From Bacteroidetes bacterium GWC2_46_850 (GTDB lineage: Bacteria > Bacteroidota > Bacteroidia > Bacteroidales > Dysgonomonadaceae), in contig MENQ01000005.1 in the NCBI GenBank assembly GCA_001768325.1, forward strand, positions 1-40,292: 40,292 nucleotides of DNA. The letters are read 5' to 3'. This document shows positions 1 through 40,292 of this stretch, in pieces. Position 1 is the first letter of the stretch. Every line of letters starts with the position of its first letter. The position numbers were made by a program, and so were the translations under genes. The notes beneath the pieces are model-generated. The model was given only the letters and a program-made list of their open reading frames with translations. It did no database searches and was not told the DNA's origin.

Positions 1-18
1 TGATCTTTCTTGATTCAT

Positions 19-60
19 AATGATAATTTATTGAAGTTATTACGCTTCAAAATTATCATT
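19..60. repeat. Perfect-arm hairpin at window start
   Basis: Bases 19-28 and 51-60 are perfect 10-bp inverted arms (AATGATAATT/AATTATCATT). An inner 6-bp stem (TTGAAG at 31-36, CTTCAA at 45-50) encloses an 8-base loop. It may be a bidirectional transcription terminator between cassettes, but neither strand has a clear long T tract. Its role is inferred only from shape. Confidence 0.5.
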
Positions 61-83
61 ATTCTAATTTACCGACAGGTTTA

Positions 84-214
84 GTTCAACGGTCGGCGGT
101 ATGGTTAGTTGCCGAATTCGAAGCACTTTCCTGTCAAGTTACAACTACTTTTGATACGAGCTGTGCCGCTCGAATACCCACTGCACCGGCAATTAACTAT
201 ACCGCTTGTTGGCA
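84..214 (-). repeat. attC-like imperfect hairpin site, copy B
   Basis: This 131-bp site has outer elements GTTCAAC (84-90) and GTTGGCA (208-214). Inside them are perfect inverted stems GCGGTAT (96-102)/ATACCGC (199-205) and TTGCCG (109-114)/CGGCAA (187-192), enclosing a loop of about 70 bases. The same stems, spacing and a shared TTCCTGTCAAG loop segment recur in the same orientation at 7990-8121. The plan resembles an integron attC site (R''-L''-loop-L'-R'). Read on the minus strand, the site would end with GTTGAAC. The attC reading is an inference; the repeat and its stems are directly visible. Confidence 0.6.
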
Positions 215-452
215 ACTGGTGTTCATTCATATCTGGCTGTTTGTCATTTATTTAGCTTTTTTTCTTGTCATTGTCAATATGCACCAACCTATCTTCAAAG
301 CACAAATTTATTTTGTTTTTTTGAGCGTGGGCAATCCTAAAACCGTCCTGAAAGGCGGTTACTCGGGCTGGGATTTGCAAGCTCTTTGACAAAGCTTTGG
401 ATTAAGCGTTGGCTTGTGGGGCTTTGGCAATGTGCTTGCAAATAGCGATGGC
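215..452. other. AT-rich intergenic stretch with short repeats
   Basis: No convincing gene is present. A run of T-rich sequence around 305-323 is nearly identical, in inverted orientation, to sequence around 7873-7891. A second repeat (374-442) lies before the end of the first DsrE gene. No clear promoter for the minus-strand operon is expected here because this is its 3' side. Confidence 0.4.
374..442. repeat. Dispersed 65-70 bp repeat, copy 1
   Basis: This segment is a direct, diverged copy of 7772-7836. The shared core reads CTCTTTG, one variable base, CAAAGCTTTGG, then AGCG, TGTGGGGCTTTG and CAATGTG. Each copy also has complementary ends (TTGCAAG...CTTGCAA here; ATTGCAC...GTGCAAT in the other), so each can fold into a long imperfect hairpin. 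The function is unknown; a non-coding element associated with the cassette sites is possible. Confidence 0.55.
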
Positions 453-773
453 TTAAAAGGTTACAGTCTTATCTGCCCATACAACCAAGTTTACACAATC
501 TATCATTGTCGAAATAGGACAAGCATCGGTTTCATTAAGTTGCCTTGATTTTAAACATGTTCCGCAAGCCAGTATTTCACCACCCACGTTTACAAATGCT
601 TTTAATTGCTCATCAACATTATATTTCTCATGGGTCAAGCCTTCACATTCAACAGCTTCGCCCATTAAAAATAGTTTTACTTCATGCCCTTGTTTTTTAG
701 CTGTTACTGCGAAACGAAAAGCATTCCATGCTTTTTCGATTTCTTTTGTTTCGAGAATAATTCCAATTTTCAT
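453..773 (-). CDS. DsrE-family sulfur-carrier-like protein (cytoplasmic)
   Basis: This 106-residue protein starts MKIGIILET and ends in a hydrophobic strand typical of the small DsrE/DsrF/TusD fold. The key motif is ACGTCLKSR at about residues 69-77, whose cysteine pair sits where DsrE-like proteins place a persulfide-carrying cysteine. No signal peptide is visible, so it is probably cytoplasmic. It is the last gene of a tightly spaced minus-strand operon (10-base gap after the CGGC-domain gene) that also encodes a cysteine desulfurase and a rhodanese. A role in accepting or relaying sulfane sulfur is likely. It closely parallels the exported paralogue at 1123-1545, including the CGTCL(K/Q)SR motif, so the operon seems to supply one inside and one outside version. 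The exact partner is unknown. Confidence 0.8.
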   Translation of the reverse strand: MKIGIILETKEIEKAWNAFRFAVTAKKQGHEVKLFLMGEAVECEGLTHEKYNVDEQLKAFVNVGGEILACGTCLKSRQLNETDACPISTMIDCVNLVVWADKTVTF

Positions 774-783
774 ACTATAAATA

Positions 784-1113
784 TTAATGTGTATAATCCA
801 AAATTTTTATTTCGCTTCCAACTTTTTTTACTACGGCATCTTTCATTTGTTGTGCATGGGGACATGGAAATCCAATAGGATTACCTTTAAATATGCAAGA
901 TGCAAATACAATAACCTCTGCACCTCTTTCTACCATTAATTTAGCTCGTGTAGCTGCTTTTTTACCGGGACAACCTCCACAGCTAACAAATCCTATAACT
1001 TCGGAAGCCCCTATTTCTTGAAAAGCTAATTTTCCTTCAGATGCTACTTTAAAATCAGTGTTGCCCGGACACATATCTTCGGTTTGTTGGCAACGAATAA
1101 TACCTACTTTCAT
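784..1113 (-). CDS. CGGC-domain protein
   Basis: This 109-residue cysteine-rich protein starts MKVGIIRCQQTEDMCPG. It has the signature SCGGCPGKKA at about residues 44-53 and further cysteines in FASCIFKGNP and FPCPHAQQ. This matches the CGGC domain family, whose function is not established; the many cysteines suggest metal or sulfur binding. It lies between the two DsrE-like genes with gaps of 9-10 bases, so co-transcription is very likely. In this context it may be an additional thiol or metal-dependent sulfur acceptor, but that is inference from neighbours only. Confidence 0.8.
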   Translation of the reverse strand: MKVGIIRCQQTEDMCPGNTDFKVASEGKLAFQEIGASEVIGFVSCGGCPGKKAATRAKLMVERGAEVIVFASCIFKGNPIGFPCPHAQQMKDAVVKKVGSEIKILDYTH

Positions 1114-1122
1114 ATCTATAAA

Positions 1123-1545
1123 TTAAAAAGTTATTACAATTTTGTTTTTACGAATCAAGTCGTACAAGTCTTTCATTGACGAGAATTTACAAACTTTTGG
1201 TTCGTTATTGTTGCGACTTTGCAAGCATGTGCCACACCCAAGAATTTTACCGCCGTTGTCTAATAATTGATTGACTTGTTCTTTAATATCGTTGTTCTGT
1301 TCTGCAAGTTTTTCGACTTCAACGCCTTTACCAAGAAGGAAAACACAAACGGTATCGCCTTCGCTTTTTGAAAAATTAGCTAAACGCAAGGCATTCCAGA
1401 CTGTTTCAGAATCGTTCGAGTAAATAATAATTCCAATCGAAGTAGATGTATGCTTTTCAGTTTGATTCAGAAAATTCTGGCTGAAAGCAGGAGTTTGAAG
1501 TAAAAACAATAAAATTGTTGCAAATGATAAAATAATATGCTTCAT
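1123..1545 (-). CDS. Exported DsrE-family protein
   Basis: The 140-residue protein begins with a signal peptide (MKHIILSFATILLFLLQTPAFSQ, cleavage expected after about residue 22; no lipobox cysteine). A DsrE-like domain follows with motifs VWNALRLANFSKSEGD and GCGTCLQSRNNN. The CGTCLQSR motif matches CGTCLKSR in the cytoplasmic paralogue at 453-773. The predicted location is the periplasm, which is unusual for DsrE proteins that hand sulfur to cytoplasmic partners. The gene is 11 bases downstream of the cysteine desulfurase gene. It may bind sulfane sulfur outside the cytoplasm; the partner could be the membrane polyferredoxin or the exporter encoded upstream, but nothing in the sequence proves this. 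Confidence 0.8.
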   Translation of the reverse strand: MKHIILSFATILLFLLQTPAFSQNFLNQTEKHTSTSIGIIIYSNDSETVWNALRLANFSKSEGDTVCVFLLGKGVEVEKLAEQNNDIKEQVNQLLDNGGKILGCGTCLQSRNNNEPKVCKFSSMKDLYDLIRKNKIVITF

Positions 1546-1556
1546 GATAGATTTTG

Positions 1557-2693
1557 TTAATGGTTTAATTTTAATATAGTTTTTGATATAATTTCTATTG
1601 TACTGTCTATTTCATCGCTCGTGGTATATTTCCCTGTTGAAATGCGCACCGTACCTGCGGCTGTTTTAATATTGATATTCATTGCTTTTAGAACGGATGA
1701 AATTTCAATAGAATCGGCATGACAGGCAGAACCAGTAGAAATACAAATATCTTTACTGATAACAGAAGCAAGTGTATGGGCATCAACCTTATCAAATGCA
1801 ACGCTTAGTGTATTTGGAAGGCATTTTTGTAAATTGACATTTACTTTTACTTGTTCGCCAAGATTCTTTTTCAAACCATTCAATAAACTATCACGCATTG
1901 AAAGCATGTTTTGGCTGTTTTTGTCAAAATCACGCTTTGCAATTTCACAAGCCTTGCCCAATGCAACTATATGGATGACGTTTTCTGTTCCCGGACGTAT
2001 GCCTTTTTCCTGATTTGCCCCAAACATAATGTTTTGAATTTCCACACCATTCTTTACGTATAATGCCCCGATGCCTTTGGGTGCGTAAAGTTTATGTCCT
2101 GCAATGGTTAATAAATCAACCCCCAGTTTTGAAACATCGGTTTCAATTTTACCTACCGATTGTGCAGCGTCTGTGTGAAAAATTACTTTGTGCTTTTTTG
2201 CAATTGCTGCAATTTCGCTGATGGGCTGAATGGTGCCTACTTCGTTATTGGCGTGCATAATGGTTATCAATGAAGTATCGGGGCGAATGGCATTTTCAAC
2301 ATCTTGCGGATTCACGCTACCAAATTTATCAACAGGAATATATGTTATCTCATATCCTTGGGTTTCCAAATGTCTGCAAACTTCAATTATAGCGGGGTGT
2401 TCGATTGCTGATGTGATAATATGTTTTCCTTGCTTTCCTTTCAGAACGCCCCAAATTGCAAGGTTATTGGATTCTGTTGCACAGGATGTAAACAGTATTT
2501 CGTCGGGGTTTGCGTTAATTAAATCGGCAACCTGATTACGGGCAAGCCTAATAGCATCTTTATTAAACCTGCCAATAGTGTATGAACTTGAAGGATTACC
2601 AAAATGAGAATCAATAAATTGCTTCATTTCCTGTGCTACCTCCCTATCAATGGGCGTAGTGGCGTTATAGTCGAGATAAATAGGAATTTCCAT
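1557..2693 (-). CDS. Cysteine desulfurase, NifS/IscS class
   Basis: This 378-residue PLP enzyme of aminotransferase class V should convert cysteine to alanine while loading sulfur on its own cysteine as a persulfide. Diagnostic motifs are the start YLDYNATTPID, ATESNN, HANNEVGTIQPI, HTDAAQSVGK, the PLP-lysine motif AGHKLYAPKG at about residue 200, and the catalytic cysteine loop STGSACHAD at about residue 325. The family is usually near 380-400 residues, so it is full length. It sits 6 bases after the methyltransferase gene and just before two DsrE-like genes, with no IscU or SUF genes nearby. That argues for a specialised sulfur-donor role in the operon rather than housekeeping Fe-S assembly. 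Confidence 0.93.
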   Translation of the reverse strand: MEIPIYLDYNATTPIDREVAQEMKQFIDSHFGNPSSSYTIGRFNKDAIRLARNQVADLINANPDEILFTSCATESNNLAIWGVLKGKQGKHIITSAIEHPAIIEVCRHLETQGYEITYIPVDKFGSVNPQDVENAIRPDTSLITIMHANNEVGTIQPISEIAAIAKKHKVIFHTDAAQSVGKIETDVSKLGVDLLTIAGHKLYAPKGIGALYVKNGVEIQNIMFGANQEKGIRPGTENVIHIVALGKACEIAKRDFDKNSQNMLSMRDSLLNGLKKNLGEQVKVNVNLQKCLPNTLSVAFDKVDAHTLASVISKDICISTGSACHADSIEISSVLKAMNINIKTAAGTVRISTGKYTTSDEIDSTIEIISKTILKLNH

Positions 2694-2699
2694 GTCAGA

Positions 2700-3326
2700 T
2701 TATTTTAGTGCTTCTATTGCTACAAAACTGCCCTTGTCATGCAAAGGGACTGGTTTTTCAATTTTATTTTGATTCATTTCAATGAGCGTCTGGCACGTTC
2801 TGAAACCTCCAAAGCCGCTAGTTTTAAGTTGATTGATTGTTTCATCAACGGCATGAAATTTTGCAGATTTATATACTTCGCTGTCTTTCATTGCCATGTA
2901 CTTTTTTGCTACTTCGCCATCTTTGTGTAATGTTCCCACAATGAGTTTACCCCCTTTCCGAATGATTCTGAATATTTCATGATATGTTTTCTGAATATCA
3001 TTAACAAATGGGTCAACAGCTACCATAATTACAAAATCGAAACTTTCGTCAGCAAATTCCAAATTTTCGGCTATGCCAATTTTTACTTCAATTCCTCGTT
3101 CTCTTGCAATTTCCGCCATTTGTTCCGATGGTTCAACACCTTGTTTAATACCAAGTTCAGAGGCAAATCTACCTGTACCTACACCTATTTCAATACCTTC
3201 GCCGTACTTTGGCATAAAATATTTAACAGCCTCTAATTCTGAAAAGAAAATACTTTCATTGCTATCAAACCATTGGTCGTACTCTTTTGCAACGGTATTA
3301 AAAGGATTGTTTTTTACAATTTCCAT
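2700..3326 (-). CDS. SAM-dependent class I methyltransferase
   Basis: From ATG at 3326 the protein has about 208 residues. I prefer this start (MEIVKNNPFNTVAKEYDQWF) to the upstream GTG at 3365 because the latter overlaps the preceding gene, whereas 3326 lies 10 bases past that gene's stop. Motif I VEIGVGTGRFASELG, the acidic VEPSEQM strand, and motifs DFVIMVAVDPFV and GGKLIVGTL mark a Rossmann methyltransferase of the Methyltransf_11 type. The substrate is unknown; in a sulfur-handling operon it could methylate sulfide, a thiol or a metalloid, but no residue decides this. It is located between the small membrane protein and cysteine desulfurase genes, all in one operon. Confidence 0.85.
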   Translation of the reverse strand: MEIVKNNPFNTVAKEYDQWFDSNESIFFSELEAVKYFMPKYGEGIEIGVGTGRFASELGIKQGVEPSEQMAEIARERGIEVKIGIAENLEFADESFDFVIMVAVDPFVNDIQKTYHEIFRIIRKGGKLIVGTLHKDGEVAKKYMAMKDSEVYKSAKFHAVDETINQLKTSGFGGFRTCQTLIEMNQNKIEKPVPLHDKGSFVAIEALK

Positions 3327-3336
3327 TTTCTGTTCT

Positions 3337-3864
3337 TTAATGCACTCCAAATCCAAGAAAAGCACTTGCTATTAATACAATGATTGCAAATTTTAAACAA
3401 AACTCACACAGTCTCTTTCTGCGAGCCCGTAACTGGAAAAACAACTTTTCCTGTTCTTCTTTTGGTTGTTCGTTCTCTGTAAATGTTGCAAAAAGTTTAT
3501 TAATAAGTGGATTGTATTTGAAGAATATCAATATCATTATTGCGACCATTCCAAAAACCGCAACTAATTTGATTGCAAGTGCAGAACCCGAAACAATGGA
3601 CATTTCACGAAAAGCCCCGTGAAAATAATAATGATTAAAGGGTATACCCATACCTGTTACAAAGAGAGTAATTATAAACGCAATACAATAGGGGGCATTT
3701 CCCTGTAACGTATCTTCCACCACCTTATCGAGTTTATAGGATAATTTTGCTCCGTATTGGCTGCGATTTAATACTAAATTTCTGTTATAAAATGGAGCGG
3801 CAGCACAACCAACAAGAGCAATATTGTGTAATGCCAGTAAAATTGAATGAATTAAGTCTTCCAT
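3337..3864 (-). CDS. Small integral membrane protein, unknown function
   Basis: I do not recognise a named family with certainty. The 175-residue protein has about four hydrophobic segments: near residues 7-24, 60-80 (IAFIITLFVTGMGIP), 95-115 (AIKLVAVFGMVAIMILIFF) and 155-172 (FAIIVLIASAFLGFGVH). A charged loop (ENEQPKEEQEKLFFQLRARRKRL) precedes the last one. Histidines in LHNIALVGCAAAPFYNR and FNHYYFHGAF could bind heme or metal. It lies 11 bases after the ArsR-rhodanese gene and 10 bases before the methyltransferase start, so it belongs to the sulfur operon. A transport or membrane redox role is possible but unproven. Confidence 0.7.
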   Translation of the reverse strand: MEDLIHSILLALHNIALVGCAAAPFYNRNLVLNRSQYGAKLSYKLDKVVEDTLQGNAPYCIAFIITLFVTGMGIPFNHYYFHGAFREMSIVSGSALAIKLVAVFGMVAIMILIFFKYNPLINKLFATFTENEQPKEEQEKLFFQLRARRKRLCEFCLKFAIIVLIASAFLGFGVH

Positions 3865-3875
3865 GAGATTTGAAT

Positions 3876-4535
3876 TTATTGGTTAATTTCTAATTGCTTT
3901 ACTTTCCATTCTGGATATCCTTCATCTAACCGCCTGACATGATAACCTTTTTCATTTAAAAGCTTAACAGCTTCGTCGGCTAGTACACAAAAGGGACCGC
4001 GACAATAGGCAATTATTTCCTTGTCTAATGGAATGCCTTTTAGTTGTGTCATTAATTCGTTCATTGGAACTGAAATTGCTCCGGTTATATGTCCAAATTC
4101 AAACTCAATAGCTGGTCGCACATCGAGCAACAAAACATCTTCATTGCCAATCATTGTTTCAAGTTCATCGAGATTTACTGCATTTAGCGCTTTATTATCT
4201 TCCCGTTGGCGGTTCATAATTTTTTCCAACTCAGCAATTTCGTGTATCGCATATTTTGTAATTTGTTGGTAAAGCGATAAAAACTCGTTATTTACCAATG
4301 AATAATAAACGTATTGCTTTTCTTTTCTCGATTTTACAATATTGTTGTTCTTTAATACCTGTAAGTGCTGCGAAGCATTGGCAAAGTTCAAATTGGTGGT
4401 TTGGACAATTCCCTCTACACTTTTTTCGCCTTGCGACAACATTTCGATAATTTCGAGCCGAAAAGGGTTCGAAAGAGCTTTTAATAGCTTTGAAAGCCCA
4501 TCGTACATTGCATCTTTAAATTCTCTTCCTTTCAT
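3876..4535 (-). CDS. ArsR-family repressor fused to a rhodanese domain
   Basis: The 219-residue protein has an N-terminal winged helix of ArsR type (residues about 10-95: LLKALSNPFRLEIIEMLS, NFANASQHLQVLKNNNIV, KEKQYVYYSL). A linker and a C-terminal rhodanese domain follow (about 120-215: LLLDVRPAIEFEFGHITGAISVPM, active-site loop AYCRGPFC). The first Cys of CRGPFC is the expected persulfide cysteine, and a second lies four residues on. The fusion suggests a regulator that senses sulfane sulfur through its own rhodanese cysteine. It heads a seven-gene tightly spaced operon. A TATATTTG -7 motif (minus strand, 4555-4562) and a palindrome at 4578-4599 lie upstream, which fits autoregulation. Confidence 0.9.
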   Translation of the reverse strand: MKGREFKDAMYDGLSKLLKALSNPFRLEIIEMLSQGEKSVEGIVQTTNLNFANASQHLQVLKNNNIVKSRKEKQYVYYSLVNNEFLSLYQQITKYAIHEIAELEKIMNRQREDNKALNAVNLDELETMIGNEDVLLLDVRPAIEFEFGHITGAISVPMNELMTQLKGIPLDKEIIAYCRGPFCVLADEAVKLLNEKGYHVRRLDEGYPEWKVKQLEINQ

Positions 4536-4554
4536 AGATAAAAGTTTTATGATG

Positions 4555-4599
4555 CAAATATAAAGTGATTATTCTATTATTCAATAGATTTATTGAATA
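4555..4599 (-). promoter_or_regulatory. Promoter and candidate operator of the ArsR-rhodanese operon
   Basis: On the minus strand a TATATTTG motif (4555-4562) matches the Bacteroidota -7 element and lies about 20 bases before the ArsR start codon. Upstream, 9-bp inverted arms TATTCAATA (4578-4586) and TATTGAATA (4591-4599), separated by GATT, cover the expected -33 region. AT-rich palindromes of this kind are typical ArsR binding sites. Autorepression is inferred. Confidence 0.6.
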
Positions 4600-4625
4600 T
4601 ATTATAAAAATAGTAATAAAACTTG

Positions 4626-6032
4626 TTAAAACCACCTCCATACCATCAACATAATCAGAAAAATACCTCCGTAAATTATTGGTATCAGATAGTACGATTT
4701 TGATGACCGTTCTATCCCACTCCTCAGATTTAAACGGTTTACAACCTTAATACTTAACCAAATGCCAATAATCATAAACCCGACTAAAAGCAACGAAACC
4801 AATGTATTTATCCAAACGGGATTCTGTTGAAGTGTAATTTGTCCGTCTATTATCTGTTGGGCGGTAGCAATGCCAGTAAAATCATCAGAAAGATGCTCGA
4901 AATATGGGATTCTTGATGTAGATTTCAAGATTGATTTACCAATGTGGGCTGCTGCAATAATAGGAATAAAAGCAATTCCGTAATTGAGCAAATAGTCTTT
5001 GAACTTGATTGTTAACCCTGCAAGGCGTGTGAATAAATAGGGTAACAACCAAACAATGAATGGTAAGACTGCGAAGATTATAGTTCCTTTCAAAATGCCT
5101 GACAGGAATTTGCTTTCGATTGCCAAAGGTTTTATAATCAAATCGGGAAGAAATGAAAGATACGCATCGGTTACGTTCCATTCCGACCAAATTTCGGAAA
5201 TAACAAAACCTGAAACTATCAATACGAAAACCATTTCCGCCATTCTTAGCGGTTTTAACTGAAATAAATCGTTGGCAAATCCGATGTTCTGAAATCGTGG
5301 GTTTGGTCGTTCGGAGTTGGGGTTCGATTGATATTTTGAACAGGTTTTAAGGCAACCAGCACATAAAATGCAATCGGCATTATCCGAAATATTGGCAGGA
5401 TATAAATCGACACCACAGCTTTTATAGTTTAGGTTGTATTGATATTTTTTGTGAATACAGGATTTGTCTTTACAAGTATCGCAAATGCTTTTGTCTTTTA
5501 CCCTCCAACCGAAAAATGAAAGTCGTGAATATAAACCCAACAAATAACCTACAGGGCAAACGTATCGACAAAAGGTATTTTTTTCGTAAATGCTTCCTAT
5601 TATGATTGAAACGCCTACAATGGATAATAGATAAATTGCCATAAAGAAAGGGTTGCGATGGATTGCAAAACCTTGTATTCCAATAAACAGAATGATAATA
5701 TAAAAAACGGTTATTGCCCAGCCTGAAATTAACAATGAAGGTCTTTTACGTTTAAGACCGATTTTGGAAAAGAAAGTGGTAATCAATTCAACAGGGCAAA
5801 CCATGCACCATACACGCCCGAAAAATATCGCCCCTATCACAATGGCTGGCCACCAATACGACCAAACAATTAAATTACCAAGGTTTGTATTACGAAGTTG
5901 TTTGAGAAAAGCGGCATCGGTGGAATATGCCATTAAACCCGTTACGATTAATACGATGTAAGCAATTAGTGAGACATATTTCAACGAAACGGGGAAATAC
6001 CATCTTTGAAGCAAAATATTAAGTTTTTTCAT
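4626..6032 (-). CDS. Membrane polyferredoxin (NapH/NosR/CcoG-like 4Fe-4S protein)
   Basis: The 468-residue protein has several transmembrane helices. Two membrane-flanking CxxxCP motifs typical of NapH/NosR-type proteins are present (VWCMVCPVEL near residue 77 and CRYVCPVGYL near 155). Two cysteine clusters for 4Fe-4S binding follow (CDTCKDKSC near 185; CILCAGCLKTC near 220). A second membrane part with four or so helices ends the chain (FVLIVSGFVISEIW, IIFAVLPFIVWLLPYLF, LVSLLLVGFMIIGIWL). Such proteins pass electrons between the quinone pool and extracytoplasmic or cytoplasmic partners. It lies 13 bases after the TauE/SafE gene. A role in a reductive or oxidative sulfur step is plausible from context; the partner enzyme is not in the window. 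Confidence 0.85.
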   Translation of the reverse strand: MKKLNILLQRWYFPVSLKYVSLIAYIVLIVTGLMAYSTDAAFLKQLRNTNLGNLIVWSYWWPAIVIGAIFFGRVWCMVCPVELITTFFSKIGLKRKRPSLLISGWAITVFYIIILFIGIQGFAIHRNPFFMAIYLLSIVGVSIIIGSIYEKNTFCRYVCPVGYLLGLYSRLSFFGWRVKDKSICDTCKDKSCIHKKYQYNLNYKSCGVDLYPANISDNADCILCAGCLKTCSKYQSNPNSERPNPRFQNIGFANDLFQLKPLRMAEMVFVLIVSGFVISEIWSEWNVTDAYLSFLPDLIIKPLAIESKFLSGILKGTIIFAVLPFIVWLLPYLFTRLAGLTIKFKDYLLNYGIAFIPIIAAAHIGKSILKSTSRIPYFEHLSDDFTGIATAQQIIDGQITLQQNPVWINTLVSLLLVGFMIIGIWLSIKVVNRLNLRSGIERSSKSYYLIPIIYGGIFLIMLMVWRWF

Positions 6033-6045
6033 CTTTCGGCAATTT

Positions 6046-6819
6046 TTAAATTAATCCAGTACCAAGGGCTATTGAAATTAAAATGAGCATTACCGCAACA
6101 ATGAGTTGGATACTCCTCAAAGTAACTTTTTTAAGCAATTTTTTGCCAAAATATGCCCCTGCAATTGCTGAAAGGGTTGCCGAAATTAAAAGTGTAAGAT
6201 TTTCGTGCAGGTTTGCTGATGTAAAACGTGAAGCATAAACCGAAAGCCTTGTAAAATCAACCAAACAGGCTATAACTACACCAGTGGCAATATATGCTTC
6301 TTTTGATAGTCCGCTCTTTATGAGAAATGCACTGCGAATTGCACCCTGGATGCCTGATAATCCGCCAAAGAAACCGCTAAGGATTCCGCCCAAAACTAAT
6401 TTATCTTTACCAAATTGAACCTTTTGAAAAGTGGGTGAAATTTCCAGTATCGAGAATACAATTAACAATAATGAAATAATGAGTTTTACAGGCGTAACTT
6501 CAAAAGACCTGCCCCAGAGTTCGTATTGTAAAAATGTTGGTAGAACTGTAATTTTCAATAACAACCATGCACCTGCAAATGAAGCTAAAATTGCAGGAAT
6601 ACCAAACCGCAACAAAACGGCTTTGTCAGTGTTTTTGCCTACTAATGCAATTTTGAAAAGGTTATTTGAAAAATGCACCACGCCAGTGAGTGCAATGGCA
6701 ATATCAATAGGGAAAAATATTGCAAAAACGGGAGCTAAGATTGTACCAAGCGCGAAACCCGAAAAGAACGTTAAAACGGCTGTAAAAAATGCCGCTAAAC
6801 AAATTATTACTATTTCCAT
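6046..6819 (-). CDS. TauE/SafE-family anion exporter
   Basis: This 257-residue protein is made of about seven to eight hydrophobic helices arranged in two similar halves, each opening with the glycine-rich signature of the family (TFFSGFALGTILAPVFAIFFP near residues 17-37; LGGILSGFFGGLSGIQGAIRSAFL near 142-165). The length fits TauE/SafE (sulfite exporter) proteins, which move sulfite, sulfoacetate or related anions. With the adjacent ArsR-rhodanese and cysteine desulfurase genes this suggests removal of sulfite or thiosulfate from the cell. It probably starts its own two-gene transcript with the polyferredoxin: a minus-strand TATTTTTG motif (6846-6853) lies 27 bases upstream. Confidence 0.88.
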   Translation of the reverse strand: MEIVIICLAAFFTAVLTFFSGFALGTILAPVFAIFFPIDIAIALTGVVHFSNNLFKIALVGKNTDKAVLLRFGIPAILASFAGAWLLLKITVLPTFLQYELWGRSFEVTPVKLIISLLLIVFSILEISPTFQKVQFGKDKLVLGGILSGFFGGLSGIQGAIRSAFLIKSGLSKEAYIATGVVIACLVDFTRLSVYASRFTSANLHENLTLLISATLSAIAGAYFGKKLLKKVTLRSIQLIVAVMLILISIALGTGLI

Positions 6820-6845
6820 ACACGCATACTTTTAAATTTATATTG

Positions 6846-6853
6846 CAAAAATA
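6846..6853 (-). promoter_or_regulatory. -7 promoter motif for the exporter/polyferredoxin genes
   Basis: TATTTTTG on the minus strand matches the Bacteroidota -7 consensus TAnnTTTG and is suitably placed upstream of the exporter start at 6819. No clear TTG -33 element is seen. Confidence 0.45.
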
Positions 6854-6901
6854 GGATGTATGGTTGCCTTTGGCGTGGTAGGTTTAAATGTTAAAATGGT
6901 A

Positions 6902-7732
6902 TTATTGAAAATGTTTATCCCTGAATTGTATTGGAGTAATTTTCTCGTGCTTTTTAAAGAATTTAACAAAGTTTGAGGCATCGGTAAATGAAAGGATTTC
7001 AGCAATTTCGTTAATGGTATTGTCGGTATGCAATATGTATCTTTTGGCTTCAAGTAATAGTTGATTTGTGATTATTTCGCTGGCACTTTTTCTCGTTTGT
7101 TTACGGCAAATTGTATTCAGGTTTTGAGGCGTTATATTAAGCAAGTCGGCAAATTCATTGACTTTGTGTAGCCGTGGACATTCTTTAACCAATAACTGTA
7201 CAAACTTTTCATATACTGATTGTGGCAATGATTTATTTTGGGGGTTGTCTTCTTTAATTTGCAACAGCTTTCCGAATAAGGCTTTGAGCAATCCGTGGAT
7301 AATTTCCTTTGAATATTGTGTATTGAGTTGAAATTCGTTAAAAATCTCTTCCAAAAAATGAATTGGGAATTTGTCGGGTTGGATTTTTAATCTTGTTGCA
7401 TCAGTCAGTTTTCGGACTAAGTCAATTAACGTTTTTTCATTAATCGCATTAAATTCATTGTCATTGAAAAGAATTACAAATCCTTTTGGAATTGAGGTAA
7501 ACTGCCAATAATGAAGTTGTCCAGGATTTAGAAAATAAAAATCGGGGCTTGAAACCATATATTTCTCCGATTCAATACAATGAAAACCTTCTCCCTGTGA
7601 TAGAAATATCAGTTCGTAATACTCGTCATGTTTGTGAGGTTTGGTTTTCTTAATCTGTTCTTTAAACCGTGAAACTTTAAAAGTCAAGCCTTCATCAAGT
7701 TTATTTTTTATGTCTATCTTTCTGTCATTCAT
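6902..7732 (-). CDS. AraC-family transcriptional regulator
   Basis: The 276-residue protein has an N-terminal cupin-like sensor domain (KPHKHDEYYELIFLSQGEGFHCIESEKY, residues about 33-60; NPGQLHYWQF). The C-terminal double helix-turn-helix of AraC/XylS proteins (about 180-275) includes VNEFADLLNITPQNLNTICRK and TINEIAEILSFTDASNFVKFFKKHEKITPIQFR. It is the first gene of the sulfur block and probably controls the exporter and/or ArsR operon downstream. The -7 motif TAACTTTG (minus strand, 7737-7744) ends only four bases before the start codon, so the mRNA may have little or no leader. The ligand is unknown. Confidence 0.9.
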   Translation of the reverse strand: MNDRKIDIKNKLDEGLTFKVSRFKEQIKKTKPHKHDEYYELIFLSQGEGFHCIESEKYMVSSPDFYFLNPGQLHYWQFTSIPKGFVILFNDNEFNAINEKTLIDLVRKLTDATRLKIQPDKFPIHFLEEIFNEFQLNTQYSKEIIHGLLKALFGKLLQIKEDNPQNKSLPQSVYEKFVQLLVKECPRLHKVNEFADLLNITPQNLNTICRKQTRKSASEIITNQLLLEAKRYILHTDNTINEIAEILSFTDASNFVKFFKKHEKITPIQFRDKHFQ

Positions 7733-7736
7733 AGCA

Positions 7737-7744
7737 CAAAGTTA
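7737..7744 (-). promoter_or_regulatory. -7 motif directly before the AraC start codon
   Basis: TAACTTTG on the minus strand lies four bases upstream of the ATG at 7732-7730. If used, transcription would begin at or within a few bases of the start codon. A competing start codon further downstream cannot be excluded. Confidence 0.4.
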
Positions 7745-7771
7745 TCAAATTTGCAGTGGTGCGGAGGAAAA

Positions 7772-7836
7772 ATTGCACTCTTTGGCAAAGCTTTGGTTTT
7801 AGCGTGGGCTCGTGGGGCTTTGCCAATGTGTGCAAT
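7772..7836. repeat. Dispersed 65-70 bp repeat, copy 2
   Basis: This is the direct diverged copy of 374-442. Internal inverted parts CTTTGGCAAAGC and GCTTTGCCAA, and the complementary ends ATTGCAC/GTGCAAT, allow a long hairpin. It lies between the AraC gene and the attC-like site A, mirroring the placement of copy 1 next to site B. Confidence 0.55.
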
Positions 7837-7989
7837 GTGGGTGGGGTTTCCTTCTTCTTTTTTTGCCGGGGGAAGAAAAAAACAAAATAAATTTCCATCA
7901 AATTTGCACTGTCCTGTCAAAAAGCTAAATCCTTTCTATTTTCAATTTATCACTATCGTATCTGTCTGCTCGTCTGTCTTTTTACACTT
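7837..7989. other. Intergenic stretch, no gene seen
   Basis: It is AT-rich with poly-A/poly-T runs. A 15-base direct repeat with one mismatch (ATCAAATTTGCAgTG at 7744-7758, ATCAAATTTGCAcTG at 7897-7911) brackets the hairpin repeat above. No ORF with plausible coding character is evident. Confidence 0.4.
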
Positions 7990-8121
7990 GTTGCCAACGG
8001 TTGGCGGTATGAAAAGTTGCCGATTGCGGGCGATTTCCTGTCAAGATACACAAAAGTTGAAGCGAGCTACAACCCTTGAATAGCCTACTGTCCCGGCAAT
8101 TTTTTATACCGCGTGTTGAAC
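7990..8121 (-). repeat. attC-like imperfect hairpin site, copy A
   Basis: This 132-bp site has the outer elements GTTGCCAAC (7990-7998) and GTTGAAC (8115-8121). The inverted stems are GCGGTAT (8004-8010)/ATACCGC (8106-8112) and TTGCCG (8017-8022)/CGGCAA (8094-8099). The stems and part of the loop (TTCCTGTCAAG) are shared with 84-214 in the same orientation. Read on the minus strand it begins GTTCAAC and ends GTTGGCA. The end that borders the sulfur block (GTTGGCAAC on the minus strand) is complementary to the first arm of site B (GTTGCCAAC), as expected of an integron cassette boundary. Confidence 0.6.
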
Positions 8122-8177
8122 TAAACCCGCATCCGCGAGTAGCATTTGACAAAAGTACCTGATTCTTTGTATATTCG

Positions 8178-9125
8178 ATGATTTTTCACCACAAAAAATG
8201 TCCGAATATGAGAAAGAAATCAGGTTTTACTTTTGTCGAGCAGGCCATTGTGCTTGTTCCTGAGTTTGAAACGGTTGTCCACAAACTGGAACAACAAGTC
8301 ACGTTACGGGGGCAGAGTCGGAGTACCTTACAAAACTACATCCGCCGAATTGCCCTTTTTGTCATTCATTTTGGCAAACTTCCCGAGAAGATTGATCCAG
8401 AAGAGATCAATGAATACCTGGCCGCATTGGCGCGTGATCCCCGATCTCCCTCGCGAAGCAGTTTTAAGCATATGGTGTACGGGTTGCGCTATTATTATCG
8501 CCTGTTGGGTATGAACCGCGAAGCCATCGCTCTGCCTTCACTTAAAAAAGATTCAAAGCTGCCCGTGATACTGAACCGGCAAGAACTCAAAGAGTTGTTC
8601 GCGGCACCCACGCTGCTCAAACAACGGATCGTACTCACATTGATTTATTCGGCCGGATTGAGAGGACAGGAGGTAATTAACCTGAAGATCTCAGATATCG
8701 ACTTTGAGCGTAAAACCATCCATATCCGTCAGAGCAAGTACAAGAAAGATCGCGTTGTTCCATTGGCCGGCAGCATGGCCATTGGTTTAAAAAAGTACCT
8801 CAAAGCCGAAAACCCTCATCTCTGGTTGTTCAACGGTAAAGAACCTGACGGTCGATACAGCGTGCGCGGTCTCTCCTGGGTGATGCGTGAGAACCTCAAA
8901 AAGACATCCATCACAAAAGAGGTGAACCTGCATTCACTGCGGCACTCGTATGCCACCCACCTGCTTGAACAGGGGCTGAACATTGTTACCCTGAAAGAGT
9001 TGCTTGGCCATGCCGATATCACCACCACCATGATCTACCTTCATGTAGCTCAATGTCCCCTCATTAAACCACACAGTCCACTGGATTCCTTGTATAACTT
9101 CACTAAAAATGAGAACAAGGTTTGA
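8178..9125 (+). CDS. Tyrosine recombinase of the IS91-type element
   Basis: The 315-residue protein has an N-terminal SAM-like core-binding domain (about 30-115) and a complete C-terminal catalytic domain. The catalytic series is Arg in SAGLRGQE, Lys in QSKYKKDR, HSLRHSYATH, His in LLGHAD and the Tyr nucleophile in TTMIYLHV. It ends with SPLDSL, a tail similar to the NPLDNL of the recombinase at 11639-12775. The gene overlaps the transposase start by 17 bases, as in IS91 elements that carry an upstream recombinase ORF. I kept the ATG at 8178; the next ATG (8208) is an equally possible start. It may resolve or target the transposition product. Confidence 0.88.
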   Translation: MIFHHKKCPNMRKKSGFTFVEQAIVLVPEFETVVHKLEQQVTLRGQSRSTLQNYIRRIALFVIHFGKLPEKIDPEEINEYLAALARDPRSPSRSSFKHMVYGLRYYYRLLGMNREAIALPSLKKDSKLPVILNRQELKELFAAPTLLKQRIVLTLIYSAGLRGQEVINLKISDIDFERKTIHIRQSKYKKDRVVPLAGSMAIGLKKYLKAENPHLWLFNGKEPDGRYSVRGLSWVMRENLKKTSITKEVNLHSLRHSYATHLLEQGLNIVTLKELLGHADITTTMIYLHVAQCPLIKPHSPLDSLYNFTKNENKV

Positions 9126-10281
9126 ACTGGCCGATGTGGTTCATCGGTTTGCTCCTTCACTGCATGACCGCGGAAAGCTTACTCCCCTTCAAGAAAAGGT
9201 GTTTGCTAAAATTGCACTTTGTAGAACCGCCGCCCTTGGCGGACACGAGGAGGCATGTGACAACTGCGGCACGATCCGTTATAGCTATAACAGTTGTGGC
9301 GACAGGCATTGTCCCAAATGCCAGGCAGCCAGACAAGCCTTCTGGGTTGACGAGCTGGTGCAAGGCACACTGCCCGTGAGGCACTATCATATTGTTTTCA
9401 CTGTGCCCGACCATTTGAATGTCCTTTGTCTGCATAATGGAAGGATGTTCTACAACCTGCTTTTTTCAGCCGTGTGGCACACCCTGAACAGCTTTGGATA
9501 CTCGCATTATGGTGTGGAAACCGGAGCAATAGCCGTGCTTCACACATGGGGGCAGAACCTCTCACTACATCCGCATATCCATTGTATCGTCCCGGCTGCC
9601 GGATACTCCCTTGATGGCCGATGGAAAAATATCGGTCATGGAGGGAAGTTCCTTTATCCTGTTCGTCAGTTGAGCAGTGCGTTTAAAGCCAGGTTCCTGG
9701 ACAGCCTCAAACGTGCTTTGCGTAAACAAAACAAGTTGGCGTTCTTCAATGACCAGATTCAGCGTGCATATGGCACTCCCTGGGTGGTTCATTGTGAGCC
9801 CTCGATGGCAAGTGTCGAACATGTGGTGAGATACCTGGGGCAATATACCCATCGGGTCGCCATCACTAACCAGCGTATCGTGAATGTCTCTGATGAAAAA
9901 GTGACCTTCATTGCCAAAGATTACCGACAGGGAGCGGCTAAAAAGTACATCACTCTCGGTGGTGTGGAGTTCCTGCGCAGATTTGCCCAGCACATACTCC
10001 CACGCAGATTTGTAAAGATCCGACGTTACGGTATCTACAACCACACGGTGAAACGGAATCTGGGACTCAGGTTCAGGGTAGAAGATGAATCCGAAGGCAA
10101 TAACAAATCAAAATCCCGGAAAACGATTGAATCGAACATTGATCGTTTCGTAAGACTTACCGGCATCAATCCTTGCCATTGTCCGGTGTGTAAAACGGGT
10201 CAGATGATTAGAATCAGAAAACTTCCACCGATACGTTCTCCACCGGAAACTATCTGTGAACAGACTCATCCCCAACTTTAA
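9109..10281 (+). CDS. IS91-family (HUH, Y2) transposase
   Basis: This 390-residue rolling-circle transposase has an N-terminal zinc ribbon (CDNCGTIRYSYNSCGDRHCPKCQ, residues about 50-72). The HUH nuclease motif is HPHIHCIVP at about 155-163 and the tyrosine region is YLGQYTHRVAITNQRI at about 243-258. Near the C terminus is a second cysteine cluster (CHCPVCKTG). The length is normal and no frameshift is visible, so it is probably functional. It starts inside the recombinase gene end, suggesting translational coupling. Confidence 0.93.
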   Translation: MRTRFELADVVHRFAPSLHDRGKLTPLQEKVFAKIALCRTAALGGHEEACDNCGTIRYSYNSCGDRHCPKCQAARQAFWVDELVQGTLPVRHYHIVFTVPDHLNVLCLHNGRMFYNLLFSAVWHTLNSFGYSHYGVETGAIAVLHTWGQNLSLHPHIHCIVPAAGYSLDGRWKNIGHGGKFLYPVRQLSSAFKARFLDSLKRALRKQNKLAFFNDQIQRAYGTPWVVHCEPSMASVEHVVRYLGQYTHRVAITNQRIVNVSDEKVTFIAKDYRQGAAKKYITLGGVEFLRRFAQHILPRRFVKIRRYGIYNHTVKRNLGLRFRVEDESEGNNKSKSRKTIESNIDRFVRLTGINPCHCPVCKTGQMIRIRKLPPIRSPPETICEQTHPQL

Positions 10282-10565
10282 CTATCAGACCTGAATGCGC
10301 CTAAAGGTGCACAGGGCAGGGTATGTCATCTTGTTAACAATAAGCGATCACAGAACCTTCTATTAATCCTGATTGATCCGAAAAGCCTATACCGTAAAGC
10401 ACAAAAACCTGCAAAATGTCAAAGATCGCTTGTTTATTTTACTGTCAGAAAGTATAAAAACCTTCGTTAAGTACATAGCACTTGATATCGGTGGGTGTAG
10501 TTCAACACCGACTCATCGCTGGGTCGTGCCGACCGCTCAGAGTCCTATTTATTAGCGGGTCGTTG
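10282..10565. other. IS right end and cassette junction, non-coding
   Basis: This stretch contains the post-transposase hairpin and the probable IS end near 10499. It also holds GTTCAAC (10500-10506) within a 5-bp stem GGTGT/ACACC. A longer imperfect hairpin follows (GACTC 10510-10514 with GAGTC 10540-10544, and inner GGTCG 10522-10526 with CGACC 10530-10534). Next comes TTAGCGGGTCGTTG (10552-10565), which is the inverted counterpart of CAATGCCCGCTAA at 11471-11483. The part from 10500 on may be a short attC-like site for the NmrA cassette. Confidence 0.45.
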
Positions 10566-11426
10566 TTATTTTCCCAATTGTTGTTTAATATAGTTTTCAA
10601 AGTCAGTTTTTAAGGTTATTGTACTGTTTGGATATTCTGGTGAAGTCAAACCGTCAACAACTGCTTTTGTCATATCGCACAAATTGTCTGCAGTATTGTT
10701 TGTAAAGCCAACTGATAATAAAGTTTCTTTCCATTTGTCACTTGCTATTGATTGCGTGAAAACATCTTTTTTGAATACCGTTGAAAATATCTTAGCAATG
10801 TCAAGCGAACTATATTTCGTTGCCCCCACTAATTCGTAAACTGTAGTTTTTGGCTGTCCTAATGGTTTAGCAATAACATCAGCAATAAAGTCTGCCAAGT
10901 CAAGAGGGGAATGCATTTCAACTTTTAGGTCCTCAGGAAAAAATGTCGGAAGTACGCCATACTGTTCTATTGTTGATAAGTATCCCAGCCAATTACTAAA
11001 ATAATATGAAGGTCGTATGATAATTTTTTCTATGTTAAAATCGTCAAACTGTTTTTCCAATAGCTGGGACATTAAAATGTTTCCTGTCTTACCCTCAATG
11101 TGAGCACCAATGCAAGACAAAATAACTATTCTCTGTATTTTGTTTTCTTCAACTGCTTTCTTGTAATTTTCAATTATATTTTTAGTGTCCTTAATTATGT
11201 CATTAGAACTCGGATTTTCAGGTGTCAAAAGAAATGCAGTTGTTCCACCTTTAAAAGCGTTTACAACTTGGTCTAAATTAAACAAGTCTGCGTGGCGTAC
11301 TTTAAAATTTTCATCTTTTACCTTTTCAGGGTTTCGTACAACGGCTATCGCAGGAATTCCTTTGTCTAAAAGTCTTTTTGTCAAATGAGAGCCTATTTGT
11401 CCTGATGCTCCTACAATTATGTTCAT
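10566..11426 (-). CDS. NmrA-like NAD(P)-binding oxidoreductase
   Basis: This 286-residue Rossmann protein of the atypical SDR class starts MNIIVGASGQIGSHLTKRLLDKG, with the dinucleotide-binding motif VGASGQIGSH at residues 5-14. Other features are FKVRHADLFNLDQVVNAFKGGTTAFLLTP, RIVILSCIGAH and IIRPSYYFSNWLG. The family includes quinone reductases and redox-sensing regulators such as NmrA and QorB-like proteins; the substrate here is unknown. It stands alone between the recombinase and the IS91 element. Its flanks carry inverted copies of CCCGCTAA (10552-10559 and 11476-11483), consistent with a single-gene cassette. No -7 promoter motif is visible directly upstream. Confidence 0.85.
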   Translation of the reverse strand: MNIIVGASGQIGSHLTKRLLDKGIPAIAVVRNPEKVKDENFKVRHADLFNLDQVVNAFKGGTTAFLLTPENPSSNDIIKDTKNIIENYKKAVEENKIQRIVILSCIGAHIEGKTGNILMSQLLEKQFDDFNIEKIIIRPSYYFSNWLGYLSTIEQYGVLPTFFPEDLKVEMHSPLDLADFIADVIAKPLGQPKTTVYELVGATKYSSLDIAKIFSTVFKKDVFTQSIASDKWKETLLSVGFTNNTADNLCDMTKAVVDGLTSPEYPNSTITLKTDFENYIKQQLGK

Positions 11427-11638
11427 ATTTTTCTCTTTTTAAGTTGTCAATTCTGTCGTGAGTCTTTTTACAATGCCCGCTAACGTTTGTGTATACGCAA
11501 TTGTATTGCGTATACATTTCATATATGCTTCCTGTTTGTTTTTATAATATTCATATTATAAGTACTTTATGAAAATTGTCTGTTTTTTATGCAATTGCGC
11601 ATACAGTACTTCAAAATTACTCTTCATAGTTTGTTTTC
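11427..11638. repeat. Recombination-site-like hairpin region beside the recombinase gene
   Basis: CAATGCCCGCTAAC (11471-11484) is followed by a perfect 12-bp inverted repeat (11490-11501 with 11505-11516, 3-base loop). The arm TATACGCAATTG (11492-11503) can alternatively pair with CAATTGCGCATA at 11592-11603, with one mismatch, enclosing about 88 bases. It lies between the recombinase stop and the first cassette gene, the expected place for an attI-like or first attC-like site in a reverse integron. The role is inferred. Confidence 0.45.
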
Positions 11639-12775
11639 TTATATATCAAGATTATCCAACGGGTTTTTTATCTGATCAAATCCTTTGGTTGTGATATGGG
11701 TATATATTTCAGTTGTTTTACTACTGGCGTGACCCAGTAGCTCCTGAATGTACCGTAAATCTGTACCTGATTCGAGCAGGTGCGTAGCAAACGAATGACG
11801 CAACGAATGTACGGAAATATTTTTACTGATACCAACTTTCTTCAGAGCATTTTTTAATATATTTTGAACACTTCGGGTTGAATACTGCCCTCCATTTGCC
11901 CCCTCAAACAACCATTCCCTAGGTTTGTATTCTTTCACATAGATTCGTAATGTCTCCAATGTTTTATTCCCAAGTAAAGTATATCTGTCTTTTTTCCCTT
12001 TTCCTTGTTCCACACGTATCTGCATTCTTTTGCTGTCGATATCCTTAATTCTCAGGTTAGTAAGCTCACTGATGCGCAAACCGGCCGAATAGATTGTCAT
12101 TATGATTGCTTTGTGTTTCAGGTTATTGATTGACTTCAAAATGGCTGCTACCTCTTCGGTGCTCAGCACTTCAGGCAATAACTTTTCTTTTCGTGGACGA
12201 TCGATCTGATAAACTTTGCGTGGTCCTCTCAATACTTTTTCATAATAAAACTTGATAGCATTGATGCTTTGGTTTTGATAGGATGTGGAGACATTTCGTT
12301 CGTTCACCAGGTATTGCAGAAAATCAACAATCATCGATTCAGAAATATTACGAATCTCTACCTCCTCATAATAATTGATGAACTCGCCAAATAAATCGGT
12401 GTATACCTTGATTGTATTATTACTGTACCGGAGTTCTTTCAGTTTGTCCACATAACTCTGCGGACAATTTCGATAGTGCCGGTGCTCTTTCTTTGATTTG
12501 CGGGGTTGCAACTTTAGTTTGTTTTCTTCGTGATATAAGAACTGAAGTTCATGTAGACTGGCTATTCGTTTTATTTCAGCCAGGTACTTCTCAGAAAAGG
12601 GTACCTCCCAACATTTTCTGACAGGATTCCAGGAGCATATTGGGATTTTCTTAAGTTTTCCTGTGATAGTCTGGTTATAGCTGAAGTACAGACGCAATGT
12701 TCTATGTGACACATTGATAACCAATATGTCTTTTTTTGTGTATTCAGGTGGCGCTATGGATCTGTTATCTTTCAA
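11639..12775 (-). CDS. Tyrosine recombinase (integron-integrase-like, IntI insertion absent)
   Basis: The 378-residue protein has an N-terminal extension of about 100 residues (rich in basic and aromatic residues, KSKKEHRHYRNCP). A core-binding domain follows (SYVDKLKELRYSNNTIKVYTD through YEKVLRGPRK) and then a full catalytic domain: Arg in SAGLRISEL, Lys in GKGKKDRYTLL, HSLRHSFATH, LLGHAS, and Tyr in TTEIYTHI. The stretch between the Lys and HSLRH is about 65-70 residues, shorter than in true IntI, so the IntI-specific insertion is missing. The C terminus ends NPLDNL, like IntI tails. It is transcribed toward the cassette-like blocks. A minus-strand TAAATTTG (12796-12803) lies upstream. Confidence 0.88.
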   Translation of the reverse strand: MKDNRSIAPPEYTKKDILVINVSHRTLRLYFSYNQTITGKLKKIPICSWNPVRKCWEVPFSEKYLAEIKRIASLHELQFLYHEENKLKLQPRKSKKEHRHYRNCPQSYVDKLKELRYSNNTIKVYTDLFGEFINYYEEVEIRNISESMIVDFLQYLVNERNVSTSYQNQSINAIKFYYEKVLRGPRKVYQIDRPRKEKLLPEVLSTEEVAAILKSINNLKHKAIIMTIYSAGLRISELTNLRIKDIDSKRMQIRVEQGKGKKDRYTLLGNKTLETLRIYVKEYKPREWLFEGANGGQYSTRSVQNILKNALKKVGISKNISVHSLRHSFATHLLESGTDLRYIQELLGHASSKTTEIYTHITTKGFDQIKNPLDNLDI

Positions 12776-13052
12776 TCGTATAGCTTTACATCCTGCAAAT
12801 TTAGTTAATTTATTCCTATTTACCTGTAAATATCTGTGCTTTTTCTTTGTATTGATGTAAATAAATGTGAATAAACTTCTTTTGCGAAATAGGCATGAGA
12901 CAGCGATGGTTCAGACGAAGAACTGTGACGATAGAAAAAAGTCAACAATAATATAGAATTAGTATAAAATAGGGCGATAAAAAAACATATCGGGATAATT
13001 GTTGTCCTGTTGGTTTAATTCTGTTATTTTTGCATCTTTAAAATAGATAGGT
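12776..13052. promoter_or_regulatory. Divergent promoter region, recombinase and XRE-cupin gene
   Basis: The minus-strand TAAATTTG at 12796-12803 is placed to drive the recombinase. On the plus strand TATTTTTG (13025-13032), with TTG at 13002-13004 (20-base spacing), fits a Bacteroidota promoter for the gene at 13053. The stretch also marks the change from AT-rich accessory DNA to the more GC-rich core. No gene is seen in it. Confidence 0.5.
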
Positions 13053-13616
13053 ATGAGTGCTGTCACGGAAAAAATTAAGATATTATGTGCCGACAGGAAC
13101 ATGTCGGCAGAGGAACTGGCGGCCGGGGCGGGGCTTACTGTAGAACAAGTGAAGCGTATCTGTGAAAGCGACCGTATTCCATCTCTGGCGTCTCTGATTA
13201 AGATTGCCCGTGCACTGGGGGTGCGACTGGGTACCTTTCTCGATGATAGTGAAGAGAATGGACCGGTTCTCAACCGTAACAATGAGACCAAGAGGCCGGT
13301 AACTTTTACCAGTCAGCATAATAGTAGCAATTCTCACATGGATTTTATTTCGCTGGCTGCCAGCAAGGCGGGGCGAAACATGGAGCCTTTTCTTATTCAT
13401 ATTCAGGCAGGAAATGGTCACGAGTGCTCTTCGACTCACGAGGGTGAGGAGTTCCTTTTTGTGTTGGAAGGCTCAATCAGAGTGCAGTACGGTAGCGAGA
13501 GCTACCTCTTGCAACAGGGCGATAGCATCTATTATGATTCTATTGTGGATCACCTGGTCACGGCCAACGACGCGACAGGAGCCAGAATTCTGGCAGTGGT
13601 CTATTCTCCGGCATAA
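13053..13616 (+). CDS. XRE-family regulator with C-terminal cupin domain
   Basis: The 187-residue protein has an N-terminal helix-turn-helix (residues about 5-65: CADRNMSAEELAAGAGLTVEQVKRICESDRIPSLASLIKIARALGVRL) and a C-terminal cupin_2 domain (about 110-185: HEGEEFLFVLEGSIRVQYG, LQQGDSIYYDSIVDHLV). The layout matches one-component regulators of metabolite-responsive genes. It is followed after 116 bases by the acyl-CoA ligase gene on the same strand, a common pairing in Bacteroidales, so it probably controls that gene. The likely ligand is a small acid or acyl compound bound by the cupin; this is not demonstrated. Confidence 0.9.
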   Translation: MSAVTEKIKILCADRNMSAEELAAGAGLTVEQVKRICESDRIPSLASLIKIARALGVRLGTFLDDSEENGPVLNRNNETKRPVTFTSQHNSSNSHMDFISLAASKAGRNMEPFLIHIQAGNGHECSSTHEGEEFLFVLEGSIRVQYGSESYLLQQGDSIYYDSIVDHLVTANDATGARILAVVYSPA

Positions 13617-13732
13617 GGTATAATTCTTTACATGAAGGATACAGTTTTATGAGCCGGTTACTTGCACCGGAGCCTGCAAACACGCTTTGCGGGCATACTT
13701 CCCAATAGTTAATACTGTTTTTTTTATCACAA

Positions 13733-15400
13733 ATGACATACAAATCTGAACCTGTTCTTTCCGAGAGAACACTGGGCGACTGGCTGGAGTACTGGGCCAA
13801 AGAAACGCCGAACAAGGAATATATTGTTTATTCGGACCGGGACCTTCGTTTCACCTGGCAAAAGTTCAACGAACGGGTGGATCATATGGCAAAGGGACTG
13901 ATTGCCATTGGGGTGACACGAGGCACCCACGTGGGTATCTGGGCACAGAACGTGCCGGACTGGCTTACGTTCCTTTACGCGACAGCCAAGATTGGGGCGG
14001 TGGCGGTGACGGTCAACACGAGCTACCGCACGGAGGAGTTGCGCTACCTGATGCAAAACTCCGATATGCATACGCTCTGCATGACAGACGGGGTACCAGG
14101 AAGCAACTACACCGACATCATCTATGAGCTGGTGCCGGAACTGAAAACAACACAGCGGGGGAAACTGAAATCGGACCTCTTCCCGGAACTGAAAAACATG
14201 GTCTACATTGGTCAGGAGAAATATCGGGGGATGTATAACACGGCTGAAATCCTCCTGCTGGGAAAGAACGTGCCGGACAACGAATTCAACAGGCTGCGGT
14301 CGCTCACTACTTGTCATGATGTGGTGAACATACAGTATACCTCCGGTACGACGGGTTTCCCGAAAGGGGTGATGCTCACCCACCACAACATCGCCAACAA
14401 CGGCTACCTCACAGGCATACACATGCAGTTTACGCCGGAAGACAAATGCTGCATCTGTGTGCCACTGTTTCACTGCTTTGGCGTGGTGCTGGCGACCATG
14501 TGCTGCCTCACGCACGGCAGCACCCAGGTAATGGTGGAGCGGTTCGATCCGCTGGTCACGCTGGCATCGGTACACAAGGAGCGATGCACCGTGCTGCATG
14601 GGGTACCGACAATGTTTATCGCCCAGCTGAATCATCCGATGTTCAGCTTGTTCGATATGCATTCACTGCGCACGGGCATCATGGCGGGCGCTCTCTGTCC
14701 GGAGGAGCTGATGCGACAGGTGAACGAGAAGATGTTCATGGAGCTGACCAGCGTGTACGGGATGACGGAGACGTCGCCGGGAATGACGCAGACGCGGGTG
14801 GATGATCCGTTCGATGTGCGTTGCACCACGGTGGGGCGTGCGTATGAGTTCACCGAGGTGAAGGTGCTGAACCCGGAGACGGGAGAGGAGTGTCCCGTGG
14901 ACGTGCAGGGAGAGATATGCTGCAGGGGCTACAACGTGATGAAGGGCTACTACAAAAACCCGGAAGCTACAGCACAGGTGATTGATGCCAACGGCTTTAT
15001 GCACTCGGGCGACCTGGGTGTGAAGGATGAGCATGGCAACTATCGCATCACCGGGCGCATCAAGGATATGATCATCAGGGGAGGGGAGAACATCTCCCCA
15101 AAGGAGGTGGAGGACTACCTCTACCGCATGCCGGGCGTCCGCGATGTGCAGGTGGTGGCGGTGGCCTCGGAGCGTTATGGCGAGGATGTGGGCGCCTTCA
15201 TCATCCAGAAGGAGGACTTCAACCTCACCACGGAAGATGTACGCGACTACTGCAAGGGACACATCGCCAAATACAAGATCCCGCGCTATGTCTTCTTTGT
15301 GGATAGTTTCCCGCTAACGGGCAGCGGCAAGATTCAAAAGTTCCGCCTTCGTGAGATGGCGTTGGAGCTGTGCAGGATGGAAGGAATTGAGATTCTGTAG
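13733..15400 (+). CDS. AMP-forming acyl-CoA ligase (fatty-acid type)
   Basis: This 555-residue ANL-superfamily enzyme should activate a carboxylic acid with ATP and couple it to CoA. Motifs are the P-loop [16 protein letters not shown] at about residue 203, [10 protein letters not shown] near 342, the ATP-binding [40 protein letters not shown] near 420-460, and the C-terminal lysine region [15 protein letters not shown] near 530. The length is normal for medium/long-chain acyl-CoA synthetases. The specific acid is not clear. The gene follows the XRE-cupin regulator and has no other partner; the next gene is convergent. Confidence 0.92.
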
Positions 15401-15419
15401 TCAATCCCTTTCAACTGCC

Positions 15420-16832
15420 TTATTCTATCGGTACGAGACGGACAATCATGCCGGGTTCTTCCAGCCCGATATACACAAGGCCATCGGGGCTCATGACTAC
15501 ATTCCTTACCCTTCCAATGCCCTGGGCTATTTTTTCGAGATGGACTACCTTCTGCCCGTCGAGCACCACGCGCTCCACGTAGTCAAACCTGAGCGATCCA
15601 ACCAGCATGTTGTTTTCCCATTTTTTGAAACGATCGCCGGTGACGAAGGTCATCCCGCAGGGCGCAATGGAGGGTGTCCACTGCATCACGGGTGGTTCAA
15701 TTCCTTTCCTGATGGTATCGGGCGTGAGGATGGTGCCATCATAATTGATGCCATAGGAGACCTCGGGCCATCCGTAATTCCTGCCAGGGAGAATCAGGTT
15801 TATCTCGTCACCGCCCTTGGGGCCATGCTCTGTTTCCCAGATTTCACCGGTCACCGGGTGAATGGCGGTACCCTGCGGATTCCGGTGGCCATAGCTGTAG
15901 ATAGATGTGATGGCTCCCTGCGTGTTGACAAAGGGATTGTCGGCTGGGATACGGCCATCGTCGTAAATACGGTGTATCTTGCCGTTCGTATTGTCGAGCT
16001 TCTGTGGAAAATCGAAATGCTGCCCCCGTTCGCCCACACCGAAATAGAGATGTCCTTTTCCATCGAAAGCTAGCTTGCAGCCCCAGTGCTGGCCTCGATT
16101 GGTAGGTGGTGTGCCCACAAACAGTATCTCCTGGTCGATGAGCTTGTTGCCACTGAGCCGGGCACGCATCACGCCGGTCGCGCCTCTCCGCTCTTCACTC
16201 GTGGTGTCGAGTGCGGAATAGGAGAGATAAATCCATCCGTTTTCGTCGTAGTCGGGATGCAGTGCAATGTCCATCAGCCCTCCCTGTCCGGTGGCCATGA
16301 TGGGCGGCAATCCCTCGATGGGTGCGGAGAGTACTCCCTGTGAAAGCCGGTGCAGGGTGCCACTGCGTTCCGAGATCAACAGATCGCCGCCGGGCAGGAA
16401 AGCCATTCCCCAGGGTACTTCGAGTCCGGTGACCACCGTGTCGATCACAAGATTGTATTCTTCCGACTGCAGGATGCCCTCCGCGGTGACGGCAGGCTTG
16501 AGCTGTGTCCGGTCAGCCGGAATTCCGTTCTTCACATAAACGGCAAGTGCTCTTGTTTCATCGTCTGAAAACGTTTTTTCAAAAGCAGGCATACCGGCAT
16601 TGGGGATACCATACTTTATGCTTCTCTCTACAGCTGCAGTGCCGGATGCTTCCATCCACTGCTTCTCGGCAAACTTTTCAAGATTGTCGCCATGACAGCC
16701 TGCACAATACATCCGGTAATGGCCTGCCACGCCACTGCCCTGAGCCGACTTTGGCATATGCCTGCAGGATTGGACAACACTTACGGAGAAAATGGCCGCG
16801 AAAATAATAAATAGGATTGGAGAATTTTTCAT
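15420..16832 (-). CDS. Cytochrome c / glucose-sorbosone dehydrogenase-like lipoprotein
   Basis: The 470-residue exported protein starts with a signal sequence ending VVQSC (residues about 19-23), a likely lipoprotein site. A small c-type cytochrome domain with heme motif CAGCH and axial-Met candidate GMPAFEKTF occupies about 30-110. A six-bladed GSDH-type propeller occupies about 125-465, with motifs VPWGMAFLPGGDLLISERSGTLHR, GQGGLMDIALHPDY, YLSYSA, GQHWGCKLAFDGKGHLYFGVGERG, YSYGHRNPQGTAIHPVTGEIWETEHGPKGGDEIN and GRNYGWPEVSYG. Such proteins oxidise sugars using PQQ and pass electrons to the heme. It probably acts in the periplasm or at the cell surface. A minus-strand TACATTTG (16866-16873) lies upstream. 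Confidence 0.88.
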   Translation of the reverse strand: MKNSPILFIIFAAIFSVSVVQSCRHMPKSAQGSGVAGHYRMYCAGCHGDNLEKFAEKQWMEASGTAAVERSIKYGIPNAGMPAFEKTFSDDETRALAVYVKNGIPADRTQLKPAVTAEGILQSEEYNLVIDTVVTGLEVPWGMAFLPGGDLLISERSGTLHRLSQGVLSAPIEGLPPIMATGQGGLMDIALHPDYDENGWIYLSYSALDTTSEERRGATGVMRARLSGNKLIDQEILFVGTPPTNRGQHWGCKLAFDGKGHLYFGVGERGQHFDFPQKLDNTNGKIHRIYDDGRIPADNPFVNTQGAITSIYSYGHRNPQGTAIHPVTGEIWETEHGPKGGDEINLILPGRNYGWPEVSYGINYDGTILTPDTIRKGIEPPVMQWTPSIAPCGMTFVTGDRFKKWENNMLVGSLRFDYVERVVLDGQKVVHLEKIAQGIGRVRNVVMSPDGLVYIGLEEPGMIVRLVPIE

Positions 16833-16914
16833 TTTATTTGCTATTGGTTAGAAATGAAGACTTTGCAAATGTAATAAAAATTTCAGGTAACAAGGGGGGA
16901 AAGATCTATAAAAA

Positions 16915-16957
16915 AAGATCGATAACCAACATATGACTGTCTTTGATTATCGATCTT
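16915..16957 (-). terminator. Rho-independent terminator after tRNA-Ala
   Basis: Perfect 11-bp arms AAGATCGATAA (16915-16925) and TTATCGATCTT (16947-16957) are followed, in the minus direction, by a T tract (the A run just left of 16915). It ends the tRNA transcript. Confidence 0.75.
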
Positions 16958-16963
16958 GAAAGT

Positions 16964-17036
16964 GGAGAATATCGGAGTCGAACCGATGACCTTTTGACTG
17001 CCAGTCAAACGCTCTAGCCAGCTGAGCTAATCCCCC
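16964..17036 (-). tRNA. tRNA-Ala (anticodon GGC)
   Basis: The 73-base gene folds into a cloverleaf on the minus strand. The acceptor stem GGGGGAT/ATTCTCC contains the G3:U70 pair that marks alanine tRNAs. The D-arm is GCTC AGCTGGCTA GAGC, the anticodon stem TTTGA/TCAAA with loop CTGGCAG (anticodon GGC), and the T-arm ATCGG TTCGACT CCGAT. CCA is not encoded. A minus-strand TATCTTTG at 17053-17060 with TTG at 17080-17082 is a good promoter. Confidence 0.95.
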
Positions 17037-17052
17037 GTGAATTTTCGTGGTG

Positions 17053-17082
17053 CAAAGATAGAGATTTTGTTTATATTTGCAA
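17053..17082. promoter_or_regulatory. Overlapping divergent promoters, tRNA-Ala and DUF4286 gene
   Basis: Minus strand: TATCTTTG at 17053-17060 with TTG complement at 17080-17082 (19-base spacing), pointing to tRNA-Ala. Plus strand: TATATTTG at 17072-17079, pointing to the gene at 17118. The two elements overlap within 30 bases. Confidence 0.6.
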
Positions 17083-17117
17083 CAAAAACAAAAGAGAAAA
17101 ACTAAAAATTATCCCAT

Positions 17118-17426
17118 ATGATTGTATTCAACACCACTTTTCACGTGGAAGAAGAATTGCAGGAAGATTTCGTTGAGTATATGTTGCAGCATTTTATCCC
17201 GATGTCCACAAAAAGTGGACTGCTTACATCGCCACGTCTGGCACGTGTGTTCGGAAAGGAGGAGGACGAGGGACATTCCTACGCGATGGAGTTCATCGCT
17301 GCCGACCTTGTGACATTGGAACGATGGAATGCCGATGAGAGTCAGGTGGTGTATGCTCCGCTCCTGGAGAAGTTCAAGGAGAAACTCATCGGCTTCTCTA
17401 CCATCATGCAGACAATAGAATACTGA
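17118..17426 (+). CDS. DUF4286 family protein
   Basis: This 102-residue small protein matches the DUF4286 pattern: an opening [12 protein letters not shown] strand, a helix with YMLQHFIPM, then [16 protein letters not shown] and a final [10 protein letters not shown] strand. It resembles a dimeric ferredoxin-like alpha-beta barrel. The function is unknown. Its stop overlaps the start of ruvC (TGATG), so the two are translationally coupled; this pairing is common in Bacteroidales. Confidence 0.85.
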
Positions 17427-17986
17427 TGCAGAAAGAACGGATTATCTTGGGGATCGACCCGGGTACACAGGTGATGGGCTATGGCTTGCTCCGTGTACTG
17501 GATAACAAGCCTTCACTGATGGCGATGGGTGTGATGGAGCTGGGGAAGTATGGAGACCACTACCTCAAGCTGGCAAAGATCTATGCCCGCGTGATCGGCC
17601 TGATTGAGGAATTTCTCCCCGATGAGCTGGCCATAGAAGCACCTTTCTTTGGCAAGAACGTGCAGAGCATGCTCAAGCTGGGACGGGCACAGGGGGTGGC
17701 CATGGCTGCAGCTATCTCACGCGATATACCGATATTTGAATATGCACCGCTGAAAATAAAGATGGCCATCACAGGCAACGGCAGGGCGGCCAAGGAGCAG
17801 GTGGCATACATGCTGCAGAAGATCCTGCATATCCCCGACGAGAACATGTTGCCGCAACTGGATGCAACGGACGGACTGGCAGCAGCGTTGTGCCATTTTT
17901 ATCAGTCGGGTATCACCACCGGCGACAAGAAATACAGGGACTGGAAAGATTTTGCCAACCACAATCAGGATAAAGTGAGGAAATGA
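17426..17986 (+). CDS. ruvC: Crossover junction endodeoxyribonuclease RuvC
   Basis: The 186-residue Holliday junction resolvase has the expected RNase H-like metal-binding acidic residues: Asp in [12 protein letters not shown] (about residue 11), Glu in [25 protein letters not shown] (about 70), and the Asp pair in [14 protein letters not shown] (about 150-153). The length fits RuvC, with a short C-terminal extension. It acts with RuvAB to cut recombination intermediates. It overlaps the upstream DUF4286 gene by one base and is followed 54 bases later by the HU/SPOR gene. Confidence 0.95.
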
Positions 17987-18040
17987 AAAATTTTCCTCTT
18001 TTTCTTGCAATTAACTCCCAATCTTTTTTAACTTTGCCTC

Positions 18041-19000
18041 ATGAATGAAATGATTTCGCACATAGAATTTCTGTTACATGAGCACAACTGCGTCATCATT
18101 CCCGGCTTTGGCGGCTTCGTGGTCAATACGATACCCTCTCGTAGGGATGGTATCGCCACCTTTAACGCGCCTGCATGTGAGCTGGTATTCAACCGTGACC
18201 TGACCCACAACGACGGTCTGCTGGCACAGTCTTACATGAAAAGCGGACAGCTGATGTTCGAAGCTGCCATGCTACGCATTGAAAAAGGGGTCGAGGAACT
18301 GAAACATCAATTGCAGGAAATGCAGCATGTGGATATGGGTAAGCTGGGTTCATTCACCAGAAACGAAGGGGAACGATTTACCTATACACCGGGCAATTTT
18401 GTGCGTCCGGCTTTGTTCGGTCTCACCAGGGCTTCACTCAGGCCACTCGTGCAGATGCAGACAGTCACAACACCTGCAAAACAGACCCAACCGGGAAAGA
18501 GAAGATACAGTCGTGGTATCAGCGTGGCTGCCGCTGCGGTGGTCCTGCTACTATTGATGCTGCTTCCGGTGAACGACACCAACAACGGTCATCAGCTGGC
18601 CAAAATGATCACAGAAACATCGCTGTTCGGAAACAAGCAGGCGGAGACACAAATCCGGAAAAGCGGTCTGCCGGATAACCAAACAACCGTTGAATCGAAC
18701 GTTTTACCGACACAACCGGCTACGGAGGCTGCTTCCCAGGATGCATCCCTGCAGGTGCCTGTCGCCGGCCCCCGTTTTTACGTGGTGATGGGTGTTTACG
18801 AGTTGCCCGAGGTGGCACAGAAGATGATTGAAACACTCGCAAATGAAGGATTTACACAGACTGGTAGCCTGAAGCGATCGGGACGTATTGATGTGTTTGC
18901 CGCATCTTTTACCGACGAAACAGAAGCTGCTGCCTTTCTGAGGGAAGTACACAAAAAACATCCATCGCATTCGGATGCATGGATTCTAAAAAGAAAATAA
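18041..19000 (+). CDS. HU-like and SPOR-domain membrane protein
   Basis: The 319-residue protein has two N-terminal HU-CCDC81-type domains (about 1-60: MISHIEFLLHEHNCVIIPGFGGFVVNT; about 60-140: DGLLAQSYMKSGQ and VDMGKLGSFTRNEGERFTYTPG). A single transmembrane segment lies at about 165-182 (AAAAVVVLLLLMLLPV type) and a C-terminal SPOR domain at about 243-317 (FYVVMGVYELPEVAQKMIETLANEGFTQTG). SPOR domains bind denuded peptidoglycan at division sites, and the HU-like part is cytoplasmic. It may link the chromosome or another cytoplasmic ligand to the division site. A TAACTTTG -7 motif ends only four bases before ATG 18041, so a leaderless mRNA or the next ATG (18050) is possible. Confidence 0.85.
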   Translation: MNEMISHIEFLLHEHNCVIIPGFGGFVVNTIPSRRDGIATFNAPACELVFNRDLTHNDGLLAQSYMKSGQLMFEAAMLRIEKGVEELKHQLQEMQHVDMGKLGSFTRNEGERFTYTPGNFVRPALFGLTRASLRPLVQMQTVTTPAKQTQPGKRRYSRGISVAAAAVVLLLLMLLPVNDTNNGHQLAKMITETSLFGNKQAETQIRKSGLPDNQTTVESNVLPTQPATEAASQDASLQVPVAGPRFYVVMGVYELPEVAQKMIETLANEGFTQTGSLKRSGRIDVFAASFTDETEAAAFLREVHKKHPSHSDAWILKRK

Positions 19001-19002
19001 AT

Positions 19003-19119
19003 ATGTCGCTGAAATGTAATATTGTCACAGGATTTGTCCTCTATTGGGCTTATGAGTTGTACAAATACAGGAGGAGAATAGTGCCACCGATGGACCGGTT
19101 CCGTTTCCCCGATTTTTAA
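19003..19119 (+). CDS. Small 38-residue ORF after the HU/SPOR gene
   Basis: An ATG at 19003 opens 38 codons before TAA at 19117-19119. It starts only two bases after the HU/SPOR stop, so translational coupling is likely. The product begins MSLKCNIVTGF, has a hydrophobic/aromatic stretch (VTGFVLYWAYELYKY), then a basic patch (RRRIVPP) and ends RFRFPDF. A strong terminator follows. I do not recognise the family; a small membrane-associated peptide is possible, and chance cannot be excluded. Confidence 0.5.
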   Translation: MSLKCNIVTGFVLYWAYELYKYRRRIVPPMDRFRFPDF

Positions 19120-19144
19120 GAAACCCGTTTTTAAGGACACAGAT

Positions 19145-19177
19145 ATCCCCGGAATAACAAGTTTACGGGGATTTTTT
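19145..19177 (+). terminator. Rho-independent terminator
   Basis: The stem ATCCCCG (19145-19151) / CGGGGAT (19166-19172) has a 14-base loop and is followed by a T run to 19177. It ends the ruvC-side transcript and faces the convergent barrel gene. Confidence 0.8.
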
Positions 19178-19186
19178 GTTGTGCCC

Positions 19187-21958
19187 TCAACCGGAACGAC
19201 GTCTGCCGGAACCACCATCACTCCATTCTCTGCCCCTGCGCATATCACCCCGCGAGGCTCCTCCCTTGAATATGTTGAACCGATAGACAAAGTGTACAAT
19301 GAAATAGCTTGTCAGTGTATTGGTTGTCGTATCACGAATAAAATTGGATGAAACATTCCTGCGAATATTACTTCGTTGCTGCAGGATGTCGTACACCTTC
19401 ACCCGGATAAGGCCGTTCTTCTGTTTTAATATCTGTTTTTCGAGTGAGGCATTCCAGAGGGTTTCATTCTGCTTGAAGCCATCGGAATAACCTGAGTTGG
19501 TGGAGTAGCGGATGTCGCTTTGGAAGTTTATATCGAACGGAAGGTAGATGGTGGTATTGGCTGAACTGCCATAATTGAAATATTCCCTGTCCTGTTGCCC
19601 TTCCAGGCTGTTTTGTACCTTGTTGTAGGAGATGTTACCCCTGAGCGAGAACTGTAACTTTGCCGAGTTATAGTTAAAACTCAAGTTTTCAGAAAGATTG
19701 ACTTGCCTGCTGACGTTTTCCTCGTTGTTGGAAAAACCGTTGTTGACTCTGTAGCTGCCATTGGAGGTGCTCGAAACCGTAAACTTTTTACTGAAGAGCG
19801 GCTGCGACGTGGTAAAACGGAGATCCCCGTCCCAGTTGCCATTCACATTCCGGTAGGTATTTTCCTTCCGTCCTGTCTCGGGATCGGTGAAACGGGAGGT
19901 CACAATCGCATTCAGGGTATAATTAAAACTGCCGGTGAGCATATGAAAACGGTTTTCCTGCGGCTTTGAGTTCTGATAGCGGATATTCATGCGGTGCATG
20001 AACGCAGGTTTGAGATCGGGATTCCCATAGGTGATGTTGAGCGGATTGCTCACGTCGATCACAGGAGATATCTGATTTACGGAAGGCTGATCGGTGTTCC
20101 CCGTGTAGGTGAAACGAAGGTTCTTCTGCCTCGACCAGAGATAGTTAAACTGTGCATTGGGGGAATAGTTGGTCACGTCTTGTGTGATGTTGCTGATGAG
20201 CGAATCGCCGACATAGGTTTTCCTCTTTGAGGAGGTGGGGTAGACACTGAAGCCGACGTTGTAATTGTATTTTTCACTTCTCGACCGGAAATCGATCCCG
20301 ATATCCTGATTTACCGAGCTGTTGTCGTTCAGCTTGCTGTATTTGGTATCGAAGACAGTGTAATTTCCCTCTTCATCGCGGGTGCGGGTGTCTTTATCCG
20401 ATTGGGACGATCCCTGCCGGTAGTTATAGGAAAACTGGAGAAACTTCTGCCTTCCCAATGGCTCCACGTAGGAGAGGTTACCGCTCAGGTTCGATCCGCT
20501 GTTGCTGTTGGTGATGCGCTGGTCGAGCAGATCGTCGGCCCGGTTTCCGGTATAGTAGGTATTGGAGATGTTCATCGCCTTGTTCTCAGAATCATTTGAT
20601 CGGATATTGAGTCCTAAGCTGATGCTTCGGCCAGGCTTCCCAAGACGACGGTTGAGGTTGAGATTGCCGCCGATGTTATTCCCGTTGCCGCGTGAGTTGT
20701 AGTCGGCATTCCCGTAATTGACGGTATCACCCGCAACACGCGTCGTGGAAAACAGATCGGTCTCCATGCTTTCACTGTTGTTAAAGCTGAGGGTAGGACG
20801 AAATACGAGCGTGGTCATGGAATCAGGCTTCCACTCAAGACGCACATCCATATTCAGATTCTCATCGCGACTGTGGGAACGGTTATTCTGATCCTCATAG
20901 GTGTCGCCCTTGCTCAACAGATTCTGGGTGTATACCTTCGACAGTGATTCCGACCTGTTATTGCCGTAACGGATGTTGCCGCCCACCTCCAGCTTTTCAG
21001 ATACCTTCTTGCTGAAGTTGAAACCGCTGTTGGCTGCTGTGTTGATGCCATTTCCGCCACCGCCTCTTGTTCTTCCGCCACCGCCACCGCCCATGGTTGC
21101 TCCCAGATCGGAGGCACCCGCATTGTTGGTGTTGTTGATGCCACCCATGAAGGTCATCTGGTCGCTGTTGCGCATGTGATTGACCAGGGCATTCACTTCA
21201 AAACGCTCCTGACTGCCATATCCGGCAAAGGCATTGCCGAAGCTTCCCTGCTTCATGTTGGGACGGACGGTGAGGTTGATGATCATCTCTTCTTCTCCGT
21301 CGTCGAAGCCGGTCATTTTCTCCATTTCCGACTTGTTGTCCACAACCTGCAGCTTCTCTACCATCCTGGCTGGCAGATTCTTGGAGGCGATCTTCGGATC
21401 ATCACTAAAAAACTCCTTGCCATCGACAAATATCTTCTTGATTTCCTTCCCCTGCACTTTGATTACTCCACTCGCATCGATTTCCACACCGGTCATCTGC
21501 TTCAGTAGATCTTCCACCACGGCCATGCCGGTCACCTTGTAGGCATCCGCATTGTATTCCAGCGTGTCTCCCTTCACAAGGATCTCGGTGGCAGCAGCTG
21601 TGACCACCGCTTCATCGAGCAAGATGGATTGTTCCTGAAGGGCAATGGTGTCGAGCCGTACGGCCGGCTGTGCGGAGGAGAGAGTGAACTCCTGAAAGTA
21701 GGGAGTATAACCTACAAAGGAGATGTTGGCAATGTAGTTGCCATGTTTTACCGGGATAAGAAAAGTCCCTTCGCCGGTGGAAGAAGCACCGGTGACCAGC
21801 GTGCTGTCCTCCGGGGTGAGTATGCGGATGGTGGCCGCAGGAACCACTTCCCCGGTGTTCTTATCGATGATCTTTCCTGAGATAGTTCCCATGGCAGTTT
21901 GCGCCTGGATGGATGTGATCAGGGCCGATAGCAACAAAAAGAATATTGTCTTTTTCAT
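19187..21958 (-). CDS. TonB-dependent-receptor-like outer membrane beta-barrel protein
   Basis: From ATG 21958 (MKKTIFFLLLSALITSIQAQ, a clear signal peptide) the protein has about 923 residues; the longer reading from 22033 adds a non-signal extension that I reject. An N-terminal carboxypeptidase-like regulatory domain (MGTISGKIIDKNTGEVVPAATIRI) is followed by a plug-like region (LKGDTLEYNADAYKV-type, VEDLLKQMTGVEIDASGVIKVQGKEIKKIFVDGKEFF) and a long beta barrel ending in FVYRFNIF plus an Arg/Gly tail. A Gly-rich loop (MGGGGGGRTRGGGG) lies near residue 290. This is the outer membrane beta-barrel family close to TonB receptors; the substrate is unknown. A minus-strand promoter TATCTTTG (22003-22010) with TTG at 22031-22033 precedes it. 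Confidence 0.85.
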   Translation of the reverse strand: MKKTIFFLLLSALITSIQAQTAMGTISGKIIDKNTGEVVPAATIRILTPEDSTLVTGASSTGEGTFLIPVKHGNYIANISFVGYTPYFQEFTLSSAQPAVRLDTIALQEQSILLDEAVVTAAATEILVKGDTLEYNADAYKVTGMAVVEDLLKQMTGVEIDASGVIKVQGKEIKKIFVDGKEFFSDDPKIASKNLPARMVEKLQVVDNKSEMEKMTGFDDGEEEMIINLTVRPNMKQGSFGNAFAGYGSQERFEVNALVNHMRNSDQMTFMGGINNTNNAGASDLGATMGGGGGGRTRGGGGNGINTAANSGFNFSKKVSEKLEVGGNIRYGNNRSESLSKVYTQNLLSKGDTYEDQNNRSHSRDENLNMDVRLEWKPDSMTTLVFRPTLSFNNSESMETDLFSTTRVAGDTVNYGNADYNSRGNGNNIGGNLNLNRRLGKPGRSISLGLNIRSNDSENKAMNISNTYYTGNRADDLLDQRITNSNSGSNLSGNLSYVEPLGRQKFLQFSYNYRQGSSQSDKDTRTRDEEGNYTVFDTKYSKLNDNSSVNQDIGIDFRSRSEKYNYNVGFSVYPTSSKRKTYVGDSLISNITQDVTNYSPNAQFNYLWSRQKNLRFTYTGNTDQPSVNQISPVIDVSNPLNITYGNPDLKPAFMHRMNIRYQNSKPQENRFHMLTGSFNYTLNAIVTSRFTDPETGRKENTYRNVNGNWDGDLRFTTSQPLFSKKFTVSSTSNGSYRVNNGFSNNEENVSRQVNLSENLSFNYNSAKLQFSLRGNISYNKVQNSLEGQQDREYFNYGSSANTTIYLPFDINFQSDIRYSTNSGYSDGFKQNETLWNASLEKQILKQKNGLIRVKVYDILQQRSNIRRNVSSNFIRDTTTNTLTSYFIVHFVYRFNIFKGGASRGDMRRGREWSDGGSGRRRSG

Positions 21959-22002
21959 CAGTTTCTTGAAAAGGGTTGAAAACAAATTACGCACCGTTGC
22001 CA

Positions 22003-22033
22003 CAAAGATAGAAATAAAGCCGGCGGACTTCAA
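22003..22033 (-). promoter_or_regulatory. Promoter of the TonB-type barrel gene
   Basis: Minus strand: TATCTTTG (22003-22010) with TTG (22031-22033), 20 bases apart, match the Bacteroidota -7/-33 pattern. The position supports the ATG at 21958 as the start. Confidence 0.6.
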
Positions 22034-22152
22034 GCGGAATAGATGAATCGTAATTTTTCATCGATGAACGGGCTGAATAAATCGGGAAACTGCTTACATT
22101 TGTAAAATAAAAAAGATTGTCAGGTATCATTACGCCACTAAACATCAAAGAA

Positions 22153-23370
22153 ATGAAAGAAACAAAATACGAAACGAAGCTGCTGGGGCTTCCCTATCTG
22201 AAAAACGATGCATACGGTGCCCTCTCAATGCCGGTCTATCACGCGCTGGCTTATGAATTTGAGACGGCAGAAGAGATGGAAGCCGCCTTCTGCGGACGTA
22301 TTAGTGAACATACTTACTCAAGAGTGACAAACCCCACGGTGCAGTACTTTGAAGAACGGGTGAAGGTGGCGACCGGAGCGCATGGGGTGACTGCCCTCAA
22401 CTCGGGCATGGCAGCCATCAGCAATGTGTTCTTTACCCTTGCATGGAGTGGCTGCAACCTGGTTACATCGCGCCACCTCTTTGGAAATACATACTCCTTC
22501 TTTATAAATACATTGGGCGCCTTTGGCGTGGAAACACGTTTCTGCGACCTGACAAACGTGGAGGAGGTAGCAGCCTGCATCGACGGAAACACATGCGGCG
22601 TATTTGCAGAGGTGATCACCAACCCGCAGATGGAGGTGGTGGACCTACTGGCACTGGCTGCCGTGGCACACGAAAGAAACGTGCCGCTCATCGCAGACAC
22701 GACAATCATTCCTTTCAGCACGTTTCATGCATCTGACTTCGGCATCGACATCGATGTGATATCGAGTACCAAGTATATCTCGGGCGGGGGAACAAGCCTG
22801 GGGGGACTGATTATCGATTACGGGAAGTTCGACTGGTCACACTCACCCAGACTGAAACCGTTTGCCGATGCTTCGGCGTCGGCCTTCCACTTTAAACTGC
22901 GCAAGGAGATACACCGTAACCTGGGGGCATACATGACGCCTGAGGTGGCTAATATGCAGTCGCTGGGACTGGAGACATTGCAGATTCGCTACGAACGACA
23001 AGCAGCCAGCTGTCAGGAACTCGCAGAAAGGTTACAGTCGATGCCCGGTGTGGTGTCGGTCAACTACCCGGGACTGCCGGACAATCCTTATTATGAGGTG
23101 AGCAAAAAACAGTTTGGAACATGCCCGGGAGCGATGCTGACGTTTGACCTGGATTCGAAGGAGCGATGTTATGCCTTCATGAACCGGCTCAGGCTGATTC
23201 GCCGTGCCACGAACCTCTTCGACAACCGTACACTCATCATTCACCCTGCAAGCACCATCTATGGCACCTTCACGCCCGAACAACGTGCTGCCATGGACAT
23301 AAAAGAAACCACACTCCGCATGTCGATAGGACTGGAGAGCGTGGATGATTTGATGGAGGATATGTTTTAG
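22153..23370 (+). CDS. PLP-dependent Cys/Met-metabolism enzyme (O-acetylhomoserine sulfhydrylase-like)
   Basis: From ATG 22153 the protein has about 405 residues, normal for this trans-sulfuration family; the 12-codon upstream extension would need a TTG start. Motifs are HTYSRVTNPTVQYFEERV, GVTALNSGMAAISNVFFTLAWSG, LFGNTYSFFINTLGAFG, EVITNPQMEVVDL, IADTTIIPFSTF and the PLP-lysine motif VISSTKYISGGGTSLGG. O-acetylhomoserine sulfhydrylases, cystathionine synthases and Met gamma-lyases share these. The usual Tyr near the PLP is altered in places, so the exact reaction is open. A role in methionine or cysteine synthesis fits the later cysK gene. TACATTTG at 22095-22102 is a possible -7 element. 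Confidence 0.87.
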   Translation: MKETKYETKLLGLPYLKNDAYGALSMPVYHALAYEFETAEEMEAAFCGRISEHTYSRVTNPTVQYFEERVKVATGAHGVTALNSGMAAISNVFFTLAWSGCNLVTSRHLFGNTYSFFINTLGAFGVETRFCDLTNVEEVAACIDGNTCGVFAEVITNPQMEVVDLLALAAVAHERNVPLIADTTIIPFSTFHASDFGIDIDVISSTKYISGGGTSLGGLIIDYGKFDWSHSPRLKPFADASASAFHFKLRKEIHRNLGAYMTPEVANMQSLGLETLQIRYERQAASCQELAERLQSMPGVVSVNYPGLPDNPYYEVSKKQFGTCPGAMLTFDLDSKERCYAFMNRLRLIRRATNLFDNRTLIIHPASTIYGTFTPEQRAAMDIKETTLRMSIGLESVDDLMEDMF

Positions 23371-23377
23371 GGCTATG

Positions 23378-23415
23378 CTGTCAGCTTTCAGCTTGGGTAG
23401 TGGGGTTGGTGTTAG
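23378..23415. repeat. GTCAGCTTTCAGC-type intergenic repeat, locus 1
   Basis: A short stretch contains CTGTCAGCTTTCAGCTT and a following GGTTGG motif. The same wording recurs at 25030-25150 and 34278-34418, always between genes. Confidence 0.5.
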
Positions 23416-23450
23416 AGTGGGCGGTTTGGGAATATAGGTGTCAGCCGATT

Positions 23451-25022
23451 CTATCGATTCTGTATGGTTGTGAATTTGTAGATGATGCCGATATCCGTAA
23501 AGATGGGTTTAAAATTGCCTTTCACACCCACCATCTGTCCGGCTCCAATAGAAAATCCCCAGTTTTGGTTGATCTGATGGGCCAATCCAGCACTATACTG
23601 AAAAACCAATCCATTGCCTGTATCGATGCCTCCACCTCCGGCTGCACCTCCCAGTACCTGTGCACGGAATTTCCAGGAAGGTGTCCGTGCATACCGGTAT
23701 CCTAAGCCCAACAGGCCTTCGGCATAAGCTCCATAAGATCCCTGGTAGGCCCAATAGGTTGCTCCCAGTATATCAAAATGGTGATGGAATTTTTTTGATA
23801 CGACCAACCCCATCAGGTTGAAAGACCGGTCATAAGGACGTCCATTTTTGTCTGTTGATTTGGTGGAAGGGTAATAGGTCCGGTTCTGCAATTCAAAACC
23901 AAACTCATGGAGCCGATCCGTGTCCTTCAGGCGATAGACGGTTCTCTGACGGTCGCCCCCCGTTGAAGCAAACTGGAAGTTTTTGGATAATCCCAATTCC
24001 AATAGTGTGCCATTAAACTCCCCTCCGGGAGTGATTGTCTGACCTATTGCGGCTTTGATTCCATACGCATTTCCCAACAGGGCTCTTAAACCGACCGACC
24101 CCTGGATGATTCCTCCTCCGCCACTTGCTATACCTCCTCCGCCACTGGGACCTGCCAGCAGCTGGGTATCGAGGGTCAATCGATCGGTCCCTAACGCCTG
24201 TTCAAAGCCAAGACCTACCAAATAACTCATATAGCCATCGATACCGCCAGCCACAGCACCATGTAATTTCAGTGCCGCATACCATTTGTGATGAAAAAAA
24301 TGATCCAACTCGATGCCAACCAAATAAATATCGCCTTCTTTGGGCGCGGGTATATCACTGGGAAAGGTAGGACGACCAACAAATTTTATGTAATTCTGTC
24401 CGGTAATCTGCACCCTGAATTTTGATTCCTTGTCGAGCGTTTCTGCATAATCCTCTGCCATGAATGCGGAGCCTGCCCTTCTTGCCGTGCTGAATTGTGT
24501 CGACAAGGTAAGACCAGCATTGAAATTATTCCCTCCGATGTTCCCGTTTGGAAAATCCAACCGGGAGTAGCCTCCGAAGAGCGAAACTTTTTTTATGCGA
24601 TAAGAGAGGTTGAGATGCAGACGCGTGATTAAACCTCCGCCATCCGGAGCTCCTCCGCCTCCGCCTCCTCCAACAAATATTCCACCATCCAATGATAAGG
24701 GGGATCGAAACAGGGGTTGAACATATCCTGCTCCCGTACCGAAGGTGATCAAACCAGGCCTCTTTCCTACGATGGCCGAATAGGTATTGATCGTGAAATA
24801 GAGATTGGGAAGCTTATCCACGATAAAAAAGTCGGCTCCCATCCCCAACATGCCCAAATCAGGCTCCCCTGACATTTTCAACGGTTCATAGCTGGACCTG
24901 AAACGAAGGGATTGCCTGATCAGGTTGACCTCCCTGCCATCACTTTCTTGCCCAGTCACAAGCAGGGTGACTGAAAACAGGAAAAAGAGAAGGAGAATAA
25001 AACGGATTAAAAACTTTTGCAT
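23451..25022 (-). CDS. Exported glycine-rich beta-barrel-like protein, unknown function
   Basis: I do not recognise the family. The 523-residue protein has a signal peptide (MQKFLIRFILLLFFLFSVTLLVTGQ). Alternating aromatic/hydrophobic strands are typical of an outer membrane barrel, and it ends IIYKFTTIQNR. Three internal modules each open with a Gly tract: GGGGGGGAPDGGG near residue 120, GPSGGGGIASGGGG near 290 and GGAAGGGGIDTGNG near 465. Each is followed by a strand, an N(A/Q)xxG turn and a G-x-F/N segment (GGEFNGTLLELGLSKNF; KGNFKPIFTDIGIIYKF). A nutrient-uptake or surface role is a guess. Neighbours are GTCAGC-repeat tracts on both sides. Confidence 0.65.
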   Translation of the reverse strand: MQKFLIRFILLLFFLFSVTLLVTGQESDGREVNLIRQSLRFRSSYEPLKMSGEPDLGMLGMGADFFIVDKLPNLYFTINTYSAIVGKRPGLITFGTGAGYVQPLFRSPLSLDGGIFVGGGGGGGAPDGGGLITRLHLNLSYRIKKVSLFGGYSRLDFPNGNIGGNNFNAGLTLSTQFSTARRAGSAFMAEDYAETLDKESKFRVQITGQNYIKFVGRPTFPSDIPAPKEGDIYLVGIELDHFFHHKWYAALKLHGAVAGGIDGYMSYLVGLGFEQALGTDRLTLDTQLLAGPSGGGGIASGGGGIIQGSVGLRALLGNAYGIKAAIGQTITPGGEFNGTLLELGLSKNFQFASTGGDRQRTVYRLKDTDRLHEFGFELQNRTYYPSTKSTDKNGRPYDRSFNLMGLVVSKKFHHHFDILGATYWAYQGSYGAYAEGLLGLGYRYARTPSWKFRAQVLGGAAGGGGIDTGNGLVFQYSAGLAHQINQNWGFSIGAGQMVGVKGNFKPIFTDIGIIYKFTTIQNR

Positions 25023-25029
25023 GTTGTTT

Positions 25030-25150
25030 TAGGATTCAGGGGTCAGGATTCAGGGGTTAGGAATCAGCGGTCAGCTATCAGCTATCAGCTTTCAGGAGTC
25101 AGCTTTCGGGAGAGGAAGCTTGTTCCGGCCAGCGGTTGGGGTTTACCTTT
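25030..25150. repeat. GTCAGC/TATCAGC repeat tract, locus 2
   Basis: Runs of GGTCAGGATTCAGGGG and TCAGCTATCAGCTATCAGC units are followed by AAGCTTGTTCCGGCCAGCGGTT, which resembles AAGCTTGAAGCCGGCAGCGGTT at 34388. The units are irregular, and no CRISPR spacing is present. Confidence 0.6.
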
Positions 25151-25155
25151 CAGCT

Positions 25156-26382
25156 TTATTCTTTCAGTAGTGAATCAACCAGAGTGTTGAACTCGTTGAT
25201 GAATTCTTCGTAAAAGAGGCCGGTGGCCGGTCCGTTGAAACCGGTATGAATGGTGCGTACCTTGCCCCGCTTATCAATAAAGATGGTGGTGGGATAGCTG
25301 GAGAAGTTGTCCAGCTCGGGCAACGCGCCGGCCACATTTTCCTTGCCGACTGCTCCGCCAAAGAGGATGGGGTAGCCGGTATGATAGCGTTCTTTAAGCT
25401 GGCCAATGGCTTTCTTTGCATAGGCTTCGTCGTCTTTCCTTTCAAAGGCGATACCGAGAATCTCCACACCGCGTCCTTTGTTCTCCTCATACCAGGGTGC
25501 CAGGAATGCCATCTCGTCGAGGCAGTTGGGGCACCAGCTTCCGAGAATCGATACAATCACCACTTTCCCTTTATATCGTTCGTCGCTGAGTGAAACGGTG
25601 TTTCCTTCCAGATCGGGCAGCGCAAAGCTGAGTGTTTCGTAGCCGGACTTGAGGCCGGCCAGCGAGTAGGCATCGACCAGCGCTGCCGCGTCGTTCTTCA
25701 TGCCCAGAAGCTTTGTGGTGCCGCGGGTAGTATGAAAGGTACCTTCGAAAAGGGTATCTGCAGTGAAGTTGAGTTCGATGTAATAGGGACTCAGTCCGCC
25801 AAAAGCGGAGAGCTGTACACCTTCACCGGTATAGGCACCTTCCAGAAAGCGGAGGTCGCCGGAGTTGGTCAGTACGGAGCCGGTGACAATGGCGTCGTCG
25901 GTTTTAAAGATGCCCACGTTGCGGGTGGTGTCTCCCGATTCACCCACGAAGAGCACATCCCACTTGCCATCAACCTTCCTTGTGGTGGGTTGTGCAACGG
26001 GCGCAAAACGTTTTGTCACGCCGTAGACTGCAGTGAAAGGTACGCCGGGATCGTCCTCGATGTAGTTTTTAATAAACTTTCCCTCGATACGGTTGTCAGT
26101 GACAAATCCTTTGAGCACGGCATCATAAGCTACGATGGGGACAATGAGCGTGTCGCCGTGAAATGCGGCGCCGGGAAGCTCTACCCGTTCCTCTCCGTTG
26201 ATCAGGGTGAAGGTGGCGGAGTCGGTGCCCTGCTTCTTCACCTCAAACAGGAAGGGAACCGTACGGTCGCCCGCCAGCGCAAGCTCGCCGCGCCATGTGC
26301 CTTCCTGCAATCCTCCTTTTTTTGCGCAGGAGCCCAGGCCTATGAGCAGAAGAGCAAGAAATAAAAATTGAAAATTCTTCAT
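25156..26382 (-). CDS. TlpA-like thioredoxin-domain lipoprotein
   Basis: The 408-residue protein starts with a lipoprotein signal (ALLLIGLGSC, Cys at about 19). Its N-terminal half is a beta-rich domain with repeated GxWxGxL/VxFxG-like strands (EGTWRGELALAGDRTVPFLFEV; VDGKWDVLFVGES). The C-terminal half is a TlpA/ResA-type thioredoxin fold (about 255-405) with VSILGSWCPNCLDEMAFLAPWYEENKG carrying the redox pair CPNC. It should reduce or exchange disulfides in the periplasm or outer membrane. It is downstream of susD on the same strand, but a TATATTTG motif (26501-26508) gives it a possible promoter of its own. It may process sulfur-containing substrates taken up by the SusCD pair; that is inference. 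Confidence 0.88.
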   Translation of the reverse strand: MKNFQFLFLALLLIGLGSCAKKGGLQEGTWRGELALAGDRTVPFLFEVKKQGTDSATFTLINGEERVELPGAAFHGDTLIVPIVAYDAVLKGFVTDNRIEGKFIKNYIEDDPGVPFTAVYGVTKRFAPVAQPTTRKVDGKWDVLFVGESGDTTRNVGIFKTDDAIVTGSVLTNSGDLRFLEGAYTGEGVQLSAFGGLSPYYIELNFTADTLFEGTFHTTRGTTKLLGMKNDAAALVDAYSLAGLKSGYETLSFALPDLEGNTVSLSDERYKGKVVIVSILGSWCPNCLDEMAFLAPWYEENKGRGVEILGIAFERKDDEAYAKKAIGQLKERYHTGYPILFGGAVGKENVAGALPELDNFSSYPTTIFIDKRGKVRTIHTGFNGPATGLFYEEFINEFNTLVDSLLKE

Positions 26383-26518
26383 ATTAATGTTGTTTTGTCT
26401 GTTTTAATAATTTGTGAATTCTTTATTTGAACAACCAACAGTTGATTTTTTACGGGTATCTCATTCATTGTTTACAACCAAGACAGAGGCCTTTAAATTG
26501 CAAATATAACGCACTTTT

Positions 26519-28096
26519 TTATTTGAACACCCACAATTTGGTTTCAATCACATCATTCCCTTGTGCAGCGACGGCAGCTTGGTAATTTTCAAGATTCACC
26601 GACTGCTCCTTCACCGGGTAATAGAGACGGGAGGGTACACCCCCATTGCCGAAAAGGGGATTGAAGGTGTAGCTGACCTGCTCACCGTTGATGGTGCCGG
26701 TGTATACCGTGTCGCCCCGCTTGATCAGAAAATCGGGGAAGCCGGTGCGGCGGTAGTCACTCCACCCCTCCAGGAACTGCCCGAACAGGGCAATGTATTT
26801 CTGATTCAGTACATTCCGCTGGCTGGCAGAGGGTAGTGCAGCCACGTATTCTGCAGCTTCGTTACCCGAGACACCCCACTTGGCAAGGGAAGCCAGCACG
26901 CCTGCTTCATAGTCGCTCTGACGCCAGTTGTTGTGTTCGGCGAGCAGGAAGGCTACCTCGGCATATTCCATCAGCACTTCACCATAGTTGGGAGTGCTGT
27001 AGGCAGCACCGGGGAGACTTACCGCAGTGGCAGGAAAACTCCCTGCCTGGGCTTCGGTCAGCCCATAGGGTAGTCCGGCATAAGCGCCGGCACCGTTCAG
27101 GGCGGCATACTTGCTCAGACGTGGATCAGCTGCAGGAAGCTGGGGATTTTCACCTTTCAGCAGATTCAAAAAGGGGAGAGAGATTGCAAAGTCGCGCCTG
27201 TTGGCGGTCACCGTGGCCCGGTAGTAAGGTGCCTCATTGGGTGCAGCACTGGCGTAAGTGAATACTGCGTTGTCGGCATTGCCGGTGAAGACGCCCTTGG
27301 CCAGTGCATCGGTGAAATGAGTCTGGTACAATTGGGGATCCTTTGCTTTCAGGCGGGTGGCAAAGCGAAGCCGCAGCGAGTTGGCAAATTTGGCCCATTT
27401 CAGGTTGCTGCCACCGTAGATGATGTCGGAGCTACTAAAGGTGTTCTCCGAAGAATAGCGCAGCAACGTGTCTCCGGCCTGCTTCAGCTCGTTCAGGATG
27501 TCGGCATAGATCTTTGCCTGCGGTGCATATTTGGGTGTGATGTTGTCGGGATTCTGCTGCAAAGCTTGAAAGTCGGCATCGTCGCTACCATGGGAGTGAT
27601 AGGGCACATCACCAAAAATGTCGGTCAGCGCGGAGAAGGCAACCGACTTAAGAATGCGGCTGATGGCGATCTGCGTGGCATTGCGACCGGCACCGCTGGC
27701 TGTGACCAGGTCTTTTGTGGCGGGATCGCTATTAAGCGTGATAACCTCCTGCAGATCGTTGACCACCTCATAGAGGCCGTTCCACACGTTGTCGGAATAA
27801 CTGAAAGGGATGTCGTAACGCGACTGGGATGTGTAGGTTACCTGACTCAGCTGCTGGATGAAGAGCCCGGAGCTGCGGAGGGAGGCGGACTCACTCCGGA
27901 TGTTGTCGAGCAGATGTTTTTCTGCCGTGACGATCAGTGAAGGGGTTTGTACCGCAGCGGGGCGGTTGGGGTCGATGTTCAGCTCCTCGTCTATGCAGGA
28001 GGTGAATGCGAAAACCAGTGAGAGCGACAGTGCGGTGAGCTGTACCCTGCCGTCGAAGTAGTTATGTTGAAAAAATTGATGAATGGCTCGTTTCAT
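26519..28096 (-). CDS. SusD/RagB-family outer membrane lipoprotein
   Basis: The 525-residue protein has a signal and lipobox FAFTSC at about residues 30-34. The SusD-like region starts DEELNIDPNRPAAVQTPSLIVTAEK and continues with SRYDIPFSYSDNVWNGLYEVVNDLQEVI, ATQIAISRILKSVAFSALTDIFGDVPY and GGSNLKWAKFANSLRLRFATRLKA. The end region has GQFLEGWSDYRRTGFPDF and RLYYPVKEQSVNLENYQAAV. It fits the SusD-like nutrient-binding branch. It caps the SusC transporter encoded 20 bases upstream. The substrate is not clear from sequence, and no glycoside hydrolase genes are nearby. Confidence 0.93.
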   Translation of the reverse strand: MKRAIHQFFQHNYFDGRVQLTALSLSLVFAFTSCIDEELNIDPNRPAAVQTPSLIVTAEKHLLDNIRSESASLRSSGLFIQQLSQVTYTSQSRYDIPFSYSDNVWNGLYEVVNDLQEVITLNSDPATKDLVTASGAGRNATQIAISRILKSVAFSALTDIFGDVPYHSHGSDDADFQALQQNPDNITPKYAPQAKIYADILNELKQAGDTLLRYSSENTFSSSDIIYGGSNLKWAKFANSLRLRFATRLKAKDPQLYQTHFTDALAKGVFTGNADNAVFTYASAAPNEAPYYRATVTANRRDFAISLPFLNLLKGENPQLPAADPRLSKYAALNGAGAYAGLPYGLTEAQAGSFPATAVSLPGAAYSTPNYGEVLMEYAEVAFLLAEHNNWRQSDYEAGVLASLAKWGVSGNEAAEYVAALPSASQRNVLNQKYIALFGQFLEGWSDYRRTGFPDFLIKRGDTVYTGTINGEQVSYTFNPLFGNGGVPSRLYYPVKEQSVNLENYQAAVAAQGNDVIETKLWVFK

Positions 28097-28116
28097 AGCT
28101 TTTTAATTTTATGCTG

Positions 28117-31100
28117 TTAGAATCTGATATTTACATTGATGCCAAAAGAGGCCGGGGTGGGCATGTTACCTCCCTCGATGCCCTGCACGTTGCCGCTGCT
28201 GTTGGTGAGCTCGGGGTCGATGGTCTTGCTTTCCCGGTAGAGGTAGAAGAGGTTCCTTCCATATACCGAGGCGCCGACACCTTTGACGACTTTGTTGCCC
28301 GAAAGAGGAAAGTCGTATTCCAGCGACAGTTCACGCAGTTTGATGAAGGTGGCATCGAAGATGCTGAAGGCGGTGGGTCCGTTGTAATGATTGCGCGACC
28401 AGGCCTGGGCGGTGACCAGCTTTGTGTTCTCTGCCGTGTTGGTGACGGTATAGGTCCCATCAGGATTAAAAGTGACATCTCCGGTCACTCCTTCAGAGAC
28501 GATGCCATTTTCGCGGATGCCATTGGCAGCTGTCTCGGGCAGGATGCCTGAATACATGGCCACCTTGTAGGTCTGGGAGAAGAACTTGCCTCCCACACGA
28601 GAGTCGATCAGAAAGTTAAAACGTATATTCTTGTAGCGAAGACCGTTCTGGAAGCTCCACAGATAGTCGGGCAGCACGCTGCCCAGGGGTACCAGCTGTT
28701 GGGTGCGCAGGTAGAGCCCGTCGGTGCCGACAACTTTCTGCCCGTCGGGGGCATAGACGAAGTCGTACCCGTAAAGCTGCCCGTAGCCCTCGCCCTCCTG
28801 TGCAGTGAGGGTTACCAGCGAGGTGCTGAGGTTGAGCCTGTTGACTGCATCAGAGAGTCGGATGATCTTGTTGCGGTTTCTGGAGAAGTTGATGGTGGTG
28901 TTCCAGTCCAGATCACGTCGTCGTATCGGGTTGATACCGAGTACCACCTCAAATCCCCTGTTGTTTATCTCTCCTGCATTGATCAGCTTCGATGAGTATC
29001 CGAAAGCATCGGAGGTGGGCAGCGAGATGATCTGGTTGTGGCTGCTGTTGTTGTACCAGGTGAGATCGAGGTCGATCAGGTCGCGGAAGAGCTGCAGCTG
29101 CAGGCCTGCCTCCAGCGAGGAGGTGATCTCCGGCTTCAGGTTCAGGTTGTTCAGCTGGTCGGGCAGGGTATAGGCGCTCTTCCCATTGATGGCATTTACT
29201 GCCTGATATACCTTATAGAGTTGATAAGGGTCGGTGTCGTTGCCCACCTGTGCCCATCCGAGGCGCACCTTGGCGAATGAAAGCCAGTCGTGGTTGCGCA
29301 GACCATCCAGCTCACTCAGGATGACCGAGGAGGTGAGGGAAGGATAAAAGTAGGAGTTGTTTGTCACCGGCAGCGTGGAGGACCAGTCGTTGCGGAAGGT
29401 GCCGTCGAGGTAGACGGTGCTGCGCCATCCGTAGGAAACGCTCCCGTAGACGGAGGAGAGCTGCTTCCTGTAGATGCCTGTAGCGGAGTTGATGATGGTG
29501 GAGGTGGCGTTGTTGAGGCTGTAATAGTTGGGGATGATGAGTCCTCCCGAGGTGGATATGTCGCTGATGCGGCGGTTGCGTTCCAGAAAATTACCACCCA
29601 GGTTGGCTACCAGTGAATGGTTGTTCCAGGTGTGGTTGGCGGTAGCCAGCAACTCATAGTTGAACTCTTCATACTTCTGATTGTACTCCTGGTACATCGA
29701 CTGGGAACGGGAGTTATAGGCAATCCTGTCCTGGAAGTCATAATCATAAATGTCGGCATTGATACGTCCTGTCACCGAAAGCCAGGTCGTGGGGGTGAGG
29801 GTGATGCCGGCATTTCCATAGAGTCTGTTGCGGTCTTCACTGAGGTAACTTTCGTAGGCCGACCAGTAGGGGTTGTCGATGTACTTTGTCTTCTCATCGG
29901 CCACCGTGTTCTGGTATCCTGTGCGATTCCAGGCGCGGGGTGTGCCGTCGGGACGCTTATATTCACTCAGGCGCTTGTAGTCGACCTGCACCTGTCCCCA
30001 CTGATAGGCCTCGAGGATGATGTTGCGGTTGGATGCTCCCGTCCAGGGACGCCCTGTGGAGGAGGTCTTCACATAGTTGGCATTGGCGAAGAAGGAGAGT
30101 AGCTTGCCGGTGGCATTTCCCGAGATGTTGATGCTGTTCTTTCCGAGCGATGAGTTGGGAATGGTGCCCGTCACGTTCTTGTTGGTGAAGGATACCCGGA
30201 AGGCCGAGTTGGCGGCCGACTTGGAAAGGGCGATATTGTGGGTATTGGCGACGCCGGTACGAAAGAAGTAGTTGACGTCGTGTTCAGGGTAGACCCAGGG
30301 TTCCGGATTGAGGTAATCGGCCGGATATTCGGGGTCGAGGTTGTACCAGTGCAACACGGGCGTACCGTCGAGCTTTGGTCCCCAGCTCTCATCGCCGGCA
30401 TATTCGGGAATGTTGTAGGTGGTGCCGTTAATGACCGCCGTGCCGAAGGTGGGGTTGTAACCGCCGCCATAGAGCTTTTGTCGCTCCGGGAGACGTACCA
30501 CCCTCTCGAACTCGACACCGCTGTTCAGTTCAATCTTCAGGTCGCCCTCGTCGCCCGCACGCCCCTTCTTCGTGGTGATGAGGATGACACCATTGGCGGC
30601 CCGTGATCCGTAGAGTGCTGCGGCAGAAGGTCCTTTCAGCACGTTCACGCCGGCAATGTCATCAGGATTGATATCCTGGATGGTGCTTCCCACATCCTTG
30701 CCCGCGCTGCCATGTATGGTGGTGGAGCTGTTCAGGTCGCTATTGTCCAGCGGCACTCCGTCGATCACATAGAGAGGCTGGTTATTGCCGGTGATGGAGT
30801 TGATGCCGCGCAGGGTGATGCGGGAGGAGCCACCCAGGTTGCTCCCTCCGGAGATGACCTGCAGCCCGGCAATCTTGCCGGAGAGAGCACTCATTGGGTT
30901 GGTAGGGCGCGCCCCAAAGGCATCGGCGGTGACATGCTGTACCGCGTATCCGAGTGCCTTCTTCTCCCGGGGGATATTGAGTGAGGTGATCACCACTTCA
31001 TTTAGTGCCGTGGTTCCCTCCTGCAGCGTAACAGGGTAGATCCCGGATCGGGAAACCTGAAGGGATTGGCTCTCGTAGCCGATATAGGAGAAGATGAGTG

Positions 31101-31332
31101 TGGTTCCTGCGGATACGCTCAGGCTGTAGTTGCCATCGACATCAGACACGGTGCCGGTGGCGCCGTTGTTTGCATCCACAATGGTGACACCGATAAGGGG
31201 CAGATTGTGGTGGTCGGTAATCTTGCCCGAGACTGTGATTTGTGATGTTACTTGTGCAAAGATGCCCGGGAGGGAGAGCTGAAGTAACAGAAGCAGGATT
31301 ATTTGCTGTTTTTTGAATAGAATGAATCTCAT
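28117..31332 (-). CDS. SusC/RagA-family TonB-linked outer membrane transporter
   Basis: The 1071-residue protein has a signal peptide (IILLLLLQLSLPGIFAQ), a carboxypeptidase-like domain (VSGKITDHHNLPLIGVTIVDANNG), and a TonB box near ALNEVVITSLN. The plug domain has NPMSALSGKIAGLQVISGG, GSSRITLRGINSITGNNQPLYVIDGVPLDN and INPDDIAGVNVLKGPSAAALYGSRAANGVILITTKKG. A 22-stranded barrel follows, ending FGINVNIRF. It forms a TonB-driven import pore with the SusD protein encoded 20 bases downstream. No TAnnTTTG promoter is visible in the 61 bases between the terminator at 31386-31420 and the start, so expression may depend on read-through from cysK. Confidence 0.95.
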   Translation of the reverse strand: MRFILFKKQQIILLLLLQLSLPGIFAQVTSQITVSGKITDHHNLPLIGVTIVDANNGATGTVSDVDGNYSLSVSAGTTLIFSYIGYESQSLQVSRSGIYPVTLQEGTTALNEVVITSLNIPREKKALGYAVQHVTADAFGARPTNPMSALSGKIAGLQVISGGSNLGGSSRITLRGINSITGNNQPLYVIDGVPLDNSDLNSSTTIHGSAGKDVGSTIQDINPDDIAGVNVLKGPSAAALYGSRAANGVILITTKKGRAGDEGDLKIELNSGVEFERVVRLPERQKLYGGGYNPTFGTAVINGTTYNIPEYAGDESWGPKLDGTPVLHWYNLDPEYPADYLNPEPWVYPEHDVNYFFRTGVANTHNIALSKSAANSAFRVSFTNKNVTGTIPNSSLGKNSINISGNATGKLLSFFANANYVKTSSTGRPWTGASNRNIILEAYQWGQVQVDYKRLSEYKRPDGTPRAWNRTGYQNTVADEKTKYIDNPYWSAYESYLSEDRNRLYGNAGITLTPTTWLSVTGRINADIYDYDFQDRIAYNSRSQSMYQEYNQKYEEFNYELLATANHTWNNHSLVANLGGNFLERNRRISDISTSGGLIIPNYYSLNNATSTIINSATGIYRKQLSSVYGSVSYGWRSTVYLDGTFRNDWSSTLPVTNNSYFYPSLTSSVILSELDGLRNHDWLSFAKVRLGWAQVGNDTDPYQLYKVYQAVNAINGKSAYTLPDQLNNLNLKPEITSSLEAGLQLQLFRDLIDLDLTWYNNSSHNQIISLPTSDAFGYSSKLINAGEINNRGFEVVLGINPIRRRDLDWNTTINFSRNRNKIIRLSDAVNRLNLSTSLVTLTAQEGEGYGQLYGYDFVYAPDGQKVVGTDGLYLRTQQLVPLGSVLPDYLWSFQNGLRYKNIRFNFLIDSRVGGKFFSQTYKVAMYSGILPETAANGIRENGIVSEGVTGDVTFNPDGTYTVTNTAENTKLVTAQAWSRNHYNGPTAFSIFDATFIKLRELSLEYDFPLSGNKVVKGVGASVYGRNLFYLYRESKTIDPELTNSSGNVQGIEGGNMPTPASFGINVNIRF

Positions 31333-31385
31333 AAGTTATGTGGGTTATTGATTGTTATGATCTGCTCAATTGTTGCGTAATGGGA

Positions 31386-31420
31386 TAAAAAAAAGCGGCT
31401 GATTTACAAGATCAGCCGCT
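31386..31420 (-). terminator. Terminator/attenuator upstream of susC
   Basis: Perfect 10-bp arms AGCGGCTGAT (31394-31403) and ATCAGCCGCT (31411-31420) with a 7-base loop are followed, in the minus direction, by eight T residues (31393-31386). It lies 27 bases after the stop of the small Met/Cys-rich ORF and 54 bases before susC, so it could act as an attenuator. Confidence 0.8.
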
Positions 31421-31446
31421 GTGGTATATGAATACCCGAATTGTTT

Positions 31447-31560
31447 TCAGGCATACAGGAGTGACTGATGTCTATGACGGTGACAGCACATGACCATTGT
31501 CATCCGACTTGTCGGCGACATTTTCACCAGGCTCTGCATGTTGTTAAAAACGGGTTTCAT
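31447..31560 (-). CDS. Candidate Met/Cys-rich leader peptide ORF
   Basis: This 37-residue ORF runs from ATG at 31560 to TGA at 31447, 40 bases downstream of the cysK stop. It has six methionines and two adjacent cysteines (MTMVMCCHRHRHQ near the end), an unusually high share of sulfur amino acids. It sits between cysK and a strong terminator that precedes susC. This is the layout of a transcription-attenuation leader in which ribosome stalling at Met or Cys codons would affect terminator formation. I do not recognise the peptide; expression and regulation are inferred. Confidence 0.5.
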   Translation of the reverse strand: MKPVFNNMQSLVKMSPTSRMTMVMCCHRHRHQSLLYA

Positions 31561-31600
31561 CGTGTTGAATTTATTTGTAACCAGTCTTCTTAATATAATC

Positions 31601-32548
31601 TTACAGGGGATATTCATCGAAGGCATACAGTACCGTGGAGAAGTAACGTTCTCCGGTATCGGGAAGGATTGCCACGATGGTTTTGCCTGCATTCTCCGGT
31701 TCTTTTGCCAGTTGCAGGGCGGCATATGCGGCAGCACCCGACGAGATACCGACCAGGAGACCTTCAATCTTGGCGAGTTTTCTGCTCGTGCGGATGGCAT
31801 CGTCATTGCTTACGGTGAACACGCGGTCTACCGCTGAGGCATCGTAGGTCCCCGGTATGAAACCGGCGCCAATGCCCTGGATCTTGTGTGGACCGGGATT
31901 TCCGCCGGAGAGCACCGGGGAGTCGGTGGGTTCTACGGCTACCACCTGTATGGCGGGGTTCAGCTCCTTCAGCCTCCTTCCGGCACCGCTCACGGTACCT
32001 CCCGTGCCTACACCACTGACAAAAATGTCTACTTTGCCGTCGGTATCACGCCATACTTCTTCACCGGTGGTGTCATAGTGAATTTGCGGATTGGCCTGAT
32101 TTTCAAACTGCTGCAGGATCACCGAATTGGGTATCTCCGACTGCAGTTCTTTTGCTTTGGCAATGGATCCCTTCATGCCTTCGCTGCCCGGCGTGAGCAC
32201 CAACTCGGCACCCAGTGCCTTGAGCAGGTTTCTCCTTTCGATACTCATGGTCTCGGGCATCGTGAGGATGAGTCTGTATTTTTTGATGGCGGAGACAAAA
32301 GCAAGGCCGATGCCTGTATTGCCACTGGTGGGTTCAATGAGCACCGAACCCTCACTGAGCAACCCCTTCTGCTCGGCATCCTCTACCATGGACAGTGCGA
32401 TACGGTCTTTCACACTCCCGAGTGGGTTGTAACTTTCCAGTTTTACGACGAGGTTGGCCGCAGCTCCCTCGGCTTTTCCAAAATTACTGAGTTTCAGTAG
32501 CGGTGTATTGCCGACCAATTGGGTCAGGTTTTCTGCAATTTTTGTCAT
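31601..32548 (-). CDS. cysK: Cysteine synthase A (O-acetylserine sulfhydrylase)
   Basis: This 315-residue PLP enzyme makes cysteine from O-acetylserine and sulfide. Motifs are the start [16 protein letters not shown], the PLP-lysine motif [19 protein letters not shown] (Lys at about 46), the substrate loop [37 protein letters not shown], the phosphate-binding [17 protein letters not shown], and [14 protein letters not shown]. The length is typical. A minus-strand TATCTTTG (32574-32581) lies upstream in the region shared with the divergent LuxR-type gene. The next possible unit downstream is the Met/Cys-rich ORF, terminator and susC. Confidence 0.95.
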
Positions 32549-32646
32549 ATTCTTCTGTTTTTTAATTTTGAGACAAAGATAGGGGTAGTTTTTGGGGCCT
32601 GAAATAGCACAATTGTGTTATTTTTGCATCAATAAAGAGAATCAGG
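32549..32646. promoter_or_regulatory. Divergent promoter region, cysK and LuxR-type gene
   Basis: Minus strand: TATCTTTG at 32574-32581 for cysK. Plus strand: TATTTTTG at 32619-32626 for the regulator, whose start codon is GTG at 32647. A well-spaced -33 TTG is not evident for either. Confidence 0.55.
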
Positions 32647-33294
32647 GTGGAAAATGTCTATATTTTAGCAGATAACCAGGATGTCACGCGTGAAGGGTTG
32701 CGTTCATACCTGAAGGTAACAGATCCGGATGGTCGTGTGGTGGAGGTAACCAATTACAGAAAACTGCTCGAGGAATTGCGGAATCACTCCCTGGCGGTAG
32801 TGGTGATCGATTATTCCCTGTTCGATTTTTCGTCTGTCAACCACCTGCTCAACATCAAAAGCGGTGCCAGACTGTCGACCTGGCTCTTTTTTTCTGATGA
32901 ACCGGGTGAACATTTTCTGCGACAACTGCTTACGGCCGATCCCACCATCAGCGTGGCTCTGAAGAATAATAGCAGGTCACAACTGCTGGATGCGTTGAGG
33001 CGTGTGTCGGTGGGAGAAGTCTACTGGTGTGACTATGCAGAATCTGTGATGGGGTCGGGTGTGCCTCCTGCGAAAATAACCGATACCCTGACGGCCTCTG
33101 AAAAAAAGATCCTCCATGAAATCGCATTGGGCAAGACAACAAAAGAGATTGCCACAGAGAAGAATCTTAGCTTTCACACGGTGAATGCGCATCGGCGCAA
33201 TATATACCGCAAACTGCAGGTCAACAGCGTGAATGAGGCCACACGCTACGCGCTGCAGGCAGGTTTGATTGATCTGATGGAATATTATATATAA
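32647..33294 (+). CDS. LuxR-type response-regulator-like protein
   Basis: The 215-residue protein starts at GTG. Its N-terminal receiver-like domain (about 1-125) has an acidic pocket in LADNQD, a possible phospho-acceptor Asp in VVVIDYSLFDF at about residue 58 and a Lys in SVALKNNS. The C-terminal LuxR/NarL helix-turn-helix (about 148-205) reads LTASEKKILHEIALGKTTKEIATEKNLSFHTVNAHRRNIYRKLQVNSV. No histidine kinase gene is adjacent. It diverges from cysK with 98 bases between, so it may regulate that gene, but the receiver's signal is unknown. Confidence 0.85.
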   Translation: MENVYILADNQDVTREGLRSYLKVTDPDGRVVEVTNYRKLLEELRNHSLAVVVIDYSLFDFSSVNHLLNIKSGARLSTWLFFSDEPGEHFLRQLLTADPTISVALKNNSRSQLLDALRRVSVGEVYWCDYAESVMGSGVPPAKITDTLTASEKKILHEIALGKTTKEIATEKNLSFHTVNAHRRNIYRKLQVNSVNEATRYALQAGLIDLMEYYI

Positions 33295-33308
33295 AAATGT
33301 TCCCGGTC

Positions 33309-34274
33309 TCAGGGACGTTCAATGATCTTCCAGATGGCTTCCATCCAGGCTTCACTGTGGTTCAGTGAAGGTATAAAGACAAATTTTTCACCACCAGACT
33401 CCATGAAAAGCCTTCTTGCCTCGATATCGATGTCGAACAATGTCTCCATGTTGTCCACCGGAAAGCCAGGCGCCATCACTGCCACCTTCTTCCAACCCAG
33501 TCCGGGCAGGTCGGCAATATCTTTAGTCAGAAATGGTTTCAGCCAGTTGTTTCCTCTCTGTGATGCGTAAAAAAGTAGGGTATGATGGGGATCGAAACCT
33601 GTCTTTTCACAGATAAGCCGATTGGTCTCCTTCACCTGATAGACATAATCATACTCCTTTCCTCTTTTCCAGGCTTCCTCTACCTGTGAGACGGGCAGGC
33701 TGTGATAGCTGAATACCAGTCGGTCTACATCCTCCAGATAGGGCTTAGCCAGCGCTGCGAGCGCGTTGATGAAAGCAAGATGATTGTAGTAGGGCTCCAC
33801 AAACTTTAGCCGGAAAGAGTGGGGATGACGGTAAAATATGCGACCGATGGCATCCTTGGCAGTCTGGGTGGTGGATTGGGCAAAATGGGGATAGAGGGGA
33901 AAGACGATCACCTCATGCAGAAGCGGACATTTCTCTTCCAGCTTTTTGAAAGCTCCCATGATGTCGGGCTCTCCATAACGCATGGCTATTTCGACCGGAA
34001 GTCCTTTCCTTGATTCCAGCTCCACGGAGAGCCGTTGCATGTGATACAACAGGGGTGATATCTCAGGTTCCTCCCTGCGCCACACCTGTCCGTATTTTTC
34101 CGCTGAACCGGAGGCGGAGAGGGGTGCAATGACCTGCGTAGCGAGAAATTTAGACCACCACTCGGGCTTCCCCGTCACCAGGGGGTCCGAAAGCATGTCA
34201 CCGATGAATTTCTTTACATCGACCTTGTCCCTGCTCGCAGGCGTACCTGCATTGATTAATAAGATGCCTCTCAT
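33309..34274 (-). CDS. hemH: Ferrochelatase
   Basis: The 321-residue enzyme inserts ferrous iron into protoporphyrin (or coproporphyrin) in heme synthesis. Motifs are MRGILLINAGTPASRD, YGEPDIMGAFKKLE, VFPLYPHFAQSTTQTAKD, the catalytic His in LVFSYHSLPVSQVE, YASQRGNNWLKPFL, and the Glu in MAPGFPVDNMETLFDIDIEARRLFME. The length is typical of bacterial ferrochelatase. The 3' end is convergent with the LuxR-type gene, 14 bases away. The region upstream holds a GTCAGC repeat tract instead of an obvious promoter. Confidence 0.95.
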   Translation of the reverse strand: MRGILLINAGTPASRDKVDVKKFIGDMLSDPLVTGKPEWWSKFLATQVIAPLSASGSAEKYGQVWRREEPEISPLLYHMQRLSVELESRKGLPVEIAMRYGEPDIMGAFKKLEEKCPLLHEVIVFPLYPHFAQSTTQTAKDAIGRIFYRHPHSFRLKFVEPYYNHLAFINALAALAKPYLEDVDRLVFSYHSLPVSQVEEAWKRGKEYDYVYQVKETNRLICEKTGFDPHHTLLFYASQRGNNWLKPFLTKDIADLPGLGWKKVAVMAPGFPVDNMETLFDIDIEARRLFMESGGEKFVFIPSLNHSEAWMEAIWKIIERP

Positions 34275-34277
34275 ATT

Positions 34278-34418
34278 TTAGCGGTCAGCGGTCAGCGGTC
34301 AGCTTTCAGCTCTTTCAGTGGAGTGCTTTTTCGTGACAGCGGTTTTGTTTTTAGTTCTTAGCTTTCAGCAGTCAGCTCTTTCAGAGAAAGCTTGAAGCCG
34401 GCAGCGGTTTTGTTTTTA
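34278..34418. repeat. GTCAGC repeat tract, locus 3
   Basis: Units GCGGTCAGCGGTCAGCGGTC and TTTCAGCAGTCAGCTCTTTCAG appear, plus two copies of a longer element (GACAGCGGTTTTGTTTTTAG near 34336 and GGCAGCGGTTTTGTTTTTAA near 34400). No ORF is present. The tract separates hemH from manA and resembles the tracts at 23378 and 25030. Confidence 0.6.
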
Positions 34419-34419
34419 A

Positions 34420-35439
34420 TTATAGACTTTGCGTGACGAAGGTTTCGAGCAATCTGGTTGATTCAGTCGGGATAAGAGTGACCGAGCCGGTATTGGCGGG
34501 GATGAGCATCGACTCTCCCTGACGGATAGTTTCCACGTTGCCCTTGTCATCTTCAACAGTGCACTGTCCGCCCATGCAGATGTAAATCACGAACGAATCG
34601 AGATCGGCATAGGAGCGAGTCATGGACACCTCCTGTTCCATTTCTAGCAGGTTGGTGGTGAAGTAAGGGCAGGATGCCAACTTCACTGGATTGTTTATAT
34701 TTCTATTGTAATTTGTTTTATATGAATCATATACGATATAATCAATTGCGTCTTTTGCTAGTTCTGTATGGAGCTCGCGGCTGTTGCCTGCGGCATCTTT
34801 CCGGTTGTAGTCGTAGATACGGTAAGTAATGTCTGAGGTCTGCTGGATCTCCGCAATAAAGCACCCTGCGCCAATGGCATGAACTCTTCCTGCAGGCAGG
34901 AAAAAAACATCACCTTCCTGCACTTCATATCTTTTTAATGTGTGGGTGAAGGTGTTGTTTTGCACTGTTTCCACATACTCCTCCGGTGTGATTTGTTTCT
35001 CAAAACCGGAGTAAAGGAATGCGCCCGGAGCAGCTTTGATTACGTACCACATCTCTGTTTTTCCGAAAGAATGGTGTCTCTCTCCGGCCAGCTTGTCATC
35101 CGGGTGAACCTGAATGGAAAGGTCATCCCGCGCATCGATAAATTTGATGAGCAACGGGAAAGTGTTCCCGAACTTGTGATACACCTCCCTGCCGACCAGG
35201 GTATCCCTGGCTTCTGTAATAAGTTCTTCGAGTGTGGTACCTGCAAGGTGACCGTTGGCAACGACCGACAGGTTGTTTTTTACACCCGATATTTCCCAGC
35301 TTTCGCCAATGCCTTCCTTCACCGGATCAATCCCTTTGAAATGGCTGATATCGGACCCACCCCAGATAACCGGCTTGAGGATGGGTTGAAATTTAAACGG
35401 GTATAATGAATGGGTGATTTTTTGTTTGTTGTATATCAT
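34420..35439 (-). CDS. manA: Mannose-6-phosphate isomerase, class I
   Basis: This 339-residue zinc cupin enzyme interconverts mannose-6-phosphate and fructose-6-phosphate. Motifs are LYPFKFQPILKPVIWGG, GIGESWEISGVKNNLSVV, PLLIKFIDARDDLSIQVHPDDKLAGERH, GKTEMWYVIKA, FFLPAGRVHAIGAGCFIAEIQQTSDITYRIYDYNR and a C-terminal cupin (SMLIPANTGSVTLIP). The metal ligands are the His/Glu of QVHPDD, GKTEM and RVHAIG. It lies 16 bases after glgB, so both are probably co-transcribed for glycogen and mannose-phosphate metabolism. Confidence 0.93.
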   Translation of the reverse strand: MIYNKQKITHSLYPFKFQPILKPVIWGGSDISHFKGIDPVKEGIGESWEISGVKNNLSVVANGHLAGTTLEELITEARDTLVGREVYHKFGNTFPLLIKFIDARDDLSIQVHPDDKLAGERHHSFGKTEMWYVIKAAPGAFLYSGFEKQITPEEYVETVQNNTFTHTLKRYEVQEGDVFFLPAGRVHAIGAGCFIAEIQQTSDITYRIYDYNRKDAAGNSRELHTELAKDAIDYIVYDSYKTNYNRNINNPVKLASCPYFTTNLLEMEQEVSMTRSYADLDSFVIYICMGGQCTVEDDKGNVETIRQGESMLIPANTGSVTLIPTESTRLLETFVTQSL

Positions 35440-35455
35440 ATTAAAAAATAACGTT

Positions 35456-37471
35456 TTAATGGGGTTCTTTTATCTTCATGACAAAGGCGGTGCGTGCAGG
35501 CAGATAAAGCTTGAGCCAACCTTTGTTGTGGGGTGCATAAAGCGGGTCATACTGGGTGAAATGAGGCAGACTGTCGTCGTTCAGCCCGAAACCACCGTAC
35601 TCCGGACTGTCGGTGTCGAGTACAATCTTATATTCACCCTGGGGTACCAGGATGCCGTAATCGGAGTAGGACTCCTGGGGGTGAAAATTGTAAACAAAGA
35701 GCAGATTACCCCGCATATAAGCGAGTATGCTGTCGTCGTCCTTATCCCATATCTTCACCAGTGTGGTGGCCTGAAAAGCGGGAACCGACCGGATAAGGTC
35801 GATCATGGCCTGGTCGAAATCGCCCAGATAGTGATATTTCAGATTGGAATCATCCGCCAGATGCCACTGTCGGCGTGCGTATTTATAGGACCAGTTGTTC
35901 CCTTCACGGGGAAAATCGATCCATTCGGGATGACCGAACTCGTTACCCATGAAATTGAGGTAGCCGCCATTGATGGTAGTGGCCGTCACCAGGCGGATCA
36001 TCTTATGCAGGGCGATACCGCGATCTACACGGAGAGAGCTGCTGGTCCACTTCGACATGAACCAGTACATATCGGCATCGATCAGCCGGAAGATGATGGT
36101 CTTGTCACCCACCAGTGCCTGGTCGTGGCTCTCGGCATAGGAGATGGTCTTTTCATCGGCGCGCCGGTTGGTAACTTCCCACCAGATGGCACTCGGACAC
36201 CATTCCTCGTCTTTCTTTTCCTTGATGGTCCTGATCCAGAAGTCAGGAATGTTCATGGCCATCCGGTAGTCGAAGCCATAGCCGCCGCCTTCCGGCTTCA
36301 CGGCCAGTCCGGGCATCCCGCTCACCTCCTCGGCAATGGTCAGTGCATGCGGGTTCACCTCATGAATGAGCTTGTTGGCGAGGGTGAGGTAACAGATGGC
36401 GTCACCATCCTGTCCAGCGTTGTAGTAGTCGCTGTAGTTGCTGAACGACTCCTCCAGGCCATGGCTCAGGTAGATCATGGAGGTAACGCCATCGAACCGG
36501 AAGCCGTCGAATTTATATTCTTCCAGCCAGTATTTGCAGTTGGAAAGCAGGAAATGAAGCACTTCGTCCTTGCCATAGTCGAAACAGAGTGAATCCCACG
36601 CCTTGTGGTTCCTCCGCTCCGGGTTGCTGTGGAAATAGAGATTGTAGGAGCCGTCCATCCGTGCGATGCCTTCGGTTTCGTTCTTTACGGCATGTGAATG
36701 CACAATATCCATGATTACGGCAATGCCCATGTCGTGGGCCGTGTCAATCAGCGCCTTCAGTTCATCCGGTGTTCCACTTCTTGAGGAAGGAGCAAAGAAA
36801 CTGGATACATGATAGCCGAACGACCCGTAATAGGGGTGTTCCTGGATGGCCATCACCTGTATGGCATTGTAACCGTTCTCCTTTACACGGGGGAGTATGT
36901 TTTCGCGAAACTCGTTGTAGGTGCCCACTCTTTCTTCCTCGGTAGACATTCCCACATGTGTTTCATAAATAAGCAGGGGAGCGGTATCTGGCCTGAAATG
37001 GGTATGCCTGAACTGATACTTGTTTTCAGGCTCCCATACCTGTGCAGAAAATATGCAGGTGTTATTGTCCTGTACCACCCGCCTGCTCCAGGCAGGAATG
37101 CGCTCACCGGAGCCCCCTTCCCAGCGCACGTGAAGCTTGTAGAGGTCGCCGTGACGGATGCGCTCAATGGGAATCCTGACCTCCCAGACGCCATTTTTAG
37201 TCTTCCGTAAACGGTACGACTCCAGGTGTTGCCACTCATTGAAGGTGCCCACCAGAAATATATCAGTGGCGTGAGGTGCCCACTCGCGGAATATCCATCC
37301 GTCGGGTGTCAGGTGGAGACCGAAATAGAGATAGCCGGTCGCAAAATCCGACAATGTGATGTTACCACCCTGTGTGAGATGGTCCATCCTTTTCTCGTAA
37401 TAGGCGTGACGTCCTTCAATTGACTTTGCATAGGGCTTGAGCCACGGATCGTTTTTGAGAATGTCGAGCAT
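35456..37471 (-). CDS. glgB: 1,4-alpha-glucan branching enzyme (GH13)
   Basis: The 671-residue enzyme forms alpha-1,6 branches in glycogen. A CBM48 N-terminal domain (WIFREWAPHATDIFLVGTFNEWQ near 60) precedes the catalytic barrel. Barrel regions are VIMDIVHSHAVKN near 253, nucleophile region FDGFRFDGVTSMIY near 318, acid region ALTIAEEVSGMPG near 375 and ISYAESHDQAL near 442. The C-terminal all-beta domain ends AFVMKIKEPH. The sequence resembles the eukaryote-like branch of branching enzymes found in Bacteroidota. It is co-directional with manA (16 bases) and the YhcH-family gene (20 bases) as one operon. Confidence 0.93.
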   Translation of the reverse strand: MLDILKNDPWLKPYAKSIEGRHAYYEKRMDHLTQGGNITLSDFATGYLYFGLHLTPDGWIFREWAPHATDIFLVGTFNEWQHLESYRLRKTKNGVWEVRIPIERIRHGDLYKLHVRWEGGSGERIPAWSRRVVQDNNTCIFSAQVWEPENKYQFRHTHFRPDTAPLLIYETHVGMSTEEERVGTYNEFRENILPRVKENGYNAIQVMAIQEHPYYGSFGYHVSSFFAPSSRSGTPDELKALIDTAHDMGIAVIMDIVHSHAVKNETEGIARMDGSYNLYFHSNPERRNHKAWDSLCFDYGKDEVLHFLLSNCKYWLEEYKFDGFRFDGVTSMIYLSHGLEESFSNYSDYYNAGQDGDAICYLTLANKLIHEVNPHALTIAEEVSGMPGLAVKPEGGGYGFDYRMAMNIPDFWIRTIKEKKDEEWCPSAIWWEVTNRRADEKTISYAESHDQALVGDKTIIFRLIDADMYWFMSKWTSSSLRVDRGIALHKMIRLVTATTINGGYLNFMGNEFGHPEWIDFPREGNNWSYKYARRQWHLADDSNLKYHYLGDFDQAMIDLIRSVPAFQATTLVKIWDKDDDSILAYMRGNLLFVYNFHPQESYSDYGILVPQGEYKIVLDTDSPEYGGFGLNDDSLPHFTQYDPLYAPHNKGWLKLYLPARTAFVMKIKEPH

Positions 37472-37491
37472 GATGGATCGGCTTGAATGGT

Positions 37492-37941
37492 TTACAGCAC
37501 CGCTACTTTGATGATGATCTTTTTCGTAGGACCTTCTCCGATGAGGGGAGCATGGCCATCTTCGGGAGAGAAGATCACAAACTCACCCGGCTGAACAGTC
37601 ACCATGGCCGAAGGCTTGTCGGCAAAGAATTCAATATCATTCCCTTCGTCGTATCCCGCATCGGGTAAGGAAAGTGTAGCAAGCGATTTCCAGCCGAAGG
37701 TTTCTGCCTTGGCGATTGGTATCTGTATGTCGATAAACTTTTTATGTGTCTCCAGTCGTGCTGCGTCGGCCGCTTTGAGTGCCGTTTCCACGATGGAGGC
37801 CCTGAGCTGCTTGCCTTCAATCTCAACCGATCCTGCGGGAGCCGACTCCATGTCGAGCTGGCGGATATATTCAAAAGCTTTTTCAAAAAGGGGATGCAGG
37901 CTGAAATAATTGGCTGCATTCGCGAGGTTGTCTACAATCAT
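37492..37941 (-). CDS. YhcH/YjgK/YiaL family protein
   Basis: The 149-residue cupin-like protein has family motifs MIVDNLANAANYFSLHPLFEKAFEYIRQLD, KLRASIVETA-type strand (GKQLRASIVETALKAADAARLETHKKFIDIQIPIA) and PGEFVIFSPEDGHAPLIGEGP, whose His/Glu residues likely bind metal. The family is linked to sugar or sialic acid metabolism, but its reaction is not well defined. It is first in the operon with glgB and manA. A minus-strand TATATTTG (37971-37978) is the likely promoter. Confidence 0.9.
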   Translation of the reverse strand: MIVDNLANAANYFSLHPLFEKAFEYIRQLDMESAPAGSVEIEGKQLRASIVETALKAADAARLETHKKFIDIQIPIAKAETFGWKSLATLSLPDAGYDEGNDIEFFADKPSAMVTVQPGEFVIFSPEDGHAPLIGEGPTKKIIIKVAVL

Positions 37942-37970
37942 AGTAATTTTCTTTGTTTAATCAAACAGGA

Positions 37971-37978
37971 CAAATATA
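37971..37978 (-). promoter_or_regulatory. -7 motif of the YhcH-glgB-manA operon
   Basis: TATATTTG on the minus strand, 30 bases upstream of the ATG at 37941, matches the Bacteroidota consensus. No convincing -33 element is seen. Confidence 0.5.
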
Positions 37979-38170
37979 CGTGAAAATCGACGTATTTCCA
38001 AGCGCATGAAATGAAAACATTTTTTACCGTCGAAAGATTACAAAAATAACGATTTCAGAAAAATAAATAAGCCATCCGACACAGATTCTGTTTTTGATGT
38101 TTTTTCACTGTATGCTTCTTTCCTTTGATGTATGATAAAACGATAAAGTACAAAAATAGAAAAAAAAATA

Positions 38171-38178
38171 TATCTTTG
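38171..38178 (+). promoter_or_regulatory. -7 motif for the PDZ protein gene
   Basis: TATCTTTG lies 32 bases before ATG 38210 in a very A-rich stretch and matches the Bacteroidota -7 element. Confidence 0.5.
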
Positions 38179-38209
38179 TGGTCTTGAGTATAATTATAGA
38201 AACAACACA

Positions 38210-39646
38210 ATGAAACGGGCATACTATATATTGTTAATGACGATTTTCCTTACGGGAAGTTTGGTGGCACAAAATGGGGAGACAACCTGTAGTCTGGGGT
38301 TTACTTTCGAAATAAGTGACAATAAGACATGGGGATACAAAGAACCGGTAGTCACCGCCATTACACCCGGGTCGCCCGCAGAAAGAGCCGGGTTGCAATT
38401 GAAAGATATCATCCTTTCTGTGAATCAAAAAGGTACTTACCTGAAGTCATACAGCACCGTACGTTCTTTTTTCGATCAGCAGGAGGGTGAAATGACACTT
38501 GCCGTCCGCAATTTCAAATATTCTTTCAGGGAGATGACCATTACCAAGGATTGCCGCCATGGCAGTGCCATTACCGAAGCAAAACTAGCTCCGGTATTTG
38601 CATTTTACAGCCTGGAGGATGTGCAGGACCGTCGTTTTCTGATGCCGGTGAAAACAAAAGTAAATGAAGAGGCGCTGTTTCACAATTATCGTACCTTTGG
38701 TTTTGCTCCGGGAGATGAAAGCACCAGGGTGCTCGATGAACGCATCAATGCTATATTCACCCGTGCACTGACAGCAATGGGGCTGCAATATAGTCCCGAT
38801 GACCCCGACTTCATCATTCAGACTTATTACAGTTACCAGAACAATCCTATGTATAAGGCCGAATCGACGACTTTCGGGAGTTATCTGCCGGTATGGCGGT
38901 TCGATACCCGAAATCGCCGTACGGTGCGGGTGCCACTATATGATCCTTCCGAGGCGGTTCGCGTGGATGATATTGCCTATAATCTCGATTTTGGATATCG
39001 TTTCTATGATCGTAAGTTTGTGGAAGCGGGCGGAATGACTCTTATCTGGGAAAGTGAGGTGAAGGAACGGCTGAGCGGTCACTACGACCTGCTGGACTAT
39101 CTGGAGATGAACCTGCCACTTCTGTTGCTGAAGTTTCCCTATGTGGGCAATCGGTCGTTTGGAACCTACCAGGTAAAATATCTCAAATACAATTATACCG
39201 GTATCGGTTATAATCTGAACGATCTCAAAACGGTGGTCTCCGTCGATCCCGAATCACCGGCCGCGATAGCAGGCATCCTGCCTGGCGATGTGGTGATGAA
39301 TATTCAGGGACATAATTTCGACCATACTTCTCAGTCGCTCACGGAGGGCTACCGCCGGTTTCTGGCAGAGACGATGAACCTGCGGGATAAAAACACCCGC
39401 TACACCGATGCAAACGGTTTCAAGGATTGCATGTTCTGGGATACGGCCAATTATTACGCTATTGCCCAGGCCCTCTCCGATAATCGCAGATATAAAGCAG
39501 CATTTTCCTATCTTTTTAATTTTAATCAATACATCGACTGGCATACACCGAAGATCATTAACATTGAAGTGAGGCGAGGCGACAACGTATTGAATTTTGC
39601 GGTCACCTCCCGGATAACAACCAGCTCCCACATTATGGTGAATTGA
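38210..39646 (+). CDS. Exported protein with two PDZ-like modules around a DUF4136-like domain
   Basis: The 478-residue protein has a signal peptide (MKRAYYILLMTIFLTGSLVAQ). A first PDZ-like module lies at about 45-95 (EPVVTAITPGSPAERAGLQLKDIILSVNQ). A central region resembling DUF4136 lies at about 155-310 (LFHNYRTFGFAPGDE, AIFTRALTAMGLQYSPDDPDFIIQTYYSYQ, FDTRNRRTVRVP). A second PDZ-like module lies at about 340-375 (DLKTVVSVDPESPAAIAGILPGDVVMNIQG). No protease domain or catalytic serine motif is visible, so it may bind peptides or act as a cell-envelope scaffold. The DUF4136 match is approximate. It is a stand-alone gene followed by the rRNA promoter region. Confidence 0.75.
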   Translation: MKRAYYILLMTIFLTGSLVAQNGETTCSLGFTFEISDNKTWGYKEPVVTAITPGSPAERAGLQLKDIILSVNQKGTYLKSYSTVRSFFDQQEGEMTLAVRNFKYSFREMTITKDCRHGSAITEAKLAPVFAFYSLEDVQDRRFLMPVKTKVNEEALFHNYRTFGFAPGDESTRVLDERINAIFTRALTAMGLQYSPDDPDFIIQTYYSYQNNPMYKAESTTFGSYLPVWRFDTRNRRTVRVPLYDPSEAVRVDDIAYNLDFGYRFYDRKFVEAGGMTLIWESEVKERLSGHYDLLDYLEMNLPLLLLKFPYVGNRSFGTYQVKYLKYNYTGIGYNLNDLKTVVSVDPESPAAIAGILPGDVVMNIQGHNFDHTSQSLTEGYRRFLAETMNLRDKNTRYTDANGFKDCMFWDTANYYAIAQALSDNRRYKAAFSYLFNFNQYIDWHTPKIINIEVRRGDNVLNFAVTSRITTSSHIMVN

Positions 39647-39724
39647 TAAGCATGTGTTTATGAATGTATTCCTTTTTGGGACGATGAAAGAAGCAAAAAA
39701 AACAACAAAAAAATGAGAAAATAT

Positions 39725-39893
39725 TTGGAAGGTATCTGCTAAATTTGCTACCTTTGTAGCCCTTTCCGGAAAAAAGGAGTTCATCATGGAGATGATGAGA
39801 GCGTCACAAGCGCACTTCGAAAAGCCGGAAAAGAAAAAAAAGAAAAAAACTTTTCAAAAAAGTTTTGGGATTAAAAAAAAGTCCTTATCTTTG
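39725..39893 (+). promoter_or_regulatory. Tandem rRNA operon promoters P1 and P2
   Basis: P1: TTG (39725-39727) and TACCTTTG (39749-39756). P2: TTG (39865-39867) and TATCTTTG (39886-39893), 18 bases apart. Both match the Bacteroidota TTG / TAnnTTTG pattern. A/T-rich tracts precede P2 (39829-39880), as in strong rRNA promoters. They lie about 330-480 bases before the 16S start. Confidence 0.65.
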
Positions 39894-40226
39894 CACCCGC
39901 TTTTGGAAGGAACCCCTCAGGGAAACGGAAGGAAGCCGAAAGAGATCTTTAGAAGACTTACATATACGTTTAAAGACAAAGCAGAGTATACAAGGGTTCT
40001 GTAAAAGAAATTTTCAGAACAAATTGGTACCCGTTCAATAAATAAAGGTTTAAAAAAATAAATCGTGAATCCGGGAGTTATTTTGAAAGGATCGACCCTG
40101 TTGTAAGGGAGATTTTTCATGTGGATGATTTTTTTTTGACTGGGCCGCTTTACAGGGGATCGACCTTATTAAGAGGTTTTATCGTACCTGTCGGGGCAGT
40201 TTCAAGGAAATAAAAAAAACAAATTT
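39894..40226 (+). other. rRNA leader region
   Basis: This is transcribed leader upstream of 16S rRNA with no gene supported. Two GGATCGACC copies (40089-40097 and 40157-40165) are each followed by a small stem (CCCT...AGGG after the first). GAGATCTTTAGAAG (39941-39954) is a loose boxA-like sequence. These are probable processing or antitermination signals. Confidence 0.5.
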
Positions 40227-40292
40227 ACAATGAAGAGTTTGATCCTGGCTCAGGATGAACGCTAGCGATAGGCCTAACACATGCAAGTCGAG
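40227..40292 (+). rRNA. 16S ribosomal RNA, 5' end only
   Basis: The universal start TGAAGAGTTTGATCCTGGCT is at 40231-40250, followed by CAGGATGAACGCTAGCGATAG and AACACATGCAAGTCGAG, a Bacteroidota-type 5' region. The gene continues beyond the window. The 5' boundary is set by analogy with E. coli 16S. Confidence 0.95.

Follow-up and report, generated by a model that had tools for sequence, protein, structure and literature searches.

A putative gene-cassette platform of Bacteroidota that resembles a reverse integron but has a non-IntI recombinase

Introduction

Chromosomal integrons of the Vibrio type have an attI site, tandem cassettes, attC sites with AAC...GTT ends, a G^TT boundary, complementary cassette ends, and strand asymmetry; the known Xer enzymes serve in dimer resolution at dif. 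In the reverse integrons of Treponema denticola, the integrase and the cassettes are co-directional, the integrase gene and attI being followed directly by the first cassette (PMC7691350), and archaeal integrons are described with attI immediately downstream of the gene (PMC9668308). The extrahelical bases of attC have been described as T-N6-G (PMC3053210), and recombination of single strands is held to have come with the I2 helix of IntI (PMC7790495). Bacteroidota, or the Bacteroidetes/Chlorobi group, are listed among the carriers of IntI integrons (PMC8618304, PMC2426708), and for Bacteroidetes proper the IntegronFinder 2.0 account gives one complete integron, that of Salinibacter ruber (PMC9024848).

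The window analyzed here is the whole 40,292-nucleotide contig MENQ01000005.1 of Bacteroidetes bacterium GWC2_46_850. It very probably carries part of a chromosomal gene-cassette platform that would work like a reverse integron, driven by a Bacteroidota family of non-IntI recombinases. A literature search, with preprints and most subscription journals outside its coverage, found no description of such a platform.

The Array and Its Recombinase

The proposed features of the locus, in the direction of the recombinase gene, are as follows.

11639-12775, minus strand: XerA-like tyrosine recombinase, proposed cassette integrase; 378 aa from TTG, open frame 423 aa
11482-11516, minus strand: attI-like site; palindrome 11516-11490 (12-bp arms, 3-nt loop), CAAAC, crossover GTT 11484-11482
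10507-11484, minus strand: cassette 1, with a single gene for an NmrA-like NAD(P)-binding protein (10566-11426)
10504-10559, minus strand: probable attC1, 56 nt, degenerate; R'' CCCGCTAAT, short GACTC/GAGTC stem, GTT 10506-10504
7999-10506, minus strand: cassette 2; start GTTGAACTA, end TAGTTCAAC before attC2; contains an opposite-oriented IS91-type pair
9109-10281, plus strand: IS91 family (Y2) transposase
8178-9125, plus strand: tyrosine recombinase (XerA-like) belonging to the IS91-type element; falls outside the array recombinase clade
7992-8121, minus strand: attC2; R'' GTTCAAC, R' GTTGGCA (GTT 7998-7996)
91-7998, minus strand: cassette 3, about 7.9 kb, ten genes at 453-7732
84-214, minus strand: attC3; R'' TGCCAAC (complement of the cassette 3 start), R' GTTGAAC (GTT 90-88)
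1-90, minus strand: cassette 4 start (GTTGAACTAAACC...), broken off by the contig end

Because the window is the entire contig, the array breaks off at base 1. The original prediction had placed two sites in direct orientation, at 84-214 and 7990-8121, and both are present on the minus strand, the second at 7992-8121. Each has the stems GCGGTAT/ATACCGC and TTGCCG/CGGCAA and the AAC...GTT ends that had been ascribed to it, the attC2 stem being GCGGTAT-A-AAAA-A-TTGCCG / CGGCAA-C-TTTT-C-ATACCGC. The probable degenerate site at 10559-10504 and the attI-like palindrome with GTT at 11516-11482 had not been listed. Cassette 1 starts with AGCGGG, the complement of CCCGCT-AAT in attC1; the window's attC1 did not pass a strict stem test, which a 56-nt site at another locus (L119) passed.

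All cassette genes had been assigned to the minus strand; the IS91-type pair (8178-10281) is on the plus strand, and the other genes are indeed co-directional with the recombinase. The long block, originally put at 7.3 kb, is a single cassette of about 7.9 kb (7998 to 91). Its ten genes are DsrE, CGGC, DsrE, a NifS-like cysteine desulfurase, a methyltransferase, an unknown, ArsR-rhodanese, NapH-like, TauE, and AraC. The ends of cassette 3 (87-437 and ~7728-8031) are common to cassettes with restriction-modification genes in three other genomes. Some cassettes are 5-12 kb long, and three of these hold restriction-modification operons.

The recombinase (11639-12775) consists of an N-terminal ~105 aa with one HARP-like repeat (seen by eye and in the alignment), followed by the SAM-like and catalytic domains. 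Pfam gave no HARP (PF07443) match to this protein itself and matched only 3 of 25 members, most relatives having an N-terminal extension that is weakly HARP-like. A true reverse integron, with an ordinary IntI and ordinary attC sites as in T. denticola, would have the same co-directional layout (PMC7691350), and IntI4 (2a3v) is the top PDB match of the array recombinase both by sequence and by fold. However, the TIGR02249 score of 220 bits lies below the curated cut-off of 265, whereas NF040815 (XerA), with a cut-off of 220, is reached at 230 bits. The IntI insert, TIGR02249 positions 181-237, is absent, the region spanning 25 residues versus 68 in IntI4; i.e., the window recombinase lacks the additional domain (the I2 helix insert) required of an IntI integrase. 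In the tree it is not a member of the IntI clade (nine rows, 100/100), which is separate from the 36-row Bacteroidota clade (98/96) containing 26 of 26 array recombinases; eight rows were labeled IntI, four because they score above the TIGR02249 cut-off, the other four from their length or a visible insert. A canonical IntI, which the original prediction had also doubted, was rejected on the missing insert and the different clade. Furthermore, our site model matched nothing in the Vibrio atypicus and Pseudoalteromonas luteoviolacea genomes, and in a sample of 295 genomes from the window's order only five have an IntI above the cut-off, although the covariance model finds sites in 173. A true reverse integron is thus very improbable.

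Judged by sequence, the array recombinases are a non-IntI family of Bacteroidota, set apart from the IntI clade. They resemble XerA and XerC in a catalytic core of ~270 aa without the insert, but unlike the known Xer enzymes they go with cassette arrays, and most have the N-terminal extension; the association with arrays argues against a role in dimer resolution of the XerA/XerC kind. They also differ from the archaeal integron enzymes, described as having the IntI additional domain (PMC9668308), and, in the missing insert, the clade, and the mostly weakly HARP-like extension, from the T. denticola enzyme that is called IntI in PMC7691350.

Structure of the Sites

Both window sites belong to one structured-DNA family of 104 copies. 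In an alignment of these that was fitted to the model, 96.6% of cells are paired, 17 of 17 stem pairs show compensatory, two-sided changes, and covariation is 0.846 versus 0.159 when shuffled and at most 0.119 when slid; two-sided changes at 8 of the 17 pairs were already visible in a MAFFT alignment of 21 sites made with no model fitting. The hallmarks of attC are thus present: imperfect inverted repeats, R'' (..AAC) and R' (GTT..), and a structure conserved over sequence. With Rfam gathering scores as the threshold, no match fell on the sites, and of four places with weak DNA matches that were examined, those in C26 and C7 were relevant and the two in C21 were not. Single-strand folding, proposed originally as a check, was only modestly better than for shuffles (z -1.35 to -2.14 over four folds of the two sites); it is the existence of homologues, and zero matches to the reversed site pattern in the 295 genomes, rather than the lone folds, that place the sites beyond chance.

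Within the stem, a mispair of A opposite C (on the bottom strand, T opposite G) is conserved in 102 of the 104 sites, and the surrounding bases show paired changes. The spacers are asymmetric, being 2 nt in 92 sites and 5 nt in 77. The mispair and the unequal spacers seem to stand in place of single bulged bases, and in the mispair the sites appear to differ from attC with its extrahelical T-N6-G, as given in PMC3053210. The bottom strand folds better than the top in 79 of the 104 sites. Recombination could instead be Xer-like and double-stranded, the stem being a pair of palindromic binding sites with no single strand involved. The XerA-like core has no I2 helix, the element held to enable single-strand recombination (PMC7790495), the stems are near-perfect palindromes, and some attI-like sites are palindromic too. 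A double-stranded site, however, would have no need of a mispair whose neighbors co-vary, and the asymmetric spacers also speak against this explanation, which we consider unlikely but far from negligible. More probably the substrate would be a folded single strand, and the bottom one rather than the top; the N-terminal repeats would then take the part of the IntI I2 helix and recognize the hairpin or the mispair conserved in it.

Distribution and Linkage to the Recombinase

Among named genomes, where the search covered 50 of the loci of the best 80 of 590 relatives, the covariance model found sites in 13 of 14 Bacteroidota, with up to 46 per genome, and in none of 36 from other phyla. In the survey of 295 genomes, for which at most 11 candidates were scored per genome, sites were present in 80 of 91 genomes with the recombinase versus 93 of 204 without a strong recombinase match (Fisher p 1.3e-12, kinship ignored). 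Clusters of sites are found apart from the recombinase as well, and in this they are like CALIN, the attC clusters without an integrase.

Side and strand are fixed relative to the gene. At the named loci (the best 80 of 590 relatives), 32 of 32 matches of model R1 lay 3' of the recombinase and in its direction, as did 53 of 54 matches of model R2; R1 is the independent test, since the training sites of R2 include named loci. Four further R1 matches (E 0.56 to 4.1), all on the opposite strand, were taken as noise. By R1, sites lie behind the recombinase in 15 named loci; by a hand count within the same best 80, sites follow the gene in 17 of 35 Bacteroidota loci and in 13 of the 18 that have at least 2 kb behind it. 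The same is seen in the single-contig genomes G214, G224, and G360. As in integrons, the array is tandem with its sites in one orientation; as in T. denticola, recombinase and cassettes run in the same direction, the window's IS91-type pair being the exception. The reverse-oriented, integron-like array that had been predicted is therefore borne out.

The genomes with sites and no strong recombinase match, together with the IS91-type pair inside the window's array, would fit cassettes moved in trans by another enzyme, e.g., the XerA-like IS91 partner, with the array recombinase as a passenger. Yet the recombinases that have arrays form one clade, and the IS91 partner, which falls outside it, was rejected as the cassette recombinase on that ground; the 15 named loci and three single-contig genomes with sites behind the array recombinase likewise tell against movement in trans, which we regard as improbable. 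Cassettes would rather be moved by the recombinase of their own array.

Cassette Boundaries and Exchange

A cassette begins with G^TT and six bases, and its own site opens with the complement of these before AAC. The boundary test started from 91 matches (64 of one set of 86, and 27 of the 36 R1 matches at the named loci), opposite-strand palindrome images and truncated and weak matches having been dropped; 84 passed for AA[CT] and GTT and yielded 45 neighbor pairs. Complementarity was perfect in 28 of these pairs versus a mean expectation of 1.58 (20,000 shuffles, maximum 8), and in 2 of 84 in a same-site control. In G360, 8 of 8 boundaries counted from attI are complementary, and Algibacter onchidii has a chain of nine.

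An attI-like palindrome with GTT was found in 17 of 45 recombinase loci (0.5 expected from shuffles), and, as in integrons, it lies beside the recombinase gene with the crossover at GTT. The DNA following it differs between genomes. In the sister species G360 and G363, identity at the locus is 96/100 before GTT and 30/100 after it, and the DNA upstream of the recombinase is collinear; comparison of three congeneric species indicates cassette exchange. By blastn, G002 and G219 (same genus) showed no upstream synteny, whereas the genus of G224 did. Complementarity and the break in identity at GTT together argue that cassettes are gained at the attI-like point behind the gene. A repeated element of G224 (GTTAATGGGTCAG...) was considered as an insertion sequence; the one copy inspected has no transposase, and its behavior is that of a short cassette in repeated copies.

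The sites might also be mobile or structural repeats (REP-like elements or terminators) that lie between genes by chance, the recombinase being unrelated to them, and their occurrence away from the recombinase speaks for this. Simple repeats were rejected: orientation is fixed, complementarity lies within the cassette and not within the site, and synteny breaks exactly at GTT. We give this explanation almost no credence. The original prediction was to fail if the stem sites, spread through the genome, neither were linked to the recombinase nor enclosed variable genes; the fixed orientation and the differing DNA after the attI-like site are the contrary. Cassette gain or loss, looked for at homologous loci, appears as the divergence of sister species from GTT onward. 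The observation is thus confirmed, and its interpretation was largely right.

Discussion

With Vibrio-type chromosomal integrons the locus shares attI, tandem cassettes, structured AAC...GTT sites, G^TT, end complementarity, and strand asymmetry, but IntI is absent, the gene has its array on the opposite side, and some cassettes reach 5-12 kb. To go by sequence comparison, the platform works like a reverse integron but falls outside the IntI integrons. Circular cassettes would be inserted by the recombinase at the attI-like site that directly follows its gene, with G^TT as the joining point. Every cassette would carry an attC-like site of ~130 nt, and the AAC end of this site would complement the start of the same cassette; excision and re-insertion would thereby restore identical boundaries, and arrays would extend in the direction of the recombinase gene.

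A broader proposal, to which we would give slightly less than even chances, lowered by the Pfam HARP matches in only 3 of 25 members, is that integrons evolved separately a second time, in a kind that is widespread in Bacteroidota and overlooked as its recombinase is not IntI. HARP/XPB-DRD-like N-terminal repeats would replace the I2 helix and read the folded, mispaired strand, and multi-kilobase operons, e.g., entire restriction-modification systems, would be moved too.

Integrons are defined by IntI, and the same cassette logic without an I2 helix would make the claim for the helix testable: is it necessary, or can a folded attC be read by other means? The census would shift as well, from the one complete Bacteroidetes integron reported with IntegronFinder 2.0 (PMC9024848) to sites in 173 of 295 genomes of a single order. 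For the Bacteroidota, which are abundant in guts, seas, and soils, the platform would offer a route by which operons and defense systems spread.

Layout of the array

The window is the complete contig C5 of a 3.75 Mb genome in 32 contigs. Read from the right on the minus strand, its features are as follows.

Features of the window
11639-12775, minus: tyrosine recombinase, 378 aa
11516-11482, minus: palindrome, then CAAACGTT (attI-like site)
between 11516-11482 and 10559-10504, minus: NmrA-like gene
10559-10504, minus: short candidate site (attC1)
between attC1 and attC2, plus (opposite strand): IS91-type pair
8121-7992, minus: attC2, second site of the original prediction
453-7732, minus: ten genes, most with family names that point to sulfur and thiol metabolism
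214-84, minus: attC3, first site of the original prediction
87-437 and 7728-8031: common end modules of the 7.9-kb cassette (cassette 3)

An apparent array cassette (8115-10506), with ends GTTGAACTA and TAGTTCAAC, is filled in the opposite orientation by the IS91-type element, which encodes a XerA-like recombinase of its own. A GAACTAAACC start was also found after the attI-like site of another locus (L111) and after attC3. An AT-rich hairpin (1-76, fold z -4.97) lies immediately after attC3 at the contig edge.

The sites form a family

A gapped pattern derived from attC2 and attC3 matched in 14 of the 295 genomes of the order, and the reversed control pattern matched in none of them. A MAFFT alignment of 21 sites, which excludes two AT-rich G029 hits and was not fitted to a model, gave a 17-pair stem with eight pairs changed on both sides. 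Covariance model R1 enlarged the set to 104 sites, in whose alignment 96.6% of cells are paired, two-sided changes occur in 17/17 pairs, and covariation is 0.846 versus 0.159 when shuffled and at most 0.119 with slid partners; this alignment is fitted to the model, and the unfitted one agrees in direction. An A stands opposite a C at one stem position in 102/104 sites and at another in 74/104, and the surrounding pairs vary. The spacer between AAC and the stem is 2 nt in 92/104 sites, that between the stem and GTT is 5 nt in 77/104, and the bottom strand is the better fold in 79/104 (p 6.7e-10, DNA parameters). The sites are a real family.

They also belong to the recombinase. Named loci came from a genome scan with the recombinase alignment, limited to the best 80 of 590 relatives. 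Among these, none of which served to train R1, all 32 R1 matches at E < 0.05 (15 loci) are 3' of the recombinase on the same strand, as are 53 of 54 matches of R2, a second model trained with named loci included (17 loci; the exception is L148). Among the 50 genomes behind these best 80 of 590, sites occur in 13 of 14 Bacteroidota, with 1 to 46 each, and in none of 36 others, Vibrio atypicus and Pseudoalteromonas luteoviolacea included. Across the order sample, the recombinase was found at E 1e-60 in 91/295 genomes and sites in 173/295, that is, in 80/91 recombinase genomes versus 93/204 remaining ones. A contig end falls within 1 kb behind the gene in 11 of 19 recombinase loci of one fetched set, as expected if repeats follow the gene. 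Arrays are long in single-contig genomes: in G224, 15 full-length sites spread over ~53 kb, each 3' of the recombinase gene and co-oriented with it.

Cassette boundaries and exchange

Integron cassettes are circles cut at G^TT. Because both ends then come from one cassette, the bases after a GTT and those before the next site's AAC are expected to be complementary; no such match is required between both ends of a single genomic site. Complementarity over six bases was perfect in 28/45 neighbouring pairs (20,000 shuffles: mean 1.58, maximum 8) and in 2/84 same-site controls. Fifteen of the 45 pairs match in at most four bases; for three of these pairs, an intermediate site identified later accounts for the mismatch. 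A walker using only this rule and a stem test traces nine consecutive cassettes in Algibacter onchidii. When it began at an attI-like site chosen visually, the walker arrived at a first site in 9/11 loci; the window and G224 were the two failures. Steps from attI match in 8/8 cases in single-contig G360. G224 gives 11/21 matches, and the models seem to overlook some of its short repeated cassettes. Cassette 3 of the window starts with GGCAAC and its own site with GTTGCC, and the junctions of the preceding blocks also agree, although attC1 is degenerate. The sites mark cassettes.

A short element starting GTTAATGGGTCAGTT (or GTTATGGGTCAGTT) has eight copies in G224 (L201-L205), after the recombinase and after several sites, and is probably a repeated short cassette.

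Cassettes appear to come and go, judging from genome comparison. Six of 25 genomes of the G224 genus, G224 itself counted, have the recombinase at E 1e-100. Upstream DNA is collinear in G224, G360, and G363, with recombinase DNA 87-97% identical. G360 and G363 share 96/100 bases just before GTT and 30/100 after it, near chance level; for G360 and G224 the values are 42/60 and 21/60. DNA behind the attI-like site differs in other genomes. At 17/45 recombinase loci a palindrome is closely followed by GTT, with 0.5 expected from shuffles; the remaining loci had none by the same test, which leaves attI with a looser definition than attC.

Cassette cargo

Ordinary integron cassettes are 0.5-1 kb, as are 13 of 16 flavobacterial ones walked (L128, L129, L151). 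Several Bacteroidales cassettes are far larger. Both ends of the window's 7.9-kb cassette are common to cassettes of G029, G143, and G222 (~7.5 to 12 kb; 88-92% identity). Outside the window, the large cassettes of the four genomes that have these end modules in common are at L061 2508-14659, L063 5112-12762, and L064 1781-11056. The interiors of the G029, G143, and G222 cassettes differ (a type IIG system; type I restriction-modification; another type I with PsyrT- and AriA-like genes); across the four, the cargo is either sulfur genes, in the window, or restriction-modification systems. Conservation of the ends breaks off just short of the cargo genes, and each end of cassette 3 contains a hairpin (373-443 and 7772-7836). 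Cargo in large cassettes may undergo a second, nested exchange.

Further sites and homologues

Two further sites lie together elsewhere in the window's own genome (C7:124000-133000; L019), forming a second small cluster with no recombinase nearby among Phage_integrase matches. The cassette start GTTGGCAGCAAGTG there, at ~C7:128400, matches the first site 6/6. Ahead of this start no member of the family was found; the arrangement looks as though a cassette inserted outside any att site. Contig C26 opens inside another family site (L018 1-101); a broken array may have its distal end here. A second, incomplete recombinase homologue lies at a contig end (C14:68007-70128; L030), with 47% identity over 191 aa. 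The recombinase of a Flavobacteriales MAG (L135) falls outside the array clade and groups with that of an Undinarchaeales MAG; an attI-like palindrome with AACGTT lies behind it, and no family site was found within 10 kb behind it.

Relation to integrons

The IntegronFinder 2.0 paper (PMC9024848) names one complete integron in the Bacteroidetes proper, and other papers (PMC8618304, PMC2426708) place Bacteroidota among phyla with integrons. Our literature search, whose coverage excluded preprints and most subscription journals, found no description of the present system. The system combines attI and attC-like sites with cassettes that are exchanged, and would work like a reverse integron. It falls outside IntI on the two defining tests, and is regarded here as a novel form of the integron principle that is driven by a different clade of recombinases.
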